The notes beneath the pieces were generated by a model. It saw only the letters and a program-made list of their open reading frames with translations, had not been told where the DNA came from and searched no databases. A stretch of DNA of 64,000 bases from Halobacterium sp. CBA1132 (GTDB lineage: Archaea; Halobacteriota; Halobacteria; Halobacteriales; Halobacteriaceae). Positions within the stretch are counted from its first letter, which is position 1. Each line of letters starts with the position of its first letter. Positions 1-64,000 of this stretch are shown in pieces. The position numbers were made by a program, and so were the translations under genes. The DNA is taken from NCBI RefSeq assembly GCF_001485535.1, contig NZ_BCMZ01000001.1:2170001-2234000 (forward strand). The letters are read 5' to 3'.

Positions 1-585
1 GAGCGCCGTGGCAAGGGCGCCGCCATCACCGCGGGGTTCGAGGCGTTGGACACGGACGTCCTCGCGTTCGCGGACGACGACGGCGCCACGCCCGCCGCGT
101 CGCTGGCGCAGGTCGTCGCGCCCGTGCGTGACGGCGACGCGGACCTCGCGGTCGGGTCGCGCAGGCATCCCGACGCGGCCGTGACCGGCCACCAGACGCT
201 CGTGCGGCGCTTCCTCGGGGACGGGTTCGCGTGGCTCGCGCGCCGGTTCCTCGACGTCGACCTCTACGACTACCAGTGCGGCGCGAAAGCCATCACGGCC
301 GAGGGGTGGGAGAACGTCCGCGACCACCTCTACGAGGGCGGGTTCGCGTGGGACGTCGAACTCGTGGCGATGGCGGGCGCCCTCGACCTCCGCGTGCGGG
401 AAGTCCCAATCGAGTGGGAGGACCAGCCGGGGTCGACGGTGTCGCCGGTGGAGACGTCGATAGCATTGTTCCGCGCGCTGGTGGCGTCGCGCCACCGGTC
501 GAAGCTCCTGCGGGACAGCCAGCTACACGAAGCCATCGCGGCGCGCCGCGACGAACAGGCCGCGCTCGTCGAACAGCACCGATGA
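1..585 (+). CDS. Glycosyltransferase family 2, 5'-truncated by the window edge
   Basis: The reading frame is open from base 1, so the N-terminus lies outside the window; 194 codons remain. The visible part starts at a Lys-Gly-Ala-Ala motif followed by a DDD triad (LAFADDDGAT), the nucleotide-sugar and metal site of dolichol-phosphate mannosyl/glucosyltransferase-like GT2 enzymes. No C-terminal membrane segment follows the catalytic domain. Its stop codon overlaps the start of a GtrA-family membrane protein (ATGA), so the two are translationally coupled. This pairing is usual for enzymes that charge polyprenyl phosphate with sugar for N-glycosylation or surface polysaccharide. Substrate cannot be told from the sequence. 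Confidence 0.85.
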   Translation, partial: ERRGKGAAITAGFEALDTDVLAFADDDGATPAASLAQVVAPVRDGDADLAVGSRRHPDAAVTGHQTLVRRFLGDGFAWLARRFLDVDLYDYQCGAKAITAEGWENVRDHLYEGGFAWDVELVAMAGALDLRVREVPIEWEDQPGSTVSPVETSIALFRALVASRHRSKLLRDSQLHEAIAARRDEQAALVEQHR

Positions 586-1064
586 GCCGCGCCGACCGCG
601 TTCGCGAGGCGCTGCCCGACCGGCTCGCGGCGCTCGTCTCGACGGTGCGGTTCGGACAGTTCGTCTCCGTCGGCGCCGTCGGCGCCGTCTTCGACATCAC
701 GACCCTGGTCGTGCTCACCGAACTGTTCGGCGTGGCGGCGGCTGTCGCGAACGTCGTCAGCATCGAAACCGCGATTCTCGTGATGTTCGCGGTCAACGAG
801 CGCTGGACGTTCGCGGACCACGGCGATACCGACGCGCGCTCGGTCGGCCGGCGGCTGATTCGCTCCCACCTCGTCCGCGCGGGCGGGTCGACGCTGCAGT
901 ACGTGCTGTTCGTCGCGGTGTTCTACAACGTCGCCGTCGACCTCTCTGTCGCGGGCGTGGACCTCTGGCTGGTCGTCGTGAAAGGCGGCGCAATCGGCGT
1001 CGCGATGCTCGTGAACTACGTCTTCGAGAGTCTGTTCACGTGGCGCGTCCACGCCGACGAGTAA
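582..1064 (+). CDS. GtrA family membrane protein
   Basis: A 160-residue protein with four predicted hydrophobic segments after a short charged N-terminus; the opening VRFGQFVSVGAVGAVFDI is typical of GtrA proteins, proposed to flip polyprenyl-phosphate-linked sugars across the membrane. The ATG at 582 is chosen because it overlaps the stop of the upstream glycosyltransferase by four bases, which implies coupled translation. The gene ends 14 bp before the convergent antiporter gene. The role as partner of the GT2 enzyme is inferred from family and context. Confidence 0.85.
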   Translation: MSRADRVREALPDRLAALVSTVRFGQFVSVGAVGAVFDITTLVVLTELFGVAAAVANVVSIETAILVMFAVNERWTFADHGDTDARSVGRRLIRSHLVRAGGSTLQYVLFVAVFYNVAVDLSVAGVDLWLVVVKGGAIGVAMLVNYVFESLFTWRVHADE

Positions 1065-1078
1065 TCAGTAATCCGTCG

Positions 1079-2941
1079 TCAGTCGCGGGGGTGACACCAT
1101 TCGAGGGCCTCCCGGACCGATTCCTTCCGCCCGAGGAACGTGAGGTGGTCGCCGCGCTGGAGCGTGAACTCGCCCGCGGGCACCTGATTCTCGCCGTCGC
1201 GGCCGACGAGCGCGATGATGCAGCCGTTCGGGAGTTCCGTGTCTAGTTCTTCGATGGTCTTCCCGACGAGTTCCTCGGAGGTGACTTCGACCTCCTGCAC
1301 GTCGCCCGAGCGCCCGATTTCGGTCATCCAGTTGGCGAGCGCGGGCCGCTCGATGATGTTGTCGATGCCCCACGCGGTCGCCAGCGACGAGGAGACCGTG
1401 CGGACGCCGAGGTCCTCGAAGGCGTCGACGTTGTCCGGGTTGTTCGCCCGGGCGATGATGGTTTCGACGTCGAACTTCGAGTCCGCGAGCTGGGAGATCA
1501 GCAAGTTGGCGTCGTCGTCCCCAGTGGCGGCGACGACGATGCGGGCGTTCTCCGCGCCCGCGGACCGCAACTCGTCGGTGTCCGTGCCGTCGCCGTGGTG
1601 GACGGTGAACCCGTCGTTGCGCGTTCGTTCGACCATCTCTACGTCCTTCTCGACGAGGACGACGTTCTCACCGCGGTCTTCGAGGCGCTCACCGAGCGCC
1701 CGACCCACGGTGCCGCCGCCGACAATAATGACACGCATTGGAATTACATCAAGTGCTTGTGCGATGTGTCTTGCGAACCCACCCTCCAAGACGACGGTCA
1801 GCAGGATGGCGAGGAAGACGATGCCGACCAAGAGGCTGGCGGCTTCCTCCATCCCGCTGCTCTGGAGTTGGACCGCGAACAGCGTCGCGACCGACGCGGG
1901 GATGATGCCGCGCGGGCCGACGGCGCTCATGAACGTCCGCTCGGAGAGCGTGTAGCGGTCCCCTCGGGTGGAGAGGAAGACGCCCAGCGGCCGGATGACG
2001 AGCGCGATGAGGAAGACGACCGCGAGTCCGGCGACGCCGAGTTGGATGAGGTTGTCGAACGACAGCAGCGCGGCCAGTCCGATGAACACGAACGAGAGGA
2101 CGACCAGCGTCACGTCGCCCTTGAACGCCTCTATCTCCTCCTCGTAGGGGAGGTCGGCGTTCCCCAGCACCATGCCGGCGGTCGCGACGGCGGCGATGCC
2201 CGCTTCGCCGCGGAGGAAGTCGGCGGCGCCGTACGCGACGAGCGCGCCGGCGAGCACGATGAGACGGGCGTTCTGCGGCGCGTTCCCCCGCGAGAGGTCG
2301 ACGTGGCGGAGCAAGTACCAGACGATGCCCGCGACGGCGAGGCCGAAGAGGACGCCGATGCCCAGCCGAATCGTGAACTCCTCGACGATTTGCATCCGCG
2401 TGAGTCCGGGGTTGTTCACGACCTCGAAGACGACGATTGCGAGGATGGCCGCCGTGACGTCGTTGACGACGCCCTCGGTTTCGAGCGCGGCGGCGACGCG
2501 GTTGCGCACGGGCACGATGTCCAGAATCGGCGTGATGACCGTCGGCCCGGTGGCGACCAGCAGGCTGCCGACGAGGAACGCCATGTCCCAGTTCGCGTCG
2601 AGCAGGAACCGGACCGCCAGCGCGGTACCGACCAGCGAGATGGCGGCGCCAATCGTCGTGAGGCGTAACACCGCCCCCGGGGCCTCCCGGAGCTTCGGGA
2701 GCTTCAGGTGGAACGCGCCCTCAAAGACGATGATGGCGACGGAGAGCCCGACGATGCCGGACAGCGTCTCCGCGCCGCCGAACGTCTCCAGCGTGACGAC
2801 GCCCAACACCTCCGGGCCGACGAGAATCCCCGCGATGACGAGGAACAGCACGCTCGGCACTTGGAGGCGGTCTGCGATGACTTGTGACGCCACTCCGAGG
2901 GCGATAATCGTGGCGACCAGTGGAATGAGTTCGGAGCTCAC
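1079..2941 (-). CDS. CPA1-type cation:proton antiporter with C-terminal TrkA domains
   Basis: 620 residues. Residues 1 to about 395 form roughly a dozen membrane helices of the monovalent cation/H+ antiporter fold, with an EGVVND motif near 156-161 and ATGPTV near 130-135. A TrkA_N Rossmann domain starts at about 402 (GGGTVG) and a TrkA_C domain occupies about 540-615, so the protein probably senses nucleotides. Likely exports Na+ or K+ in exchange for protons, a central need in a salt-in halophile. It is the last gene of a minus-strand series (PiT permease, MBL hydrolase, acyl-CoA ligase), 91 bp after the ligase. The TGPT sequence where many relatives have TDPT may affect ion selectivity. 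Confidence 0.9.
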   Translation of the reverse strand: MSSELIPLVATIIALGVASQVIADRLQVPSVLFLVIAGILVGPEVLGVVTLETFGGAETLSGIVGLSVAIIVFEGAFHLKLPKLREAPGAVLRLTTIGAAISLVGTALAVRFLLDANWDMAFLVGSLLVATGPTVITPILDIVPVRNRVAAALETEGVVNDVTAAILAIVVFEVVNNPGLTRMQIVEEFTIRLGIGVLFGLAVAGIVWYLLRHVDLSRGNAPQNARLIVLAGALVAYGAADFLRGEAGIAAVATAGMVLGNADLPYEEEIEAFKGDVTLVVLSFVFIGLAALLSFDNLIQLGVAGLAVVFLIALVIRPLGVFLSTRGDRYTLSERTFMSAVGPRGIIPASVATLFAVQLQSSGMEEAASLLVGIVFLAILLTVVLEGGFARHIAQALDVIPMRVIIVGGGTVGRALGERLEDRGENVVLVEKDVEMVERTRNDGFTVHHGDGTDTDELRSAGAENARIVVAATGDDDANLLISQLADSKFDVETIIARANNPDNVDAFEDLGVRTVSSSLATAWGIDNIIERPALANWMTEIGRSGDVQEVEVTSEELVGKTIEELDTELPNGCIIALVGRDGENQVPAGEFTLQRGDHLTFLGRKESVREALEWCHPRD

Positions 2942-3032
2942 AGGAGCACCTCCAGTACCGGCATCGTCCCGTGATTCAGGGGCGCTCTCCTTAAAGCGCC
3001 CGGATGCCGGCAGCTACCCCCGACACCGCGAG

Positions 3033-4970
3033 CTACTCCGCGTAGATGTCGCCGATTTCGTCGGCGAACGCGTCGAGGATGTTGCGGCGTTTCTTCTTCA
3101 TCGTCGGCGTGAGCAGGTCGTTGTCCTCCGTGAACTCCGTGGGGACGAGCCGGAAGCGCTTGATCTGCTCGTAGTCCTCGAAGTTCTCGTTGACGGCGTC
3201 GACCTCCTGTTGGATACGGGCTTCGACGCGGCCGTTCCGACAGACGCCCGCTTTGTCCTCGGGCAGGTCGATGCCCTCGCTCTCGGCCCACTTGCGAATA
3301 GCGCCGAAGTCAGGGACGATGACCGCGGAGACGAACTTCCGGTTGTCGCCGACGACCATCGCCTGCTCGACCAGCGCGCTCGCAGCAAACGCGTCCTCGA
3401 TGGGGCCGGGCGCGACGTTCTTCCCGGTCGACAGCGTGAGAATCTGTTTCGCGCGTTCGAGGAAGCGAACGTAGTCGTCGTCGTGGAGTTCCACGACGTC
3501 GCCGGTGCGGAACCACTCCCGCCCTTCGATTTCGGTGAACGCCTGCTCGGTGGCGTCGTCGAGCCCCCAGTAGCCGTCGAAGACCTGCGGGCCGCGCACG
3601 AGCAGTTCGCCGGCGGCGCCGTCCGTGGCCGCGCGCTGCTCGGGGCTGGCGATGGTCTCGTCGACGCGAACCTCCGTGCCGACGACCGGCGGGCCGATAG
3701 TGCCGGTCTGAGGGGCTTCCAGCGGATTCACGCAGACGACCGGGCTGGTCTCGGTGAGCCCGTACCCCTCCAGAATCGGGAGACCCATGCCGTGGTAGAG
3801 CGCGCACAGTTCCGGGGACAGCGACCCGCCACCGGAGATGAAGAAGTCGATGTTGCCGCCGAGGGCGTCCCGCACCTGCTGGAAGACGAGTTTGTCCGCG
3901 ACGGCGTGTTTCGCGCGCAACACCAGTCCGGGGTCGTCGGTTTCGTACACCTCGCGGCCGACGTCGGTCGCCCACTCGAAGATGCGTTCTTTGGTGGGAG
4001 ACTCGGCGGCCTGCTCGCGGACGGCGGCGTAAATCTTCTCGTAGACCCGGGGGACGCTCGTGCCGACCGAGGGCTCGCACAGCGAGAAGTCCTCGCGGAG
4101 CGTGTCCGAGGACTCGGCGTAGCAGACGTGTGCGCCCGACGCGAACAGCAGGAAGTGCCCCGAGAGCCGTTCGAGGACGTGCGCCAGCGGGAGGAACGAG
4201 ACGACCCGAGTTTCGGCGGTGATAGCGGGGCGGCCGTCCTTGTCGGGTCGCGGGCCGAAGCGCTTGCGGCACTGGTTGACGTTCTCCCGGAAGTTCTCGT
4301 GGGTGAGCGCGACGCCCTTCGGCTTCCCGGTGGTGCCGGACGTGTAGATGAGGCTCGCGAGGTCGTCGTAGTCGGCGGCGTCGATCCACGACTCGTAGGT
4401 GTCGCGGTCGAAGGCCTCGCGGCCGCGTTCGTACACGTCCGAGAGCGGGATAGCGTCGTCGTCGGCGACGCGGTCCATCGTGACGACGAACTCCAAGTCG
4501 AGGTCGGCCTCCGCCTCGCGGACGCGTTCGAGTTCGGTCTCGCCCTCGACGACGACGCCGACCGCGTCGCTGTCGCCGAGGAGGTGTTTCACTTGCCGCG
4601 AACTGGAACTGGAGTAGACGGTGGTGACGGCGGCGCCGGCGGCGAGCGCGCCGAAGTCACACTGCGCCCACTCCATGCGAGTGTGCGCGAAGATGCCGAC
4701 GCGCTCGCCGGCCTCCACGCCGAGGTCGCGGAAGCCGGCCGCGAGGTTGCGGACAATGTCCCGCATCTCGCTGTACGTGATGTCGGCGAACTCGCCGTCG
4801 GGCGCTGGTGGCAGCACGTCGGGCGTGAGCGTGCGGTCGTAGACGCCGCCCTTGTATCCCTGCGCGGGGCGGTCTGCGTGTCGCTCCGCGGCGTCCTCGA
4901 ACATGCGGGCGAGGGTGGTCTGACCGGTGACCTCGTCCTCGTAGTCCCGTTCCGCCTCGCGGAAGTTCAT
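3033..4970 (-). CDS. Long-chain acyl-CoA synthetase (AMP-forming)
   Basis: 645 residues, ANL superfamily. The P-loop-like A3 motif YTSGTTGKPKG is at 209-219, GYGLTETSP at 402-410, the RTGD aspartate motif at 488-491 and the hinge region with GKNVAP at about 516-521. It would activate fatty or other carboxylic acids to acyl-CoA through an acyl-adenylate. Length fits long-chain acyl-CoA synthetases of haloarchaea. It follows the MBL hydrolase gene with a 5-bp gap, so the two are very likely co-transcribed, suggesting a thioester-related role for the hydrolase. Chain length preference is not visible. Confidence 0.92.
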   Translation of the reverse strand: MNFREAERDYEDEVTGQTTLARMFEDAAERHADRPAQGYKGGVYDRTLTPDVLPPAPDGEFADITYSEMRDIVRNLAAGFRDLGVEAGERVGIFAHTRMEWAQCDFGALAAGAAVTTVYSSSSSRQVKHLLGDSDAVGVVVEGETELERVREAEADLDLEFVVTMDRVADDDAIPLSDVYERGREAFDRDTYESWIDAADYDDLASLIYTSGTTGKPKGVALTHENFRENVNQCRKRFGPRPDKDGRPAITAETRVVSFLPLAHVLERLSGHFLLFASGAHVCYAESSDTLREDFSLCEPSVGTSVPRVYEKIYAAVREQAAESPTKERIFEWATDVGREVYETDDPGLVLRAKHAVADKLVFQQVRDALGGNIDFFISGGGSLSPELCALYHGMGLPILEGYGLTETSPVVCVNPLEAPQTGTIGPPVVGTEVRVDETIASPEQRAATDGAAGELLVRGPQVFDGYWGLDDATEQAFTEIEGREWFRTGDVVELHDDDYVRFLERAKQILTLSTGKNVAPGPIEDAFAASALVEQAMVVGDNRKFVSAVIVPDFGAIRKWAESEGIDLPEDKAGVCRNGRVEARIQQEVDAVNENFEDYEQIKRFRLVPTEFTEDNDLLTPTMKKKRRNILDAFADEIGDIYAE

Positions 4971-4975
4971 ACGCC

Positions 4976-5890
4976 CTAATGGGTCTCCCGGGTCTTAAGG
5001 TAGTGGAGAACTCCACGAACGTTCATTTTAGTTTCCGCTTCGGCCTTGTGGTCGCCCCAGACCTGCCAGACCTCGTTCGTACCGGCGAGGTGGTCGGCGG
5101 CGGCTTCCTCGCTGCCGCGCTCGACGACCTCCCGCTCGACGGTCTCGACCCACTCCCGCAGCACTTGCTCGTACTGGCGGAGGACCGCGTCGACGTCGTC
5201 CGGCCCCGGGCCGAAGTGCGCATACAGCAGGATGTCCGGGTCGAGGCGCCGAATCAGTTCGGCATCGGTGACGCACTGTTCGAGGTCGAAGTTCGGCGGC
5301 GGGCTCGTCTCCCGCACGCGGTCCTGCTCGGGGACCCAGATGCCGGCGGCGTCCGCGGTGAAGACGGCGTCGTCGGCGTGGTCCTCGAAGACGACCTGGT
5401 GGGGAGCGTGCCCGGGCGCGTGGTGCGCGGTCAGTTCCCGCGACCCGAGGTCGACGGTGTCGCCGTCCTCGAGTTCGACGACGCGGTCCTCGGGGACGGG
5501 TTCGGGTTCGACGTAATACTGCCACTGGTCGCCGACCGCCTCCTTGGTGCCCTCGACGAGCCGCGAGGGGTCGACGAGGTGGCGCGCGCCGATTTCGTGG
5601 ACGTAGACGTCCGCGTTCGGGCACTCCTCGGCGATGAATCCCGCGCCGCCCGCGTGGTCGAGGTGGACGTGCGTGACCAGAATCGCTTCGAGGTCCTCGC
5701 GCTCGATACCGCACTCCGCGAGGGCGTCGAGGACGCGCTCGTAGTTCGTGCCGATGCCGGTGTCGACGATTGCCGGGCGGTCGGCGTCGACGACGTAGAC
5801 GGAGCCGTACTCGCCGGTGTCGTACATGCCGGTGTCGACGTACGAGATGTCACTACACTGTTCGACGTCGAAAACGTCGCCGGGTGCCAT
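4976..5890 (-). CDS. MBL-fold metallo-hydrolase
   Basis: 304 residues with the metallo-beta-lactamase HxHxDH signature (THVHLDHAGG) and downstream His and Asp ligands (HHAPGHAP, AHFGPG). The start at 5890 (MAPGDVF) is preferred over an in-frame ATG 27 bp upstream because homology-like sequence begins here. It sits 5 bp before the acyl-CoA ligase gene and 46 bp after the phosphate permease gene on the same strand. A thioesterase or glyoxalase-II-like activity is possible but unproven; the fold is clear, the substrate is not. Confidence 0.88.
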   Translation of the reverse strand: MAPGDVFDVEQCSDISYVDTGMYDTGEYGSVYVVDADRPAIVDTGIGTNYERVLDALAECGIEREDLEAILVTHVHLDHAGGAGFIAEECPNADVYVHEIGARHLVDPSRLVEGTKEAVGDQWQYYVEPEPVPEDRVVELEDGDTVDLGSRELTAHHAPGHAPHQVVFEDHADDAVFTADAAGIWVPEQDRVRETSPPPNFDLEQCVTDAELIRRLDPDILLYAHFGPGPDDVDAVLRQYEQVLREWVETVEREVVERGSEEAAADHLAGTNEVWQVWGDHKAEAETKMNVRGVLHYLKTRETH

Positions 5891-5936
5891 ACAGAGAGTG
5901 GGGCGGCCCGCACGCAAAAGATTTCGCGTGCGTGAG

Positions 5937-7112
5937 TCACGGCGTTCCCGCGACCGGCAGCGCGGAGAACGCCAGATACGACAGGACGGTGGCGGCGCTC
6001 GGGCCGAGAATCCAGAAGGAGACGAAGCGTGCGACCGTCGAGGAGTCGAACAGCGCCGCCGCGTCCCCGAGGTCGTCGTCGGGCGCCCCGCCGATTTCGC
6101 TGACGCCGTCGTCCGCGCCGACGGCCACCGCGCTCACGGAGACGCCACCCTCGACGTCGCCACGCGCGAGGTCCGCAGCGGTCGCGGTACGCGACGCGCG
6201 CCCCCAGCCGAGGCCGACGATGGTCATGACCGTCGAGAGCGCGAGGCTGATTGGGATGCCGAGCCACGACGCGGCGGTCGTAATCGTCGCCGCGACCACC
6301 GTCACGACCATCGCCGCCAGCAGCGGGAGGTCCGTGAGTTCGCTCCCGACCGACGCCATCGTGCGGCGCGCGATGGTGAACGCGCCGACGCCGATGGCCG
6401 CCGCCGCGAGCACGACCGCCGGTCCGGGGTCGAGGAGGCCGCCGCCGACCAGCGGCGCAACCGCGTTCGCGACGTTGCTCGCTCCCGCGGAGAACGACAT
6501 GTAGCACGCGACGACGACGACGAGCGCGGTGCTGGCGACCTCCCGGGGCGTCGTCCCGGGACCGAGCGCGGGCACTGGCAGCGCGCCGGAGCGGTCGAGG
6601 ACGACGAGCGCGCCGTCGGACTGCTCGATGGCGACCGCTCGCTGCAGGCGGACGTAGAGGTAGCGTCCGACGACCGCGCCACACCAGAAGCCGGCGACGG
6701 GCGCGACCAGCCACCAGACGACGATTTCCCCGAGCACCGCCCAGTCGAGGGTGTGCGTCGCGATGCCGAGGCCGGCGATGGCGCCGACGGCCGTCATCGA
6801 CGTCGAGATGGGGACGCCGTAGCCGTTCGCCACCGCCATCCCGAGACCGATGAACGCGAGTACGACGATGCTGGCTTCGAGCGTGAACGCGCTCGGCGCG
6901 ACGATGCCGCTGCCGAGCGTCTCGACGACGTTCCGGCCGACCGTCCACCCGCCCAGCAGCACGAAGACGCTCATCAGCGCCGCTGCTGTGGTCTTCTTCG
7001 TGACACCCGCGCCGACCGCGGGGCCCCACGCGACACCGGTCGACGACCCGCCGACGTTGAATCCGACGAACGCCGCGGCGGCGAGGCCGACGAACAGGAG
7101 CGCCGAACTCAT
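5937..7112 (-). CDS. PiT-family inorganic phosphate transporter
   Basis: 391 residues, mostly hydrophobic, with the two-fold repeated PiT signature: an N-terminal GFNVGGSSTGVAWGPAVGAG segment and a C-terminal half containing FSAGASNVANAVAPLVGGG, the Asn-rich substrate loop of the family. A soluble acidic segment lies near the C-terminus. PiT proteins import phosphate with Na+ or H+. The ATG at 7112 is chosen because the family sequence begins there. It is divergent from serS across a 120-bp promoter region and first in the minus-strand series that leads to the antiporter. Confidence 0.9.
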   Translation of the reverse strand: MSSALLFVGLAAAAFVGFNVGGSSTGVAWGPAVGAGVTKKTTAAALMSVFVLLGGWTVGRNVVETLGSGIVAPSAFTLEASIVVLAFIGLGMAVANGYGVPISTSMTAVGAIAGLGIATHTLDWAVLGEIVVWWLVAPVAGFWCGAVVGRYLYVRLQRAVAIEQSDGALVVLDRSGALPVPALGPGTTPREVASTALVVVVACYMSFSAGASNVANAVAPLVGGGLLDPGPAVVLAAAAIGVGAFTIARRTMASVGSELTDLPLLAAMVVTVVAATITTAASWLGIPISLALSTVMTIVGLGWGRASRTATAADLARGDVEGGVSVSAVAVGADDGVSEIGGAPDDDLGDAAALFDSSTVARFVSFWILGPSAATVLSYLAFSALPVAGTP

Positions 7113-7232
7113 GTGGCGTTGCGTACGCGACTGGGTGTGGTATAGATTCGGGATAGCGCAGCGACGCGCGGCGTGTGAGCGGCTGCCGGGGATGCGATAC
7201 GTTCTTGCCGCCGCCCCCGCAAACTCGGGCAA

Positions 7233-8612
7233 ATGCTGAGCAGACAGTACGTCCGCGAACACCCCGAGGAGGTCCGCGAGGCCCTACAGAAGAAGGGCGT
7301 GGACGCGGACCTCGACCGGATTCTGGAAGTCGACGAGGAGTGGCGGGAACTCAAAGCCCGCGGCGACGAACTCCGCCACGAGCGCAACGAGGTCTCCTCG
7401 AAAATCGGCGAACTCAAACAGGAAGGCAACGAGGAGGCGGCCGAGGAAGCCATCGAGCGCTCGCAGGAACTCAAGGACGAACTCGAAGACGTCGAGGCGC
7501 GCGCGGACGAACTCGAAACCGAACTGGAGCGCAAACTGCTCACGCTCCCGATGGTCCCCCACGAAGACGTGCCCGTGGGCGTCGACGAGTCCGACAACGT
7601 CGAGCGCCGCCGCGAGGGCTTCGACGACCTCCGCGACCTCCCCGAGGCGGTGACGCCCCACTACGACCTCGGCGAGGAACTGGACATCCTGGACTTCGAG
7701 CGCGGCGCGAAGGTCTCGGGCGGCGGCTTCTACTTCGCGAAGGGCGCTGGCGCGCGCCTCGAACACGCGCTCGTGCAGTTCATGCTCGACGTCCACCGCG
7801 AGCAGGGCTACGAGGACGTCTTCCCGCCGATTCCCGTGAACTCGAAGTCGATGGAGGGGACCGGCCAGTTCCCGAAGTTCGTCGAGGACGCCTACCGCAT
7901 CGGCGACGTCAACGAAGCCGACTACGAGGACGACGACCTCTGGCTGCTCCCCACGGCGGAGGTCCCGGTGACGAACATGTACCGCGACGAGATTCTGCTC
8001 AGCGACGACCTCCCGCACAAGGTGCAGGCGTACTCGCCGAACTTCCGCCGGGAGGCCGGCGAGCACGGCACCGAGACCCGCGGCATCGTGCGCGTCCACC
8101 AGTTCAACAAGGTGGAGATGGTGAACTTCGTCGAACCCGAGAACAGCGACGAGCGCTTCGAAGGCCTCGTCGACGAGGCCGAAGAAGTGCTGCGCCGCCT
8201 CGACCTCCCCTACCGGATTCTGGAGATGTGTACGGGCGACCTCGGGTTCACGCAGGCGAAGAAGTACGACGTCGAGGTCTGGGCGCCCGGCGACGACATG
8301 GACGACGGCCCCGAGGAGGGCGGCCGCTGGCTGGAAGTCTCGTCGGTGTCGAACTTCGAGGACTTCCAAGCCCGGCGCGCGGGCATCCAGTACCGCCCCG
8401 AGCGCCACGAGAGCGCGGAGTACCTCCACACGCTGAACGGGTCGGGGCTCGCCGTCCCGCGCGTGCTCGTCGCCGTCCTCGAATACTACCAGAACGACGA
8501 CGGCACCGTCGACGTGCCCGAGGCGCTCCAGCCGTACATGAACGGCCAGGAAGTCGTCGAGGGGTCGCGGAAAGTCGGCGAGTCGGCGCTCGGCGCGGGC
8601 GACCGCGAGTAG
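7233..8612 (+). CDS. serS: Seryl-tRNA synthetase
   Basis: 459 residues, class II synthetase of the common bacterial/haloarchaeal type, not the rare methanogen form. Residues 30-100 make the long antiparallel coiled-coil arm that recognises the tRNA-Ser variable arm. Motif 2 (FRREAG) is at 271-276 and motif 3 (NGSGLAVPR) at about 402-410, with the HTLNGSG serine/ATP pocket. An acidic insert (DDMDDGPEEGG) near 355-365 reflects halophilic adaptation. Single gene with its own promoter, divergent from the phosphate permease. It charges the tRNA-Ser(GGA) encoded at 29.5 kb, among others. Confidence 0.97.
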   Translation: MLSRQYVREHPEEVREALQKKGVDADLDRILEVDEEWRELKARGDELRHERNEVSSKIGELKQEGNEEAAEEAIERSQELKDELEDVEARADELETELERKLLTLPMVPHEDVPVGVDESDNVERRREGFDDLRDLPEAVTPHYDLGEELDILDFERGAKVSGGGFYFAKGAGARLEHALVQFMLDVHREQGYEDVFPPIPVNSKSMEGTGQFPKFVEDAYRIGDVNEADYEDDDLWLLPTAEVPVTNMYRDEILLSDDLPHKVQAYSPNFRREAGEHGTETRGIVRVHQFNKVEMVNFVEPENSDERFEGLVDEAEEVLRRLDLPYRILEMCTGDLGFTQAKKYDVEVWAPGDDMDDGPEEGGRWLEVSSVSNFEDFQARRAGIQYRPERHESAEYLHTLNGSGLAVPRVLVAVLEYYQNDDGTVDVPEALQPYMNGQEVVEGSRKVGESALGAGDRE

Positions 8613-8685
8613 GTCGGCGAGTAGGCTTTTCCTCGTTCGCTCCGACCCGTCGCGTATGCACGCGACCACGCGGAGGTGCGAGTGA

Positions 8686-9654
8686 ATGGTGGACCTCGGG
8701 TACACGCTCTCCAGCGAGGAGCACGAACCGAACGACCTCGTCGAGCACGCCGCGCGCGCGGAGGACGCGGGGTTCGACTTCCTCTCGATCTCGGACCACT
8801 TCCACCCGTGGGTGAGCCAGCAGGGCGAGAGCGGGTTCGTCTGGTCGACGCTCGGCGGCGTCGCGCACGCCACCGACGACATCCCGGTTGGCGTCGGCGT
8901 CGTCTGCCCTATCATGCGCTACCACCCCGCCATCGTCGCGCAGGCGTCGGCGTCGGTGGCGTCGATGCTCGACGGCCGGTTCTTCCTCGGCGTCGGCACG
9001 GGCGAACTGCTCAACGAGCATATCGTCGGCGAGCACTGGCCCGAACACGCCGTCCGCCTCGACATGCTCGAAGAGGCCGTCGAAATCATCCGGAAACTCT
9101 GGGCGGGCGGCCAGCGAAGCTACCACGGCGAGCACTTCACCGTCGAGAACGCGCGACTGTTCACGCGCCCCGAGGAGACCCCGCCGATTGTCGTGTCCGC
9201 GTACGGCCCCGCGACGGCGAAGCGCGCCGCCGAAATCGGGGACGGCTTCTGGTCGGTCGGCCCGCAGGACGCGGTTCGGAGGTGGGAAGAACACGGCGGC
9301 GAAGGCCCCCGGTACACGCAGTTGAGCGTCTGTTACGCCGACAGCGAGGCCGAAGCAATCGAGACAGCCTACGAGTGGTGGCCCAACACCGCGCTCCCGG
9401 GCGAACTCGCCTCGCAGTTGCCGACGACCGCGCACTTCGAGCAGGCCTGCGAGATGGTCACCAGAGACGACATCAGGGAGTCCGGGCTCGTTACCAGTCC
9501 CGACCCCGAGGCTCACGTCGCCGCCCTCGAGAATGCGGTGGACGCGGGCTACGACCGCGTGTACGTCCACCAGGTCGGCCCCGACCAGGAGGGATTCTTC
9601 GAGTTCTACGAGGAAGAGGTGCTGCCGGCCGTCGAGTCGATATCTCCGGCGTAA
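8686..9654 (+). CDS. F420-dependent LLM-class oxidoreductase
   Basis: 322 residues, luciferase-like TIM barrel. The N-terminal SISDHFHPW motif and the VGTGELLNEH segment resemble the subgroup that includes F420-dependent glucose-6-phosphate dehydrogenase and related haloarchaeal enzymes. It would use reduced or oxidised coenzyme F420 as hydride carrier in the cytoplasm. ATG at 8686 follows serS by 73 bp on the same strand. Its last 49 bp overlap the end of the convergent NTF2-like gene. The organic substrate is not predictable. Confidence 0.87.
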   Translation: MVDLGYTLSSEEHEPNDLVEHAARAEDAGFDFLSISDHFHPWVSQQGESGFVWSTLGGVAHATDDIPVGVGVVCPIMRYHPAIVAQASASVASMLDGRFFLGVGTGELLNEHIVGEHWPEHAVRLDMLEEAVEIIRKLWAGGQRSYHGEHFTVENARLFTRPEETPPIVVSAYGPATAKRAAEIGDGFWSVGPQDAVRRWEEHGGEGPRYTQLSVCYADSEAEAIETAYEWWPNTALPGELASQLPTTAHFEQACEMVTRDDIRESGLVTSPDPEAHVAALENAVDAGYDRVYVHQVGPDQEGFFEFYEEEVLPAVESISPA

Positions 9655-9971
9655 GTGGTCAGTCCCACGATTTCGCCGGCTTCGGTGTCGAAGGCGTCCA
9701 CGAACGCGAACAGCTCCCTGCCGTCGTCTTCGGCCAGCAGGCGCCCGTGGACCGCGACGCCGCCCGCGCCGTCGTACACCGCGTCGACGACGTGGCGGGT
9801 GTCCGTTCGCGGGCGGTCCTCACGCATGAACGAGACGAACGCCTCGCGCCCGGACAGCGTCATGTCCGGGCGTACGTGCTCGAACTCCGGCGCGAGCAGC
9901 GCGCCGAGTGCGTCGTAGTCCCCGGCGTCGATGGCGTCGTAGTACGCCTCCGCGAGCGCGTCGTCGTCCAT
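9606..9971 (-). CDS. SnoaL/NTF2-like protein
   Basis: 121 residues beginning MDDDALAEAYYDAIDAGD, with the alpha-helical start and curved beta-sheet pattern of the nuclear transport factor 2 / SnoaL-like superfamily (ketosteroid isomerase fold). These small proteins act as isomerases, hydrolases or ligand-binding proteins; no specific function can be given. The end overlaps the convergent oxidoreductase gene by 49 bp, and the divergent tsr3 gene starts 100 bp away. Confidence 0.8.
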   Translation of the reverse strand: MDDDALAEAYYDAIDAGDYDALGALLAPEFEHVRPDMTLSGREAFVSFMREDRPRTDTRHVVDAVYDGAGGVAVHGRLLAEDDGRELFAFVDAFDTEAGEIVGLTTYAGDIDSTAGSTSSS

Positions 9972-10071
9972 ACCCGATAGTGGATTCGCCCGGATAAGAA
10001 ACCGGTGGAGCGACGCACAGCCGCCACCCGGCGAACGGGGTGTTTTTCCTCCGTGACGGACTACACGAGGT

Positions 10072-10569
10072 GTGGACCTGCACGTCCGGTACGAGGGCGA
10101 CGACGACCCCGAGAAGTGTACGGCGCGCAAGCTCGCGCGCTTCGACGAGGCCGTCCTGCACGAGACGGCGCGCGCGACGCCGTACGGGGTCGTCCTGAAC
10201 CCGCACGCCGACACCGCGCTGTCGCCCGCGGACGCCGACCACGGGCGGCTGGTGGCGCTGGACTGCTCGTGGGAGACCGCGGGCGAAGCGATGTTTACAA
10301 TCGACGGCGAGCACCGCGCGCTCCCGTTCCTCGTCGCCGCCAACCCCGTGAACTACGGGCAGCCGTTCCAGCTCAACACCGTGGAGGCGTTCGCCGCCGG
10401 GCTGTGCATCCTCGGCGAGCGCGAGCACGCCGAGCGCATTCTCTCGAAGTTCACGTGGGGGCACACGTTCCTCGAACTCAACGAGGAGCCGCTCCGGCGC
10501 TACAGTGAGTGCGCGGACTCCGCCGAAGTCGTCGCGGTACAGGAGGACTACCTCGCCGACGAGGACTGA
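10072..10569 (+). CDS. tsr3: Tsr3, 16S rRNA aminocarboxypropyltransferase
   Basis: 165 residues with a GTG start; DUF367 family. Visible family blocks are the N-terminal [10 protein letters not shown], the [10 protein letters not shown] block, [19 protein letters not shown], and [14 protein letters not shown] near the C-terminus. Tsr3 uses S-adenosylmethionine to transfer a 3-amino-3-carboxypropyl group to a uridine in small-subunit rRNA during ribosome maturation. It precedes the L40e gene on the same strand, separated by 275 bp that hold palindromic sequence. Confidence 0.93.
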
Positions 10570-10611
10570 GTTTCCGGCATCCTCGTGCCGGATTGAACAC
10601 CCGGTATCTTA

Positions 10612-10812
10612 GTGCAAGGTTCGTCAGCCGGTAGCCTGGCGGTCGCCGGGAGAGCTGCGCTCTCCCGAGACGCCGAAAATCGCTCTGCGATTTTCGGAAG
10701 AATCACCAAGGGCGACCGAGCGAGCGGCGCGAGGCGCTCCGCGCCTCGGAATGAGCGAACGGCGACTGGAAGGAGCCGCGAGCAGCGAGCGAGGGAGGGC
10801 TTGGTTTCGAAC
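10612..10812. repeat. Intergenic palindrome cluster between tsr3 and L40e
   Basis: The 275-bp gap after tsr3 holds several stem-loops rather than a gene: GGGAGAG/CTCTCCC at about 10648-10668, a long CGAAAATCG/CGATTTTCG hairpin at about 10672-10697, and a GCGAGGCGC/GCGCCTCG hairpin at about 10726-10748. No open frame here looks protein-like. The hairpin with the CGATTTTCG arm resembles the palindrome inserted in the GNAT gene at 11351-11372. The L40e promoter (GCTTAAAC near 10812) ends the region. Confidence 0.6.
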
Positions 10813-10844
10813 CGCTTAAACGCGCCCCGGGCGAACGGGAGCGC

Positions 10845-10988
10845 ATGAGCGAGTCCATCGAGGCCCGACTGCTCGAGAAACAGATCTGCATGCGCTGTAA
10901 CGCCCGGAACCCGAAGCGCGCCTCCGAGTGCCGCAAGTGCGGGTACAAGAACCTGCGCCCGAAGGCCAAGGAGTCCCGTTCGACGTAA
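10845..10988 (+). CDS. rpl40e: 50S ribosomal protein L40e
   Basis: A 47-residue zinc-ribbon protein starting [18 protein letters not shown]. Four cysteines in two CxxC pairs (Cys15/18 and Cys29/32) bind zinc, and the chain is rich in Arg and Lys, unlike the acidic neighbours. This is the archaeal homologue of the C-terminal part of eukaryotic ubiquitin-L40 fusions and sits in the large subunit. A TATA-like GCTTAAAC lies about 30 bp upstream of the ATG. It ends directly at the stop codon of the convergent GNAT gene. Confidence 0.95.
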
Positions 10989-11588
10989 TCAGTTCTTCTC
11001 GCCGTCCCACTCGTCTTCGAGCACCGAGTAGTAACGCACGTCTCGGTACGCGTTATCGACGAACACCTCGTCGCGGTGGGTCCCCTCCAGTTCGAAACCG
11101 AGGCGCTCCCAGATGCCCGCGGACGCCTCGTTGCCCTCGAAGACGCGCGCGACGACGCGGTGGCGGCGGTGCTGGGCGAACGCGTAGTTCGTGATGAGGC
11201 GGCCGGCCTCGGTGCCGTAGCCGTTCCCCCAGAACTCCTCAGCGAGGAAGATGCCGACCTCGGCGCTGCCGTTGACATCGTCGACGCCGTGGACGCCGAC
11301 GCTGCCGACTGGCTGCTTACCCTCAGAACGCGACGCGTTCTGATGAACTTCGGAATCGCTCCGCGATTTCCGAGCGTCCACCGCGACGACGAAGTTCACG
11401 TCCCCGTTGTCGTCGCTGGCGTGTTCCTCGTACCACTCTCGCTCCTGTTTCTCGGTCAGCGGCGTGCGCGCGGACAGCGACGGCCAGACGGCGGGGTCGT
11501 TGAGCGTCTCGCGGAGGAACGGCAAGTCGTCCTCGGCGACCGCACAGAGGTCGACGGCGTCGCCTTCCACGAATGGTCTCCCGGGCAT
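10989..11588 (-). CDS. GNAT N-acetyltransferase (RimJ/RimL-like) carrying a palindromic insert
   Basis: 199 residues. The acetyl-CoA fold is visible as RPFVEGDAVDLCAV at the start, an EVGIFLAEEFWGNGYGTEAGRLI acetyl-CoA binding segment in the middle and GIWERLGFELEG near the end, typical of RimJ/RimL-like enzymes that acetylate protein N-termini or small molecules. Residues 72-91 (starting ARKSRSDSE) interrupt the strand FVVAVD...PVGSVGVHG and are encoded by two perfect or near-perfect DNA palindromes at 11324-11342 and 11351-11372. The insertion keeps the frame and falls in what should be a surface loop. Activity is probably kept. Confidence 0.88.
   Translation of the reverse strand: MPGRPFVEGDAVDLCAVAEDDLPFLRETLNDPAVWPSLSARTPLTEKQEREWYEEHASDDNGDVNFVVAVDARKSRSDSEVHQNASRSEGKQPVGSVGVHGVDDVNGSAEVGIFLAEEFWGNGYGTEAGRLITNYAFAQHRRHRVVARVFEGNEASAGIWERLGFELEGTHRDEVFVDNAYRDVRYYSVLEDEWDGEKN
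11318..11385. repeat. Palindromic insertion inside the GNAT gene
   Basis: Two adjacent stem-loops, CAGAACG-CGACG-CGTTCTG at 11324-11342 and CGGAATCG/CGATTTCCG (one bulge) at 11351-11372, fill about 60 bp of coding sequence. Their length is compatible with the reading frame, so they add about 20 residues to the protein. The second hairpin resembles the intergenic one at 10672-10697. Confidence 0.7.
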
Positions 11589-11649
11589 GGGAAGAACGCA
11601 CGCGACCGCCGGGAAAAAGCGTTCTCGTGGTGTGACAGGCAGTTACACG

Positions 11650-12258
11650 CTACTCGTCGTACTTCGGTTCGCGGCGCTCGGCGCGTTCGAGCGCGCGCTC
11701 GACGACCGCGCGGACATCGCCGTCGAAGACGCTGCCGTGGCCGGCGTACATGTGTTCGACCGAATCGGGCATTCTGTCGAGCAGTTCGCGGACGCTCCCG
11801 ATGAGACGCTCGCGGGACTGGCCAGCCATGTCGGTGCGGCCGAAACTCCCGTCGTCGAACGCGCCGTCGTCGTGCACGACGACGTCCCCCGAGAACAGCG
11901 CGGCGTCCGAAACCAGCGACACGTGGTCGGAAGCGTGCCCGGGCGTGAACACGACGTCGCAGTCCTCGGTGCCGACGCGCACGCGGTCGCCGTCGCCGAG
12001 TTCGTGCGTGCGGAGGCGGTGGTCAGCGAACGCGTACACGTCCGGGTCGAAGGCGTCCACGACGGCGTCCAGTTGTTCGACGTGGTCGCCGTGCTGGTGC
12101 GTGAGGACGACGCGTTCGACGTCGTCGACGTGGCGCCGAATCTCGTCGACGACGCCGTCGTAGGCGCCGGCGTCCACGAGCGTCGGTTCGTCGCCGGGCA
12201 CGAGGTAGGCGTTACACGTGAACGTCTCGGCGTCGCGGGTGACGTTGACTACGTCCAT
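11650..12258 (-). CDS. MBL-fold metallo-hydrolase
   Basis: 202 residues from ATG 12258 (MDVVNVTRD), chosen over an upstream ATG at 12306 because family-like sequence starts here. The THQHGDH zinc motif, the VVFTPGHASDHVS strand and a C-terminal AGHGSVF motif mark the glyoxalase II/MBL fold. The substrate is unknown. It lies 61 bp upstream of the GNAT gene on the same strand and may be co-transcribed with it; the DUF5786 gene is divergent. Confidence 0.87.
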   Translation of the reverse strand: MDVVNVTRDAETFTCNAYLVPGDEPTLVDAGAYDGVVDEIRRHVDDVERVVLTHQHGDHVEQLDAVVDAFDPDVYAFADHRLRTHELGDGDRVRVGTEDCDVVFTPGHASDHVSLVSDAALFSGDVVVHDDGAFDDGSFGRTDMAGQSRERLIGSVRELLDRMPDSVEHMYAGHGSVFDGDVRAVVERALERAERREPKYDE

Positions 12259-12365
12259 GTGTACACAGAGGCCCGCGTGCGTGGTAAAACGGCGTGGTTT
12301 TTTCACGCTTCGCGGTCAAATTGGCGAGGAATTTTTGAGGGAGGGAGACGTACGTCTACCCGGCT

Positions 12366-12545
12366 ATGGGTTTCGGGAGCTACGACGAATCCGAGCAGGA
12401 GAACCAGTCTCTCGACTCAGACGACATCGACGCCGACGACGGCATCGACACCGCCGAGTACGAGCACAGCGGCGACGTGAGCTACGAAATCGGCGCGTCG
12501 AACGACGAACTCCTCGACCGGCTGGAAGACATCAAAGGCGAGTAG
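12366..12545 (+). CDS. DUF5786 family small acidic protein
   Basis: A 59-residue, very acidic protein (MGFGSYDESEQENQ...), matching what I recall of the haloarchaeal DUF5786 family: a conserved MGFGSYDESEQ opening and a C-terminal helix LLDRLEDIKGE. Function is unknown. No membrane segment or metal motif is present. Its gene follows a divergent 107-bp promoter region shared with the MBL gene and is followed at once by a palindrome cluster. Confidence 0.8.
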   Translation: MGFGSYDESEQENQSLDSDDIDADDGIDTAEYEHSGDVSYEIGASNDELLDRLEDIKGE

Positions 12546-12740
12546 CGTGGACGACCGCAGGGAGTCCACGGAACGACCGAGTGGCGAGGGACGGAGTCCC
12601 TCGGACCGTTCGAGCGGGCGAAGCCCGCGAGAAGACGGGGAGGAACGACTCGCGAGTTGCGTGACCGAACGCAGTGAGGTCACGTTGTTGCGAGCGGCAC
12701 AGCCGCGATCCGCGTGGCCGACGCGTGAGTGACGCGGGAC
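12546..12740. repeat. Palindrome cluster after the DUF5786 gene
   Basis: Starting at the base after the stop codon, this segment holds a chain of hairpins: GTGGAC/GTCCAC, GAGGGAC/GTCCCTC, GCGGGC/GCCCGC, and GTGACC-GAACGCAGTGA-GGTCAC at 12661-12683, the last with the recurrent GA-NN-NNA-NN-GA cap. The block TCCACGGAAC followed by a CGAGCGGGC hairpin is shared with the insertion inside the threonine synthase-like gene at 39.25 kb. No gene is supported here. Confidence 0.7.
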
Positions 12741-12756
12741 TGCGAGGGGGGACAGC

Positions 12757-13308
12757 ATGAAATCGGGGACGCGGGCGCTCGGCGTGGCGGAGTCCTACCG
12801 GGGTGAGGAGTCCACGCTGGGCGGCGCCGTCGTGCGCGCGTCTCGCGTCGTCGACGGATTCTCGTTCGCTTCTTGTGCGGTCGGTGGCCTCGACAGCACC
12901 GCGGCCGTCGCCGACTGCTACCGGCAGTTGGACCGCGAGGACGTCCAGTACGTCCTCGTCTCGGGCATCGCGCCCGCGTGGTTCAACGTCGTGGACCTCC
13001 ACGCCGTCCACGACGCCGTCGAACGGCCCGTGCTCTCCGTCTCCTTCGAGGACAGCGAGGGGCTCGCGGACACCATCCGCGAGGAGTTCTCCGGGGACGC
13101 CCGCGAGGAGCGACTCGAAATCTACGACCGCCAGCCCGAACGCCAGCCCGTCGACGTGAACGGCGAGCGAGTATTCGTTCGGGCGGTCGGCTGCGAGAAT
13201 CCTGCAGAGGTCGTGCGCGCGTTCACGCCCGAGGGCGGCCGCCCGGAGCCGCTTCGAGTCGCCCGACTGGCGGCGCGAGCGGTCGAACGAAGTGAGACGG
13301 GTGACTGA
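12757..13308 (+). CDS. DUF99 family protein
   Basis: 183 residues of the archaeal DUF99 (UPF0215) family, distantly related to endonuclease V. Visible blocks are the start KSGTRALGVAESYRG, LVSGIAPAWFNVVDLHAVH and FVRAVGCENPAEVVRAF. The biochemical role is not established. The final residues (AVERSETGD) are encoded by a GAACGAAGTGA-capped palindrome at 13282-13298, so the C-terminus seems to have been extended by a repeat. It is followed 93 bp later by the uracil-DNA glycosylase gene on the same strand. Confidence 0.87.
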   Translation: MKSGTRALGVAESYRGEESTLGGAVVRASRVVDGFSFASCAVGGLDSTAAVADCYRQLDREDVQYVLVSGIAPAWFNVVDLHAVHDAVERPVLSVSFEDSEGLADTIREEFSGDAREERLEIYDRQPERQPVDVNGERVFVRAVGCENPAEVVRAFTPEGGRPEPLRVARLAARAVERSETGD

Positions 13309-13330
13309 GGAGGGGTGAACGTAGTGAGCC
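13281..13330. repeat. Two GA-capped hairpins at the end of the DUF99 gene
   Basis: GTC-GAACGAAGTGA-GAC at 13282-13298 lies inside the coding end of the DUF99 gene and GGT-GAACGTAGTGA-GCC at 13314-13330 lies just after its stop codon. Both have the 11-nt cap GAACNNAGTGA found elsewhere in the window on other stems. Confidence 0.65.
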
Positions 13331-13401
13331 GCGCAGCCGCTGAGCGCGAGCTGCCGTCCGGGTCTGTAACGCTTAACCCGGCGGCCGTGGTCGGCACACG
13401 C

Positions 13402-14001
13402 ATGAGCGACACCGACGGGATGGAGGGCTTGGAAGTCACGGAGTGCACGCGCTGCGAGGCGCTCGTCGACTCGCGTAGCCGAATCGTCGACGGCGACGGC
13501 CCCGAGGACGCAGGCGTACTGTTCGTCGGGGAGGCGCCGGGCGCGAACGAGGACGAGGAGGGCGTGCCGTTCGTCGGGCGCAGCGGCGACGTGCTCGACG
13601 ACGAACTCCGGGACGCCGGGCTCTCGCGGGCGGACGTCCGCATCACGAACTGCGTGCGGTGTCGACCGCCCGAGAACCGCGACCCCAACAACGAAGAGTT
13701 AGCGAACTGCCGGCCGTACCTCGAGCGCGAAATCGAACTCGTCGACCCCGACGTTGTCGTCACGCTCGGGAAAGTGCCCGGCGAACACCTGCTCGGGCGG
13801 GACGTCGCGGTGACCAGCGAAGCAGGCGACATCGAGCGCGTCGAACTCGGCGGCGAACCCCGGGACGTGTTGATTTGCCTGCACCCGGCGGCGACGCTGT
13901 ACGACGCCAGTCAGCGGGACGCGTTCACGGAGACGATAGCGAAAGCGGCGACGATGGCGGGCGCGGAGGGGAGCGGCCAGTCGCGTCTCGGAGATTACTG
14001 A
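13402..14001 (+). CDS. Uracil-DNA glycosylase, type IV (4Fe-4S)
   Basis: 199 residues. GEAPGANED near the N-terminus is the family 4 catalytic/uracil-binding loop, and LHPAA near the C-terminus is the second active-site motif. Cysteines at 15 and 18 and in NCVRC supply ligands for the 4Fe-4S cluster. It removes uracil from DNA, produced by cytosine deamination, a particular burden in GC-rich genomes. The ATG at 13402 is chosen because the longer in-frame extension is encoded by repeat-like DNA and a TATA-like CGCTTAAC lies about 30 bp upstream of this ATG. Confidence 0.93.
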   Translation: MSDTDGMEGLEVTECTRCEALVDSRSRIVDGDGPEDAGVLFVGEAPGANEDEEGVPFVGRSGDVLDDELRDAGLSRADVRITNCVRCRPPENRDPNNEELANCRPYLEREIELVDPDVVVTLGKVPGEHLLGRDVAVTSEAGDIERVELGGEPRDVLICLHPAATLYDASQRDAFTETIAKAATMAGAEGSGQSRLGDY

Positions 14002-14002
14002 G

Positions 14003-15016
14003 TTACTGCCAGAGCGTGCGGACCATCCGCTGGGGGAACTCCACGATGAGCGAGATGAGACCGTCGGACTGCTCGGTACCCCGAATGTAGGACCGGACGC
14101 GCTGGCTGACGATTTCCACGGAGATGACGAGCACGAAGATGACCAGAATCGTCGCCATCATATTCGTGTACTTGAACAGCCCACGCTGGGTCAGGAGCAC
14201 GTAACCGAGCCCGCCACCGCCAATGAGACCCATGGTGACGGCGATGCGCGTGTTAATTTCGAGGATGTACATCGTCCACGCGATGAACGGCGAGAATACC
14301 TGACTCAGCATTCCGAAGACGACACGCTGCGGTCCATTTGCGCCCGTGGAACCGATTGCCTCGATAGGGCCGTCTTCGACTTCTTCGAGGGCGTCCGTGA
14401 ACAGACGACCGAGGTTCCCCATAGTGTCAGTGCCAATCGCGAGCGTCGCTGTAAATGGCGTGACACCACCGAGCGGAATGTAGATGAGCGCCCAGACGAG
14501 CGCGGGAATCGCGCGGATGACGCTCATCGTCCCGCGGAAGATGAAATTAAACGGGTACGGAGTAACACGCTCGGAACCCAGCACGCCCAACAGAAGTGCG
14601 CCCGGAAGACCGAGCACAGTGCCCGCGAATCCCATCGCGAGCGTGACGAACATCTGGCCAGGGATGAACGTCCAGTTCCAGAACGCGACGCCGGCGCCGT
14701 TCGTCTGTACCTGGAAGAGGAGGTTGTTCTGTTGGATGAATGACCAGTACGCGCCCGTGTCGACGAACGGGAGACCGAACAGTTCGCCCGGCGGGAAGAA
14801 CTGAACGAGCGCGTCTTGGAACTCCGGCAAGTACTCCATAATTTCCGAGATGGAGAACCCGACTTGGCCGAGCGCCAGCGAGAACAGCCACCCGAACACC
14901 ACGAGCGCGAATACGGCAAACACCTGTCGCGCACGCTTGTTGATGCGTAGTCGAGTGAACTGCTCTTGAACCGACTCCGAAATCGAGGATTCCGCGTTTT
15001 CTGCGTCCGTGCTCAT
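14003..15016 (-). CDS. phnE: Phosphonate-type ABC transporter permease PhnE
   Basis: 337 residues with about six membrane helices after a 40-residue polar N-terminus. The cytoplasmic loop EAIGSTGANGPQRVVFGMLSQV is the EAA-like motif that docks to the ATPase, and the order of the segments fits PhnE of phosphate/phosphite/phosphonate importers. It overlaps phnC by four bases (start and stop share ATGA). Base composition and codon use are less GC-rich than in neighbouring genes, which points to possible recent acquisition. No C-P lyase genes are nearby, so phosphite or another oxyanion is an alternative substrate. Confidence 0.92.
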   Translation of the reverse strand: MSTDAENAESSISESVQEQFTRLRINKRARQVFAVFALVVFGWLFSLALGQVGFSISEIMEYLPEFQDALVQFFPPGELFGLPFVDTGAYWSFIQQNNLLFQVQTNGAGVAFWNWTFIPGQMFVTLAMGFAGTVLGLPGALLLGVLGSERVTPYPFNFIFRGTMSVIRAIPALVWALIYIPLGGVTPFTATLAIGTDTMGNLGRLFTDALEEVEDGPIEAIGSTGANGPQRVVFGMLSQVFSPFIAWTMYILEINTRIAVTMGLIGGGGLGYVLLTQRGLFKYTNMMATILVIFVLVISVEIVSQRVRSYIRGTEQSDGLISLIVEFPQRMVRTLWQ

Positions 15017-15756
15017 GCTTCGGCCTCCGTACGAATGGCTTCAGTCTCGATATTCCCGTAGATTTCGTCGATGACATCGACCGTGAGGTCATCGCGGTAG
15101 CCGTCGAAGATCATCTCACCGTCCTTCATCCCGATGAAGCGCTCCCCGAACTCACGGGCGATGTTCACCTGATGGAGGCTTGCAAGCGTCGACAAGCCGC
15201 GCTCGTTGGCGGCCTGACGGACGTACGCCATCACTTGCTCGGCGGAAGCCGGGTCGAGACTCGCGACGGGTTCGTCGGCAAGGAGGAGGTTCGGCTTCTG
15301 GACGAGCGCACGAGCGATACCGACTCGCTGCTGTTGGCCGCCGCTCATCTGGCCGACCGACTGCCCGGATTCATCGAGCAGTCCAACGGTTTCGAGGGCG
15401 CGTAACGCCTCGTACTTATCCTCTTCAGTGTATCTCCCGAAGAGACTATTGAGGAACGAGGTCCGACCGAGTGCGCCCGTGAGGGCGTTGTTGTACGCGC
15501 TCATCTCCTCGATGAGATAGTGTTGCTGGAACACCATCGCGACATCGTCCCGGGGTCCTTCTACAGGGTCGTTGTTGATAGTAATCGTACCCTCCGTCGG
15601 CTCGGTGATACCGTTGAGACAGCGCAGGAGCGTCGATTTCCCTGCGCCAGACTCACCGAGCACGACGACGAACTCGCCGTCGGGGATGGTGAACGAGACA
15701 TCGTCGACAGCTTGGATTTCGCCGTATGATTTGCTCAGGTTTGAAACTTCAATCAT
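15013..15756 (-). CDS. phnC: Phosphonate-type ABC transporter ATP-binding protein PhnC
   Basis: 247 residues. Walker A (GESGAGKST) near 35-43, the ABC signature QMSGGQQQR and Walker B (LLLADEPVASLDP) are all present, with the PhnC-like Q-loop region VAMVFQQHYLIEEMSAYNN. It powers uptake through PhnE. It is in the phnD-phnC-phnE operon on the minus strand, 87 bp after phnD and overlapping phnE by four bases. GC content is lower than the window average. Confidence 0.94.
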   Translation of the reverse strand: MIEVSNLSKSYGEIQAVDDVSFTIPDGEFVVVLGESGAGKSTLLRCLNGITEPTEGTITINNDPVEGPRDDVAMVFQQHYLIEEMSAYNNALTGALGRTSFLNSLFGRYTEEDKYEALRALETVGLLDESGQSVGQMSGGQQQRVGIARALVQKPNLLLADEPVASLDPASAEQVMAYVRQAANERGLSTLASLHQVNIAREFGERFIGMKDGEMIFDGYRDDLTVDVIDEIYGNIETEAIRTEAEA

Positions 15757-15843
15757 TGGTCGTACGGCCGCCTGACCCGACTGTCGGGCTTGTAGGGGGT
15801 CATCACGGGGAACAAATAGGTTAATCGATTAGCAGCGTCGCCG

Positions 15844-16863
15844 TTACGCGTTCCCGAGTTCGACGCCGAGCTCGTCGAAGGCGTCGCGAACCGGCTGGTA
15901 GTCCTCGACGGAGCCCTCGTTGAGTCCCGTGAACCAGAGCTGCTGGTCGTCACCGAGGTCCTCGTTGATGAGGTCTTCCTCGGTGGCCGCCAGTAGCGCA
16001 TCCGTCACGTCCGACTTGACCGTCGAATCGAGTCCCGAGCGGATGAGGATGGGCGCACGCGGAATCGGGTTCGAGCACGACAGCAACTGGAGCTCGGGGC
16101 TCTCAGTGCCGAGGTCGCCGTCGTTCTCCGCAGACATCTCAAGGAACTGCTCCGGGAACTGGTCTTTCGGCACGTGGGGGGCCGTGGAGAACGCGCCGGT
16201 ACCGGCGGCCTTCACGGGGTCGCGGTTGATTAGGGTCTCACGCGCCTGCGAGTGGTCAGACCACTGGCCGTCGAAGTCGTTCGGCGTGCCGTTCGGCGCG
16301 CCACCGGTGTCGAGGCCAGCCTTCTTGAGCATGTACAGCGGGAAGACGGAGCCGCTGGTCGACAGTCGGTCAGCGAACGCGACCGTTTCGCCTTCGAGGT
16401 CTGCGAGCTCCTCGATGTCGCTGTCCGGCAGCGTCGTGATGAGTGAGAAGTACTTCGCGGCGCCGTACGCGATGCGGATGCCGGCGACTTCCGCGACGTC
16501 GTTGTCGGCGCTCTGGATGGCGATTGCGGGCGCAGCGTCCGCAACGTCAGTCTGTCCAGCCTCCAGCGAGGAGTACACCGCCGCGTAGTCCGCGGCGACG
16601 CTCGATGAGATGGAGACATCTGCCTCGGACTCCAGGTAGTCGAACATCGGCTGGTACTGCTGCTGGACATCGACATCGGATTCTGCGGGTGTGAGCGTGA
16701 ACGTCAGTTCCGCCGGGCCGCTACTCGTCGTGCCCGTCGTCGTCCCGCTGCTCTCGGTGCCGCCGCCGTCACCGTCGCCGCCGCCCGTACAGCCAGCGAG
16801 TCCAGTGAGTCCAGCGATACTTGTCGCGCCTGCGATTTTGAGGAATTTGCGTCGTCCCGCCAT
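15844..16863 (-). CDS. phnD: Phosphate/phosphonate-binding lipoprotein PhnD
   Basis: 339 residues. The N-terminus MAGRRKFLKIAGATSIAGL carries a twin-arginine signal and a lipobox (LAGC), so it is exported folded by Tat and anchored to the outside of the membrane by lipid, as usual in haloarchaea. A Gly/Ser/Thr-rich linker follows, then the PhnD-type binding domain (LTFTLTPAESDVDVQQQYQPMF). ATG 16863 is chosen because the signal peptide begins there. First gene of the phnD-phnC-phnE operon, divergent from hisH. Confidence 0.92.
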   Translation of the reverse strand: MAGRRKFLKIAGATSIAGLTGLAGCTGGGDGDGGGTESSGTTTGTTSSGPAELTFTLTPAESDVDVQQQYQPMFDYLESEADVSISSSVAADYAAVYSSLEAGQTDVADAAPAIAIQSADNDVAEVAGIRIAYGAAKYFSLITTLPDSDIEELADLEGETVAFADRLSTSGSVFPLYMLKKAGLDTGGAPNGTPNDFDGQWSDHSQARETLINRDPVKAAGTGAFSTAPHVPKDQFPEQFLEMSAENDGDLGTESPELQLLSCSNPIPRAPILIRSGLDSTVKSDVTDALLAATEEDLINEDLGDDQQLWFTGLNEGSVEDYQPVRDAFDELGVELGNA

Positions 16864-16993
16864 GGGGAATTCGTTTGTGAATATGAGAGGTCGATGAAAA
16901 GGTTTGTCCTTCAACTATATCGAGAGGTACCCATTACTATGTACCAAACGGTGGAGGGAAACCCACTTGCAACTGGGGGGCGAAGTCACGAAC
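16864..16993. promoter_or_regulatory. Divergent promoter region between phnD and hisH
   Basis: This 130-bp region is more AT-rich than its surroundings and must hold both promoters. A GATATAG sequence (minus strand, about 16917-16923) could be the phnD TATA box. An interrupted inverted repeat GGTAC...GTACC spans about 16926-16944 and could be an operator for the transporter genes; this is only suggested by its position. Confidence 0.4.
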
Positions 16994-17650
16994 ATGAGTA
17001 TCTCGTCGGCAGACCAGACGACGGCCTCGGTCGTCGTCGTGGACTACGGACTGGGGAACCTCCGGAGCGTCACGCGCGGGCTCGAACGCGCGAACGCGGC
17101 CGTGACAATCTCCGACGACCCGGGCGCGCTCGACGACGCCGACGGCATCGTGTTGCCGGGCGTCGGCGCGTTCGGGGACGGCATGGAGAACGCGGGACCG
17201 TTTCGCGACGCGCTCGTCGACGCCGCCGACGAGGGCCGCCCGCTGTTCGGCATCTGTCTCGGGATGCAGATGTTGCTCACGGAGAGCGAGGAGGCCGAAC
17301 GCGAGGGACAGGGCGACGTGAAGGGGCTCGATCTGATTCCGGGGCGCAACCGCCGATTCACGGGCGACGTGAAGGTCCCGCACATGGGCTGGAACGAGCT
17401 CGACGTCATGCGCGAGCACCCGCTCGTCGAGGGCGTCGATGGGGAGTACGCGTACTTCGTCCACTCCTACTACGCCGAGCCCGACAGCGACGACCACGTC
17501 GTCGCCGAAACCGACTACGGCGAGGCGTTCCCCTCCATCGTCGCCAACGACGAGGGCAACGTCTTCGGCACGCAGTTCCACCCCGAGAAGTCCGGGGAGA
17601 CCGGCCTCCAGATTCTCCGGAACTTCGTGGACATCTGCGCCGACCAGTAG
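16994..17650 (+). CDS. hisH: Imidazole glycerol phosphate synthase subunit HisH
   Basis: 218 residues, class I glutamine amidotransferase. The nucleophile is Cys88 in GICLGMQ and the remaining triad is His196 and Glu198 in QFHPEKSG. It supplies ammonia to HisF for closing the imidazole ring in histidine and AICAR formation. The ATG at 16994 is chosen because the family sequence SVVVVDYGLGNLRSV begins 12 residues later. It stands alone here; hisF is not in the window. Confidence 0.96.
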   Translation: MSISSADQTTASVVVVDYGLGNLRSVTRGLERANAAVTISDDPGALDDADGIVLPGVGAFGDGMENAGPFRDALVDAADEGRPLFGICLGMQMLLTESEEAEREGQGDVKGLDLIPGRNRRFTGDVKVPHMGWNELDVMREHPLVEGVDGEYAYFVHSYYAEPDSDDHVVAETDYGEAFPSIVANDEGNVFGTQFHPEKSGETGLQILRNFVDICADQ

Positions 17651-17764
17651 CCGTCAGCGATTCTCGGACCCGAACAGCATTTTCCTCCCGCTCCGTCGAC
17701 AGCGAGCGTACGACCACTGTAGCGTAGGTTCGTGAGGAAGAGGACGGCGTACTGACCAACCGAC

Positions 17765-17930
17765 AACGGGCATCCGCGAGCGAGCGGTTCGTAGAACCCG
17801 AGCGACGCGGTTCACCGCGCGAACGCAGTGAGCGCGGGCCGAGGAACCCCCGGAGGGGGTGACGCTGGCTTTTTCCGCAAGTTTTTGCAAGCGAGCGGCC
17901 TGCGGCCGCGAGCGCAGCAAAAAGTGCGTC
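17765..17930 (-). repeat. Class A structured element, copy 1 (after the SWIM gene)
   Basis: Begins at the base after the SWIM gene's stop codon and reads in the same direction. On the minus strand: GCACTTTTTGC, a GC-rich hairpin, GCAAAAACTTGCGGAAAAAGC, a CCCCCTCC/GGGGG hairpin, a CGCGC/GCGCG hairpin whose 11-nt cap is GAACGCAGTGA on the plus strand (17821-17831), the GTGAAC motif and a final stem ending GATGC. TTTTTGC (plus-strand 17917-17923) pairs with GCAAAAA (17882-17888) outside the inner hairpin. Confidence 0.75.
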
Positions 17931-18269
17931 TTAGAGAAAATCCCGGACTTCGCTGTAGTACATGTCGTGGTGGTCGACTTCGCCGACGCGTTCGGCGACG
18001 TCGACGGCGATGGCGTGCCAGCAGGATTCGTCGGGGTCGAGGTTGTACTGGCTGTCTTGGCAGTTGCAGTTGCCGGCTTCGACGATGTACTCGTCTTCGT
18101 GGCCGACGACGACGGTGAAGTCGTTGTACTGTTTGACGCGGCCTTCGCTGGCGGCTTCGATGGCGCGTTGGCCGCGGTCGCCGTGTTCGGCGAGGATGCG
18201 TTGGGTGATGGGGGCGGTGAGTTCGCCGGTGTCGGCGAGTGCGGCCCGCCAGTCGTCGACCTCGGGCAC
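17931..18269 (-). CDS. Small SWIM zinc-finger protein
   Basis: 112 residues. A CxC...CxH pattern (CNCQDSQYNLDPDESCWH) fits the SWIM domain, a zinc-binding module predicted to bind DNA or proteins. The rest, starting MPEVDDWRAALADTGEL, is acidic and helical with a short strand region TVVVGHEDEYIVEAG. Stand-alone haloarchaeal SWIM proteins have no established role. Its codon use is less GC-skewed than neighbours. A class A element starts directly after its stop codon. An AT-rich control region separates it from the aceA operon. Confidence 0.8.
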   Translation of the reverse strand: MPEVDDWRAALADTGELTAPITQRILAEHGDRGQRAIEAASEGRVKQYNDFTVVVGHEDEYIVEAGNCNCQDSQYNLDPDESCWHAIAVDVAERVGEVDHHDMYYSEVRDFL

Positions 18270-18329
18270 ACCGGCATTTCGGCGGGGCGTGGTTTAGCAG
18301 GTTCGGTGCCAATCGTGGTATGGATTGAC

Positions 18330-18499
18330 GTATCAAAATAAGTCTTTAATTATTGTTAATGCCATTCGACCCATATTACATTATTATTCATTAACTTTAT
18401 GCGGGTTGCCGTCCCGTCACCAATCGCAATGCACGTAGCACCGAAGGACACGCCCGCTCGCACCGCTTCCCGACCGACGCGACAGACCACCACACCACC
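18330..18499. promoter_or_regulatory. AT-rich control region upstream of the glyoxylate operon
   Basis: Bases 18330-18402 are strikingly AT-rich for this genome (runs such as TTATTATTCATTAAC), then composition returns to normal. TATA-like sequence at about 18390-18402 would place a start of transcription near 18425. The same stretch may hold the divergent SWIM gene promoter. The size of the AT-rich zone suggests binding sites for regulators, reasonable for acetate-induced glyoxylate genes. Confidence 0.5.
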
Positions 18500-18631
18500 A
18501 TGCCCACCTACACCGACATAGAGAACACCGGCGCCCCCGTCGTCCCGGACCTCCGAGGCGACGCCGACACAGAAGAATCGCTATCCGAGACCGTCTGGAG
18601 CCACCGACACACGGAGCCTACTGATGAGTGA
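18500..18631 (+). CDS. 43-residue acidic ORF overlapping the aceA start
   Basis: A short open frame [20 protein letters not shown]... ends TGA at 18629-18631, overlapping the aceA start codon (18624) by eight bases. Its composition is acidic like genuine haloarchaeal proteins and third codon positions are GC-rich, so it may be a real small protein translationally coupled to isocitrate lyase. No known domain is seen. A second, less protein-like ORF of 30 codons starts at 18429 and overlaps it in another frame. Not certain to be expressed. Confidence 0.5.
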
Positions 18632-19676
18632 CGACTACCCCGACTACACGCACCGAGACATCGACAACGCCGCCGCGCGCGAGTTCCGCGAGCTGCTCGC
18701 GGACGACGACCCCTACGTGTTCGCGCCCGGCCTCTACCACGCCCTCGACGCGCGCCTCGCCGAGCGCGCCGGCCACGACGCCGTCTACATGAGCGGCTAC
18801 TCGACGGTCCTCGGGCAGTTCGGCTTCCCGGACCTCGAGATGGTGTCGATGACCGAGATGGTCGAGAACGCCAAGCGCATCGTCGACGCCACCAGCCTCC
18901 CCGTGGTCGCCGACGCCGACACCGGCTACGGCGGCGTCCACAACGTCCGACGCGCCGTCCGCGAGTACGAGAAGGCCGGCGTCGCCGCCATCCACATCGA
19001 AGACCAGACCACCCCGAAGCGCTGTGGCCACATCGCCGGGAAGGAAATCGTCTCCCGCGAGAAGGCACAGGCGCGCTTCGAGGCCGCCGTCGACGCCAAG
19101 CAGTCCGAGGACACCGTGATTATCGCGCGCACGGACGCCTACGGCTCCGCGAACGGCGACTGGGAGGAACACCTCGAACGCGGCCGCATCTACGCCGACG
19201 CCGGCGTCGACCTCGTGTGGCCCGAGATGCCCGACCCGTCCCGCGAGGACGCCGTCGAGTACGCCGAGACCATCCACGAGACCCACCCGGACCTCGACCT
19301 GGCGTTCAACTACTCGTCGTCGTTCGCGTGGAGCGAGGAAGAGGACCCGCTCACCTTCGAGGAGCTCGGCGACCTCGGCTACGAGTACATCTTCATCACC
19401 CTCTACGGCCTCCACTCGGGCGCCCACGCGGTGTACGAGGACATGGAGAACATCGCGAACAACGCCGAGCAAGCCCAGTTCGACCTCGAAGACCGCTACC
19501 TCGGCCACGAGACCGAGTCCCACCACGACCTCTCGCTGGTCAGTCGCTACCAGGACATCGAGACCCAGTTCGACCCCGAGGCGCGCCGCCGCATCGAGGA
19601 GTCCGAGGGGTACAGCGAGGACGAGAGCGACCCCATCTCGGCCGACGGCGAGACCACGCCAGCACAGGATGACTGA
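18624..19676 (+). CDS. aceA: Isocitrate lyase
   Basis: 350 residues of the short haloarchaeal isocitrate lyase type in the PEP mutase/isocitrate lyase barrel. The catalytic cysteine lies in KRCGH (132-136), and [11 protein letters not shown] (about 94-104) binds metal and substrate. It cleaves isocitrate to glyoxylate and succinate, the first step of the glyoxylate bypass used for growth on acetate or fatty acids. It overlaps the malate synthase gene by eight bases, so the two are one operon. The acyl-CoA ligase at 3 kb and citrate synthase at 34 kb belong to the same metabolic flow. Confidence 0.96.
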
Positions 19677-20979
19677 CCCGACCGCGCGCCACTACGACCG
19701 CGAGTTCGTGCGGACGTTCTTCACGTCCCCGACGGCGGTCGAGGGCGAGGACGACTCCGCGAAGATGCTGCGGCGAGCGGCGCAACTGCGCGGCATCGAG
19801 GCGCCCGACGTCTGGGTGCCGGACAACGAGGACGCCACCGCGCCGTCGATGCGCGCGGAGGGCGCGCGGAACATCGTCGACGTGGTGAGCGAGCACGGCG
19901 CCGACTTCCCCGGGGAAATCCATCCCCGAGTGGTCTGGCACCGCGAGCGCCCCGGGACGCGATACCGAGGGTTCCAGCAGATGCTCACCATCGCCGACCC
20001 CGAGGGCGGCGCCGTCGAGCACATCGACGGCTTCGTGATTCCGGAGGTCGGCGACATCGACGACTGGAAGAAGGCCGACGAGGCCATCACCGTCGTCGAA
20101 CACGAACACGGCCTCGACGAGGGCAGCATCTCGATGTCGGTCATCGTCGAGAGCGGCGAAGCCGAACTCGCGATGGGCGACCTCCGCGAGGAGATGGGCA
20201 AGCCGTCGAACAACCTCGAACGCATGTTCCTGCTCGTCGACGGCGAAGTCGACTACACGAAGGACATGCGCGCGATGACGCCCACCGGGGAGCTGCCGCC
20301 GTGGCCGGAGCTACGCCACAACACTTCGCGCGGCGCCAGCGCCGCGGGCCTCGTGGCCGTCGACGGCCCCTACGACGACATCCGCGACGTCGAGGGGTAC
20401 CGCCAGCGCATGCGCGACAACCGCGCGAAGGGAATGACCGGCATCTGGTCGCTCACCCCCGCACAGGTCGAGGCGGCCAACACCGCGCCGCTCCCGCCCG
20501 AGACCGGGAGTTGGCTGCTCGACGTGGGCAGCCGCGAGGTCGAACTCGACGCGGAGGACGGCCGCCAACTCTACGACGGCGAGGACCTCTCGCTCTCGGA
20601 GACCGACGGCGGCTACGTGCTCCGCGCGGGCGGCGACGAACGCGAACTCGACGCGGAGGAACTCCGCGAGGAACTGCTCGACCGGACGTCGTACGTCCCC
20701 AGCATGAACGACATCGTCGACTCCATGGAGGAGTTCGAGGCCGCCAAGGAGGCGGGCAAGGGCGCCATCGCGATGGCCCAGTCCGCCACCCTCGACATCG
20801 ACGGCGTCACCGTGGACCTCAGCAAGGACCGCATGTGGGACGAGGCCACCTATCAGGCCGCGCAGACGCCGATTACGCTGTTCCAGGACGTCTACGAGCA
20901 CCGCCCCGACCAACACGACGACTTAGAGGCGAAGTACGGTTCGGACGTCGTCGAACGCGCGACGAACGTCGGAAACTAA
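19669..20979 (+). CDS. aceB: Malate synthase, haloarchaeal type
   Basis: 436 residues, of the haloarchaeal malate synthase family that is related to the CitE/HpcH barrel rather than the large bacterial A and G forms. Visible blocks are [30 protein letters not shown] and [16 protein letters not shown], the last carrying an acidic metal ligand. It condenses glyoxylate with acetyl-CoA to malate, completing the bypass started by isocitrate lyase, whose gene it overlaps by eight bases. A palindrome cluster with a T-run follows the stop codon. Confidence 0.93.
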
Positions 20980-20994
20980 CGACGCCGGGCCGCA

Positions 20995-21198
20995 CGCGGA
21001 CGTGCTCACCCCCGCCCGCGGCCCGCCGCGTCGCTCGCCGTCGGCATCAACGGCGACACTCTTTCGCGGTGAGCGTTGTCGTTCGCTCACCGCTCGCTTG
21101 GCCCGAGAGACTTCGTCTCTCGCGGCTCACGGCTCACTGCGTTCGCCGTTCGCATTTCCGAGGGCGCAAAGCGCCCTCGCAACCGTCGGCCTTTTTTC
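20995..21198. repeat. Hairpin array after aceB ending in a T-run
   Basis: Stem-loops in order: GGTGAGCG/CGCTCACC near 21069-21091, CGAGAGA/TCTCTCG near 21103-21121, GGC-TCACTGCGTTC-GCC at 21131-21147 (minus-strand cap GAACGCAGTGA), and CGAGGGCGC/GCGCCCTCG near 21163-21183, followed by CCTTTTTTCC at about 21190-21199. The T-run after a strong hairpin could terminate the aceA-aceB transcript; it lies just before the trm1 gene. No coding sequence is supported. Confidence 0.6.
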
Positions 21199-21219
21199 CA
21201 CGTCCCCCCGAGTAGCGGT

Positions 21220-22338
21220 ATGCTCGTCGAGGAAGGCGGCGTGACCGTCGAAGTGCCCGGGGAGGCCGGCGGCGGCGACGGCGCCGGCGAAGGCGTGTTC
21301 TTCAACCCGACGCAGGAACTCAACCGGGACCTGACGGTCGCGGCGCTGTCGGCGTACCGCGAGCGCGAACCGCGCGCGGAGACGTACCTCGACGCGATGG
21401 CCGCCAGCGGCATCCGCGGGGTGCGCGCGGCGGAAAACGACTGGACGACCACGCTCGCGGACCTCGACCCCGACGCTGTCGAACTCGCGCGCGAGAACCT
21501 CGCGCGAAACGGCCTCGACGGCGAGGTCGTCCAGCGCAACGTCAACAGCCTCCTCCACGAGGACGGCCAGTTCTTCGACGTGGTGGACCTCGACCCGTTC
21601 GGCACGCCGATTCCGTTCGCGGACGCGGCGTTCGCGAACGCCCGCAACCTCGTCTGCGTCACCGCGACCGACACCGCGCCGCTGTGTGGCGCGCACTTCG
21701 AGTCCGGCGTCCGGAAGTACGCCGCTGTCCCCCGGAACACCGAGTACCACGCCGAGATGGGGCTGCGCGTGCTGCTGTCCGCGCTCGCCCGCACCGCCGC
21801 GCGCTACGACGTCGGCGTCACGCCAATCTTCAGTCACGTCAGCGACCACTACGTCCGCACGTATCTGGACCTCTCCCACACCGCGACCGAGGCCAACGAG
21901 ACAATCGACGAGCTCGGCTACGTCTACCACTGCCAGGAGTGTCTCCACCGCGAGCACGAGTACGGCCTGACTGCGCACCCGCCGGAGACGTGCGCGCACT
22001 GCGGCGGCCGACAGGTGCTGCCCGCGGGCCCGCTGTGGCTCGGCCCCGCCCACGAGGAAGCGTTCGTCGACACGGTGCGCGAGCACGTCACCGACTACAT
22101 GGGGACCGCCAAGCGCGCGCGGAAGCTCCTCGACACCATCGCGGGCGAACTTCACGAGCCCACGCACTTCGACCAGCACCGCCTCTACAAGCAGTGGGGA
22201 GAGCCCGCCGTCGGCATGGACGAGTTCCTCGACGAACTCCGCGAGGCGGGCCTGGCGGCCTCGCGCACGCAGTACGGCGGCACGACGTTCAAGACCGACG
22301 GCACGCTCGCCGACGTCGAGGCCGCGGTCCGCGAGTAG
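21220..22338 (+). CDS. trm1: tRNA (guanine26-N2)-dimethyltransferase Trm1
   Basis: 372 residues. The AdoMet site is marked by [15 protein letters not shown] and the active-site motif [11 protein letters not shown]. The C-terminal domain carries a zinc site CxxC...CxxC (CQEC...CAHC). Trm1 dimethylates G26 in most tRNAs. The ATG at 21220 is used because upstream in-frame sequence is palindrome-derived and the family start ([13 protein letters not shown]) is here. It is followed 22 bp later by the BrkB-family gene. Confidence 0.95.
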
Positions 22339-22360
22339 GCGTCGCGCAGTAGCCCGATTT

Positions 22361-23557
22361 ATGACCCACCACGTCGAAGCCGGTGACGTGACACGAATCG
22401 GGTCCGCCGTCGCGGTTGCGCGACGCGTCGCCGGCACCGCCAGAGACGAGCAAGTGACGTTCCTCTCGGCGGCCGTCGCCTACTACGCGTTCGTCTCCCT
22501 GATTCCGCTACTAGTGCTCGCCGTCGCGGTCGGCACGGCGCTCGGCGGCATCGGCCTCGTCGATAGCGTCGTCGGCGCGCTCGACGCGTTCCTCACGGTG
22601 TCCGGCGAGACGGCCCTCCGAGACGCGATGACAGACGGCCGCGGGCGCACGAGCGCGACCGTCGTCAGTCTCCTCCTGTTGACGTGGTCCGCGCTCAAAC
22701 TGTTCCGCGGCCTCGACGTGGCGTTCTCGCAGGTGTACGGCGTGCAGAAGCCCGAGTCGCTGCTCGAACAGGTCATCGACGGTGTCGTCGTCCTGTTGAC
22801 GCTGCCACTGGCGGTCGGCGCGGCAATCGTCGTGACCGTGCTGGTGCCGTACCTCGACATCGTGCCGTATCTGGACCTCGCCAGCGCGCTGACGCTGCCC
22901 GTCGCGCTCACGCTCGTGTTCCTGCCGTCGTACTACGTCTTCCCGGATGTCGAGATGTCCGTGCGAGAGGCACTGCCGGGCGCGGCGTTCGCCGCGGTCG
23001 GGTGGGCGCTGCTCGCGCAGGGGTTCCGCGGGTACGCCGCGTACGTCGGCGGCGGCGAACTGTACGGGATTCTCGGGGGCGCGTTGCTGTTGGTGACGTG
23101 GCTGTACTTCGGCGGCATCGTTATCACGCTCGGCGCGGTACTCAACGCCGTGCTGTCGGGACGACCTGACGACGACGAGACGCCCGAGCGAGAGCCCCCC
23201 GACGAGGCGCCGGACGTCGCCGAACTCGGCGCAGAAGTCGAGGCGCTGCGCGCGGAGCTAGACGAGAAGACCGTCCGCAAGTCCGAACTGGAGGCGGACC
23301 TCAAGCAGTACGTCCGCCAGCGCCTGCGCCGCGGGAAAGCCCGCGGCTGGGGGCCGTACCTCGTGTTGCTGTACGGCACCCTGATGACCGTCGGGGCGTT
23401 CCACTACCTCGGCGGCGGGTGGTCCATACTGGCGATGCTCGTGGTGTGGCTGTCCACGCTGGGACTGTACGTGGTGATGGTGCTGTTCGGCCTGAGCGTC
23501 AGCGCCGTCGGACTACCGGGCCGGGTCGCCGACCGCGTGCGGTCGTGGCGACAGTGA
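22361..23557 (+). CDS. YihY/BrkB family membrane protein
   Basis: 398 residues with about seven hydrophobic segments. The conserved YihY features are EQVTFLSAAVAYYAFVSLIPLL near the start and a central LKLFRGLDVAFSQVYG segment. A charged, coiled-coil-like stretch (ELGAEVEALRAELDEKTV) near 290-315 and two further membrane segments follow. Once called ribonuclease BN, this family has no agreed biochemical role. The stop codon overlaps the GTG start of the PAP2 gene (GTGA), so these are coupled. Confidence 0.88.
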   Translation: MTHHVEAGDVTRIGSAVAVARRVAGTARDEQVTFLSAAVAYYAFVSLIPLLVLAVAVGTALGGIGLVDSVVGALDAFLTVSGETALRDAMTDGRGRTSATVVSLLLLTWSALKLFRGLDVAFSQVYGVQKPESLLEQVIDGVVVLLTLPLAVGAAIVVTVLVPYLDIVPYLDLASALTLPVALTLVFLPSYYVFPDVEMSVREALPGAAFAAVGWALLAQGFRGYAAYVGGGELYGILGGALLLVTWLYFGGIVITLGAVLNAVLSGRPDDDETPEREPPDEAPDVAELGAEVEALRAELDEKTVRKSELEADLKQYVRQRLRRGKARGWGPYLVLLYGTLMTVGAFHYLGGGWSILAMLVVWLSTLGLYVVMVLFGLSVSAVGLPGRVADRVRSWRQ

Positions 23558-24378
23558 CTGCACTCGACCGGAACGCCGGCGTCACCGAGGCGATAGCGGG
23601 GAGCATCCCCGAGGCGCTGGTGCCGGTGTTCGTGGTGTTGACGTTCCTCGGGAGCACGTGGTTCGTGGTCTCCGCCGGCCCCGCAGTCTACTTGTTCGGC
23701 CCGCGACGAGACTGGCTGTCCCGCCGCGACGGAGCGCGCCTGCTCGCGGTGAGCATCGGCGCGCTCGCCCTCGTTGTGCTCGCGAAGGGGTTGTTCGCGG
23801 AGCCCCGACCCACAGCGTCGGTGATGCGCATCGCCGAGGACGGCAACGGCTTCCCGAGCGGTCACGCCACCGGCGCGGCGGCGTTCTACGGCGGACTCGC
23901 GGCGCTCCTCGACGTCGGCGACCGCGCACGGCGGTACGCCGCGGCTGCCGGAATGATTGCGCTCGTGGCGTTCACGCGGCTCGCGCTCGGCGTCCACTAC
24001 TTCGCGGACGTCGCGGCGGGCGCGCTCCTCGGAACGGCGTTCGTCGCGGCGCTGCTCGCGCTCACGCACCGCCGCGTCGGCTACGGGTTCGTCGTCGCGA
24101 CCCTCACAGCCGTCGCGGCCCTCGTGCTCGTCGGCCCAACCGAAGACCCGGTCGCCGCGCTCGGCGGAACCCTCGGCGCGCTCGTCGGCTGGTGGCTGGT
24201 GACCCGCCGCGGCGCACTCCCGAACGACGTCTCGGTGAAGACCGCCGTGCCCGTGCTCGCCGTGCTCGGCGGCGGCGCCGCGCTCACACTGAACCTGGGC
24301 GCGGCGCTCCCGGTGGTCGGCGTCGCGCACGCCGCCGCGGGCGTCGCGTTCGTCGCACTCCCGGTGCTGCGGCGCTAA
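23554..24378 (+). CDS. PAP2-family membrane phosphatase
   Basis: 274 residues. The three PAP2 motifs are visible: KGLFAEPRP, FPSGHAT and RLALGVHYFADV, between six or more membrane helices. These enzymes remove phosphate from lipid phosphates, including polyprenyl diphosphates. The GTG at 23554 is preferred since it overlaps the stop of the BrkB gene; another GTG lies nine bases upstream. Context does not fix the substrate. Confidence 0.9.
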   Translation: MTALDRNAGVTEAIAGSIPEALVPVFVVLTFLGSTWFVVSAGPAVYLFGPRRDWLSRRDGARLLAVSIGALALVVLAKGLFAEPRPTASVMRIAEDGNGFPSGHATGAAAFYGGLAALLDVGDRARRYAAAAGMIALVAFTRLALGVHYFADVAAGALLGTAFVAALLALTHRRVGYGFVVATLTAVAALVLVGPTEDPVAALGGTLGALVGWWLVTRRGALPNDVSVKTAVPVLAVLGGGAALTLNLGAALPVVGVAHAAAGVAFVALPVLRR

Positions 24379-24430
24379 CGCCGTCGCTGGTCGGCGCGCG
24401 GCGCGAAAGAAAAAGTCGGAGCGTGACCGA

Positions 24431-25807
24431 TTAGAACTTCTCGAGGTAGCGGTCGAGCTCCCAGTCGGAGACGTCGACGCGGTAGTCGTCGTACTCGGCG
24501 TTCTTCGCTTCGAGGAACTTCTCGGAGACGTGCTCGCCGAGCGCGTCCAGCACGACCTCGTCGTCCTCGAGTTCGTCGAGGGCGTCGCCGAGGTTCGACG
24601 GCAGCGTCTCGATGCCGTACTCGTCGCGTTTGGCCTCGTCGAACTCGTAGATGTTCTCGCGGACCGGGTCCGGGCACTCCAGCCCCTTCTCGATGCCGTC
24701 GAGGCCGGCGTGGATGAGCGCCGCGAACGCCAGATACGGGTTACACGACGGGTCCGGGAAGCGCGCTTCGATACGGCTGGCGGCGGGCACGCGGGCCGCC
24801 GGCTTCCGGATGAGCGCCGAGCGGTTGCGGTCCGACCACGCGACGTACACCGGCGCTTCGTAGCCGGGGACGAGGCGCTTGTAGGAGTTCACGGTCGGGT
24901 TCGTGACCGCGGCCAGCGCGGGCGCGTGTTCGAGGACGCCGGCGGTGAACTGCTTGGCCGTCTCCGAGAGGTCGAACTCGTCGTCGCCGTCGTGGAACGC
25001 GTTCTCGCCGTCCTCGGTGAACAGCGAGATGTGCGTGTGCATGCCGGAGCCGTTGATGCGCGGGATGGGCTTGGGCATGAACGTCGCGTGGAGGTCGTGC
25101 TGTGCGGCGATGGCGCGCACGACCGTCCGGAACGTCCCGACGTTGTCGGCCGTCGTGAGTGCGTCGTCGTACTCGAAGTTGATCTCGTGTTGGCCCTGCG
25201 CGACCTCGTGGTGGGAGGCCTCGATTTCGAAGCCCATGTCTTCGAGGCCGTAGATGATGTCGCGGCGGACGTCGCTGGCGAGGTCCTTCGGCGCGAGGTC
25301 GAAGTAGCCGCCGGCGTCGTTGGTCTTCGTGGTGGCGCGGCCGTCCTCGTCCTCCTCGAAGAGGAAGAACTCGGGTTCGGGCGCGGCGTTGACCTTGTAC
25401 CCCATCTCCTCGGCGCGGTCGAGGGCCTGCTGGAGCACGTAGCGCGGGTCGCCCTCGAAGGGTTCGCCGGTCGAGGTGTTGATGACGTCACAGATGAGAC
25501 GCGCAGCGCCGCCCTCCTCAGAGTCCTCGCGGGTGCGCCACGGGAGCACGGAGAACGTCTCGGGGTCGGGCTTGAGACGCATGTCCGACTCCTGGATGCG
25601 CACGAAGCCGTCGATGGAGGAGCCGTCGAAGTAGATGCCGTCCTCGAACGCCTTCTCCGCCTGCGTGGCGGGGATGGAGACGTTCTTCACGGTGCCGAGG
25701 ATGTCCGTGAACTGGAGACGGAGGAAGTCGATGTTCTGTTCTTCTATCTTCTCGAGTACCGCCTGCTCGCTCGGGCCGAGGCCCTCACTAGGATTCCCGT
25801 TCGTCAT
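24431..25807 (-). CDS. glnA: Glutamine synthetase, type I
   Basis: 458 residues. GS-I signatures are VKNVSIPA near the N-terminus, the metal-binding [11 protein letters not shown] and the ATP-binding [18 protein letters not shown] region, with [10 protein letters not shown] near the active site. It makes glutamine from glutamate, ammonia and ATP. ATG 25807 is chosen over a GTG 12 bases upstream. Divergent to it, 124 bp away, is an Lrp/AsnC-type regulator, a neighbour likely to control its expression. Confidence 0.97.
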
Positions 25808-25931
25808 ATCTGTGGACACTGCAGACGACTACATCCACCATTAAAGCAGTAGCGGTTAGCGTAATTTTGAGCGACGCCCCGATAACTGCACATTCGTAAA
25901 CTTCTATACCCCCGAGACGGTAGGGGAGTGT
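25808..25931. promoter_or_regulatory. Divergent glnA/Lrp promoter region
   Basis: This 124-bp region is AT-richer than the genes. A CTTCTATACC sequence at about 25901-25911 is a likely TATA box for the regulator gene at 25932, and TTAAAGC/TAATTT sequences at about 25841-25867 are candidates on the glnA side. Shared control by the Lrp protein is inferred from the arrangement. Confidence 0.5.
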
Positions 25932-26393
25932 ATGACGTACGAAAACCTCGACGCGCACCTCGTCAACGAACTCCTCGCCGACGGCCGCGCGAGCCTCCGC
26001 AGTCTCGCCGACGAACTGGACGTATCGGTCACTACTGTCTCCAACCACCTCAAAGACTTGGAAAACGAGGGCGTCATCGAGGGGTACGTCCCCATCGTCG
26101 ACTACGACCAACTCGGCTACGACGTCACCGCCATCATCCAACTCAAAGTCGAGGGTGGCGCGCTCCCCGGCATCACCGACCGCTTCCGCGACCACAAGCA
26201 GATGGTCTCCGTCTACGAGGTCACCGGCGACCACGACGTCATCGCCGTCGGGAAGTTCCACGACACCGACGACATGAACGCGCTCATCAAGGAGCTGCTC
26301 TCGGACGCCGACATCAAGGAGTCCAACACCAGCGTCGTGCTCAACGCCGCCGCCGAACACGAGCAGTTCGAACTCGACGTCGACGACGAGTAA
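25932..26393 (+). CDS. Lrp/AsnC family transcriptional regulator
   Basis: 153 residues. An N-terminal winged helix-turn-helix ([26 protein letters not shown], about 19-45) is followed by the RAM effector domain with [16 protein letters not shown] near 95-110. Lrp-type proteins bind DNA as octamers and respond to amino acids; its location next to glnA suggests sensing glutamine or nitrogen state. A C-terminal acidic tail is haloarchaeal. It stands alone on the plus strand. Confidence 0.92.
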
Positions 26394-26711
26394 CGCGACC
26401 ACCCCTTTCTGCGACCACGCTGACGCGGAGCCGCCGCTAACCGACGAAGCGCCGAAAGAAAATCGCGAGCAGTCAACAGGCGGTGCAGCGCGGAGCGGGA
26501 GCATTCGGCGGCCGTAGGCCGCCGATTCACCGCGCCGTCAGGCGCGGGCCCCGAGGACCCCCGAAGTGGGGTCCGACGGGGCTTTTTAGCGTAGCTTTTT
26601 CCCAACGAACGAGCGGCGCGAAGCGCCGCGAGTGAGTGCAGGAAAAAGGTACTACATCATTCCCGACTGAGCGGAGCTCCGTCGGCTGCTGTAAAATCGG
26701 CAGGGCCGATT
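26394..26711. other. Intergenic region between the Lrp gene and thermosome
   Basis: This 318-bp gap has no supportable gene. It is filled by a class A element (26496-26652, minus strand) and a 48-bp palindromic insert flanked by a duplicated thermosome 3' end (26653-26723). The first 100 bp hold only the 3' flank of the Lrp gene, with nothing recognisable. Confidence 0.7.
26496..26652 (-). repeat. Class A structured element, copy 2 (after thermosome)
   Basis: In thermosome-sense orientation: GTACCTTTTTCC, a CGGCGC/GCGCCG hairpin, GGGAAAAAGCTACGCTAAAAAGC, a GGACCCC/GGGGTCC hairpin, CCGCGCC/GGCGCGG, GTGAAT, a GGCGGCC/GGCCGCC hairpin, then AATGCTC. The outer stem is TTTTTCC with GGAAAAA (plus-strand 26596-26602 and 26641-26647), where most copies have TTTTTGC with GCAAAAA: both sides changed together. 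Confidence 0.75.
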
Positions 26712-26723
26712 TTACATCATCCC
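26653..26723. repeat. Duplicated thermosome 3' end around a palindromic insert
   Basis: TACATCATCCC at 26713-26723 (the end of the thermosome gene, reverse strand) recurs as TACATCATTCCC at 26653-26664. Between them lies a 48-bp segment with a perfect 11-bp hairpin, GTAAAATCGGC-AGG-GCCGATTTTAC, at 26691-26715, and a second palindrome CGGAGCTCCG at about 26672-26681. This looks like an insertion with duplicated target. Confidence 0.65.
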
Positions 26724-28379
26724 GCCCATGCCGCCGCCCATGCCACCTGCGGGGCCGCCGGCACCGCCCTCGTCGCCCTTGTCGGTCGAGAGGTCGCCGG
26801 CGGAGATGATGTCGTCAATTTTGAGCACGAGGTTCGCGGCCTCGGAAGCACTGGTGACGGCCTGCTCTTTGGCGTGTGCGGGCTCGACGACACCGGCTTC
26901 GAAGGTGTCCTCGAGGTTGCCAGTGAGCACGTTCAGGCCGGTACGCTCCTCGCCGGACTCGTGCGCGGAGCGCAGGTCGACGAGCGTGTCGATGGAGTCG
27001 AGGCCGGCGTTCTCGGCGAGCACGCGCGGCACGAGCTCCAGCGAGTCGGCGAACGCCTCGACAGCGAGCTGCTCGCGGCCGGAGACGGAGTCCGCGAAGT
27101 CGCGGAGGCGGTCTGCGACCTCGACCTCGATGGCGCCGCCACCGGGGAGGACGCGGCCGTCCGAGAGCGTCTGCGCGGAGACGTCGAGCGCGTCAGTGAC
27201 GCCGCGTTCGAGCTCGTCGACGACGTGGTCGGTGGACGCGCGCAGGAGGATGGTGACGCCGTGGGCGTTCTCGTCGTGGCCCTCGACGTAGAAGAGTTCG
27301 TCCTCGCTGTCGCGGGAGACGGAGCCGCTGGCGACGTCGGCTTCGGTCGCGGAGTCGAGGTCCGTGACGACCGTCGTGTTGAGGACGTTCGTCAGGAACT
27401 CGATGTCGGACTTCTTCGTGCGGCGCACCGCGAGGATGCCCTCCTTCGCGAGGTAGTGCTGGGCCATGTCGTCGATGCCCTTCTGGCAGAAGACGACGTT
27501 CGCGCCGGTGTCGACAATCTGCTGGACCTTCTGCTTGAGCTGCTCCTCTTCCTGGTCGAGGAAGGACTGGAGCTGGTCGGGGCTCTCGATGTTGACCGAG
27601 GTGTCGGCTTCGGCTTCCTCGACCTCGATGGCCTCGTTCAGCAGGAGGATTTTGGCGTCGTCGACGTTCGTGGGCATCTCGTCGTGGACCGGGTCCTTGT
27701 CGATGGCGCCACCGACGAGGAGTTCGGAGTCACCGACCGCGCGGCCGGTCTGGGTCTCGACGTTGATGTTGGCGGCGTCGACGACGGTGCTGCCGTCGGC
27801 GGCCTTGACGGAGACCTGATTGATTGCTTCGTAGATGATACCGGAGAGGAGCTCCTTGTCGAGCTCCGCGCCCTTGCCGGTCATCGAAGTCTCGGCGACG
27901 CTGCGGATGAGGTCCTCGTCTTCGGGGTCGACGTCGATAGCGACGTTGTCGACTTCCTCGCGGGCCTGCTCTGCGGCGAGGTTGTAGCCCTTGATGATGG
28001 CGGTCGGGTGGATGTCTCGCTCGAGGAGGTCCTCGGCGTTCTTGAGGAGTTCGCCCGCGATGGCGACCGCGGTCGTCGTGCCGTCGCCGGCTTCGTCTTC
28101 CTGCGTCTCGGCGACTTCGACGATCATCTCCGCGGTCGGGTTGTCGATGTCCATCTCCTGGAGGATGGTGACGCCGTCGTTCGTGATGGTGACGTCGCCC
28201 ATCGAGGAGACGAGCATCTTGTCCATGCCTTTCGGGCCGAGTGTGGACCGAACGGCGTCCGCGACGGCTCGCGCCGCGGAGATGTTGTGTTCCTGAGCGT
28301 CCTTGTCCTTCACGCGCTGTGCGTCGTCACCCATGATGATCATGGGCTGACCCTGCATCCGCTGCTGTTGTTGAGCCAT
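26712..28379 (-). CDS. Thermosome subunit (group II chaperonin)
   Basis: 555 residues. The ATPase motif GDGTT is at 98-102, with [10 protein letters not shown] and [11 protein letters not shown] nearby and the Gly/Met-rich C-terminal tail [11 protein letters not shown] typical of archaeal chaperonins. It folds cytoplasmic proteins as a double-ring complex. A strong TATA box (CCTTTATATAG on the minus strand) lies about 30 bp before the ATG, consistent with high, heat-inducible expression. Three paralogues are common in haloarchaea, so I do not assign alpha or beta. Confidence 0.97.
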
Positions 28380-28405
28380 AGGTACCTGAAGGATTGATTG
28401 TGATT

Positions 28406-28416
28406 CTATATAAAGG
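28406..28416 (-). promoter_or_regulatory. Thermosome TATA box
   Basis: CCTTTATATAG on the minus strand, about 27-37 bp before the thermosome start codon at 28379. This is the clearest canonical archaeal TATA element in the window. Confidence 0.8.
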
Positions 28417-28548
28417 CTTCTATTCGTCGTCGCGGTGGCTGCGCCGGCGGACGCGGGACACGCCCTGAGTCCCGTGGAAAATCACTACAGGACCCGAATA
28501 GTGTGTTATCCGTTCACACGAGTAGGATGAGGTGAAGCGGGGTTTAAG

Positions 28549-28770
28549 TTACTCGACGTCGGATTCGTGCTCGACCAGCTCCGCCGTCGCGAACTCCGGC
28601 TCGACCCGGTCGATGCGCACCCGCACGCGGTCGCCCATTTCGCCCTCGGGAACCAGCACCACGAAGTCGTCGACGTGTGCGATGCCGTCGCCCTCGTCGC
28701 CGATGTCTTCGACGTCCACGACATACTCCCCGTCCTCCTCGACCGGTACGGGTGTGTCTGATTCGCGCAT
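28549..28770 (-). CDS. TRAM domain RNA-binding protein
   Basis: 73 residues, essentially a single TRAM beta-barrel: VVDVEDIGDEGDGIAHVDDFVVLVP then RVRVRIDRVEPEFATAELV. Archaeal one-domain TRAM proteins bind RNA and may act as RNA chaperones similar to cold-shock proteins. The ATG at 28770 is preferred because upstream in-frame sequence lacks family features. It is followed by the 170-bp thermosome upstream region, transcribed in the same direction as thermosome. Confidence 0.88.
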   Translation of the reverse strand: MRESDTPVPVEEDGEYVVDVEDIGDEGDGIAHVDDFVVLVPEGEMGDRVRVRIDRVEPEFATAELVEHESDVE

Positions 28771-28823
28771 ACACTCTCGTTCCCAACCCGGCGAAAAGAG
28801 CGCTGGGGCCGAACGCGAGCCGG

Positions 28824-29126
28824 TCAGGACTCGTGGTGCGCGCGCCACACCGCTTCGAGGTCGTCGCGGAAGTCGTGGAACTCGTTGACCGCGTAGTGGT
28901 GTGCACCGAGCTGCTCGCCGAGCTGCTCGCCGGTCTCTTCGTCGACCAGCGCGTAGTACTCGCGCACGACGTCGCCGTCCTCGCGTTCCTCCTCGACTTT
29001 CTCCAACAAGAGGTCGCCGTACTCGACGCTCTCGCCCAACTCGTGGTACCCCAGCTCCAGCACCTTCCGCGTGGTGTCCGCGTCGATGTTCGGAGTTCCA
29101 TACCGACGACTCCGGCCAGGCCCCAA
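28824..29126 (-). CDS. Conserved hypothetical protein, 100 residues
   Basis: An acidic, soluble 100-residue protein starting MGPGRSRRYGTPNIDADTT, with helical segments RKVLELGYHELGE and NEFHDFRDDLEAVWRAHHES. No known domain is recognised. The high content of Asp/Glu and GC-rich third positions support a real gene. It lies 53 bp upstream of the TRAM gene on the same strand and may form an operon with it. Confidence 0.65.
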   Translation of the reverse strand: MGPGRSRRYGTPNIDADTTRKVLELGYHELGESVEYGDLLLEKVEEEREDGDVVREYYALVDEETGEQLGEQLGAHHYAVNEFHDFRDDLEAVWRAHHES

Positions 29127-29210
29127 GTAGGCGCTGTGGCCGTTCGTCGGAAAACTCGAAGTACTCGATTACGCTTCAAGCTATAGACGCCCGAAATTCC
29201 CGCCAGTAAA

Positions 29211-29342
29211 GCGAGCATACGCGCGGCGAAGCCGCGCGTTTCACCGCGGCGAGCGCAGCGAGTCGCGGGACGTTTTTAGCGTAGATTTTTACGACGAGTG
29301 GTGTGCGAGCGCAGCGAGCGCACCCGAGGAGTAAAAAGGTAC
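29211..29342 (-). repeat. Class A structured element, copy 3 (tRNA-Ser side)
   Basis: On the minus strand: GTACCTTTTTAC, a hairpin, GTAAAAATCTACGCTAAAAACG, a CGCGAC/GCCGCG hairpin, GTGAAA, a CGCGCGG/CCGCGCG hairpin, then TATGCTCG. The outer stem is TTTTTAC with GTAAAAA (plus-strand 29286-29292 and 29331-29337), a compensated change relative to the GC version. Two hairpins inside (loops at 29251-29261 and 29307-29317) carry the cap GAGCGCAGCGA. Confidence 0.75.
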
Positions 29343-29361
29343 GAAGACGCCGGGACAGGGA
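29341..29361 (-). repeat. Copy of the tRNA-Ser 3' end
   Basis: ACGAAGACGCCGGGACAGGG plus one base here matches ACGAAAAACGCCGGGACAGG plus two at 29531-29552, which is the 3' end and trailer of tRNA-Ser (reverse strand). The pair of direct repeats encloses about 170 bp, like the att sites left by an element that integrated at the tRNA end. Confidence 0.65.
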
Positions 29362-29411
29362 CTGAGCGAACGCGGAGCGTTCGCGAGGGTCGGCGCGGCT
29401 TCGCCGCGCCG

Positions 29412-29467
29412 GGGTTTGAACCCGATGCCAGACCTCACTGTGTTCGGTCTGCCGTGGTTCAAATCCC
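29412..29467. repeat. Inverted repeat with T-arm-like ends
   Basis: GGGTTTGAACCC (29412-29423) and GGTTCAAATCCC (29456-29467) are oppositely oriented and both look like tRNA T-arms. Between them CAGACC (29429-29434) pairs with GGTCTG (29446-29451), with the 11-nt cap GAACACAGTGA on the minus strand. There is no acceptor or anticodon stem, so this is not a tRNA gene. Confidence 0.65.
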
Positions 29468-29538
29468 TCGCGTTCACTCGACGGAGACTCTCGCGGCGCG
29501 ACGAGACGCGCCGCTCGGAGTCGCTGCGTCACGAAAAA

Positions 29539-29620
29539 CGCCGGGACAGGGATTTGAACCCTGAACCCCGTAAGGGGACACGCTTTCCAGGCGTGCGCTT
29601 TGCCATTCGGCCATCCCGGC
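29539..29620 (-). tRNA. tRNA-Ser (anticodon GGA)
   Basis: On the minus strand the transcript starts GCCGGGATGGCCGAATGGC. The acceptor stem GCCGGGA pairs with TCCCGGC, followed by the discriminator G typical of tRNA-Ser. The anticodon stem-loop is CACGC-CTGGAAA-GCGTG, giving anticodon GGA (reads UCC and UCU). A long variable arm (CCCC...GGGG) and the T-arm GGGTTCAAATCCC follow. CCA is not encoded. A TATA-like TTTAAA lies at 29647-29652, 27 bp upstream, and a T-run follows the 3' end. Confidence 0.95.
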
Positions 29621-29666
29621 CCGTCGTAACGTACCCGGGTCTGTCGTTTAAACCCTTCTTTTCGAG

Positions 29667-29855
29667 TTAGCGCAGGCGCGTGGCGGCGAGGTGCGCGACG
29701 AGCGAGGACGCCGCGAAAACGACGACAGCGACGCCGAGCAGCGCGAGGAAGCCGACGCCCTCGTCGGCGAACGCGCTGTAGGCCTGCGCGAGCACGAGGA
29801 ACCCCAGCGCGCCGACGGCGCCCCACGCCAGCGTGTCCAGCGTGGCCCGACGCAT
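29667..29855 (-). CDS. Small two-helix membrane protein
   Basis: 62 residues starting MRRATLDTLAWGAVGALGFL. Two hydrophobic helices (about 10-28 and 36-56) are linked by an acidic turn (SAFADEGVG). No family is recognised. Its start codon abuts the stop of ridA on the same strand (29855/29856), so it is probably co-transcribed with ridA. Function unknown. Confidence 0.65.
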   Translation of the reverse strand: MRRATLDTLAWGAVGALGFLVLAQAYSAFADEGVGFLALLGVAVVVFAASSLVAHLAATRLR

Positions 29856-30239
29856 CTAGTCGCGCTGTGCGGCGACGGCTTCGATTTCGATTGCCGCGCC
29901 CTTCGGGAGCGCCGAGACTTCGAGCGCCGAGCGCGCGGGCGGGTTGTCTTGGAAGTACTCCTTGTACGCCTCGTTCATCTCGTCGAAGTCGTCGATGTCG
30001 TCGAGGAACACCGAGACCTTCAGCACGTCCTGCATCGTGAGGCCCTCGGCTTCGAGGATGGCCTTGACGTTCTCGAGGCTCTGTCGGGTCTGTGTGGCGA
30101 TGGGTTCGTCGTCGAGGAGGTCGCCCTCGGGCGTCAGCGGAATCTGCCCGGCGGTGAACACGAGGTCGCCGTCCGTCGTCGCTTGGCTGTATGCGCCGAC
30201 CGCGGCGGGGGCGTCGGGGGTGTCGATGATGCGTTTCAT
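29856..30239 (-). CDS. RidA family enamine/imine deaminase
   Basis: 127 residues with the RidA (YjgF/YER057c) signature: AVGAYSQATTDGDLVFTAGQIPL at the start and PARSALEVSALPKGAAIEIEAVA at the end, which includes the conserved arginine. RidA hydrolyses reactive enamine/imine intermediates released by PLP enzymes such as threonine dehydratase; ilvA lies 0.9 kb away. ATG 30239 is the family start. It is adjacent to a small membrane protein gene on the same strand. Confidence 0.93.
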   Translation of the reverse strand: MKRIIDTPDAPAAVGAYSQATTDGDLVFTAGQIPLTPEGDLLDDEPIATQTRQSLENVKAILEAEGLTMQDVLKVSVFLDDIDDFDEMNEAYKEYFQDNPPARSALEVSALPKGAAIEIEAVAAQRD

Positions 30240-30331
30240 GTCCAGTGAGTCGCAGTCACACGTATTAAAAACCGGCGTCAACAGCGTGGGCGTCGCGGAG
30301 CCACCAGATTCGTGTCCGCTCGCGCGCAAGC

Positions 30332-31174
30332 ATGCGTATGCGTGGCCGAACAGTCGCCGCCGGTGTCGTCGCGTCGCTGGCCAGCGTCGGCGCGTGGCGA
30401 GCGCGCGATGTGCCGTTCAGCCCAGTCACCGGCGGTAGCCACATCGGTTCAGCGTTCGTCGAGCGACGCGGACTCGCCGCCGAGGGAGAGCTGGCCGGGG
30501 AGATGGACGACATGGCTGCGTTCGCGCGCCCGGACTTCGACCCGGAACGGGTCGCCCCCGCTGTCAGGCGGTTCTACGAGCGCACGACCGACTACGAGAT
30601 GCGGTTCCGCGCGCGCTGGCACCGGCCGTTCCGAACGGGGGCGAAAGTCGCTTCGCCCGTGACGTCCAGGCTCCGCCAGTTGAACCTCCCGGCACCCAGC
30701 GACGAGGACTGGCACCGGCTGTCGAACCAGTTCGTCGCGCTCGACCCGGAAGCCGACCCGCGGGACGGCGCGCGAGCGTGGATTCGGACGGACGAAACCG
30801 GCGAGGCGGTGTTCGTAGCGCTGTACGCCAGCCACGAGGCCGACGGCGAGCGGTTCGTGAACATCGCGGCGCCGCTGCCGGGCGGCAACCTCTCAACGGT
30901 GCTGCGCATCGGCCACCTCGGCGCTGGCGACGCGACGGGCGTCGAATTGACGACGCGGACGCCCGGCGACCCGGGCCTCTACTGGGTCACCCCGCCGGTC
31001 GGGGTCGCGCTCCCCGCCGACCAGCGGTTCCGCGTGTGGCCGACCGACGGGTCGGTGGAGGCGCCCGGCGTCGAGGACCCGACCGGGGGCGACGCGGTGG
31101 CGCTGGCGACCCACGAGATGTGGCTCTGTGGCGCGCAGTTCCTCACCGTCGAGTACGCGGTCGTCCCCGCGTAG
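30332..31174 (+). CDS. Hypothetical protein, 280 residues
   Basis: I do not recognise a family. The N-terminus MRMRGRTVAAGVVASLASVGAW has a basic start and a hydrophobic stretch that could be a membrane anchor or weak signal. The body is soluble, rich in Arg compared with other proteins here, with segments FARPDFDPERVAPAVRRFYERT and GLYWVTPPVGVALPADQRFRVWP. It ends with MWLCGAQFLTVEYAVVPA. Real coding is supported by length and codon pattern. Its end meets the convergent ilvA gene with no gap. Confidence 0.7.
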   Translation: MRMRGRTVAAGVVASLASVGAWRARDVPFSPVTGGSHIGSAFVERRGLAAEGELAGEMDDMAAFARPDFDPERVAPAVRRFYERTTDYEMRFRARWHRPFRTGAKVASPVTSRLRQLNLPAPSDEDWHRLSNQFVALDPEADPRDGARAWIRTDETGEAVFVALYASHEADGERFVNIAAPLPGGNLSTVLRIGHLGAGDATGVELTTRTPGDPGLYWVTPPVGVALPADQRFRVWPTDGSVEAPGVEDPTGGDAVALATHEMWLCGAQFLTVEYAVVPA

Positions 31175-32404
31175 TCAGTTCTGGGGACGTGGCCCGTTGA
31201 GCACGGTCACCTCGAAGCCCGCCTCGCGGATGCGCTCCAGGAGCGCGTCGACGTGCTCGGGGCCGCGGGTTTCGAGGTCGAGTTCGACCTCGGCCGCGTT
31301 CATCGCGATGTCGCGGTTCGTGCGGTCGTGCTGGATGGCGTAGATGTTCGCGCGCTCGTCGGCGATGACGTCGATGAGGTCGTCGAGGGCTCCCGGACGG
31401 TCCTTCAGCACGGTCCGCACTTTCACGTAGCGGCCTTGGTCGACCAGCCCGCGCATGATGACCGTCGTGAGGAGGTTGAGGTCGATGTTGCCGCCGCAGA
31501 GCGCGGGCACGATGACCTCGTTCTCGTCGTAGACGAACTTGCCTTCCAGCAGCGCCGCCAGCGGCGTCGCGCCCGCGCCCTCGACGAGCGTCTTCCCGCG
31601 TTCGAGCATTAGCATGAGCGCGGTCGCGATTTCGTCGTCGGAGACGGTGACCACTTCGTCGACGCGCTCGCGGATGACCGGGAACGTCTTCTCGCCGACC
31701 CGCCGCACCGCGATACCGTCCGCGATGGTGTCCACGGAGTCCACCGACTGCGGCTGACCCTTCCGGAGCGAGGACGCGACCGTCGAGGCACCCTCGGCCT
31801 GCACGCCGACGACGCGCACGTCCGGGTCGTGGGCTTTCACGGCGGTGGCGACACCCGAGATGAGGCCGCCGCCGCCGATTGGGACGACGACGGTGTCGAG
31901 TTCGGGGAGGTCGTCGACGATTTCGAGGCCGATAGTCCCCTGACCCGCCATCACGCGCTCGTCGTCGAACGCGTGGACGTAGGTGCGGCCCTCCTCGGCT
32001 TCGAGTTCGTGGGCGTACGCTTGGGCGGCGTCGTAGTCGACGCCGTGGAGGACGACCTCGGCGCCGTAGCTCTTCGTCGCCTTGATTTTCGAGATGGGCG
32101 CGGTCTCGGGCATCACGACCTTCGAGTCGACGCCCGAGCGCGACGCCGCGAGCGCGACGCCCTGCGCGTGGTTGCCCGCCGACGCGGTGACGACGCCGGC
32201 GTCGCTCTCGGCGTCCGAGAGCGTACGAATGCGGTTGGTCGCGCCGCGAATCTTGAACGAGCCCGTCCGCTGGAAGCACTCCAGTTTCAAGTGGACTTCC
32301 GCGCCGGTCATCCGGGAGAACGTGTTTGAGTAGTCCAGCGGGGTGTGGCGGGCGACGTCAGCGACGTGCTCGCGGGCGTCGAGCACGTCGTCGAGTCCGA
32401 TCAT
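31175..32404 (-). CDS. ilvA: Threonine ammonia-lyase with ACT domain
   Basis: 409 residues. The PLP lysine is Lys51 in GSFKIRGA; the glycine-rich phosphate loop is PIGGGGLISGV. The C-terminal region from about 330 is an ACT domain (VKVRTVLKDRPGALDDLIDVI) that usually binds isoleucine or valine for feedback control. It deaminates threonine to 2-oxobutanoate, entry to isoleucine synthesis. Length fits the ACT-bearing short form. Partners in this window: ilvE (49 kb), ridA and a threonine synthase-like enzyme. Confidence 0.94.
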   Translation of the reverse strand: MIGLDDVLDAREHVADVARHTPLDYSNTFSRMTGAEVHLKLECFQRTGSFKIRGATNRIRTLSDAESDAGVVTASAGNHAQGVALAASRSGVDSKVVMPETAPISKIKATKSYGAEVVLHGVDYDAAQAYAHELEAEEGRTYVHAFDDERVMAGQGTIGLEIVDDLPELDTVVVPIGGGGLISGVATAVKAHDPDVRVVGVQAEGASTVASSLRKGQPQSVDSVDTIADGIAVRRVGEKTFPVIRERVDEVVTVSDDEIATALMLMLERGKTLVEGAGATPLAALLEGKFVYDENEVIVPALCGGNIDLNLLTTVIMRGLVDQGRYVKVRTVLKDRPGALDDLIDVIADERANIYAIQHDRTNRDIAMNAAEVELDLETRGPEHVDALLERIREAGFEVTVLNGPRPQN

Positions 32405-32613
32405 GCTCGCGGCTACGACGCAGTCGCTGTTAACGGTTGGTGGTACGGGCGCTCCAAGAAACGGGGAACGGAGCGTGTGACAGTTGCAGCGACGACCCGG
32501 ATAATCATAAAACCGACCAAAGCGCAGTGAAAGTGAAAGTGGCAGACTGCGGCCGGGCCAGCGGCGCCACCGCGGACCGGTAGCGATTTCTCGGGGCGCG
32601 ACGAGTTCCGACC

Positions 32614-33972
32614 GTGCGCTCCCGACTCCGCGCGGTGTGGCGGCGGGTGTTCGCGCTCGCGTGGCCCGTGATGGCCGAGCAGACGCTCCGCACGCTGATG
32701 CGGACCGTCGACGTTGTCGTCACCGCCGCCATCTCGCCGGCCGCCGTCGTCGCCGTCGGCCTCGCTGACCTCTACGCACGGTTCCCGCTGCGCGTCGGCC
32801 TCGGACTCGGCGGCGGCGCCATCAGCCTCTCCAGTCAAGACACCGGCCGCGACGCCACCGCCACCCGCGACGAAGCAATCACGCAAGCCGTCCTCGTCGG
32901 CGCGCTCGCGGGCGTCCCGTTCGCCGCGTTCGGCGTGGGATTCGGCCCGGCGGCCATCCGCCTGCTCGGCGCCGCGCCAGATGTCGTCGCGCTCAGTAGC
33001 ACGTACCTCGCAGTTATCCTTCTCACTGCGCCCGCGCGCCACGTCGCCCTCATCGCCGCTCGCGCCCTCCAGGGAACGGGCGACACCCGCACGCCGATGT
33101 ACGTCAACGCCGTCTCCAACCTCGGGAACGTCGCCGGTAGCGTCGGCCTCGGTCTCGGCTACTTCGGCCTCCCCGAACTCGGTGTGGTCGGCGTCGGCGC
33201 TGCCACCGCCGCCGCGAACGTCTTCACCGCCGTCGCGCTCACCCTCGCTATCGCCTCGACGTACACCACCGCGGGGTTCGCGCGCCCGCAGTCGCGGACC
33301 ATCACGAAACAGCTGTTCGCGGTCAGCGCCCCGAAAATCGCTGAGGGAGCCGTCTCCGCGCTCGCGGAGTTCCCGTTCAACGCGTTGCTGCTGTCGTTCG
33401 GCACGAACGTCAACGCCGCGTTCCAAATCGGCCGCCGCGTCTACCAGCAGGTCACGGGCCCGCTATCGAGAGGGTACAACGTCGCCGCGAACGTCGTCGT
33501 CGGCCAAGCGCTCGGCGAAGTCGACCCCGAGACGGCGCGCTTCGACGGCTGGGCGGTCGCCGCGCTCGGCGTGCTCACGGTCGGCGCCGTCGGCCTCCTC
33601 CTGTCGTACTTCGCGCGGCCGCTGGTCGCGCTGCTCGCCGACGAACCCGAGACCATCCGCCACGGCGTCTGGTTCGCCCGCGCGTACGGCCTGAGCGCGC
33701 CGTTCCTCGCGGCGTTCGTCGGGCTTTCCGGCGCGCTGCAGGGCGCCAGCGAGACCCGCGTCCCGTTCGTCGCGCGCGCCACCGGCATGCTCGGCTTCTT
33801 CGTCGGCTTCTCGTGGCTCGCCGGCCGCACGCTCGACTACGGACCACTCGCGGCGTACTGGGGCGTCGCGCTCTCGAACGTCTGGATGGCTGCCGTCGTC
33901 ACCGTCGGCTTCCACTACGGCGACTGGGCGAGCCGCGCGGGTTCGATGATGGCGGAGCGAGCGGACAGCTAG
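32614..33972 (+). CDS. MATE family efflux transporter
   Basis: 452 residues with a GTG start and twelve predicted helices arranged in the two-half MATE pattern. N-terminal WPVMAEQTLRTLMRTVDVVV and the repeated ALQGTGDTRTPMYVNAVSNLGN / ALQGASETRVPFVARATGM segments are the family hallmarks of each half. It would export organic compounds using Na+ or H+. A 209-bp AT-richer intergenic region separates it from the divergent ilvA gene. Confidence 0.93.
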   Translation: MRSRLRAVWRRVFALAWPVMAEQTLRTLMRTVDVVVTAAISPAAVVAVGLADLYARFPLRVGLGLGGGAISLSSQDTGRDATATRDEAITQAVLVGALAGVPFAAFGVGFGPAAIRLLGAAPDVVALSSTYLAVILLTAPARHVALIAARALQGTGDTRTPMYVNAVSNLGNVAGSVGLGLGYFGLPELGVVGVGAATAAANVFTAVALTLAIASTYTTAGFARPQSRTITKQLFAVSAPKIAEGAVSALAEFPFNALLLSFGTNVNAAFQIGRRVYQQVTGPLSRGYNVAANVVVGQALGEVDPETARFDGWAVAALGVLTVGAVGLLLSYFARPLVALLADEPETIRHGVWFARAYGLSAPFLAAFVGLSGALQGASETRVPFVARATGMLGFFVGFSWLAGRTLDYGPLAAYWGVALSNVWMAAVVTVGFHYGDWASRAGSMMAERADS

Positions 33973-33990
33973 AAGACGCGAGTGAACTGC

Positions 33991-35127
33991 TTACCGCTCG
34001 TCGACGGGCACGAACTCCTGGTCTTCCTCGCCGATGTAGCGAGCGCGCGGGCGGATGAGGCGGTTGTCGTCGTACTGTTCGAGGACGTGGGCGATCCAGC
34101 CGCCGACGCGGCTCATCGCGAAGATGGGCGTGTAGATGTCGACGGGGATGCCCATCTGGTAGTACGTCGACGCGGAGTAGAAGTCGACGTTCGGTGCGAG
34201 GCCCTTCTCCTCTTTGACGTACTCCTCGATGGCGACGCTCATCTCGTACCACTTCGTGTCGCCGGCGGCCTCGCCGAGTTCCTCGCTGCGCTCGCCGAGG
34301 ATTTTCGCGCGCGGGTCCTTGACGTTGTAGACGCGGTGGCCGAACCCGGCGACGCGCGTGCCGTTCTCGAGGGCGTCGGCGACCCAGTCGACGGGTTCCT
34401 TCCCGGAGGCGTCGATTTCCTCGAGCATGCGCATGACGTTCGCGTTCGCGCCGCCGTGGAGGCTGCCGCCGAGCGTGCCGACGGCCGACGTAATCGCGGA
34501 GTGGAGGTCCGCGAGCGTGCTGGACGTGACCATCGAGGAGAACGTCGACGCGTTCAGCCCGTGGTCGGCGTGGAGCACGAGCGCCTGGTCGAAGACGTCG
34601 GCGAGCACGTCGTCGGGCTCCTCGTCGTTGAGCATGTACAGGAAGTTTGCCGCGTGCCCGAGGTCGTCGCGGGGCGCGACGGGGTCGTCGCCCTCGCGGA
34701 GGCGCGTGAACGCCGCGATGATAGTGGGAATCTTCGCGGTGATGCGTTTGCCCTTCCGGAGGTTCGCCTCACGGTCGGTGGGGTCGGCGTCGGCGTCCGG
34801 GTCGTAGGCTGAGAGCTCCGAGACCGCCGTGCGGAGCGCCGCCATCGGGTCTTCGTCGGCGGCAGCGAGGTCCGCGACGAGGTCCAGCACGTCCTCGTCG
34901 AGGTCGCGGTGGGCGGTCATCTCCTCGCTGAACGCTTCGAGTTCCTCCCGATTGGGGAGGCGGCCGTGCCAGAGTAGGTAGAGGACTTCCTCGTAGCTCG
35001 CGCCGCGCGCGAGGTCCTCGATGGTGTACCCGCGGTAGACGAGTTTGCCCTCGTCGCCGTCGATGTAGCTCAACTCGGACTCCGCGACGAGCACACCTTC
35101 CAAACCCTTCTTGAGTTCGTCGGCCAT
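33991..35127 (-). CDS. citZ: Citrate synthase
   Basis: 378 residues of the short prokaryotic type II-like form. Active-site histidines lie in HADHGLNASTFSS and GFGHRVYNVKDPRAKIL, with a catalytic Asp in the later NVDFYSASTYY region. N-terminal KGLEGVLVAESELSYIDGDEGKLVYRGY is typical of archaeal and Bacillus enzymes. It condenses acetyl-CoA and oxaloacetate; with aceA and aceB in the window it forms part of the glyoxylate cycle. AT-rich sequence upstream (35150-35215) holds its promoter. Confidence 0.96.
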   Translation of the reverse strand: MADELKKGLEGVLVAESELSYIDGDEGKLVYRGYTIEDLARGASYEEVLYLLWHGRLPNREELEAFSEEMTAHRDLDEDVLDLVADLAAADEDPMAALRTAVSELSAYDPDADADPTDREANLRKGKRITAKIPTIIAAFTRLREGDDPVAPRDDLGHAANFLYMLNDEEPDDVLADVFDQALVLHADHGLNASTFSSMVTSSTLADLHSAITSAVGTLGGSLHGGANANVMRMLEEIDASGKEPVDWVADALENGTRVAGFGHRVYNVKDPRAKILGERSEELGEAAGDTKWYEMSVAIEEYVKEEKGLAPNVDFYSASTYYQMGIPVDIYTPIFAMSRVGGWIAHVLEQYDDNRLIRPRARYIGEEDQEFVPVDER

Positions 35128-35313
35128 GTGCGTGGGTTCTTGACGGTTCTACCTAATGTGTGTCGGTTTCCTTCACGGTCGTCTACGAAAATATTGCGCG
35201 CGGGAACAAATATCGGGCGTTTCGTGTGAACGAGTGGCACGAATTCGGGGCGGAACGAGCGCGCGCCACGCCTCACGCGAACGTTTTTCGGGGGCGGGGG
35301 CGAATCCGGGGGC

Positions 35314-36507
35314 ATGAGCGGCCGCGTCGAGTACGAGCCCGCGAGCGTGAAAGACCTCCTCGCGGAGATGAAAGACACCGCCGAACTCCTCATCGACCTC
35401 TCCTACTCGGCGGTGCTGCACGGCAGCGACGACGTGGCGGCGGAAGTCCTCAAACTCGAAGAGCGCATGGACGTCCTCCAGTTGCGCGCGCGGATGAGCC
35501 TCCTGATGGCGGCGCGCAACCCCGAGGACGCGGAGACGCTGGCGCCCGTCCTCGGCGTCGTCGGCGCCGCCGAGAAGATCAGCGACGCCGCCGGCGACAT
35601 CGCGAAAGTCGTCCTCGAAGACATCCGCGTGCCCGACGCCATCCGCGCGGCGCTCCCGGAGGCCGTCGAGTCGCTGGAGCGCGCGGAGTTGGCCGCCGAC
35701 TCCGCGTACGCCGGTCGGACGCTGCTGGACGTGAACCTAGAGACCGAGACCGGGGTGCGCGTGCTCGCGATTCGGCGCGGCGGCGACTGGCTGCTGAACC
35801 CGGACCGCGACACGGAACTGACCACAGGAGACGTGCTGTTGCTTCGCGGGCCGGAGGACCGCATCGGTGGCGTCTACGAGACGGCCACCGGCGAGTCCTA
35901 CGAGCCGCCGGCAGTCCCCGAACCGAGCATCGACGACCTCGGGCGCGCCGTCGACTCCGTGGTGACGATGAAGAACATGAGCGAACTCTCCGTCGACCTC
36001 GCGTACGGCGCCGTCCTCTTCGACTCGACGGACCTCGCGGCGGAAGTCGTCGAACTGGAGGCGGAGGTGGACGCGCTGAAGTCCCGTTTCGAGGCGTGGA
36101 CGCTGCGGGCGGCGAGCCGCGTCGAGGACCCGGTGTCGCTGCGCGGGCTCGTCCACATCGCCACCGCGACGGAGGTCATCAGCGACGCCGCGGTCGAAAT
36201 CAGCGAGGGCGTGCTCCGCGGCCTCGACACCCACGTCGTCGTCCAGGAGGCCGTCGAGGAGTCCGACGAGGTCATCGTCCGGGAGACCGTCGAAACGGGG
36301 AGCTCGCTCGACGGCGCGACGCTCGGCGGCGAAGCGGTCGCCACCGAGACCGGGATGCGCGTCATCGCGGTGCGGCGGCCGGACGCGGACGCCGACGAGT
36401 GGGTCGTCCAGCCCGGCCCCGAGACGGAAGTGGGCGCCGGGGACGTGCTGTTGGCGAAAGGGACGCGCGCGAGCGCCGAACGCCTCCGCGGCCTTGCAGC
36501 GGCGTGA
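35314..36507 (+). CDS. Tandem PhoU-TrkA_C regulatory protein
   Basis: 397 residues built from two similar halves. Each half has a PhoU-like helical segment (AVLHGSDDVAAEVLKLEERM near 30-50; AVLFDSTDLAAEVVELEAEV near 232-252) followed by a TrkA_C (RCK_C) domain ending in a LLxGDVLLL-like strand (about 175-190 and 375-390). There is no membrane domain. Such proteins are thought to regulate potassium channels or transporters by ligand binding. It is divergent from citrate synthase and convergent with the next gene. Confidence 0.85.
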   Translation: MSGRVEYEPASVKDLLAEMKDTAELLIDLSYSAVLHGSDDVAAEVLKLEERMDVLQLRARMSLLMAARNPEDAETLAPVLGVVGAAEKISDAAGDIAKVVLEDIRVPDAIRAALPEAVESLERAELAADSAYAGRTLLDVNLETETGVRVLAIRRGGDWLLNPDRDTELTTGDVLLLRGPEDRIGGVYETATGESYEPPAVPEPSIDDLGRAVDSVVTMKNMSELSVDLAYGAVLFDSTDLAAEVVELEAEVDALKSRFEAWTLRAASRVEDPVSLRGLVHIATATEVISDAAVEISEGVLRGLDTHVVVQEAVEESDEVIVRETVETGSSLDGATLGGEAVATETGMRVIAVRRPDADADEWVVQPGPETEVGAGDVLLAKGTRASAERLRGLAAA

Positions 36508-36508
36508 G

Positions 36509-37105
36509 TCAGTCCAAGACGGCGCGCTCAGTAGCGACCGCTCGGAGCGCGAGGTCCGGCAGCGCCACGCCGAGGTAGTCCGTGCCGTCGCTGTACCCGG
36601 TCACGGACAGCACCGCGGTCTCGGCGGTTTCGAAGCGCAGTTCGAAGCCGACCGGGTCGTCAGTCAGCCGCGGCGTCACCACCCGTGAGTCGGTGCCGTC
36701 GGCGACTACCTTCCGGCGGCGCTTCGCGAGCGCCGCGACGCGGTCCGAATTCACGTCGAGCGCGGTGTAGCCGGTACTCGGTCCGCGCACGCGAGAGAGC
36801 AGGCCGCCGCTCTCCGGCGGGTGGACGCCGTGTTTCGCGTAGACGTAGCCGTCCTCGCGACGGACGACGAGCCGGGCCGTGCAGTCGGTGCCCGCGAGTT
36901 CGACCGGGCACGCGAACGCGTAGCGCTTGTCGGCGTGGCTGGTCTCGGCGACGTCGAAGCGCTTCCCGCCCGGCGACTTGTCCGCCCCGCGCAGCGGCGC
37001 GAGCAGGCCCGCGACGACGGCGGACGGCGACGGGAGGCCCTCACCGCCGTCCGCGTCGTCACCCGTGTACGCGGCAAGGCGGGTGGGGAAGTCGTCTTCG
37101 GCCAT
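36509..37105 (-). CDS. Conserved hypothetical protein, 198 residues
   Basis: A soluble acidic protein, MAEDDFPTRLAAYTGDD..., with a mixed beta pattern: KRYAFACPVELAGTDCTARLVVRRED and VGFELRFETAETAVLSVTGYSDG. No enzyme motif is recognised. It ends one base after the convergent PhoU-TrkA_C gene and is 50 bp after a small membrane protein gene on the same strand, so the two could be co-transcribed. Confidence 0.65.
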   Translation of the reverse strand: MAEDDFPTRLAAYTGDDADGGEGLPSPSAVVAGLLAPLRGADKSPGGKRFDVAETSHADKRYAFACPVELAGTDCTARLVVRREDGYVYAKHGVHPPESGGLLSRVRGPSTGYTALDVNSDRVAALAKRRRKVVADGTDSRVVTPRLTDDPVGFELRFETAETAVLSVTGYSDGTDYLGVALPDLALRAVATERAVLD

Positions 37106-37155
37106 CCTCGAAACCGAACAGACCCGCCCACAATAGGTTTTCTTCGCGCAGCCAA

Positions 37156-37443
37156 CTACTCCAGTCGGCGGTAGAGCCGGTAGGCCGCGCCGGCGGTGAA
37201 CGCGAACGTCGCGAGCAAGCCGACCGTGAACGCGAGGACGGCCGCCAACGCGGCGAGGTACAGCGTCGAGTACGGCGACCCGCCCGACGCCACGACGAAG
37301 AAGTAGTACGTCGCGACGGCGACCAGCAGGCCGACCGCGAACCCGCGTTTCGCCTGCGTCACGACGCCGAGCGCGCGCACGAAGTTGTCGACGCCGGGGC
37401 GGTCGGACGCCGCGTCGGCCGGCTGCTCGGACCGCTCGGACAT
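37156..37443 (-). CDS. Small membrane protein, 95 residues
   Basis: From ATG 37443 (MSERSEQPADAASDRPG). A polar N-terminus of about 30 residues is followed by two hydrophobic helices, AVGLLVAVATYYFFVVASG and ALAAVLAFTVGLLATFAFT, and a basic end (YRLYRRLE). The family is not recognised. The upstream in-frame extension overlaps the divergent AstE-like gene in antisense and is rejected. Confidence 0.65.
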   Translation of the reverse strand: MSERSEQPADAASDRPGVDNFVRALGVVTQAKRGFAVGLLVAVATYYFFVVASGGSPYSTLYLAALAAVLAFTVGLLATFAFTAGAAYRLYRRLE

Positions 37444-37528
37444 ACGCGGGGGTTGGCTGTGGCGCGTGAAAACAGCGCCGATTCCGGGACCGAACCGCTC
37501 AAGGCTACGCGTGCGTGGGATTACTGTA

Positions 37529-38485
37529 ATGACTACGCTCGGCACGGCGTCCGCGGACCCCGGGGAGTTCGACACGGGTCGACTCACCGTGGGCGAGATG
37601 CGGGACGGCACCGCAGTCGGCCTCCCGGTCGCGGTCGTGAACGGCGAACGCGACGGCAAAACCCTCTACATGCAGGCCGCAAGCGACGGCGACGAACTGA
37701 ACGGCGTCGGCGTGCTCCGCCGCGTCGTCCCGCAACTCGACCCCGCCGAACTCGCGGGCGAAGTGCGCGTCGTCGGCGTCACGAACTTCCACGCGTTCCA
37801 AGTCGCGGAACACCGCAACCCCATCGACGACACGAAACTCAACCGCGCGTATCCCGGCAGCGCGAACGGCTCCTCCTCCGAGCGCATCGCCCACGCCACG
37901 TTCGCCGCCGCCGAGGACGCCGACCTCATCCTCGACCTCCATCAGGGGTCGACCTCCCGGATGCTCAACGAGGTGCGCGTTCGCTGTGGCCGCCACCACC
38001 GCCTGCACGGCGACTGCCTCGAACTCGCGAAGGTGTTCGGCTGCGGGCACGTCCTCGACCAGAAGGGGCCCGAGGGCCAACTCGCGCGCGCCGGCCCCGC
38101 CGAGGGCATCCCCACCGTCGACCCCGAACTCGGCGGGAGCGTCGGCTTCGACGAGGAGTCCATCCAGTACGGCGTCGACGGCGTGTTCAACGTCCTCCGC
38201 TACTACGGGTTCCTCGACGGCGACGTCGAGACGGAGCGACAGACCCGCGCGAAGGACTTCGACCGCTACGGCTCCCCCGTAGGTGGCATCGTCGAGTACA
38301 AACAGGACCTCGGCGACGAGGTGCGCGCCGGTGACACCCTCTTCGAAGTCACCGACGTGTTCGGCACCCTCAAGGCCACCGTCACCGCGGACAACAGCGG
38401 CGTCTTCTGGCGCTCCCGCCGCCTCCCGCAGGTCGCCACCGGCGAGTACGTCTGCTCGGTCGGCACGGACGTCGACAAATACTAA
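37529..38485 (+). CDS. Succinylglutamate desuccinylase/aspartoacylase family protein
   Basis: 318 residues of the M14-like AstE/AspA family. A central NPIDDTKLNRAYPG block and the ILDLHQGS segment are characteristic, and the C-terminal 70 residues form a barrel-sandwich hybrid domain (GGIVEYKQDLGDEVRAGDTLFE). The usual zinc motif HGxE is DGDE here (AASDGDELNG), so His is replaced by Asp. Family members remove acyl groups from amino acids; the change may alter metal binding. A class A element starts right after the stop codon. Confidence 0.82.
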   Translation: MTTLGTASADPGEFDTGRLTVGEMRDGTAVGLPVAVVNGERDGKTLYMQAASDGDELNGVGVLRRVVPQLDPAELAGEVRVVGVTNFHAFQVAEHRNPIDDTKLNRAYPGSANGSSSERIAHATFAAAEDADLILDLHQGSTSRMLNEVRVRCGRHHRLHGDCLELAKVFGCGHVLDQKGPEGQLARAGPAEGIPTVDPELGGSVGFDEESIQYGVDGVFNVLRYYGFLDGDVETERQTRAKDFDRYGSPVGGIVEYKQDLGDEVRAGDTLFEVTDVFGTLKATVTADNSGVFWRSRRLPQVATGEYVCSVGTDVDKY

Positions 38486-38705
38486 ACACGCACTTTTTGC
38501 TGTGGGAGCGGCCTGCGGCCGCTCCCTGGCAAAAACTTGCGGAAAAAGCACTCCTCGCTCCTGCCGGCAGAGCGGAGCTCTGCCGAGGTCACGTTCGCTT
38601 CACTCACGTGACTGCCGCTCACTTCGTTCGCGTTAGTCGGTCGTCGGCCTCGCGGCTGCGCCGCGAGTGAATCGCGCTCGCTTCGCTCGCGCGAATACTC
38701 GTTCA
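38486..38705 (+). repeat. Class A structured element, copy 4 (after the AstE-like gene)
   Basis: Sense-oriented and beginning right after the TAA. TTTTTGC (38494-38500) pairs with GCAAAAA (38529-38535) around a perfect 10-bp hairpin, GGGAGCGGCC-TGC-GGCCGCTCCC (38504-38526). GGAAAAAGCACTCC follows. Extra hairpins include GTCACGT/ACGTGAC and one capped by GAACGAAGTGA (minus, 38619-38629). Then CTCGCGGC/GCCGCGAG, GTGAAT, a hairpin capped GAGCGAAGCGA (minus, 38678-38688), and AATACTCG. This is the longest copy. Confidence 0.75.
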
Positions 38706-38743
38706 TCGCCACGCTCAGGTAGCCCGTCCTCGTTCTCGGGAGT

Positions 38744-39868
38744 ATGCTCGAATGCCGTTCCTGCGGTCGAACCCACGAGTCCGGGCCCGAGGAGCCGTGG
38801 CGCTGCGAGTGCGGGCACGCGCTCGACTTCGCCGAGCGGCCGCTGCCGGACAGCGACGAGCCGGACGTCGACCCCCGCGATGGCCTGTGGGCGTTCTCTG
38901 AGTTCCTCCCGATTGGCGAGGAAGTGACACTCGGCGAGGGGTGGACGCCGCTGGCGGACGCGCCCCACTGGGACGCCGAGTTCAAACTGGACTACGTGTT
39001 TCCGTCGGGGAGCTACAAGGACCGCGGCGCGGCGCTGACGCTCTCTCGGGCGGCGGAGTTGGGTGTCGAGCGCGTCGTCGAGGACTCCTCGGGGAACGCC
39101 GGCGCGGCCATCGCGCAGTACGCCGCGCGCGCCGGCATCGACGCCGACATCTACGTGCCGGCGGACGCCAAGCAGTCGAAACTCGACGCCATCGAGGCCG
39201 CGGGCGCGACGGCGGTCCGCGTCGAAGGGAGCCGGCAGGACGTGACCGACGCCTGCGTGGAGCGCGTGGAACGACGCTCCACGGAACGGTCGAGCGGCGA
39301 CGAGCCGCGAGACGAAGCAGTCGGTGGCAATGCGTGGTACGCGAGTCACGCGTGGAACCCGGCGTTCTACGCGGGGACGTCGACGTTCGCGCTCGAACTC
39401 GCGGCGCAACGCGACTGGACCGTCCCGGACGCGGTGGTGCTCCCGCTCGGTCACGGCACCCTGTTTCTCGGCGCGTACCGCGGCTTTGCGGCGCTCGAGG
39501 CGGCGGGCTGGACGGACTCAGTCCCGCAGTTGCTCGGCGTGCAGGCGGCGGGCGTCGCGCCAGTCGTCGAGGCACTCCACGGCTCCGAAGAAGCGGGGAC
39601 GAACGACGTGGCGGACGGCATCCAGATTCGCGAACCAGCGCGCCAGAACCAACTGCTGGACGCCATCGACGCGACCGACGGCGACGCCATCGCGTGCGAC
39701 GCCGAAGCGACCGAGGACGCACTGGACGCGCTCCACGAGCGCGGACTCTACGTCGAGCCGACGAGCGCCGTCGGCGTCGCCGGCCTAGAAGCGTACCGCG
39801 AGCGCGGCGTCCTCGACGCGCACGACGACGTGGTCGTCGGGCTGACCGGCAGCGGACTGAAGAAGTAG
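38744..39868 (+). CDS. Threonine synthase-like PLP enzyme with palindromic insert
   Basis: 374 residues. An N-terminal zinc ribbon (CRSCGRT...CECGHAL, 4-24) precedes a fold-type II PLP domain with Lys92 in SGSYKDRGA, SSGNAGAA (about 115-122) and a C-terminal glycine-rich loop VVLPLGHGTLFLGAY. It may convert O-phosphohomoserine to threonine or be a related lyase. Residues about 175-194 (starting VERRSTERSSGDEP) sit between TDACVER and AWYASHAWNPAF and are encoded by palindromic repeat DNA, lengthening the protein without breaking the frame. Confidence 0.88.
   Translation: MLECRSCGRTHESGPEEPWRCECGHALDFAERPLPDSDEPDVDPRDGLWAFSEFLPIGEEVTLGEGWTPLADAPHWDAEFKLDYVFPSGSYKDRGAALTLSRAAELGVERVVEDSSGNAGAAIAQYAARAGIDADIYVPADAKQSKLDAIEAAGATAVRVEGSRQDVTDACVERVERRSTERSSGDEPRDEAVGGNAWYASHAWNPAFYAGTSTFALELAAQRDWTVPDAVVLPLGHGTLFLGAYRGFAALEAAGWTDSVPQLLGVQAAGVAPVVEALHGSEEAGTNDVADGIQIREPARQNQLLDAIDATDGDAIACDAEATEDALDALHERGLYVEPTSAVGVAGLEAYRERGVLDAHDDVVVGLTGSGLKK
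39255..39330. repeat. Palindromic insertion inside the threonine synthase-like gene
   Basis: GTGGAGCG/CGCTCCAC (about 39258-39283) is followed by GGAACGGTCGAGCGGC and a GCGGC/GCCGC hairpin. The TCCACGGAAC plus CGAGCGG block recurs in the intergenic cluster at 12546-12640, so this is a dispersed repeat and not ordinary coding sequence. About 60 bp, a multiple of three. Confidence 0.7.
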
Positions 39869-39869
39869 G

Positions 39870-40085
39870 CTACCGCCAGTCGGCCAGCGAGACGAACGCG
39901 TCGTCCTCGGCGGTCACCCACGTGGTGACGAGTTCGTCGCCGTCCGCGTTCGCGGGGAACAGCGTGCACGCCCGCTCGCCGTCCTGCACTTCGACGTGCG
40001 CAGCGAGTCGTCCCGCAGCGGTGTCGCTGTCGGTCGTCTCGCTGGCGACGCCAACCTCGTCGGGGGTGCGGCGGTCGGGGCGCAT
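39870..40085 (-). CDS. DUF7511-like small protein
   Basis: 71 residues ending CTLFPANADGDELVTTWVTAEDDAFVSLADWR, resembling a haloarchaeal small-protein family that I recall as DUF7511. The N-terminal half is polar and variable. No function is known. ATG at 40085 is the only suitable start. It is convergent with the threonine synthase-like gene, with a one-base gap. Confidence 0.7.
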   Translation of the reverse strand: MRPDRRTPDEVGVASETTDSDTAAGRLAAHVEVQDGERACTLFPANADGDELVTTWVTAEDDAFVSLADWR

Positions 40086-40177
40086 GGTTCCAATTACGGC
40101 GCGCACTGGAATAAAGTGTTGCGGCTGCATGTCATGGAGTGACAACCACCGAAACCGACGGCTTCGGGAACTCCTGA

Positions 40178-41440
40178 CTACCGCTCGGGGTGGACGGAAG
40201 CGTCCCAGTCGCCCCGAATTAGGGGTTTGGCGACGTGGCGCCGCGCGCAGGGCGGCACCTCGTACCAGCCGACATCGAGATCGCGGTCGACAGGGCGCTC
40301 GACCTTCCCGGGTGCGGACGTGCCACAGTCCCGGCAGCGGTAGCCCTGATTCGCGCCGGCGCTCTCCATCGCCGCGCCGCAGTCCGGGCACCGCGGGGTC
40401 GCTCGCTTCGTCTCGTCGAGGTCGCGCACCGCGAACTTCTCCAGTTTGAGCGTGCCGTCCGCGACCTCCCCGCAGACGGTGAGGCGGTCGCCGGGCCGGA
40501 GCGCCCGCACGCGGTCGCGGAACCGCTTGGTCGGCTCGAACGCCGCGCACTCCACGCGAACGCCGTCGTCCTCGACGGGGACGAAGACGTGGCCGCCGCG
40601 CCGCGTCTCGGGCTCCCCGACGACCGTCGCGTCGGTGCAGTACGCGCGGCCGTCTTCGAGGGCCGCGAGGTCGGCCGCGCGGAGGTGCGCGTCCGTCCCC
40701 TGATTCGTGACGAACAGTTCGCTGGCGTGGACGGATTCGCTGTCGATTGCGGCCGCGATGTCGGTGACCGTCTCGGCGTCGTCGCCGCGAATCCCGTAGA
40801 GGATTGGGCCGGGCGTGTGCGGCACGCAGACCAACTCGTCCTCCGCGCGGTCCACCGTGTCCCACGCGTCGGGGTAGGCGGCGTCCGCGGCGGCGAACAC
40901 GCTCTCCGCGTCCACGTCGCGCTCGGTCCCCCAGCGCTCCGGTTCGCGGTAGTCGATGCGCTCGTACGTCCAGTCCTCGAAGGCGTTCCACGCGCCCACG
41001 GCGGCGAGCGCGCCGACGACGCCGCGGCCGTTCTCCCACTGCGCGGTCTCGTAGCCGTGCGCGGCCGCCAGCGACTCCGCCTCGCCGGGGTCGAGATGTT
41101 CGCGCATCGCGCGCTCCGCGAAGGCGGCGACTGGTTCTGGGGTGTTCTTTTCGGGCGCGACCACCACACCCGGGTTCGTTCTTGGGTCGTCGGTCTCGGC
41201 GGCCTCCCCGACGACGTCCTCCGCGACGGCGAGTCCGACAGCGGGGTCGACGTCGGCGTGGACCGCGAGCGCGGCGTTCCCGCGAGTCTTGTACTCGACG
41301 GCGGGATTCAAGCGCACGAGCAGCACGCGCTCGACGCTCGCGCCGCGGTCGCGCAGTCGCTCGGCGACGAGGTGCGCGGCGTACGTCGTACACATCCCGC
41401 GCTCGCGGGAGTCCGTGTCGTCGAGGGCGACGACCGTCAT
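40178..41440 (-). CDS. tiaS: tRNA(Ile2) 2-agmatinylcytidine synthetase TiaS
   Basis: 420 residues. It opens MTVVALDDTDSRERGMCTTY, the ATP-binding DDTDS motif of TiaS, followed by the RLNPAVEYKTRGNAA segment. An OB-fold lies near 260-330 and a C-terminal zinc ribbon (CPDCGAAM...CRDCG) near 355-385. TiaS attaches agmatine to C34 of the tRNA-Ile that reads AUA, needed to stop misreading of AUG. Found only in archaea. Single gene, divergent from the HTH regulator. Confidence 0.95.
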   Translation of the reverse strand: MTVVALDDTDSRERGMCTTYAAHLVAERLRDRGASVERVLLVRLNPAVEYKTRGNAALAVHADVDPAVGLAVAEDVVGEAAETDDPRTNPGVVVAPEKNTPEPVAAFAERAMREHLDPGEAESLAAAHGYETAQWENGRGVVGALAAVGAWNAFEDWTYERIDYREPERWGTERDVDAESVFAAADAAYPDAWDTVDRAEDELVCVPHTPGPILYGIRGDDAETVTDIAAAIDSESVHASELFVTNQGTDAHLRAADLAALEDGRAYCTDATVVGEPETRRGGHVFVPVEDDGVRVECAAFEPTKRFRDRVRALRPGDRLTVCGEVADGTLKLEKFAVRDLDETKRATPRCPDCGAAMESAGANQGYRCRDCGTSAPGKVERPVDRDLDVGWYEVPPCARRHVAKPLIRGDWDASVHPER

Positions 41441-41550
41441 CGCCTCGCGGGTAGGCGGCCGACGCTTTTCGCGCTTCCGGTCGGCGGCCGACGGATAGTG
41501 GCGGTCGAATGACCGAAACCGCCGGGAAGCGGCGCCGTATCGGCAAAACG

Positions 41551-41558
41551 CATATATG
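41551..41558 (+). promoter_or_regulatory. TATA box of the HTH regulator gene
   Basis: CATATATG, about 24-31 bp before the start codon at 41582, which would give a leaderless or nearly leaderless transcript. It is also a perfect palindrome. Confidence 0.6.
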
Positions 41559-41581
41559 TCGCCACCGGCTTATCACGGAGT

Positions 41582-42544
41582 ATGTCACGGTCGGTACTCA
41601 TCGAGAACGTCACCGCCATGCTCGCGGACGCGGGGTTCACGGTGAGCGACCGCTGTGCGACGCGACCCAAGAGCTTCGACGTGGCCGCTCGCCGCGAGCG
41701 AGACGTCATCCTCGTGAAGATTCTCGGCAACATCGACGCCTTCGACGCGCCCACCGGCGCGGAGATGCGGCGCCTCGGCACCCACCTCGACGCCACGCCG
41801 ATGGTCATCGGCCTGCGCACCCGCGACAAGGAGCTCAAGCCCGGCGTCGTCTACTTCCGGCACGGCGTCCCCGTGTTCAGCCCCGACACAGCGATGGAGT
41901 TCTTCGTCGAGGGCGTCCCGCCGCTCATCTACGCGGCGCCGGGCGGCCTCTACGTGAACATCGATGGCGACATCCTCGCGGACCGCCGGCAGAACGAGGA
42001 CCTCAGCCTCGGCCAACTCGCGAGCCAACTCGGCGTTTCCCGGCGCACCGTCTCGAAGTACGAGGACGGCATGAACGCAAGCATCGAGGTCGCGATGGAA
42101 CTCGAAGACCTCTTCGGCGGCGACCTCACCTCGCCCGTCTCCGTGATGGACGGCGCCGAGGAAGTCCGGGACGCCGAACCGACGCCGGACGACCCGGAAG
42201 CCGACCCCGAAGACGTGCCCGTGCTCTCCGTGCTCGCGCGCGTCGGCTTCGAGGTCCACCCGACGGACCGCGCGCCGTTCAAGGCCGTCAGCGAGGACGC
42301 CTCGCGCGCCGACCGCCTGCTCACCGGGCACTCCTCCTTTACCGACGCCGCGGTCAAACGCGCCCGCATCATGAGTTCGCTCGGCGAGATTACGCACACC
42401 CGCGCCGTCTACGTCGTCGACGAGGCGTCCCGCGAGTCCGTCGACGACACCGCCATCGTCGAGCGCGAGGAACTCGAAGACGTCGAGGACTCCGACGACC
42501 TCCGAGACCTGCTCACGGACCGCGGCGCTCCGCAGGAAGCCTGA
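41582..42544 (+). CDS. Archaeal HTH (Cro/CI-type) transcriptional regulator
   Basis: 320 residues. The N-terminal 120 residues ([19 protein letters not shown]...[11 protein letters not shown]) form an archaeal domain with a nuclease-like look. A Cro/CI helix-turn-helix follows at about 139-165 ([24 protein letters not shown]). The C-terminal third, after an acidic linker, repeats features of a ligand or nuclease-like fold. This matches a widespread archaeal family annotated as putative HTH regulators; targets are unknown. Confidence 0.85.
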
Positions 42545-42614
42545 CCGTGTGAACTCTTCTCGCGACTGATACTCGCGGGTGAACGCTTAACCGTTGGCGG
42601 TCGAACGCGCGAGT

Positions 42615-43451
42615 ATGGCCACGCCGTGGGAGAATTCGGCCGTCGACCGCGACTCGTCGACCGACGAGCGCCGGGACCGCGACCCGGGCCTGTCGCTCCA
42701 AGGCAGCGTGTTCGTCCTCGCCGGCGCGTCCCGGAACGCGTCCATCGCCGCCGCCCTCCCCGACGCCCTCGACGTGCGGACGTTCACCAGCGCCGGAGCG
42801 TTCGACGGCGCCGTCTCCGGGAACGTCGCCGTCGCGTTGCTCTCGACGGCCGTCGACGACGACCGCCTCCGCGAGACGGTCAAGCGCACCGTCGCGGCGT
42901 CCCCGCCCGCTCGAATCTGCCTGCTCGCGTCCACGAGCGAGCGCCTCCGGGACTGTGAGGTCCCCCGCGACGAAGAAGTCCGCACGCCCGTCGCCCACGA
43001 CAAGTTCCTCGCGCTCGTCGAACGGCTCTACGTCCGCGCGTACTACTCGGTCACCCTCGAACGGTTCTACAAAATCGGGGCCGCCGCTCGCAGCCGCGAA
43101 CTCCAGGTCGACGACCCCGAGGACGCGCGCCTCGAACGCCTCCGCCGCGCCCAGCAGGTGATGGGTGAGTCCCTCTCGCGGCTCCGCGGCCGACTCGACC
43201 ACGAGGACATCGACGCAATCAAGAATCGACAGGAGCGCCTCGCGGACCTCGCCGCCGACGCCAGACGCGGTCCCGGCCCCGCGGTCCGCGGCCTCCCGGC
43301 GTCGTGTCCGGACTGCTCGCTCGACTGGGCGACCTGGCACGGGCCGCGCCTCCGGGACGGCCACCAGCGCATCGGTTCGGACGCGTGGCGCTGCCTGCGC
43401 TGTGGGCACGTTATCACCCAGGACGACCCCGACAACTACACCGTCAGTTGA
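42615..43451 (+). CDS. HalX-like protein with degenerate receiver and zinc ribbon
   Basis: 278 residues. The N-terminal part (SVFVLAGASRNASIAAALP...) has the alternating beta/alpha order of a response-regulator receiver but lacks an obvious phosphoacceptor Asp and the usual Lys. LVERLYVRAYYSVTLERFYKIGAAARSRE resembles the HalX domain that follows receivers in haloarchaea. A helical region (about 165-220) and a C-terminal CxxC...CxxC ribbon (CPDC...CLRC) follow. It may be a phosphorylation-independent signalling protein; the assignment is tentative. Confidence 0.6.
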   Translation: MATPWENSAVDRDSSTDERRDRDPGLSLQGSVFVLAGASRNASIAAALPDALDVRTFTSAGAFDGAVSGNVAVALLSTAVDDDRLRETVKRTVAASPPARICLLASTSERLRDCEVPRDEEVRTPVAHDKFLALVERLYVRAYYSVTLERFYKIGAAARSRELQVDDPEDARLERLRRAQQVMGESLSRLRGRLDHEDIDAIKNRQERLADLAADARRGPGPAVRGLPASCPDCSLDWATWHGPRLRDGHQRIGSDAWRCLRCGHVITQDDPDNYTVS

Positions 43452-43464
43452 ACGGAGAGAACCG

Positions 43465-43611
43465 TTACCCGCCGTACGTCTCTTCGAGGTACTCCACGAT
43501 GTCAGGTCGCCCACCTTTTCCCGCTCGTCGCACACCGCGCTCCTCGCGGCAAAACCTGGACCAAAAAACGCCTTACCCGCCGTACGTCTCTTCGAGGTAC
43601 TCCACGATGTC
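43465..43611. repeat. 39-bp duplication of the glutaredoxin 3' end around a repeat core
   Basis: The 39 bp at 43573-43611 (the end of the glutaredoxin gene, stop codon included) recur exactly at 43465-43503. The 69 bp between (43504-43572) look like a class A core in plus orientation: CCACCTTTTCCC, a GC-rich middle, GGCAAAACCTGGACCAAAAAACGCC. The upstream copy is a dead fragment of the gene. Confidence 0.8.
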
Positions 43612-43818
43612 GTCGCTCTCGGGCATCCCGTCGATGCCGTGGTCGGTGTCGACGAGGACCGGGACGCCGGTCTGTCCGCTGACTTCCTGGACTTCGTCGC
43701 GCTGGTCGTGCGAACTCGGAACCTCGTGTTCGACGTAGTCGAGGCCGAGTTCGTCGAGTTTCGTCTCGACTTTCGCGCAGTACGGGCAGCCCGGAAGCTT
43801 GTACAGTTCGAGTGTCAC
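43573..43818 (-). CDS. Glutaredoxin-like protein
   Basis: 81 residues from a GTG start at 43818. CPYC near the N-terminus (LYKLPGCPYCAKVETKL) is the redox active site, and TGVPVLVD carries the cis-proline of the thioredoxin fold; ESDDIVEYLEETYGG ends the fold. It reduces disulfides, in haloarchaea probably using gamma-glutamylcysteine instead of glutathione. Its last 39 bp are duplicated downstream. The longer in-frame start (43845) gives a basic tail unlike the family and is rejected. Confidence 0.9.
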   Translation of the reverse strand: MTLELYKLPGCPYCAKVETKLDELGLDYVEHEVPSSHDQRDEVQEVSGQTGVPVLVDTDHGIDGMPESDDIVEYLEETYGG

Positions 43819-43872
43819 ACCGGGACGTAGGCGCCGACGACGCAAAGAAGCGGTGGATGCGGCGGGCGGCGC

Positions 43873-45261
43873 TCAGACCGCGGCCGCGAGCGTGCCGCTG
43901 GTGCGGACGTAGAAGTAGACGACGAACGCGAGCGCGAGCAGCCACTGGCCCGCGGAGACGTCGTCGTACTCGCCGACCGCGATTTTCACGACCGGGTAGG
44001 AGATGATGCCGGCGGCGATGCCGTAGCCGATGTTGTACGTGAACGGCATCACGAAGACGGTGAGGCCGGCGGGAATCGCGTACGTGGTGTCGTCCCACGC
44101 GACGTCGGTGACGTTCGCGAGCATGATGACGCCGACGACGACGAGCGCGATGTGGCTGGCGTACAGCGGGACGATGGCTGCCAGCGGGACGACTGCGAGG
44201 CTCGCGAGGAACAGAACGGCGACGACGAGCGCGGTGAGGCCGGTGCGGCCGCCCTCCTCGACGCCCGTCGCGGACTCGATGTACGTGGTGACCGTCGACG
44301 TCCCGAGCATGCTGCCGACGGTGGTGCCGATTGCGTCGGCCATCAGCGGCTTGTCGATGTCCGGGAAGTTGCCGTCCTTGTCGAGGAACCCTGCGACCTG
44401 CCCGACGCCGACGAGCGTGCCGGCGGTGTCGAAGAAGTCCACGAAGAAGAACGTGAACACGATGAGCGCGAACGCGAACACGTCGATGCCTTGAGCGGGC
44501 GTGCCGACGAGGCCGTCGACGAACGCGCCCGCCAGCGGCGTGATGTCGTACTGCGCGCCCGTAATCGACGTGGTGAGCGTGCCCGGCGCGACGACGCCCA
44601 GCCACTCGATGACGTAGGCGGCGACTGTCGTGCCGAGGATGCCGACGACGATAGAGCCCGGTGTTCCGCGGGCGTACAGCGCGAGCGTGAAGAAGAGGCC
44701 GGCGACAGCGAGCGTGGCGGCGGGGTCGGTCGCGATTTGGCCGAGCGTGACCATCGTCGCCTGGTCGGCGGCGACGACGCCCATCTCCTGGAGGCCGATG
44801 AGCGCGAGGAAGCCGCCGATACCCGCCCCGACCGCGAGCTTGACGGGTTCGGGGAACGCGCGGATGATGGCTTTGCGCGCGCCGGCGGCGGTCAGCAGGA
44901 TGAAGATGATGCCTTCGACGAACACCGCGGCGAGCGCGACCTGCCACGGGATGCCGAGGCCGATGACGACGGTGTACGCGAAGAACGCGTTGAGGCCGAG
45001 ACCGGGCGCTTGCGCGAACGGTCGGTTGGCGTACAGCGCCATCACCGTCGTCGCGACGAACGCCGAGAGGATGGTGACGACCGCCAGCATCTGCTGGACC
45101 TGGTCGCCGCTGTACCCCGGGATGGAGATTGCTTGGCCGAGCGTCGCGGGGTTGACCAGCACGATGTACGACATCGCAAAGAAGGTCGTTACGCCCGCGA
45201 GCACTTCCGTTCGGACGTCCGTGTCGTGTTCGTCGAGTGCGAAGTAGTCAGCGAGCCCCAT
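43873..45261 (-). CDS. NCS2 family purine/pyrimidine permease
   Basis: 462 residues with about 13 hydrophobic segments. N-terminal FFAMSYIVLVNPATLGQAI and central GFFDTAGTLVGVG-like (FVDFFDTAGTLVGV) motifs are those of the AzgA-like adenine/guanine/hypoxanthine permeases. It imports nucleobases by proton symport. The start at 45261 is preferred over 45282, because CTTAAG at about 45298-45303 as TATA box would place the transcript start between them. The neighbouring gfcR and pyrE genes fit a purine/pyrimidine theme. Confidence 0.9.
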   Translation of the reverse strand: MGLADYFALDEHDTDVRTEVLAGVTTFFAMSYIVLVNPATLGQAISIPGYSGDQVQQMLAVVTILSAFVATTVMALYANRPFAQAPGLGLNAFFAYTVVIGLGIPWQVALAAVFVEGIIFILLTAAGARKAIIRAFPEPVKLAVGAGIGGFLALIGLQEMGVVAADQATMVTLGQIATDPAATLAVAGLFFTLALYARGTPGSIVVGILGTTVAAYVIEWLGVVAPGTLTTSITGAQYDITPLAGAFVDGLVGTPAQGIDVFAFALIVFTFFFVDFFDTAGTLVGVGQVAGFLDKDGNFPDIDKPLMADAIGTTVGSMLGTSTVTTYIESATGVEEGGRTGLTALVVAVLFLASLAVVPLAAIVPLYASHIALVVVGVIMLANVTDVAWDDTTYAIPAGLTVFVMPFTYNIGYGIAAGIISYPVVKIAVGEYDDVSAGQWLLALAFVVYFYVRTSGTLAAAV

Positions 45262-45394
45262 TAACGATGCACGTTCGGGCATAACTACACCGCCCGCTTA
45301 AGCGTTGTTATGCACGTTGGTAGTCCGTGCCCGCTACCGGTGAAGAATCGGCAAGGATACTCACGTACGTGCCCAAAATCGGGCGTCTCGACCG

Positions 45395-46108
45395 CTATTC
45401 GAGGTTCGCGAGCGCGCCGACGGGGGCGTCGGTGAGTTCGCGGGCGCGCTCGACGCCGTCGTCGCCGACCGCGATGAGCGTGAACACGCCGGTGACGTCA
45501 GCGTCCGCCGCGCCGGCGATGTCCAGCAGAATCTCCTGGGTCTCGCCCGACCGGATGAGGTCGTCGACGACGAGGACGGTGTCGCCGGCCTCGATGGCCG
45601 AGGCGGGGAGGTAGTACGTGAGTTCGATGCCCGACGCGAAGCGCTTGCGCGCCTCGATGAACTCCTCGACGGCGGTCTCCTTGGACTTCTTGGCGTACGC
45701 GCAACGCGCGCCGTAGTAGGAGGCCAGCGACGCCGCGAGCGTGATGCCGTCGGTGGCGGCGGTGAGCACGACGTCGGGGCGCTCGAAGTCGAACGTCTCG
45801 GCGGCGACCGGCGCGACCAGGTCGAGGAACGACTGGTCGAAGACGACGCCGGAGTTGTCGACGTAGCCCTCGTCGTCGAGGCGGACGCGGGCTTCCAGTT
45901 CCTCACGGAGGAGGCCGGCGCCGGCCTCTTCGACGACTTCGCGGGCGCGCTCAGCGCTCGGGAGAACGTGGCCGTTCACGTAGCGGTTGAGGTCGCCGGC
46001 GGGGAGCCCGGTTTCCGTGGAGAGTTCGTCGTACGTCCGGGTCTCCTTGAGCGTGCGCAGCACGTCGACGGCCCGCAACTGGAGGGCGGCCTTCTCTGCT
46101 CGGTTCAT
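45395..46108 (-). CDS. gfcR: GfcR, transcriptional regulator with PRTase domain
   Basis: 237 residues. An N-terminal helix-turn-helix (TYDELSTETGLPAGDLNRYVNG, about 25-46) is fused to a phosphoribosyltransferase domain with the PRPP loop VLVVDDLIRSGET near 180. This architecture is that of haloarchaeal GfcR (PyrE2-like), known as an activator of glycolytic genes in Haloferax. ATG 46108 follows an 18-bp perfect inverted repeat. The gene for orotate phosphoribosyltransferase is just upstream on the same strand. Confidence 0.92.
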   Translation of the reverse strand: MNRAEKAALQLRAVDVLRTLKETRTYDELSTETGLPAGDLNRYVNGHVLPSAERAREVVEEAGAGLLREELEARVRLDDEGYVDNSGVVFDQSFLDLVAPVAAETFDFERPDVVLTAATDGITLAASLASYYGARCAYAKKSKETAVEEFIEARKRFASGIELTYYLPASAIEAGDTVLVVDDLIRSGETQEILLDIAGAADADVTGVFTLIAVGDDGVERARELTDAPVGALANLE

Positions 46109-46117
46109 ATAGACCCA

Positions 46118-46135
46118 CAAGTTTCCACAAACTTG
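46118..46135. promoter_or_regulatory. Inverted-repeat operator candidate upstream of gfcR
   Basis: CAAGTTT-CCAC-AAACTTG is a perfect 7-bp inverted repeat with a 4-bp spacer, 10 to 27 bp before the gfcR start codon and next to a TATA-like ATATTC (46136-46141). The position is right for a regulator, perhaps GfcR itself, to block or assist initiation. Confidence 0.6.
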
Positions 46136-46202
46136 AATATCCCGGAACCGTCGGCGTGCGAAGAAATCACAAACGCGCCCATTTCGAGGGCTGCGTCCCG
46201 GA

Positions 46203-46724
46203 TTACTCGGCGTCCAGCAGGTCGGTCGCCGTCACGAGCGCCTCCATCTCGACGCCGTGCTCGGCGAGCAGTTCGCGGCCGCCCTCCTCGCGGTCGACCA
46301 CGAGCAGCGCGCGATTCACTTCCGCGCCCGCGTCCCGCAGCGCCTCCACGGCGTCGACGGCGGACTGCCCGGTGGTGGCGATGTCCTCCACGACGACGAC
46401 CTCCTCGCCGTCTTCGAGACGGCCCTCGATGCGGTTGCCGGTGCCGTACTCCTTGGCTTGCTTGCGCGCGATGACGTACGGCACGTCGGCTTCGACGGAC
46501 GTCGCGGCCGCGAGCGGCACGCCGCCGAGCGCGACGCCGCCGAGTTTCGCGTCCGCGTCGAGGCGCTCGGCGAACGCTTCGGCGATGGCGCGCAGGCAGT
46601 CGGGGTCCGTCTCGAAGAGGTACTTGTCCACGTAGTATTCGGAGGTGCCGCCGTGGGAGAGCTCGAACTCCCCGAATTTGACGGCGTCCGCGTCGCGGAG
46701 CAGCTGGACGAGGTCGTCGGTCAT
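46203..46724 (-). CDS. pyrE: Orotate phosphoribosyltransferase
   Basis: 173 residues. The PRPP loop [17 protein letters not shown] and the catalytic loop [15 protein letters not shown] are present, with an N-terminal region [19 protein letters not shown] that binds orotate. It makes orotidine monophosphate in pyrimidine synthesis. It lies 94 bp upstream of gfcR on the same strand. This gene is the metabolic pyrE, distinct from the HTH-fused gfcR. Confidence 0.94.
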
Positions 46725-46778
46725 TACCAGAGTTGGCGGGCCACCCGACCAAAAGCGGTGCGATTACCGAGCCGAGAC

Positions 46779-46932
46779 GAGCATCCGCGAGCGCCGCGAG
46801 GCGCGAGCGGTTCACCGCGCGAACGGAGTGAGCGCGGGCCGACGACCGACCGTAGGGAGGGAGGAGTGCTTTTAGTGCAGGTTTTGCCGAGCGAGGCGCG
46901 CGGAGCGCGCCTCGCGCAGCGCAAAAAGTGCG
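46779..46932 (-). repeat. Class A structured element, copy 5 (after carS)
   Basis: Begins right after the carS stop codon. On the minus strand: GCACTTTTTGC, a CGAGGCGCGC/GCGCGCCTCG hairpin, GGCAAAACCTGCACTAAAAGCACTCC, then CCCGCGC/GCGCGG around a hairpin whose plus-strand cap is GAACGGAGTGA (46821-46831), GTGAAC, a final stem and GATGCTCG. The outer stem is GCAAAAA (46921-46927) with TTTTGC (46882-46887). Confidence 0.75.
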
Positions 46933-47478
46933 TTAGTATGGCTCGTTCTTCAGGCCGAGCAGATAGGCGATACCGTTGGTGAGGACGTGGAGCAGCGGCG
47001 TGAGCACGAGGATGGCGACGACGACGTCGAGGGTGAAGGTGGCGCCGAACCAGGCGGGGGCGGCGAGAGCGGCGAGGGCGAGCGCGACGACGACGAAGTC
47101 GAGTTGGTCGAGGAGGGGGAAGGCGGCGCCGCGTTCGCGGCCGGTGCGGCGCTTGAGGAACGAGGCGAGGATGTCGCCGAGCATCGCACCGAGCGGGAGC
47201 GCGACCATCGCGGCGGCCGGGAACGACGGGAGTGCGACGCCGATGGCGTCGCTGACAGACGGTCCGATGGCGTTCAGGACGGCGGCGAGCGCGACGCCGG
47301 CGAGCACGCCGACGGCGGTGCCGCGCCACGTCTTCCCGTCGCCGAGCACGCGTTTGCCGCCCCACGTGCGGCCGCCGTCGATGGGGCGGCCGCCGCCCGC
47401 CAGCACCGCGGCGTTGTTCGGCACGTACGCGGGCAGCATCACCCACACCGCAGTCGCGACCGTCGCTACGAGACCCAT
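46933..47478 (-). CDS. carS: CDP-archaeol synthase CarS
   Basis: 181 residues with about five membrane segments. [21 protein letters not shown] at the start and [10 protein letters not shown] in the second cytosolic loop are CarS features; the C-terminus is [20 protein letters not shown]. It joins CTP to unsaturated archaetidic acid to make CDP-archaeol, the branch point of archaeal phospholipids. GGPP synthase at 62 kb provides the isoprenoid precursor. A class A element follows the stop codon. Confidence 0.95.
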
Positions 47479-47568
47479 GCGTGGGGGTGGACGCGGCCGG
47501 CGGAAAAACCCGCGGGTTCCGCCGGGGGAGGCGCGTCGTTTATGGGGCGCGACGCCGCAGATTCGGGT

Positions 47569-48408
47569 ATGATCCCGCCCATCGCGAGCAACTTCGTCGC
47601 GGGGGAGACGCCCGCGGAAGCCATCGAGTACGCCGAGTCGTTGAACGCTCGCGGCGTGAAGGCAATCCTGAATCTGCTGGGCGAACACTACGAGCGCCGG
47701 CCGCCGGCCGACGAGGACGCCGCGGCCTACGAGGCGCTCGTGCGCGACGTCTCGAAGAGCGGCGTCGACGCCTGCGTGTCGGTGAAGCCCTCCCAAATCG
47801 GGCTGGACGTCGGCGAGGACGTCTTCCGGGAGAACCTCGCGGGCATCGTCGAGGTCGCGGACGAACACGACGTGTTCACGTGGGTGGACATGGAGGACCA
47901 CGAGACGACGGACGCGACGCTGGACGCGTACGAGGACTTGACGACGGAGTACGGGGGCGGTGTCGGTCTCTGCATCCAGGCGAACCTCAAGCGCACGGAG
48001 GACGACTTGAAACGGCTCGCTGACCTCCCGGGGAAAGTGCGACTCGTGAAGGGCGCCTACGACGAGCCGAAGTCGCTTGCGTACAAGCGCAAGGAGCGCG
48101 TGAACGAGGCGTACCGGGACTACCTCGAATACGCGTTCCGGGAGTTCGACGGCGGCGTCGCGGTGGGCAGCCACGACCCCGAAATGATAGCGTACGCCCG
48201 CGACCTCCACGACGAGTACGGCACGGACTACGAGGTCCAGATGCTGATGGGCGTGCGCGGCGACGCGCAGTTCGACCTCGCGGCCGACGGCGTCGACGTC
48301 TACCAGTACGTGCCCTACGGCGGCAAGTGGGTCTCGTACTTCTACCGGCGCGCGATGGAGCGCAAGGAGAACCTGTTGTTCGCGCTGCGGGCGGTTCTGG
48401 GGCGGTAG
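47569..48408 (+). CDS. Proline dehydrogenase
   Basis: 279 residues, TIM-barrel flavoprotein of the single-domain (PRODH) type. [18 protein letters not shown] and [10 protein letters not shown] are the substrate and FAD-binding motifs, with [19 protein letters not shown] near the end. It oxidises proline to pyrroline-5-carboxylate. The start at 47569 is preferred to 47542 because a CGTTTATGG TATA-like sequence at 47538-47546 fits a leaderless transcript from there. No P5C dehydrogenase is adjacent. Confidence 0.93.
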
Positions 48409-48456
48409 GCCGGTCGTCTCGAAATCCCTATACGTCGGCGCTCAGTGGAAGCCAGT

Positions 48457-49053
48457 ATGACCTCGTGGAAGCGGGACTTCGCGAGCGGGCTCGTGGTACT
48501 CGCCCCGATTCTGGTCACGCTGTACGTCCTCTACTGGCTGTTCTCGCTCATCGCGCGGTTCTCGCTGCTCGCGACGAACGTCGACGATCCCGTCGTGGCG
48601 GTCAGTCTGACCGTCGTCATTTTCGTGTTGCTGGTGTTCTCCGTGGGCTACCTGATGCGGACCGCGCTGGGGACGTTCGCGGAGGAAGTGTTGGACAGCC
48701 TCGTCAACCGACTGCCGGGGCTGCGAATCGTCTACAACGCCTCGAAGATGGCCGTCGAGACGGTGCTGTCGGGCAACGAGGCGGAGTTCCAGAAGCCCGT
48801 GAAAGTCGAGCCGTGGGACGGGATGCGCCTGACCGCGTTCAAGACGGGGAAGACGACCCCGGACGGCCGCGAGGTGGTGTTCATGCCGACCGCGCCGAAC
48901 ATCACTTCGGGGTTCGTGATGGAGCTCGAACCCGAGGACATCGAGGACGCCGACGAGTCCACGGAGGACGCGCTCACGCGAGTGCTGTCGGCGGGGTTCG
49001 GGGAGAACGAGCGCGACGTCCCCGAGCCGTTCACGGGCGAGGACGACGAGTAG
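48457..49053 (+). CDS. DUF502 family membrane protein
   Basis: 198 residues. Two N-terminal membrane helices (about 12-32 and 47-66) precede a soluble domain with NRLPGLRIVYNASKMAVE and VVFMPTAPNITSGFVMEL, the conserved DUF502 blocks. Its acidic C-terminal tail is haloarchaeal. Function is not established. It is convergent with ilvE with no gap and 49 bp after the proline dehydrogenase gene. Confidence 0.88.
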   Translation: MTSWKRDFASGLVVLAPILVTLYVLYWLFSLIARFSLLATNVDDPVVAVSLTVVIFVLLVFSVGYLMRTALGTFAEEVLDSLVNRLPGLRIVYNASKMAVETVLSGNEAEFQKPVKVEPWDGMRLTAFKTGKTTPDGREVVFMPTAPNITSGFVMELEPEDIEDADESTEDALTRVLSAGFGENERDVPEPFTGEDDE

Positions 49054-49980
49054 TTAGACGTAGTGGAACCACTCTTCGCGGTCGCCGGTCTCGACGGCGT
49101 CGAAGAACGCCTGCTGTAGCTCCTCGGTGACGGGGCCGCGGGTGCCGGCGCCGATTTCGACGTTGTCGACCTGCCGGATGGGCGTGACTTCCGCGGCGGA
49201 GCCGGTGAAGAACAGTTCGTCGGCGGTGTTGAGTTCGCCCCGCGAGATGGAGACGTCGTCGTGGACGGTGTAGCCGCGCTCCTCGGCGAGCGTGATGACG
49301 GTGTCGCGGGTGATGCCGTCGAGGATGCTCTCGGAGAGCCCGGGCGTGAAGATTTCGCCGTCGCGCACGAGGAAGAGGTTCTCGCCGGGGCCTTCCGCGA
49401 CGTTGCCCTCCTTGTTGAGAACGATGGCTTCCGTGTAGCCGTTGCGGCGGGCTTCCTCGCCGGCGAGCATGGAGTTGACGTAGAGGCCGGTGGTCTTGGC
49501 GTTGGTCGGAATCTGGCTGGAGGCGTGCTTGCGCCACGAGGAGACCATCACTTCGACGCCCTCTTCGAGCGCTTCCTCGCCGAGGTACGTCCCCCACGGC
49601 CACGCGGCGATGGTGACGTCTGTCGGGCAGTCCTTCGGGGAGACGCCCAGCGAGTCGTAGCCGAAGTACGCGATGGGGCGGACGTAACACGACGCGAGGT
49701 CCTGCCGGTCGAGCAGTTCGACGGTGGCTTCGGTGAGTTCCTCGCGGGTAAAGTCGATTTCGAGGTCGTACGGTTTCGCGGACGCGAACAGCCGGTCTAG
49801 GTGCTCCTCCCAGCGGAACAGCGCGGGGCCGTTGTCGGTGTCGTACGCGCGGACGCCCTCGAAGACGCCGCTGCCGTAGTGGAGCGCGTGCGTGAGCACG
49901 TGGACTTGGGCGTCGTCCCAGTCCACGAAGTCGCCGTTCATCCAGATGGTGTCGACGTCCATGTCTTCGAAGCCGCTCAT
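49054..49980 (-). CDS. ilvE: Branched-chain amino acid aminotransferase
   Basis: 308 residues, class IV PLP transaminase. The PLP lysine is in IPTNAKTTGLYVNS and the conserved EGPGENLF (about residue 200) and GVRAYDTDNG near the N-terminus support IlvE. It forms isoleucine, leucine and valine from their keto acids, using glutamate. The ATG at 49980 (MSGFEDMDVDTIWMNG) is favoured over longer in-frame starts, which lie in the AT-rich nhaC promoter. Works with ilvA at 31 kb. Confidence 0.93.
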   Translation of the reverse strand: MSGFEDMDVDTIWMNGDFVDWDDAQVHVLTHALHYGSGVFEGVRAYDTDNGPALFRWEEHLDRLFASAKPYDLEIDFTREELTEATVELLDRQDLASCYVRPIAYFGYDSLGVSPKDCPTDVTIAAWPWGTYLGEEALEEGVEVMVSSWRKHASSQIPTNAKTTGLYVNSMLAGEEARRNGYTEAIVLNKEGNVAEGPGENLFLVRDGEIFTPGLSESILDGITRDTVITLAEERGYTVHDDVSISRGELNTADELFFTGSAAEVTPIRQVDNVEIGAGTRGPVTEELQQAFFDAVETGDREEWFHYV

Positions 49981-50091
49981 ACTCCCGGGAAGGACGGGCC
50001 GTATCATAAAACCACGAGTGCCGGCCACCGGTAGTGGTTTGTTGTCAGTCCGATATACATTGTGAATGTCCCGCAATAATTCAACCGAGGT

Positions 50092-50099
50092 GTTTAATT
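50092..50099 (+). promoter_or_regulatory. TATA box upstream of the NhaC gene
   Basis: TTTAATTA lies 25-32 bp before the start codon at 50124, in an AT-rich stretch. A perfect ACATT-GTG-AATGT palindrome sits upstream at 50056-50068 and may be an operator. Confidence 0.6.
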
Positions 50100-50123
50100 A
50101 CTGTAGAGAATTACAATGGGACG

Positions 50124-51578
50124 ATGAGCGACACCGAATCCCTCACGTACGAGGACATCGACGAGGCCCGCCGCCCCAGCCTCGTCGAGGCGCTCGTGCC
50201 CATCGCGGCCGTCGTCGTCTCGCTCGGCGTCGGTTCGGGCTACCTCGGCCTCGCACCGCACGCGCCGCTCCTCTGGAGTATCGCATTCACCGGCCTGTTC
50301 GCGCGCTACCGGCTCGGCTACGACTGGGACGGCGTCTACGACGCCGCCGCCTCCGGCCTCAAGATGGGGCTGCAGGCGATTCTCATCCTGTTCGTCATCT
50401 ACGGGCTCATCGCCACGTGGATCAGCGCCGGCACCATCCCCGGCCTGATGTACTACGGGCTCGGCACCCTGACGCCCGTGGTCTTCCTACCTGTGACCGC
50501 CGTGCTCGCCGCCATCGTCGCGTTCGCCATCGGCTCCTCGTGGACGACCGTGGGGACGCTCGGCGTCGCGTTCGTCGGCATCGGCGAGGGACTCGGTGTC
50601 CCGCTGGCGATGACCGCGGGCGCCATCGTCTCCGGCGCGTACGCCGGCGACAAGCAGAGCCCCCTCTCTGACACCACGAACCTCGCGGCCGCCGTCACGA
50701 ACGCCGACCTCTACGACCACATCAAGGCGATGCGCAACGGCACCGCCATCGCGTTCGGCCTCTCCGTGCTCGCGTACGCCGTCCTCGGCGTCTACTTCAT
50801 CGAGGGCGGCACCACCGACATCGCGGCCATCAGCGGGCCGCTGGCTGACTCGTACGCGCTCGGCCCGCTCGTGTTCCTGCCGCTCGTGGTGACCTTCGGC
50901 CTCGCGCTCCGCGGCTACCCGCCGCTTCCCTCGCTGATTGCGGGTATCTTCGCGGGCGTGCTCACCACCGTCGTCGCGCAGGGCGTCGGCTTCACCGCCG
51001 CGTGGAACATCTTCCTCAACGGCACCAACCCCGCCACGGGGAGCAAACTCGTGAATGGGCTGCTCGACGTCGAGGGGATCTCGGGGTCGGCGTGGACCAT
51101 CTCCGTCGTCGTCGCCGCGCTGTCCCTCGGCGGCCTGCTCGAACGCACGGGCATCCTCGCGACGCTCGCCCACTACCTCACGCGGGCCGTCTGGTCGCCG
51201 GGGTCGCTGGTCGCCGGCACCGGCGTCGCGGCCATCGTGACCAACGCCTTCTCCGCCCAGCAGTACATGAGCATCGTCGTCCCCGGGATGAGCCTCCGGA
51301 ACCTCTACGACGAGTACGACCTCCCCGAGACGGACCTCTCGCGGGCCGTCGAGGCCGCCGGCACGCCGACCGGGCCGTTCTTCCCGTGGCACGCCGGCGC
51401 CGTCTTCATGACGAGTCAGCTCTACCCGAACACCGCGGGCGCCATCTCTTGGCTGTGGGTGCCGTTCTACTTCTTCGGCATCCTCTCGCCGCTCGTGCTG
51501 TTCGCGATGGCGCTGACCGGCCACGGCTACACGCGGAACCCCGACCGCGGCGACGCCGCGCCCGCCGCGGACGACTGA
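50124..51578 (+). CDS. NhaC family Na+/H+ antiporter
   Basis: 484 residues with about eleven membrane helices. Conserved NhaC blocks are IGSSWTTVGTLGVAF, SGAYAGDKQSPLSDTTNLAAA and NAFSAQQYMSIVVPG. It exchanges Na+ (or a solute such as malate/lactate in some relatives) with H+. The ATG at 50124 is used since a TATA box lies 25-32 bp upstream. It is divergent from ilvE across a 143-bp region and has its own strong promoter. Confidence 0.92.
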   Translation: MSDTESLTYEDIDEARRPSLVEALVPIAAVVVSLGVGSGYLGLAPHAPLLWSIAFTGLFARYRLGYDWDGVYDAAASGLKMGLQAILILFVIYGLIATWISAGTIPGLMYYGLGTLTPVVFLPVTAVLAAIVAFAIGSSWTTVGTLGVAFVGIGEGLGVPLAMTAGAIVSGAYAGDKQSPLSDTTNLAAAVTNADLYDHIKAMRNGTAIAFGLSVLAYAVLGVYFIEGGTTDIAAISGPLADSYALGPLVFLPLVVTFGLALRGYPPLPSLIAGIFAGVLTTVVAQGVGFTAAWNIFLNGTNPATGSKLVNGLLDVEGISGSAWTISVVVAALSLGGLLERTGILATLAHYLTRAVWSPGSLVAGTGVAAIVTNAFSAQQYMSIVVPGMSLRNLYDEYDLPETDLSRAVEAAGTPTGPFFPWHAGAVFMTSQLYPNTAGAISWLWVPFYFFGILSPLVLFAMALTGHGYTRNPDRGDAAPAADD

Positions 51579-51644
51579 CACGGCGCACGCACTGTTGCCG
51601 CCTCGCCCCGACAGGGTGAAGCGGCTGGCGGCCCCCTTTCCCGT

Positions 51645-52688
51645 ATGTCCAACACCGTCGTTCGCGAGCACGCGTCCCAGCACGACGCCATCGCGGACCT
51701 CCCGCTCATCACGCGCTCCGCTCGCGTGACCGAGGTGGAGACGATGGACCAGGACCGCCGCCCCGCCGTCCGCGCCGCCGTCACCGACTGGCTCGACGAG
51801 TACGGCCTCCTCGACGAGTACGGCGCCGTCGAGCGCGACGGCGACCTCGCCGCGGTTCGGAAACGACTCTCCAGAGACGGGCCGGCGGACCTCGCGCGCC
51901 GGGTCGCGTCGCTCGCCGAGCGCTACGACCGCCCGAAACCGATGCTCGCCCGCGCCCGCTTCGCCACCGACGACGACGTCGACTTCGTCGCCGGCCAGTA
52001 CGTCGGCCTCCGGTACGACGGCACCTCCCGCGCGTACTCGCTCTCGAACTCGCCGACCGAGGACGAACTCGAAATCTGCGTCCGGCGGGTACCGGGCGGC
52101 CGGCTCTCGCCGCTCATCTGCGACGACCTCTCGGTCGGCGACGAGGTGACCGTCCGCGGGCCGTACGGCGACCTGGTGCTCCAGGACCACTCTCCGCGCG
52201 ACCTCGTCTTCCTCGCGACGGGCACCGGCGTCACGCCGCTGAAGAGCATGATAGACTACGTGTTCGAGACCGGGCGCGACGAGTACGGCGGCGAGCAGCG
52301 CGACGTCTGGCTGTTCCTCGGCGCCGCGTGGGCCGACGACCTGCCGTTCCGCGAGGCGTTCCGGGAGCGCGACCGCACCCGCGACAACTTCCACTTCGTC
52401 CCCTGTCTGAGTCGCGAGCTCACGCTCTCGGAGTGGGACGGCGAGACGGACTACGTCCAGCACGCGCTCCTGAAACACACCGACCCGGCCACTGTCACCG
52501 CGCCGCTGGGTGAGCGCCTGGAAGCCTGGCTCCGCGAGGAGCCCCGGTCGGGCGTGTCGAAGCGACTGGACCCGAACGACGCGGAGGTGTACGCCTGCGG
52601 CATCAACGCGATGGTCCACAGCCTCGTGACCGCGGCGGAGAAACTCGGCGTCCCGCCGGAGCGAATTCTCTCGGAAGGGTTCGGGTAG
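51645..52688 (+). CDS. Ferredoxin-NADP reductase-like flavoprotein
   Basis: 347 residues. An unusual N-terminal helical domain of about 100 residues (DLPLITRSARVTEVETMDQDRRP...) precedes an FNR-type module: FAD-binding RAYSLSNSPTE near 125-135, then GTGVTPLKSMIDYV for NAD(P) binding near 190 and a C-terminal ACGINAMVHSLV. No ferredoxin domain is present. It probably moves electrons between NAD(P)H and a small redox protein. Separate transcription unit 66 bp after nhaC. Confidence 0.87.
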   Translation: MSNTVVREHASQHDAIADLPLITRSARVTEVETMDQDRRPAVRAAVTDWLDEYGLLDEYGAVERDGDLAAVRKRLSRDGPADLARRVASLAERYDRPKPMLARARFATDDDVDFVAGQYVGLRYDGTSRAYSLSNSPTEDELEICVRRVPGGRLSPLICDDLSVGDEVTVRGPYGDLVLQDHSPRDLVFLATGTGVTPLKSMIDYVFETGRDEYGGEQRDVWLFLGAAWADDLPFREAFRERDRTRDNFHFVPCLSRELTLSEWDGETDYVQHALLKHTDPATVTAPLGERLEAWLREEPRSGVSKRLDPNDAEVYACGINAMVHSLVTAAEKLGVPPERILSEGFG

Positions 52689-52727
52689 AGAGCGACGAGC
52701 GCGAACAGCGGGGAGAAGAGTGCGAGT

Positions 52728-53390
52728 TCAGTTCTCGAACGCCGCCAGCAGGTCGCTGCCCTCGACGTAGACGAGGCCCTCGCGGTCGGCGTACGCCTTC
52801 GCGTCCGCGACCGAGAGCGCTTCGCCCGTCTCGTCGTCGAGCATCTCGCAGACGACCGCGGCGGGCGCGACGCCGGCTTCCTCGGCGAGCGCGACCGCGA
52901 GTTCCGTGTGGCCCTTCCGGTGGGACAGCGACGGCGCCGAGCGGAGGACGTGGACGTGGCCGGGCGCGCGGAACTCCGCCGCGAAGTCGACGCTCGCGGG
53001 GTCGGCGGCCGCGTCGGCGAGTTCCGTGATGGTGAGCGCGCGGTCGTCGTCGGTGATGCCCGTGTACGTGTCGCGCTGGTTCACGGGCAGCGAGAACGAC
53101 GAGCGGTCGTCGTACCCGAGGTGGCCGTGGTCCGCTGCGGGGTGGTCGATGACGTCGCCGAGGAACGGGAGGTCGAAGGCGTCCGCCGCGGCGTCGTCGA
53201 CGGCGACGCAGATGAGGCCGCCGGCGTCGTTTCGGAGGCGCGCGACGTCCGCGGGCGTGACCGCCGCCGCGGGGTAGACGAGGTCGACTTCGCCCTCGCG
53301 GTCGGCGGCGTCGTGGACGAGCACAGGCTCGCCGGCGCGGAACGCCGCGACCGCCGCTTCGACGCGGGAGGCGTTACTGCTCTTCGACAC
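52728..53390 (-). CDS. ribB: 3,4-dihydroxy-2-butanone 4-phosphate synthase
   Basis: 220 residues. The acidic loop [19 protein letters not shown] holds the metal and substrate residues (DREGE), and [18 protein letters not shown] is the second active-site block. It turns ribulose 5-phosphate into the four-carbon precursor of riboflavin. The start overlaps the end of the ribK gene by 17 bp, so the two form a riboflavin/FMN operon transcribed ribK then ribB. No GTP cyclohydrolase II domain is fused. Confidence 0.95.
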
Positions 53391-54078
53391 GGACAGTCAC
53401 CTCGTCGTCGTCGAGCAGGCCGAGTTCCTCGCGGAGCTTCTCCGGCGCGATGAGTTCGACCTGCGTCTCGTCGTGGTGGGTGCGGTCCGGGACGATGACG
53501 TGCGCGGGCGAGAACGTGCCGTCGTCGCTCTCGACGGTGGCGTGGTAGCACGTCGCCGGGCCGTAGGTGCGCTCCTCGTCCTCCCAGCCCTCGATGCGGA
53601 CGCCGTCCATCGCTTCCAGCGCGGAGCGGGCGCGTTGGCTCTCCGCGCTGAGGTCGACGTTGAGCGTGCCGAGGTACGGCTCGTAGCCGAGCTTCTCCTC
53701 GAACTGGCGCATGTAGCCGGGGAGGCTGATGTAGTGGCGGCCCTCGCCCATCCCGCTGGTGACGGTCCCTTCCAGGGCGAGTTCGCCGGCGTCCTCGAAG
53801 ATGCGGCGGTAGTCCTCGTACTCGCGTTCGAGCGTGCGCTCGCCGTCGTCGGTGATGGCGACCCACTGGCCGTCGTTGACGAGATCCCGCCGGACGAGGC
53901 CCGCGTCCTCCAGCGCTTGGAGGCGCCGGGAGGCGGTCTGGTTGGAGGCGTCGAGGCGGCCCGCGAGGTCCCCGCAGGAGACCTTGACTTCGCCGCGGCG
54001 CGCGCCGTCGAGCGCGAGCAGCTTCAGCACGGCGAGCTCGTCGAACCCGACCTCGCTCGTGCCCGTTGCTTGCGACAT
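53374..54078 (-). CDS. ribK: CTP-dependent riboflavin kinase with N-terminal HTH
   Basis: 234 residues. The N-terminal 90 residues are a winged helix ([25 protein letters not shown]); the rest is the DUF120 riboflavin kinase domain with [21 protein letters not shown] and [10 protein letters not shown]. Archaeal RibK uses CTP to make FMN. The HTH fusion suggests the protein also regulates the rib genes, as in RbkR. Its gene overlaps ribB by 17 bp. ATG 54078 is the family start. Confidence 0.94.
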
Positions 54079-54149
54079 ACCACGAGATTCGGGCGCGCGC
54101 CGCATAAGAATACCGGAAGTGGAACGCGTCCCGAAAGTGTGAGGGATGG

Positions 54150-55106
54150 TCAGTCCGCCGTCGAGCCCGCCCAGAACTCCGAGTCCGCGCGGAGCTTCGG
54201 CACCCACGTGTCCTGCTCGCGGGCGAGCAGCGCCACCCGCGAGACCTCTTGGTCGCGCAACACCGTGTGCTCGGGCATGTGCGCTTGCACCTCGCGGGCG
54301 AATTCGAGGACGTCCTCGTGATTCGGCATCGCGTCCCGGTCGAGGCGGTCCCGCGAGTCCCCGACGTGCATGTACGCCTTCAGCTCCACGAAGTCGGGGT
54401 CCGCGCGCTCGAAGAAGCCCGCGTACCAGTCCGGGTTCTGCATGTTCTCGCCGCCGACCAGCGTCGTCCGCAGGACCGTCCGCGTGTCGTCTTTGTCGTG
54501 GAGCACGTCCATCGTGTCCACGAGCTTCTCCCACGCGTCGTCCTCCGTCGCGCCCACCACGTCGTCGAACGTCGCGCGCTCGGGAGCGTCCACGGAGACG
54601 TACAACTGCGTCGGGTCGCACTCCGCCAACACGTCGGGCCGCGTGCCGTTCGAGACGAGGAACGTCGTCAGTCCGCGGTCGTGGAACTCCTCCAGTAGCT
54701 CCGGGAGGTAGGGGTACAGCGTCGGTTCGCCGTCCAGCGAGATGGCGACGTGGCGCGGGTCCATCGCCTCCTCGAAGCGCTCGCGGGGCACCTCGTCGTT
54801 GCCGCCGAACCCCGAGAGCAGTTTCTTCTGGAGTTCGATGGAGGCGTCCACCACCGCCTCCGGGTCGTCCCACTCCACGCCGTCCAGCTCGTACGTGTGG
54901 CCAGCGTGGTCGCGCCAGCAGAACACGCAGCGCTCGTTGCAGCGCACCACGGGCGTCATCTGGATGCAGCGGTGCGAGCGGATGCCGTAGAACGCGTGCT
55001 TGTAACAGGTGCCCTCGCCGCGCAGGGAGTTCGCCGTCCAGCCACACGTCTGCGCGGCGGTGTGGTTGTCGTGGTGGTAGTCCGGGTCGTCCACCTGCTT
55101 GGGCAT
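54150..55106 (-). CDS. twy1: tRNA 4-demethylwyosine synthase Twy1
   Basis: 318 residues, radical SAM enzyme. The cluster motif CNERCVFC (about 55-62) binds 4Fe-4S with AdoMet, preceded by the [13 protein letters not shown] block with an extra Cys for the second cluster. [14 protein letters not shown] and the C-terminal [15 protein letters not shown] support Twy1. It makes the tricyclic base imG-14 at position 37 of tRNA-Phe from m1G and pyruvate. ATG 55106 is preferred over 55154. Confidence 0.95.
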
Positions 55107-55228
55107 ACCCCGGGATTCGGCGAGCGCGTGGAAAAACGTGGCGCTACGCCCCACCGACGCGGTTCCCCGCGGCCGCGCCGCTCGCCCGCTTCGGAAATCC
55201 CTTTAGCCGTCGCGTCGAACGGGCGAGC

Positions 55229-56983
55229 ATGTTCATCGCTTTCCGCCGGGAAGTCGAGGCGGCGCTCGACGCCGCGCTCGACGACCTCGGCTACCCGACC
55301 GAGGACCTCGGCATCGAGGAACCGCCAGCGGACGTGCCCGCCGTGCTCGCGTCCAGCGTGGCGTTCCGACTCGCCGGCGAGGCGCAGGCGCCGCCGCCGG
55401 AAGTCGCCGCCGAAATCGCCGACGCCATCGACCTCTCCGACGCGGAGTACGTCGCCAGCGTGTCCACGCAGGGCCCGTACGTGAACTTCACGCCCAGCGA
55501 AGCGTACTTCGAGGGGACGCTCGCTGACGCACAGGAGACCGAGTGGGGTCGACTCCCCGACACCGACACCTCCGTCGTCGTCGAGCACACGAGCGCGAAC
55601 CCCACGGGGCCGGTCCACGTCGGGCGCGCCCGCAACCCGATTCTCGGCGACGCGCTCGCTCGCGTCCTCGACTACGCCGGCTACGACGTCACCCGCGAGT
55701 ACTACGTCAACGACGCCGGCCGACAGATGGCGGTGTTCACGTGGGCGTACGAGACCTTCGACGAGAGCGACCTCCCCGAACCCGGGCGCGAGAAGGACGA
55801 CTACGAACTCGTGCGCTACTACCGGAAGGGCAACGCATTCCTCGAAGACGGCGACCCCGAAGCCGTCGAGGACGCCGAAGCCGAAATCGCGTCCATCATC
55901 GAGGGACTTGACGCCGGCGACGAGGACACCTACGAGCGCGTCGGCGAGGTCGTCGACCAGGTGCTCGGCGGGATGAAGCAGACCCTCGACCGCCTCCCCG
56001 CGACCTTCGACGAGTTCGTCAAGGAGACGCGGTTCCTCCGGGACAGCGCCACGCACGACGTCGTCGAACGCCTCCAGGACTCGGAGTACGCCTTCGAGGA
56101 GGAGGACGCGTGGCAACTCGACCTCGACGACTGGGACATCGAGCAGTCGTTCGTCTTCCTGCGCTCGGACGACACCACCCTCTACACCACCCGCGACCTC
56201 GCGCACCACGAGTGGAAGTTCGACACCTTCGACCAAGCCATCACGGTGCTGGGCGAGGACCAGGAACTGCACGCGAACAAGCTCAACGCCGCGCTGGACA
56301 TCCTCGGCAACGACACCGACCAACTCGAAGAGGTGTTCTACGCGTGGGTGAACCTCCCGGGCGGCGAGTCGATGAGTACGCGGCAGGGCACGGGCGTGGA
56401 CATGGACGACCTGCTCGACGAAGCGGTCGCACGTGCCGAGGAAGCCGTGCGCTCCCGGCTGGACGACCGCATCCGCGGCGACGACCTCACCGAGGAGGAC
56501 GTCGAACGCATCGCGCGGCAGGTCGGCATCGGCGCGGTGCGCTACGACATCGTCTCCAAGCAGCCCACGAAAGCGATCACGTTCGACTGGGAGGACGCCC
56601 TCGACTTCGAGGGGCAGAGTGCGCCCTACATCCAGTACGCGCACGCCCGGGCTTGCGGCATCGCGGCGGAAGCCGACGGCCTCGACGCCGAGTTGGACGC
56701 CGGCCTGCTGGACACGCCCGAGGAGCGCGACCTCCTGAAGGCGATTGCGCGGTTCCCGGGCGTCGTCGAGGAAGCCGCGGCGGACCGCGAACCTCACCAG
56801 GTCGCGACGTTCGCCCGCGAGTTCGTAGACACGTTCAACGCGTTCTACCGCACCCGGCACGTCCTCAGCGAGGACGTCGACGACGACGTGGCGGCCGCCC
56901 GCCTCGCGCTCGTGAACGCCGCGCGGCACACGCTGGCGAACGCGCTGGACGTACTCGGCATCGAAGCGCCGGAGTCGATGTAG
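55229..56983 (+). CDS. argS: Arginyl-tRNA synthetase
   Basis: 584 residues, class I. HIGH-like HVGR in [20 protein letters not shown] near residues 123-142, KMSKS-like SMSTRQG near 385, and the C-terminal DALR anticodon-binding domain (about 450-584). The N-terminal 100 residues are the tRNA D-loop recognising domain. It charges tRNA-Arg. Divergent from twy1 across 122 bp. The loss of a classic KMSKS lysine is common in ArgRS. Confidence 0.96.
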
Positions 56984-56996
56984 GCCGGAAGAACAG

Positions 56997-57098
56997 CTAC
57001 AGCGCGCCGACGAACACCAGCGACCCGTAGGCGATGAGCAGTGCGACGACGACGTAGACCAGCAGCCAGCCGGTCGAGACGGAGTTCTCGTTTGCCAT
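56997..57098 (-). CDS. 33-residue single-helix membrane protein
   Basis: A tiny open frame, MANENSVSTGWLLVYVVVAL..., with ten polar residues then one hydrophobic helix to the end (ALLIAYGSLVFVGAL). It lies between the convergent argS gene and minD. Strong hydrophobic pattern and a clean ATG support a real microprotein, but no family is recognised. It follows minD on the same strand by 40 bp, so may be co-transcribed with it. Confidence 0.55.
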   Translation of the reverse strand: MANENSVSTGWLLVYVVVALLIAYGSLVFVGAL

Positions 57099-57138
57099 AG
57101 TCGACACTCGGCGGCCGTACTCGCTTAATTGTTCCCGT

Positions 57139-57981
57139 TCAGCCGAGGCGACCGCCCGTCAGCCGCGACAGCAGCGACCGATTCTTGGCGTCCGTCTCGT
57201 CGTCCGCGACTTCCGCGAACGCCGCGCCCGCCGACACCTCGCCGTCGGCCTCGCCGTCCCGGAACGACACCGGCGGCGACTCACCGAGTAGCTCGTAGCC
57301 GAGTTCGCGGTACGACTGCGCCGCGGGGTTCTCGGGCGCGAAGACGACCAGCGGCTCCCCGGCCTCCTCGCTATCGGGGACCGCGCCGTCCTCGGGAATC
57401 GACCCGAGCAGCGGCGCGTCGATTCGGTCGACGGCCTCGTCGACGTCCACTGCGGACCCGCCCACGCGCGTCAGAATCAGCCCCGTGACCTCGCCGCCGA
57501 CGCGCTCGGCGAGGTCGAGGGTCTTCGCGGTGTTTTCGAGCGCGGCGACCTGCGGCGTCGACACGAGCAACACGTCGTCGGCGAGCCCGAGTGGCACGGT
57601 CGTGTCGTGGCTGAGGCCGCCGCCCGTGTCCACGATAGTGACGTCGTACTCCGCGCGGAGGTCTTCGGCGACCTCGCGGAGCTTCGAGGGGTCCGCGCGT
57701 CCGAAGTCCTCGATGTGCGTGCCGCCGACCATCACGTCGAACTCCCCGGGCGCCGCCCCGACGGCGTCCAGCGTGTCCGCCTCGCCCGCGAGCACGTCGT
57801 GCAGCGTCGCCTCCGCAGGTTCGACATCAAGGACGGCGCCGACGTTCGCCATCCCGAGGTCGTAGTCCACGAGGACGACCGAGCGGTCGGCTTCGGCCAT
57901 CACCGCCGCGAGATTCACGGCGGTCGTCGTCTTGCCGACGCCGCCCTTCCCGGATGCGACGGCGAACACGCGTCCAGTCAT
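57139..57981 (-). CDS. MinD/ParA-family ATPase
   Basis: 280 residues. The deviant Walker A GKGGVGKTT at 11-19 and Walker A' VVLVDYDLGMANVG, with VDTGGGLS as Walker B-like, mark the SIMIBI class MinD/ParA branch. C-terminal 60 residues are acidic and lack a clear amphipathic membrane helix like bacterial MinD. Haloarchaea have several such proteins that position cell-surface structures (chemotaxis arrays, archaella); the exact cargo is unknown. It is divergent from the aRF1 gene. Confidence 0.92.
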   Translation of the reverse strand: MTGRVFAVASGKGGVGKTTTAVNLAAVMAEADRSVVLVDYDLGMANVGAVLDVEPAEATLHDVLAGEADTLDAVGAAPGEFDVMVGGTHIEDFGRADPSKLREVAEDLRAEYDVTIVDTGGGLSHDTTVPLGLADDVLLVSTPQVAALENTAKTLDLAERVGGEVTGLILTRVGGSAVDVDEAVDRIDAPLLGSIPEDGAVPDSEEAGEPLVVFAPENPAAQSYRELGYELLGESPPVSFRDGEADGEVSAGAAFAEVADDETDAKNRSLLSRLTGGRLG

Positions 57982-58080
57982 ACTCCGGCGTACGTAGAGT
58001 GGCCCTTAAAGCGTTGGGCGGGATTTGGGGCGCGACCGGCCGAGAACCCACCGAGCGCGACGCCACCCCGGAGGTCAAAG

Positions 58081-58089
58081 GTTACTTAC
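58081..58089 (+). promoter_or_regulatory. TATA-like box of the aRF1 gene
   Basis: GTTACTTAC lies about 25-33 bp before the start codon at 58114, the normal place for a leaderless or short-leader haloarchaeal transcript. Confidence 0.5.
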
Positions 58090-58113
58090 GCGCACGACGG
58101 CTATCTCGGGGTA

Positions 58114-59364
58114 ATGAGCGAGCAGGAGGGCGCACCGTCCGAGGACCGCCGAAAGTACGAGTTCCAGAAGGTCATCGAGGACCTCAAGGACTACACCGGG
58201 AGCGGCACCCAACTGGTGACCATCTACATCCCCCCGGACAAGCAGATTTCGGACGTCGTCGCCCACGTCACGCAGGAACACTCCGAAGCCTCCAACATCA
58301 AGTCAAAGCAGACCCGAACGAACGTCCAGGACGCACTCAAGTCCATCAAGGACCGACTGCGGTACTACGACACGTTCCCGCCGGACAACGGCCTCGTCGT
58401 CTTCTCCGGCGCCATCGACAGCGGCGGCGGCCGCACCGACATGGTGACAGAAGTGCTGGAGTCACCACCCCAGCCAATCGAGTCGTTCCGCTACCACTGC
58501 GACGACGCGTTCCTCACCGAACCCCTCGAAGAGATGCTCGGGGACAAGGGCCTCTACGGCCTCATCGTCCTCGACCGCCGCGAAGCCAACGTCGGCTGGC
58601 TGAAGGGCAAACGCATCGAGGCCGTCAAGTCCGCGTCCAGCCTCGTCCCCGGCAAACAGCGCAAAGGCGGACAGTCCGCACAGCGGTTCGCCCGCCTCCG
58701 ACTGGAAGCCATCGACAACTTCTACCAGGAGGTCGCCGGAATGGCCGACGACCTCTTCGTCCCGCGGCGCCACGAAATCGACGGCATCCTCGTCGGCGGC
58801 CCCTCCCCGACGAAAGACGAGTTCCTCGACGGCGACTACCTCCACCACGAGCTCCAAGACACGGTCCTCGGGAAGTTCGACGTCTCCTACACCGACGAGT
58901 CCGGCCTGAAGGAACTGGTCGACCGCGCGCAGGAAACGCTCGCGGAAGCCGACCTGATGGACGACAAGTCCGACATGGAGGAGTTCTTCAAAGAGCTCAA
59001 CGGCGGCGACCTCGCCACCTACGGCTTCGAACCCACGCGGAAGAACCTCGTCATGGGCTCCGTCGAGACACTGCTCATCTCCGAAGACCTCCGCAAGGAC
59101 GTCGTCACCTACGAGTGCCCCAACGGCCACGAAGAACGCGAACTCATCAGCCAGCGCGCCGACACCCCCGAACACACCTGCTCGGAGTGCGGCGAAGACG
59201 CCGAGAACGCCGAACGAGACGACGCCATCGACCACCTCATGGAGATTGCCGACCAGCGCGGCACCGACACCCACTTCATCTCCACCGACTTCGAGAAAGG
59301 CGAACAACTGCTCACCGCCTTCGGTGGGATTGCCGGGCTGCTGCGCTACGGCACGGGCGTGTAA
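58114..59364 (+). CDS. prf1: Peptide chain release factor aRF1
   Basis: 416 residues. NIKS (61-64) recognises stop codons and GGQ (185-187, in KQRKGGQSAQRFARLR) triggers peptide release. The C-terminal domain has a zinc-binding insert CPNGHEE...CSECG. One factor reads all three stop codons in archaea. Single gene with its own promoter, divergent from minD. A class A structured element begins straight after its TAA stop codon, so the mRNA would end with that structure. Confidence 0.97.
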   Translation: MSEQEGAPSEDRRKYEFQKVIEDLKDYTGSGTQLVTIYIPPDKQISDVVAHVTQEHSEASNIKSKQTRTNVQDALKSIKDRLRYYDTFPPDNGLVVFSGAIDSGGGRTDMVTEVLESPPQPIESFRYHCDDAFLTEPLEEMLGDKGLYGLIVLDRREANVGWLKGKRIEAVKSASSLVPGKQRKGGQSAQRFARLRLEAIDNFYQEVAGMADDLFVPRRHEIDGILVGGPSPTKDEFLDGDYLHHELQDTVLGKFDVSYTDESGLKELVDRAQETLAEADLMDDKSDMEEFFKELNGGDLATYGFEPTRKNLVMGSVETLLISEDLRKDVVTYECPNGHEERELISQRADTPEHTCSECGEDAENAERDDAIDHLMEIADQRGTDTHFISTDFEKGEQLLTAFGGIAGLLRYGTGV

Positions 59365-59528
59365 AAGCACTTTTTGCTGCGCGAGCGGCGCTACGCGCCG
59401 CTCGCTGGCAAAAACTTGCGGAAAAAGCACTCCTCGCTCCCTACGGTCGCTCGTCGGCCTCGCGGCTTCGCCGCGAGTGAACCGCTCGCCTCGGGTCTTT
59501 CAGACCGCTCGGCTCGCGGATGCTGTTC
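59365..59528 (+). repeat. Class A structured element, copy 6 (after aRF1)
   Basis: Sense-oriented, starting after the TAA. TTTTTGC (59371-59377) pairs with GCAAAAA (59408-59414) around a perfect 11-bp hairpin, GCGAGCGGCGC-TAC-GCGCCGCTCGC (59381-59405). Then CTTGCGGAAAAAGCACTCCTC, a weak hairpin, CTCGCGGC/GCCGCGAG, GTGAAC, a final stem and GGATGCTG. This is the clearest copy. Confidence 0.8.
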
Positions 59529-59618
59529 TTCGTTGATGTAGTGGCTCACGAGCAACCGCCGTTTCGCCGACAGGGACAGGTACTTGTTACTCGGTCACAT
59601 GGACCAAGACGCATCGCT

Positions 59619-59888
59619 ATGAAACCGTGCCAAAACTGTCAGGCGGTCATCGACGAGTACATCTTGGACAAAGAACTCGAACCCCTGCGTGACCTCACAG
59701 TCGACGACTTCAACGTCTGCGCCGACTGTGTCACGGTCGTCGACGACGCGTGCGTGGAGTGTGGCGGCGCGGTGTACGTCCCCCGAGGCGCCTCGGGAAC
59801 CCCCGACTTCTGTCCGGCCTGCCGCTCGGAGCGCATCGAGCGCACGGGCCACGACCCCGGCTGGCACCGTGACGCAATCTCGACCTGA
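59619..59888 (+). CDS. Zinc-ribbon protein, 89 residues
   Basis: MKPCQNCQAVIDEYILDKEL... with three CxxC pairs (Cys4/7, CADC and CVEC) and a fourth (CPAC) near 75. The conserved mixture of ribbons and acidic residues matches a haloarchaeal family of unknown function. It has its own upstream AT-rich stretch (TACTTGTTACTCGG near 59581) and a 254-bp gap from aRF1 that holds a class A element. Confidence 0.75.
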   Translation: MKPCQNCQAVIDEYILDKELEPLRDLTVDDFNVCADCVTVVDDACVECGGAVYVPRGASGTPDFCPACRSERIERTGHDPGWHRDAIST

Positions 59889-59942
59889 CGCGGCCCAGCC
59901 ACCCTACTTCCCGGCTGCTGTCGAAGAAAAGAACGGTCGTAG

Positions 59943-60938
59943 CTACGCCAGCGGCGTCCGCTCGACCACTTGCCCGTCGTACGTCGGGTACTGCTCGACG
60001 ATTTCGCCGCTGTCGACGTCGCCGTCCTCGACCATCTCTTCGAGGAGCCACCACGCCACCTCGACGTGGTCGGACTTCACCGTGTAGAACTCGTCGGGAA
60101 CGCCGAGTTCCCGGATGCGCTGGGGGCTGACGGTCGTTTTCCCGTAGACGAGCGTGCCGTCCTCGGTGACGTCGTCGAACTCCCGGCGGACGTTCCGCGC
60201 CATGCGCTTCAGGCGCGAGCGGTGCTGGGCGGCGTCCTTGAAGACGCTCGTGCAGAAGTACACCTTCTCGTGGTCGGCCATCTCCTCGAGGATGGCGTCC
60301 TTCGAGCCGTCGACGGCGCTCATGTGGTCCTCTTGGAGCTCGTAGCCGGCGTCCTGCATGCGCTCGTAGTTGCCGTCGCTCATCTCGAACTCGTTGACGT
60401 TGCAGAAGTCAGCGGCGCCCTCGTCGAGGAAGTCCAAGAACTCCTGCTCGGCGCGGATGCCGGGAATCTCGAACGCGGGGGTCAGGCCCTCCTCGCGCGC
60501 GATGTACAGAATCTCCTCCCACTCGGTGCCGTGGAGGTCGCCCCACTGCTCGTACGGCGGGTGGAAGCGAATCTCGTCGAGACCGGCCTCCGAGAGGCGG
60601 CGCATGTTCTCGCGGCCGCCCGTGATGCCCGTGTAGAGGTGCGTGTGGTGGTCCTCTCCGAACTCGTCCTTCAAGAGGCGGAGGTACCGACACGTGCGGT
60701 CCAGCACTTCCTGCGGCTCACCGCCCGTGATCGAGGTGCCGAGCGCGTCCATCAGCTTCGCTTCCTGCACGATGTCCTCGTCGTCCTCGACGGGACGCTC
60801 GTTGGCGTACACCTGCTGGACGTTCTTCCGGTTCTCGCCCAACGGGCAGTAGAAGCAGTCACGCTGGTCGCAGTACCCGTAGACGAAGAGCACCATCTTG
60901 CCGCCCTTCGCGCACTGCTCGCAGCCCTTCGAAATCAT
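59943..60938 (-). CDS. Archaeal radical SAM protein with CX4CX2C cluster motif
   Basis: 331 residues. Cys6 and Cys9 lie in KGCEQCAKGGKMVLFV; the cluster Cys are 23, 28 and 31 in YCDQRDCFYC, spaced CX4CX2C where most radical SAM enzymes have CX3CX2C. SITGGEPQEVLDRTCRYL is the AdoMet-binding GGE block. This matches an uncharacterised archaeal family. The C-terminal half has no extra cluster. Substrate unknown. It stands alone between two plus-strand genes. Confidence 0.8.
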   Translation of the reverse strand: MISKGCEQCAKGGKMVLFVYGYCDQRDCFYCPLGENRKNVQQVYANERPVEDDEDIVQEAKLMDALGTSITGGEPQEVLDRTCRYLRLLKDEFGEDHHTHLYTGITGGRENMRRLSEAGLDEIRFHPPYEQWGDLHGTEWEEILYIAREEGLTPAFEIPGIRAEQEFLDFLDEGAADFCNVNEFEMSDGNYERMQDAGYELQEDHMSAVDGSKDAILEEMADHEKVYFCTSVFKDAAQHRSRLKRMARNVRREFDDVTEDGTLVYGKTTVSPQRIRELGVPDEFYTVKSDHVEVAWWLLEEMVEDGDVDSGEIVEQYPTYDGQVVERTPLA

Positions 60939-61057
60939 TCGTTGAAACGCGTCTACTCCCCGAAGGCTGAAAAACTGTGCGAATCGGGGTGGACGAACGT
61001 CCGCTCGGCTGAGGTGTCCCGAAAACAGTTATACCGCCCACACGTACCCTCCACCGA

Positions 61058-62155
61058 ATGCTGCTCGTGCTGTGCGTGGACCTCGACGACGACCTCGGTC
61101 GCAAGACCGGCGTGCCGACGCCCGTGGTCGGTCGCAACGAGGTCGAGCACGCCGCGGTGTCGCTGGCGGAAGCCGACCCCGAGGACAGCGACGTGAACGT
61201 CCTCTTCGAGGGCGTCCACCTCCACGACAAGTACAGCACCGACGAAGACGTGGAGGTCGCCGCCGTCACCGGCCTCGAACGCGGCGACGTCGCCGCGAAC
61301 CGTAAGGTCGGCCGCGAAGTCGACGAGGTGCTCGCGAGCGTCCAGAGCGACGACCCCGTCCGCGCGGTGGTCGTCACGGACGGCGCGCAGGACGAGTCCG
61401 TCGTCCCGGTCATCCGCTCGCGCGTGCCCATCGACGCCGTCAAGCGCGTCGTCGTGCGGCAGGCCCAGGACCTCGAATCGATGTACTACACGCTCAAGCA
61501 GGTGATGAACGACCCCGAGACCCGCGGGACGCTGCTGGTGCCGCTGGGAATCCTGTTGCTCATCTACCCGCTGGCGGTGCTCGCGGACGTGCTCGGACTT
61601 CCGGGCGCCGTCCTCGGCGTCTCCTCGGCAGCGGTCGGACTGTACGCGCTGTTCCGCGGCCTCGGCCTCGAATCGACCGTGGACGCCGGCGTCGAGCGCG
61701 TGCGCTCGGGGCTATATACGGGCCGTGTGACGCTCATCACGTACGTCGTCGCGGCCGCCCTGCTGGTCATCGGTGGCGTCGAAGGGGTGAACGAACTCGC
61801 CGCGGTCCGCGAGAGCACCGCGGAGTCGCTGGCGCCGTCGACGGTGCTGGCGGCGCTCACGTACGGCGCCGTCCGGTGGTTCGCGGCCGCCGGCCTCACG
61901 ACGAGTCTCGGGCAGGTCACCGACGAGTACCTCGCCGAGCGCTTCCGCTGGCGGTACCTCAACGCCCCCTTCTACGTGCTCTCTATCGCCGCTGTCCTCC
62001 ACATGCTGTCGGCGTTTTTCCTCGGGTACGTCACGCTCACCGAACTCGCCGCGGTGCTGACGGCGGGGACGCTGGTGAGCGTGCTGTCGACGCTGACGTT
62101 CGCGGTCGTCGAGTCGTGGCGAGCCGAGCGGAAGGGCGGCCCGGACGCCGCCTAG
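61058..62155 (+). CDS. DUF373 family membrane protein
   Basis: 365 residues. The N-terminal 150 residues are soluble: MLLVLCVDLDDDLGRKTGV, RNEVEHAAVSLAEADPEDSDVN and VVVTDGAQDESVVPVIRSRVP are DUF373 blocks. Six or seven membrane helices follow (from about 155). The family is found mostly in archaea and has no known function. The last four bases overlap the end of the convergent GGPP synthase gene. Confidence 0.87.
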   Translation: MLLVLCVDLDDDLGRKTGVPTPVVGRNEVEHAAVSLAEADPEDSDVNVLFEGVHLHDKYSTDEDVEVAAVTGLERGDVAANRKVGREVDEVLASVQSDDPVRAVVVTDGAQDESVVPVIRSRVPIDAVKRVVVRQAQDLESMYYTLKQVMNDPETRGTLLVPLGILLLIYPLAVLADVLGLPGAVLGVSSAAVGLYALFRGLGLESTVDAGVERVRSGLYTGRVTLITYVVAAALLVIGGVEGVNELAAVRESTAESLAPSTVLAALTYGAVRWFAAAGLTTSLGQVTDEYLAERFRWRYLNAPFYVLSIAAVLHMLSAFFLGYVTLTELAAVLTAGTLVSVLSTLTFAVVESWRAERKGGPDAA

Positions 62156-62994
62156 GCTTCCCGGGAGACGACGAACTCCGCGAGATACTCCAAGTAGTCG
62201 TAGGCTTCCCCCGCCGGCAGGTCGAGGCTGTCGAGGGCCTCCATCGCGCGCTCGCTCTCGCGTTCGGCGAGCGCGTTCAACTCCGCCGGCGAACGGTCGG
62301 TGACGCGAACGATGCTCGGACGGTCCATCTCCTCGTCGATGCCCGCGGGCTTTCCGAGGTCCTCGCTGTCCGCGGTGGCGTCGAGGACATCGTCCCGAAT
62401 CTGGAACGCGACGCCGACCCGTTCGGCGTACTCCCCGAGCGCCTCTATCGAGCGGCCGTCCGCGTCCGCGGCAATCGCGCCGAGCTCCGCGGCCGCGCGG
62501 AACAGCGCGCCCGTCTTCCGGCGCGCCAACTCCATGTACTCGGCTTCCGTCTCGGGCCGGTCGACGAGTTCGATGGCCTCGCCCTCACCGAGCTCGACGA
62601 GCGCATCGGTCACGCACTCCATCGCACGCGGGTCCCGGGAGAACAGCGCGAACGCCTCCCCGAGCAGGCCGTTCGACGCAATCAGCGCGGGGCCGTGCTG
62701 GAACTCCGCCCACGCGCTGGCCTTCCCGCGGCGGAGCGCCGACTGGTCGATGATGTCGTCGACGACGAGGGAGGCGTTGTGCACGAGTTCGACGCCGACC
62801 GCGAACCCCATCGCGTCCTCGCTGTCCCCGCCGGCGGCCTCGCAGACGAGCACGGTGAGCGTCGGCCGCACGCGCTTGCCGCCCGCGAGCACGACGTGTT
62901 CGAGTTCGTCGCTGAGTTCCGACGGCTCCACGGCCGCGACGGTCTCCGCGAGCCGCTGTTCGATGGCGGCGCGGCGCGCCTCCACGTACTCCAT
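62152..62994 (-). CDS. idsA: Geranylgeranyl diphosphate synthase-type prenyltransferase
   Basis: 280 residues. The first aspartate-rich motif is DDIID (79-83) and the second is DDVLD (201-205). The residues before the first motif (HNASLVV) are small, compatible with C20 or C25 products. It builds the isoprenoid chains for membrane lipids, used later with CarS. ATG 62994 is chosen because the in-frame ORF upstream lacks family sequence. Its end overlaps the DUF373 gene by four bases. Confidence 0.93.
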   Translation of the reverse strand: MEYVEARRAAIEQRLAETVAAVEPSELSDELEHVVLAGGKRVRPTLTVLVCEAAGGDSEDAMGFAVGVELVHNASLVVDDIIDQSALRRGKASAWAEFQHGPALIASNGLLGEAFALFSRDPRAMECVTDALVELGEGEAIELVDRPETEAEYMELARRKTGALFRAAAELGAIAADADGRSIEALGEYAERVGVAFQIRDDVLDATADSEDLGKPAGIDEEMDRPSIVRVTDRSPAELNALAERESERAMEALDSLDLPAGEAYDYLEYLAEFVVSREA

Positions 62995-63109
62995 TACCCG
63001 TCTCTCGGGGATTCGCGCGGAAATATATGACGGGATTTCCCGGCCAGCGGCGCGCACGCGTCGCTTCCGGTCCGACAGAACCGCGAAGAAAACGTGAGTC
63101 GTCGAGCGC

Positions 63110-64000
63110 TCAGACGCTCGGCGCGTCCCCGCCGAACTCCTCGATGAGCGCGGGCACGACGTCGAAGAGGTCGCCGACGACGCCGTAGTCCGCGATGTCG
63201 AAGATGGGCGCGTTCGGGTCGGTGTTCACCGCGATAATGGTGTCCGCGCCCTTCATCCCGGCGACGTGCTGGACGGCGCCCGAGATACCGATTGCGAGGT
63301 AGACGTCCGGCGTCACCTGCTTGCCGGACTGGCCGACCTGCCGGTTCTTCGGGAGCCAGCCGTTGTCCACGATGGGGCGCGACGAGGAGAGCGTCGCGCC
63401 GGTGACTTCGGCGAGTTTCTCGACGAGTTCGAGGTTCTCCTCCTCCTCGATGCCGCGGCCGATGGAGACGAGGAAGTCCGCGTCGCCGATGTCGACGTCG
63501 CCGCCGCCGACCTCCTCGAAGCCCTTCACGTTCGACCGAACGGCGTCCTCGTCGATGTCGACGTCGAACGCCGAAATTTCGGCGTCGCCAGTACCCTCAG
63601 CAGGCGGCCACTCGCCGCCACGAATCGACACCGCGAACGGACCTTCTGCGACGTCGACGGTCGTCTCGACCTTCGAGCCGTACATCTCGCGGGTGACTTC
63701 CAGCGTGCCGTCCGCGTAGTCGAGGTCGGTCGCGTCGGAGACGTACGGGCGGTCGAGGCGCGTCGCGACCGCGGGCGCGTAATCGAGGCCGTTGACGCTG
63801 TTAGGCACCACGACGACCTCTGGGTCGAGTTCTTCCGCGAGCGCCACGACCGCCTGCGTGTAGACGTCGTGGTTGAACTCCTCGCCGTAGTCGACGGTGT
63901 GAATCGCGTCGACGCCGTCGCGGTTCAGTTCCTCGGTGAACGACTCGACGTTCCCCGAGACGACGGCGGCGTGGAGGTCGCCGCCCGTGGCGTCCGCGAG
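63110..64000 (-). CDS. etfA: Electron transfer flavoprotein alpha subunit, 5'-truncated by the window edge
   Basis: The frame stays open to the end of the window, so the N-terminus is missing; 296 codons remain. The C-terminal FAD domain is clear: SIGRGIEEEENLELVEKLA, SRPIVDNGWLPKNRQVGQSG and LYLAIGISG-like YLAIGISGAVQHVAGM, then NTDPNAPIFDIADYGVVGDL. EtfA and EtfB pass electrons from acyl-CoA dehydrogenases to the respiratory chain. It stands 115 bp from the prenyltransferase gene. Confidence 0.95.
   Translation of the reverse strand, partial: LADATGGDLHAAVVSGNVESFTEELNRDGVDAIHTVDYGEEFNHDVYTQAVVALAEELDPEVVVVPNSVNGLDYAPAVATRLDRPYVSDATDLDYADGTLEVTREMYGSKVETTVDVAEGPFAVSIRGGEWPPAEGTGDAEISAFDVDIDEDAVRSNVKGFEEVGGGDVDIGDADFLVSIGRGIEEEENLELVEKLAEVTGATLSSSRPIVDNGWLPKNRQVGQSGKQVTPDVYLAIGISGAVQHVAGMKGADTIIAVNTDPNAPIFDIADYGVVGDLFDVVPALIEEFGGDAPSV

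What the first reader, a model, noticed from the sequence alone, without database searches (positions are those of the whole stretch)
12661..12683. Recurrent hairpin cap GA-NN-NNA-NN-GA on unrelated stems
An 11-nt loop recurs on different, self-complementary stems: GAACGCAGTGA at 12667-12677 (stem GTGACC/GGTCAC), 17821-17831 and 21134-21144 (minus); GAACGGAGTGA 46821-46831; GAACACAGTGA 29435-29445 (minus); GAACGAAGTGA 13285-13295 and 38619-38629 (minus); GAACGTAGTGA 13317-13327. Variants GAGCGCAGCGA (29251-29261, 29307-29317) and GAGCGAAGCGA (38678-38688, minus) change AC/GT to GC/GC. The cap can form two G.A pairs, two Watson-Crick pairs and an NNA loop. Constant cap on changing stems suggests recognition by a protein, such as a Y1 (TnpA/RAYT) transposase acting on hairpin DNA, or an RNA-binding protein.
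Basis: partly seen in the sequence, partly recalled or inferred. Interest (0 to 1): 0.8.

Follow-up and report, generated by a model that had tools for sequence, protein, structure and literature searches.

The report
Constant-capped DNA hairpins in haloarchaeal repeats
The recurring hairpin tip belongs to small palindromic repeats scattered through the DNA of salt-loving archaea, some of which sit in frame inside ordinary protein genes, and it has a shape that single-stranded DNA folds unusually well.

Summary
All 11 listed caps are at their coordinates; 8 sit on stems of at least 5 bp, 3 (13285, 13317, 38619) on at most 3 bp. In 464 kb of this Halobacterium-genus genome, intergenic DNA has 94 GNA-triloop hairpins against a mean of about 2 in dinucleotide shuffles. 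The rule is C(GNA)G triloop, exactly 2 Watson-Crick pairs, tandem G.A pairs, then a variable perfect stem (60 of 66; also in two other genera). GAACGNAGTGA is enriched in 114 of 116 Halobacteria genomes, near background in most of 203 other genomes of the phylum. Y1 transposase/RAYT is rejected: 35 of 116 genomes lack it. The caps belong to dispersed multi-hairpin repeats. One ('HPE', window 12546-12660) also lies in frame inside genes: a 105-bp insert in endonuclease III of 2 genomes is cleanly absent from 11, as in Rickettsia palindromic elements. Another ('HbRE') starts 2-7 nt after a stop codon in 29 of 34 copies, with covarying stems. C-G-closed GNA loops, same-strand arrays and scarce G.T pairs favour folded single-stranded DNA over RNA; the intermediate and any binding protein are inferred.

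The parts
12546..12660 (+). HPE copy (haloarchaeal palindromic element), intergenic here, directly after a TAG stop codon; three GNA hairpins in series
   Evidence: Repeat found in 60 of 116 class genomes at E<=1e-3; in frame inside genes elsewhere; orthologous place nearly empty in G066, G116, G118, G003, G012 (2-3 nt between the aligned flanks)
12546..12570 (+). HPE hairpin 1: CGTGGAC / cap GACCGCAGGGA / GTCCACG
12585..12603 (+). HPE hairpin 2: CGAGGGAC GGA GTCCCTCG
12609..12633 (+). HPE hairpin 3: TTC-GA-GCGGGC GAA GCCCGC-GA-GAA (tandem G.A at 6 bp)
12660..12684 (+). The finding's hairpin: CGTGACC / cap GAACGCAGTGA / GGTCACG, next in the same array
13285..13295 (+). cap GAACGAAGTGA, stem only 3 bp, end of the gene called at 12757-13308
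13317..13327 (+). cap GAACGTAGTGA, no Watson-Crick stem
17802..17932 (+). HbRE copy (stop-codon-adjacent repeat) with cap hairpin 17815-17837
21125..21153 (-). hairpin GC-GA-ACGGC-GA-AC-GCA-GT-GA-GCCGT-GA-GC (two tandem G.A steps, 2 and 5 bp)
29228..29446 (.). array of GNA hairpins including caps 29251, 29307 (+) and 29435 (-)
38479..38727 (-). HbRE copy behind the stop codon at 38485; GNA strand is minus for 5 of 6 hairpins; caps 38619 and 38678
46776..46939 (+). HbRE copy with cap hairpin at 46821; kept at the orthologous place in 8 other genomes with different stems
59367..59493 (-). HbRE copy behind the stop codon at 59364

Best explanation
The cap is the apex of a DNA hairpin: a C(GNA)G triloop, two Watson-Crick pairs and a tandem of sheared G.A pairs, on a stem whose sequence is free. 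It is the shared building block of several families of small, dispersed, multi-hairpin palindromic repeats of the class Halobacteria. SHOWN: the grammar and its excess; same-strand arrays; variable but paired stems; copies between genes and in frame inside genes; a clean insertion without visible target duplication in one gene. INFERRED: the repeats spread or are kept as a folded single strand of DNA, in which GNA caps are among the most compact and nuclease-resistant folds known, so selection acts on 'folds well', not on stem sequence. Once inside a gene the loop drifts, and stems are held by pairing or refreshed by copying from the other arm or from other copies. NOT KNOWN: which enzyme moves them and whether a protein reads the cap.
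For: Grammar: first G.A tandem exactly 2 bp from GNA in 60 of 66, 16 of 16 and 8 of 9 in two other genera; base 5' of GA is C or T in 49 of 50; closing pair C-G in 77 of 83 and 22 of 23 on the slot alignment while the other pairs vary. DNA rather than RNA: the RNA parameter set (Turner 2004) lists no GNA triloop among its special loops; d(GCGNAGC) is the published ultra-stable DNA minihairpin (Hirao 1994 and Yoshizawa 1997, titles seen in the reference list of PMC11101458); loops of 4 nt show no excess between genes. Single strand: neighbouring hairpins point the same way 45 to 7, 12 to 1, 4 to 1; in HbRE slots GNA is on one strand 53 to 10. Stems: 43 of 134 cells changed on both sides, 0 on one side only, covariation 0.747 against 0.179 shuffled. 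Mobility: 105-bp in-frame insert in endonuclease III of 2 of 13 genomes, gap-free empty site in 11; of 24 in-genus HPE loci, 17 have coding-like sequence on both sides in an open frame, always with the same peptide frame; 11 of 20 loci from other genera pass the same test.
Against: No single-stranded DNA intermediate, no enzyme and no binding protein is shown. Strand polarity, conserved linkers and covarying stems are also what a structured RNA would show, and G.T exceeds A.C in stems (24 to 7). HbRE at 46776-46939 is kept at one place across the genus, which looks like function rather than selfish DNA. In in-gene HPE copies hairpin 3 has a GNA loop in only 16 of 35, so the cap is not needed there. 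Slot cores were centred by best pairing, which favours paired cells. Gene calls are from a home-made codon-usage caller.
Confidence: 0.5

Rival explanations
1. Structured RNA: the GNA strand is transcribed and the hairpins act in 3' untranslated regions or small RNAs, for example as a bidirectional terminator and stabiliser between genes (HbRE has T-runs on both strands).
For: HbRE begins 2-7 nt after a coding stop in 29 of 34 copies with CACTTTTTGC on one strand and GTGCTTTTTCCGCAAGTTTTTGC on the other; linkers conserved while stems covary; in some genomes a convergent gene lies on the other side; G.T over A.C 24 to 7.
Against: Orientation to flanking genes near random outside HbRE (12 to 7); in tandem gene pairs the HbRE GNA strand is antisense to both genes in 3 of 4 arrays so labelled; GNA triloops are not special in the RNA parameters; a T-run follows only 3 of 94 hairpins; no Rfam match in the window except a tRNA.
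Confidence: 0.22
2. Mutational by-product: 3' ends fold back on chance GNA minihairpins and copy their own strand, or one arm is corrected from the other, so perfect stems with GNA tips arise again and again without function.
For: Near-identical copies differ by paired changes and by loop flips GGA/TCC (window, L125 and L129; flips); whole hairpins are exchanged between conserved linkers in orthologs; the array at 12546 starts at a CGTGG already present in the empty-site genome G066.
Against: Copying would turn the G.A tandem into Watson-Crick pairs, yet GA/GA outnumbers Watson-Crick 44 to 13 at that position; exact 2-bp spacing and one-strand bias in slots; dispersed families with conserved linkers.
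Confidence: 0.18
3. REP-like elements moved by a Y1 (TnpA/RAYT) transposase that recognises the cap.
For: Y1 genes present (3 copies); hairpin repeats lie beside and inside an IS200/IS605-type element (L002).
Against: 35 of 116 genomes lack Y1 but have caps; G014 and G053 have 10 and 5 Y1 genes and background caps.
Confidence: 0.04
4. Supercoil-driven cruciforms as chromosome-structure sites (gyrase or architectural-protein binding), the cap only easing extrusion.
For: Intergenic, palindromic, perfect stems.
Against: A cruciform shows both strands alike, so it does not explain the same-strand arrays (45 to 7) or slot bias (53 to 10).
Confidence: 0.06

Closest known systems
Rickettsia palindromic elements (RPE; passages of PMC10969869)
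   Same: Hairpin-forming repeats of about 100-150 bp, inserted in frame in unrelated housekeeping genes, giving a conserved peptide; absent from orthologs
   Different: Archaeal host class; tips follow the GNA/G.A DNA-minihairpin rule; copies also fill intergenic arrays; no sequence comparison with RPE was made
Streptomyces telomere palindromes (passages of PMC7205883 and PMC4513846)
   Same: Several stems of variable sequence in series, capped by GCA/GGA/GNA loops closed by a sheared G.A pair, with paired changes; act as folded single-stranded DNA (3' overhang) bound by Tap
   Different: Here the arrays are inside chromosomes and inside genes, and add a tandem G.A step 2 bp from the loop
REP/BIME elements with GTAG or CGTC tags and RAYTs (passages of PMC3733652, PMC12306157)
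   Same: Dispersed extragenic palindromes, some within 15 nt of a stop codon
   Different: Families there are defined by a tag at the foot of the hairpin; here the constant part is the tip and no Y1 gene is needed
Small mobile repeats and PATEs of Haloquadratum walsbyi (passages of PMC3119063)
   Same: Haloarchaeal, about 110 bp or with palindromes, no target duplication, mobilisation unknown for SMRs
   Different: SMRs have terminal inverted repeats and target IS605-type palindromes; HPE has neither feature in the insertion examined
d(GCGNAGC) minihairpins (Hirao 1994, Yoshizawa 1997; titles only, via PMC11101458)
   Same: C(GNA)G tip
   Different: Studied as synthetic fragments; here a genomic grammar with the added G.A tandem

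Membership tests
Rickettsia palindromic element-like repeat | palindromic repeat inserted in frame in unrelated protein genes | tested here: met
   17 of 24 in-genus loci coding-like on both sides of an open frame; Pfam domains HhH-GPD, GNAT, TRM5/TYW2, chorismate_bind, pseudouridine synthase, NUDIX and others
Rickettsia palindromic element-like repeat | orthologs without the insert | tested here: met
   endonuclease III: 105-bp insert in 2 genomes, empty in 11; other genes not tested
Rickettsia palindromic element-like repeat | sequence homology to a known RPE family | not tested
   no RPE sequence was compared
REP/RAYT | GTAG or CGTC tag at the foot of the hairpin | tested here: not met
   by eye in the 45 hairpins listed with flanks: no shared tag
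REP/RAYT | Y1 transposase in carrier genomes | tested here: not met
   35 of 116 genomes without PF01797
MITE | terminal inverted repeats and target duplication | tested here: not met
   one insertion only, endonuclease III: neither seen
Small mobile repeat (Haloquadratum SMR) | about 110 bp, no target duplication, terminal inverted repeats, targets IS605-type palindromes | tested here: not met
   size and lack of duplication fit; inverted termini and target preference do not
Streptomyces-type telomere | series of GNA-capped palindromes with paired changes | tested here: met
Streptomyces-type telomere | end of a linear replicon with terminal protein | tested here: not met
   arrays lie inside a 2.59-Mb contig, between and inside genes; no terminal-protein search was made
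Kink-turn | 3-nt bulge between stem and tandem G.A | tested here: not met
   the counted cap hairpins have the stem directly next to the G.A tandem, with no bulge
Intrinsic terminator | T-run directly 3' of the hairpin | tested here: not met
   3 of 94 in this genome, 5 of 28 in G068, 0 of 13 in G083

The most novel reading that the evidence does not exclude
Halobacteria carry a class-wide system of mobile single-stranded-DNA hairpins whose only fixed part is the GNA/G.A tip, read by a still unknown haloarchaeal protein or polymerase that copies and inserts folded strands; one branch (HPE) inserts in frame into essential genes, the archaeal counterpart of Rickettsia palindromic elements, and another (HbRE) is placed at the stop codon and has been turned into a gene-end element.
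Probability: 0.25. Interest if true: 0.88.

Novelty: new variant of a known kind. Interest (0 to 1): 0.72.

Why it matters
It gives a structural rule that predicts a large set of unannotated features in one archaeal class, links DNA-minihairpin chemistry to genome evolution, and adds an archaeal case of palindromic repeats that write peptides into housekeeping enzymes (endonuclease III, Trm5, GNAT and anthranilate-synthase-type proteins; by eye also IleRS-, TrpB- and Hel308-like sequences). It makes an open question testable: whether folded single-stranded DNA, not a transposase end, can be what spreads.

Tried and rejected
RAYT/Y1: rejected. Kink-turn: rejected, no bulge. Intrinsic terminators: T-run 3' of 3 of 94. 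Replication-strand polarity: best two-arc split of 80 cap clusters, permutation p 0.25, not supported. Known RNA family: only a tRNA-Ser in the window. DNA parameters of ViennaRNA hold no special triloops, so no energy comparison was made. A comparison of near-identical hairpins was biased because only perfect stems entered; I use it only for loop flips. A peptide scan of the named loci used a wrong expression and found nothing even where copies exist; the corrected scan found 5 places, all in this genome (window, L007, L008, L019, L021) and none in the 80 named loci or in the G068/G083 stretches. A search of solved structures with the peptide found nothing at E up to 1. Named loci of other genera had few perfect cap hairpins (6 GA/GA), lower than the genome-wide pattern counts suggest; the reason is not known.

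Literature (library of open PubMed Central papers only): searches. None listed a paper on GNA-capped hairpin repeats or in-frame palindromic elements in haloarchaea; most subscription papers are not held, so this is not proof of absence. Recalled, from no call: the pyrimidine-GA-purine rule for sheared G.A tandems and general knowledge of RNA tetraloops.

Full report
Origin. The window is C1:2170001-2234000 of G000, a 3.01-Mb genome. Its nearest named relatives by the protein of 38744-39868 are Halobacterium sp. KA-4 (L023) and TGN-42-S1 (L024).

Observation. All 11 caps of the finding are where stated. The genome holds 97 GAACNNAGTGA against 4 for the reversed pattern. With a home-made codon-usage gene caller, 10 of the 13 GA[AG]CNNAG[TC]GA sites of the window are outside called genes; 34283 and 62909 are inside genes and 13285 is at the last bases of a called gene. 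On 464 kb (window plus 20 stretches, chosen partly because they hold caps) perfect intergenic hairpins with 3-nt loops are mostly GNA or its complement TNC: 24 of 38 with stems of 8 bp or more, against 5 of 32 in called genes. At 2 bp from a GNA loop, with 5 bp or more outside, the internal step was GA/GA in 44, Watson-Crick in 13 and other in 3 intergenic cases, and GA/GA in none of 10 in called genes. Shuffled intergenic sequences gave 0-4 hairpins where 94 are real.

Grammar. The first G.A tandem is 2 bp from the loop in 60 of 66, and a second one is 5 bp further in 9 of 13. The base before GA is C or T in 49 of 50, and xy is AC 19, GC 17, CC 11, GT 2, CT 1. The same spacing holds in G068 (16 of 16) and G083 (8 of 9) of another family. 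GAACGNAGTGA exceeds its control at least threefold in 114 of 116 class genomes; the exceptions are G014 (11 against 11) and G053 (7 against 6). In a phylum sample, 42 of the 43 class members exceed control, and most of the other 203 genomes are near it; some, such as G253 (19 against 2) and G232 (14 against 0), show a milder excess that I did not follow.

Strand. Neighbouring hairpins in one intergenic region have GNA on the same strand 45 to 7, 12 to 1 and 4 to 1 in the two other genera. Against flanking tandem genes, single hairpins outside called genes are 24 sense, 21 antisense; arrays without HbRE are 12 sense, 7 antisense. Stems hold 24 G.T and 7 A.C mispairs beside about 1,100 Watson-Crick pairs.

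HbRE. The intergenic region 38485-38744 is a dispersed repeat; a search with this region and its flanks gave 2 to 44 matches per genome in 13 genus genomes, the flanking genes included. Copies begin with CACTTTTT close behind a stop codon: 29 of 34 pattern matches have a coding-like stop 2-7 nt before it (some are orthologs of one another). Hairpins sit in slots between conserved linkers; among 63 slot hairpins of GNA or TNC type, GNA is on the strand antisense to the upstream gene in 53 and on the other in 10 (the expressions also caught unrelated coding stretches, most of which did not fold as GNA). At the orthologous place of 46776-46939 the repeat is present in G066, G119, G121, G120, G093, G012, G118 and G003, partial in G117, absent in G018 and G023; the hit of G116 (L182) gave no junction. 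Linkers stay, stems change. On 23 slot-A cores 96.3% of cells pair, 43 cells changed on both sides, none on one side only, covariation 0.747 against a shuffled mean of 0.179 (cores were centred by best pairing). At 38485 the genomes G012, G093 and G120 have only about 20 nt between the genes.

HPE. The array 12546-12757 lies between genes that are 2-3 nt apart between aligned flanks in G066, G116, G118, G003 and G012, while G121, G119, G093 and G120 carry 26-129 nt of other sequence there. Its first 115 bp recur in the genome. Of 24 loci examined (20 fetched plus L007, L008, L019, L021), 17 have coding-like codon use on both sides of an open frame; L206, L211 and L215 do not; the other four (L209, L217, L220, L222) are open but weaker on one side, two of them just after a start codon. 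The frame is the same and reads ..ASSEGRSPSDRSSGRSPREDGE... Proteins hit include HhH-GPD (endonuclease III type), TRM5/TYW2, GNAT, chorismate-binding, pseudouridine synthase and NUDIX families. For endonuclease III, G000 and G119 carry 105 extra bp where the other 11 genus genomes align without a gap; I see no target duplication and no inverted ends. In other genera, 11 of 20 fetched loci pass the same frame test. HPE-like matches reach E<=1e-3 in 60 of 116 class genomes, many of them short and possibly only shared hairpin parts. The finding's 11-mers GAACGGAGTGA and GAACGCAGTGA occur as the tip of HPE hairpin 1 in L217 and L221. Loops drift in genes: hairpin 3 is GNA in 16 of 35 in-gene and 5 of 6 other copies.

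What it works like. GNA tips closed by C-G are a property of DNA minihairpins; the Streptomyces telomere literature describes variable stems capped by GCA, GGA or GNA loops closed by sheared G.A, nuclease-resistant and bound as single strand by Tap (passages). That is the best physical analogue. In lifestyle, HPE is closest to Rickettsia palindromic elements (passages). Membership in RPE by sequence was not tested; REP/RAYT, MITE and SMR membership fail tested features.

Judgement. Shown: cap, grammar, class-wide excess, dispersed repeats, in-frame insertion in one clean case and many open frames. Inferred: a folded single-stranded DNA stage. Unknown: mover and reader of the cap.

Noticed in passing
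L007:17405-17510 (G000:C1:467405-467510): 105-bp palindromic repeat in frame inside an endonuclease III gene; shared with G119, absent from 11 other genus genomes.
   Followed up: yes
L241, L248, L251, L253, L259, L260: HPE-like in-frame peptides in genes that by eye resemble isoleucyl-tRNA synthetase, topoisomerase I, Hel308, tryptophan synthase beta and an amino-acid kinase in other haloarchaeal genera (names by eye, no family search; L248 and L260 fell below the frame-test threshold).
   Followed up: partly
L002 (G000:C1 near 1855992-1856354): The tnpB-like gene beside a Y1 gene is interrupted by a two-hairpin insert of about 60 bp that the copy in L001 lacks; the same mini-repeat lies in the hairpin cluster next to it.
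   Followed up: partly
window 29401-29470: The cap hairpin at 29435 lies between two inverted tRNA T-arm-like stretches about 95 nt behind tRNA-Ser (29539-29620 minus).
   Followed up: no
G014 and G053: Two Halobacteria genomes with no cap excess but 10 and 5 Y1 transposase genes: natural controls for the missing factor.
   Followed up: no
G191, G232, G253, G183 (same phylum, other classes): Mild excess of GAACGNAGTGA over control outside Halobacteria.
   Followed up: no
intergenic hairpins of L003-L022 and window: A smaller group of ANC triloops also carries the G.A tandem at 2 bp (6 cases).
   Followed up: no
window 17868-17932, 38490-38560, 46900-46939, 59367-59430: T-runs on both strands around slot A right behind stop codons: possible bidirectional terminator.
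   Followed up: partly

Follow-up and report, generated by a model that had tools for sequence, protein, structure and literature searches.

The window analysed here, a stretch of 64 kb from the chromosome of Halobacterium sp. CBA1132 (2170001-2234000, G000:C1), carries six copies of a large folded sequence element and raises the question of what kind of element this is and what it might do at the places where it is found.

Architecture of the element and its copies in the window

Inspection of the sequence recovered the six copies, and a short core at 43504, in the orientations given in a preliminary description of the window, with their parts in the order listed there and with the same variants of the first stem, namely TTTTTGC/GCAAAAA, TTTTTAC/GTAAAAA (the copy at 29211) and TTTTTCC/GGAAAAA (the copy at 26496). 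When read in the sense direction, a few nt after a stop codon, the element opens with an outer stem followed, after 1-2 nt, by a run of T4-T6, a GC, a perfect palindrome with a 3-nt loop, a second GC, a run of A4-A6 (A-run 1) and, 2 nt further on, the complement of the outer stem. Together these parts make up the first hairpin module, P1. After another 1-2 nt comes a second run of A4-A6 (A-run 2) and then the hairpins P2 and P3, the joint TGAA, the hairpin P4 and the sequence ATGCT, giving a length of roughly 130-220 bp or more.

The copy at 59365-59524 (+) is complete and lies 3' of a release-factor-like gene (eRF1 domains; stop TAA at 59362-59364). Its P1 (59367-59419) is closed by the outer stem GCA/TGC (59367-59369 with 59417-59419), inside which the T-run at 59371-59375 pairs with A-run 1 at 59410-59414 around an inner palindrome with a 3-nt loop. 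A-run 2 (59422-59426), read on the other strand as a second T-run immediately past P2, is followed by P2 (59427-59458; GC-ACTCCTC...TCGTCG-GC, with a conserved internal loop), P3 (59459-59477), a perfect hairpin CTCGCGG-CTTCG-CCGCGAG, the conserved joint TGAA (59478-59481) and finally P4 together with the conserved ATGCT after it (59482-59524). Full elements are also found at 17765-17930 (-), with the T-run 7 nt past the stop (TAA) of a 112-aa ORF; at 26496-26652 (-), 3' of a thermosome (Cpn60_TCP1) gene and with the outer stem GTA/TAC; at 38486-38705 (+), 3' of an AstE/AspA-family gene and with one more hairpin block nested inside P2; and at 46779-46932 (-), directly 3' of a CarS-like (CDP-archaeol synthase) gene. 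The element at 29211-29342 (-) has no P2; no stop codon immediately precedes it, and a tRNA gene lies ~200 nt upstream. The core at 43504-43572 (+) consists of P1 only and is situated between convergent genes, its double T-run on the minus strand lying 4 nt past the glutaredoxin stop.

Other features were noticed around some of these sites. Between 43465 and 43611 direct repeats of ~39 bp lie on both sides of the P1 core and consist of the 3' end of the glutaredoxin gene that converges on it, and elsewhere on the chromosome (G000:C1:274750-274905) a duplicated arrangement of this kind was seen, in which three gene ends alternate with two P1. Both thermosome paralogs share a stretch of ~60 nt between stop codon and element (26690-26716 in the window and G000:C1:2482510-2482570), consisting of a hairpin with TTTT followed by a repetition of the gene-end letters, ATGATGTA, which suggests exchange between the paralogs. 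Between the tRNA gene and the element at 29211, at 29391-29500, there are T-arm-like tRNA fragments (GGTTCAAACCCC, ATTTGAACC) together with palindromes.

In Halobacterium and its relatives 151 distinct copies were compared, and their outer stem was found as GCA/TGC (66 copies), CCA/TGG (31), GTA/TAC (24), CGA/TCG (7) and GGA/TCC (3). The lengths of the T-run, A-run 1 and A-run 2 co-vary, being 5,5,5 in 107 and 4,4,4 in 27 of the 151, A-run 2 thus equalling the other runs in length yet being left unpaired by P1. A complete parse through P4 was obtained for 93 copies; the joint between P3 and P4 is present in all of them (TGAA, GGAA, TGAT and GGAT being allowed) and ATGCT follows on the 3' side of P4 in 71. 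In some copies additional palindromic blocks recur within P1, P2 or P4. Closure of the entire element by a long-range helix, AGCA(C)TCC/GGATGCT, was considered and rejected, as copies with other P2 ends do not compensate; for A-run 2, a triple helix or an A-run switch was considered. Hairpin loops in the coding DNA of the window are of mixed sizes while those of the elements, and of most other intergenic DNA, are of 3 nt. Palindromes without P1, most of them with loops of 3 nt, also cluster at 10640-10750 and 21066-21180, possibly representing another class listed in the preliminary description or decayed elements.

Copy number, position at gene ends and turnover

A covariance model (R1) built on P1 was used to search the 3.01 Mb home genome and gave matches at 40 places at E<0.001 and at 48 distinct places at E<=1, all 48 of them chromosomal (2.59 Mb), the three other contigs, 425 kb in sum, giving no match. 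The pairing-independent pattern GCAAAA-N6..9-AAAAGC had 33 matches in the same genome, all chromosomal, against 0 for the reversed control pattern. Taken together these numbers indicate a real family, beyond chance, and one of only ~40-50 copies in the genome rather than the hundreds that had been predicted; with 6 copies in 64 kb against ~1 expected, the window holds ~6 times the average density.

Covariance searches revealed further copies both in the home genome and in other haloarchaea. Matches at E<=0.1 were found in 33 of 40 relatives and, class-wide, at E<=0.001 in 97 of 145 haloarchaeal genomes and 42 of 58 genera. When the phylum sample was searched with the model, all of the matches listed were haloarchaeal and none came from other archaea, and exact matches to a strict pattern were in records that are all Halobacterium. 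No match was found in the phage records searched, three weak matches appeared in haloarchaeal plasmid records, and a loose pattern scan of viral contigs gave, among the matches listed, generic T5...A5 inverted repeats. The copies of other haloarchaeal families retain P1, the ACTCCTC...GTCGGCC of P2, P3 and GTGAA, and some also retain ATGC. A scan of the window against Rfam gave no family above the gathering threshold for the element, a tRNA being the sole match, and the earlier remark that no named haloarchaeal family has this layout stands for Rfam and for the open-access literature searched. We regard the family as an undescribed folded module of haloarchaeal gene ends, with T-run terminators, REPs and PATEs/SMRs as the nearest named elements.

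In 136 of the 151 distinct copies the T-run is preceded, at a distance of 3-12 nt, by the end of a stop triplet (3-13% in neighbouring 10-nt windows); this tie to gene 3' ends was absent from the preliminary description. In the home genome a confidently coding sense ORF ends 4-9 nt upstream of the T-run in 29 of the 48 copies. Some copies are located directly downstream of tRNA genes (tRNA-Leu in the home genome, tRNA-Gly and tRNA-Gln in relatives), which indicates that the link is to transcription and not to translation. Two copies sit ~65 nt downstream of thermosome genes, and for the P1-only cores in convergent-gene gaps the reverse-strand double T-run is found 4-8 nt past the stop of the other gene. 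Window genes without the element likewise carry T4-T5 after their stops, and the window has 54 T-runs in 11.7 kb of intergenic DNA vs 32 in 52 kb of coding DNA. In the relatives G014 and G020 (L065, L382 and L383) P1-type elements are arranged in tandem with intervening DNA, and at L065 every P1 is preceded by a copy of the tRNA-Gly 3' end.

Nearly all copies are in sense orientation to the upstream gene, their sense-strand folds are stable and the outer stem covaries, as would suit a sense-strand RNA element of the 3' UTR with a role in shielding mRNAs from 3' exonucleases or in binding a protein. Such a fold would, however, open with a T-run that is likely to stop transcription, the copies that follow tRNA genes do not agree with it, and the sense strand folds worse than the antisense strand, tandem U·C mismatches being unfavourable on a sense RNA; this explanation is very unlikely.

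At three orthologous gene ends compared in 13 Halobacterium genomes, the element was found in 10 (one remnant included), 4 and 7 of the 13. In each case the filled sites belong to a group of close relatives and the site is empty in the remaining genomes; the hairpin sequences differ between the orthologous copies. One Halobacterium genome has zero copies. The clade-limited sites and the differing hairpins indicate that sites are acquired, or lost, in the course of time and are then retained, with turnover of the hairpin sequence.

A patchwork of occupied and empty sites among Halobacterium clades would also be left by a non-autonomous mobile element (REP/PATE/MITE type) that inserts beside stop codons and whose antisense single-stranded DNA hairpins serve an HUH/Y1 transposase. 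Such an origin would fit with nested sub-modules recurring in different hairpins, with the tandem G·A pairs and GNA triloops (PMC4686876) described below and with the PATEs and SMRs known from a haloarchaeon (PMC3119063). It agrees poorly with the distribution of the Y1 transposase (PF01797), which is missing from six Halobacterium genomes that have 17-48 matches to the element, four of these genomes being 99% complete, and is found in the one Halobacterium species that lacks the element; across 13 Halobacterium genomes no correlation between element and Y1 was seen. Moreover, the 425 kb of non-chromosomal contigs have zero copies, the orthologous filled sites are all in close relatives, no clean target duplication was seen at the sites compared, and insertion alone would give a looser spacing past the stop; mobility is a quite unlikely explanation. 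Filled and empty orthologous sites do exist, with boundaries that are not clean and no short target duplication. At G000:C1:1855992-1856354 an IS200-type (Y1) transposase adjoins copy 3 of the element, where the end of a sense gene was not found.

Covariation and the folding strand

In the outer stem 93% of the cells are Watson-Crick pairs compared with 67% when permuted (maximum 74%; n=151). An alignment of 109 hits, which leans towards structure as it was fitted to the model, had 94.3% of its cells paired vs 78.7 when shuffled, and contained 239 double-sided changes vs 72 shuffled and at most 52 slid, a number not reached in any of 500 shuffles. The double-sided changes and the five outer-stem types confirm the compensating base changes reported earlier. 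The covariation is beyond chance; that selection on base pairing explains it, as was proposed there, is not established, since homogenisation of the arms also fits.

An RNA under pairing selection, on either strand, would be expected to contain more G·U than was found here, where, out of 1923 cells, 8 are G·T (G·U) pairs of the sense strand and 20 are A·C pairs, equal to G·U on the antisense strand. Six pairs of modules are identical but for an inverted loop, another 29 same-arm pairs differ in other ways than loop inversion, and where the loop has changed between equal arms, T..C (antisense G..A) is mostly retained. Arm homogenisation and spacer inversion through template switching have been documented elsewhere (PMC8604942). 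The near absence of G·U, the replacement of whole hairpins between orthologs and the loop inversions also fit with homogenisation of inverted-repeat arms at the DNA level, which may lie behind part of the covariation. Simple gene conversion between copies was rejected as the main source of variation, the P1 hairpin being unique in 89 of the 93 parsed copies; in the comparison of hairpin identities, short GC-rich palindromes align well even when shuffled.

If homogenisation were the whole explanation only the T-runs would matter, and the hairpins would be passive palindromes kept perfect by template switching, their covariation a mutational product. This would account for the few G·U intermediates, the ortholog hairpins replaced whole, the perfect arms, the 3-nt spacers and the six inverted-spacer pairs, and both processes are known (PMC8604942). 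It is nevertheless unlikely: TGAA, ATGCT, the ACTCCTC/TCGTCG loop and the length of A-run 2 are conserved though unpaired on the sense strand, loops and tandem mismatches show a strong strand bias, T..C is mostly retained where loops have changed between equal arms, and the architecture is common to several haloarchaeal families.

The strand that folds best is the antisense one, opposite to the strand listed in the preliminary description. Among 311 distinct modules the flanked tandem mismatches read GA/GA in the antisense direction, where the sense strand has TC/TC, in 182 cases vs 4. Stems of at least 5 bp have 3-nt loops in 194 of 249 cases, 181 of these 194 with C-G closure, and GNA triloops number 125 on the antisense and 29 on the sense strand. 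The antisense fold is the more stable one in 56 of 60 copies with RNA parameters and in 58 of 60 with DNA parameters. The P2 loop ACTCCTC/TCGTCG is unpaired on the sense strand, and as read from the sequence its antisense counterpart allows two G·A pairs in tandem, with one nucleotide bulged; a kink-turn at this place was rejected, the tandem G·A being present but the bulge being only 1 nt. The bias of loops and mismatches together with the stability makes the antisense strand the better candidate for the functional fold.

Antisense transcripts that form a family of small RNAs, with their ends at the T-runs, would make use of the better folder and of its terminal T-runs. With no promoter element identified, hairpin sequences that are unconserved between copies and orthologs, and orthologous sites that are often empty, such a family is extremely unlikely.

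Tandem G·A is typical of stable single-stranded DNA folds. GNA triloops on at least two G-C pairs are extraordinarily stable DNA mini-hairpins (PMC4686876), and the C-G-closed triloops, being ultra-stable hairpins of this kind, suggest that the selected molecule may be DNA. A tentative and somewhat doubtful extension would be a class-wide haloarchaeal element in which antisense DNA, with its GNA mini-hairpins and tandem sheared G·A, is the folded and selected molecule and the stems are continually rewritten and re-perfected by template switching, the structure being inherited and the sequence not; if true, this would be a natural case of strong covariation arising from mutation plus selection.

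A candidate bidirectional terminator and its relation to known systems

Transcription termination in haloarchaea is thought to depend on T-runs. The explanation we favour, and to which we give about an even chance, is that the element is a gene-end transcription terminator of haloarchaea, working in both directions by different means. For the upstream gene the run of T4-T6, 4-9 nt past the stop codon (or tRNA 3' end), would release the polymerase and leave almost no 3' UTR. For opposing transcription the antisense RNA would form P4, P3 and P2, with P2 abutting a T-run and a second T-run after it, in the manner of a hairpin plus U-tract; these reverse T-runs would be A-run 2 and A-run 1 read backwards. 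In the antisense strand of the parsed copies P2 is indeed directly followed by a T-run (the complement of A-run 2), and such a reading of this strand fits both its better folding and the length match of A-run 2. In favour of the explanation are also the positions past stop codons and tRNA genes, the co-varying run lengths, the T-runs that follow other genes of the window and the strand bias, together with work in Haloferax volcanii, where 95% of transcripts were terminated in vivo by T5C, a motif of the same kind, and 59% by a hairpin site (PMC7237163). In the P1-only cores between convergent genes one hairpin could serve both. The perfect stems with changing letters would result from inverted-repeat arms that were probably copied from each other during DNA synthesis, and selection would retain the T-runs, the TGAA and ATGCT signatures and the formation of stems.

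Several points speak against this explanation. The numbers of G·U on both strands (above) are below expectation for an RNA fold, and the C-G-closed triloops (PMC4686876) mean that the molecule under selection may be DNA. Many copies separate genes arranged in tandem, for which a source of opposing transcription is hard to see. A first T-run acting at 95% would, moreover, leave P2-P4 hardly needed by the sense gene.

If the terminator explanation holds, a large, modular and structured terminator family present across most haloarchaeal genera would be a new type of element. It would explain many intergenic GC palindromes, improve the annotation of 3' ends and provide terminator parts for haloarchaeal genetics. 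The strand-asymmetric folds and the replacement of stems without wobble intermediates offer a test case for functional covariation versus arm homogenisation.

When compared with known systems, the element resembles REP/BIME/REPIN sequences with RAYT transposases (PMC3733652, PMC3116915) in being made of dispersed intergenic palindromes, tens per genome, but is larger, has stems of variable sequence, lacks an association with Y1 and is tied to stop codons. A REP is a palindrome of 20-40 bp with a GTAG or CGTC tag at one end (PMC3733652); this end tag was sought in the element and not found, the joints being TGAA and ATGCT. With the PATEs, MITEs and SMRs of Haloquadratum (PMC3119063) it shares a haloarchaeal host, small size, non-coding palindromic sequence and nested palindromic blocks. 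PATEs have retained terminal palindromes of the IS605 type, and full-length identity exceeds 90% among some of them (PMC3119063), whereas the hairpins of the element vary from copy to copy and a parent transposon was not found. On its antisense strand the GC-rich P2 abuts a T-run as in the bacterial hairpin-plus-U-tract intrinsic terminator, a likeness of geometry only, and unlike that terminator the element has three hairpins, two T-runs and an archaeal host. Closest in position are the archaeal oligo-U terminators, such as T5C of Haloferax volcanii (PMC7237163): like these, the element has an oligo-T, here a run of T4-T6, soon past a coding region or RNA gene, but its T-run sits in a conserved multi-hairpin module with mirrored T-runs on the opposite strand and with fixed TGAA and ATGCT.
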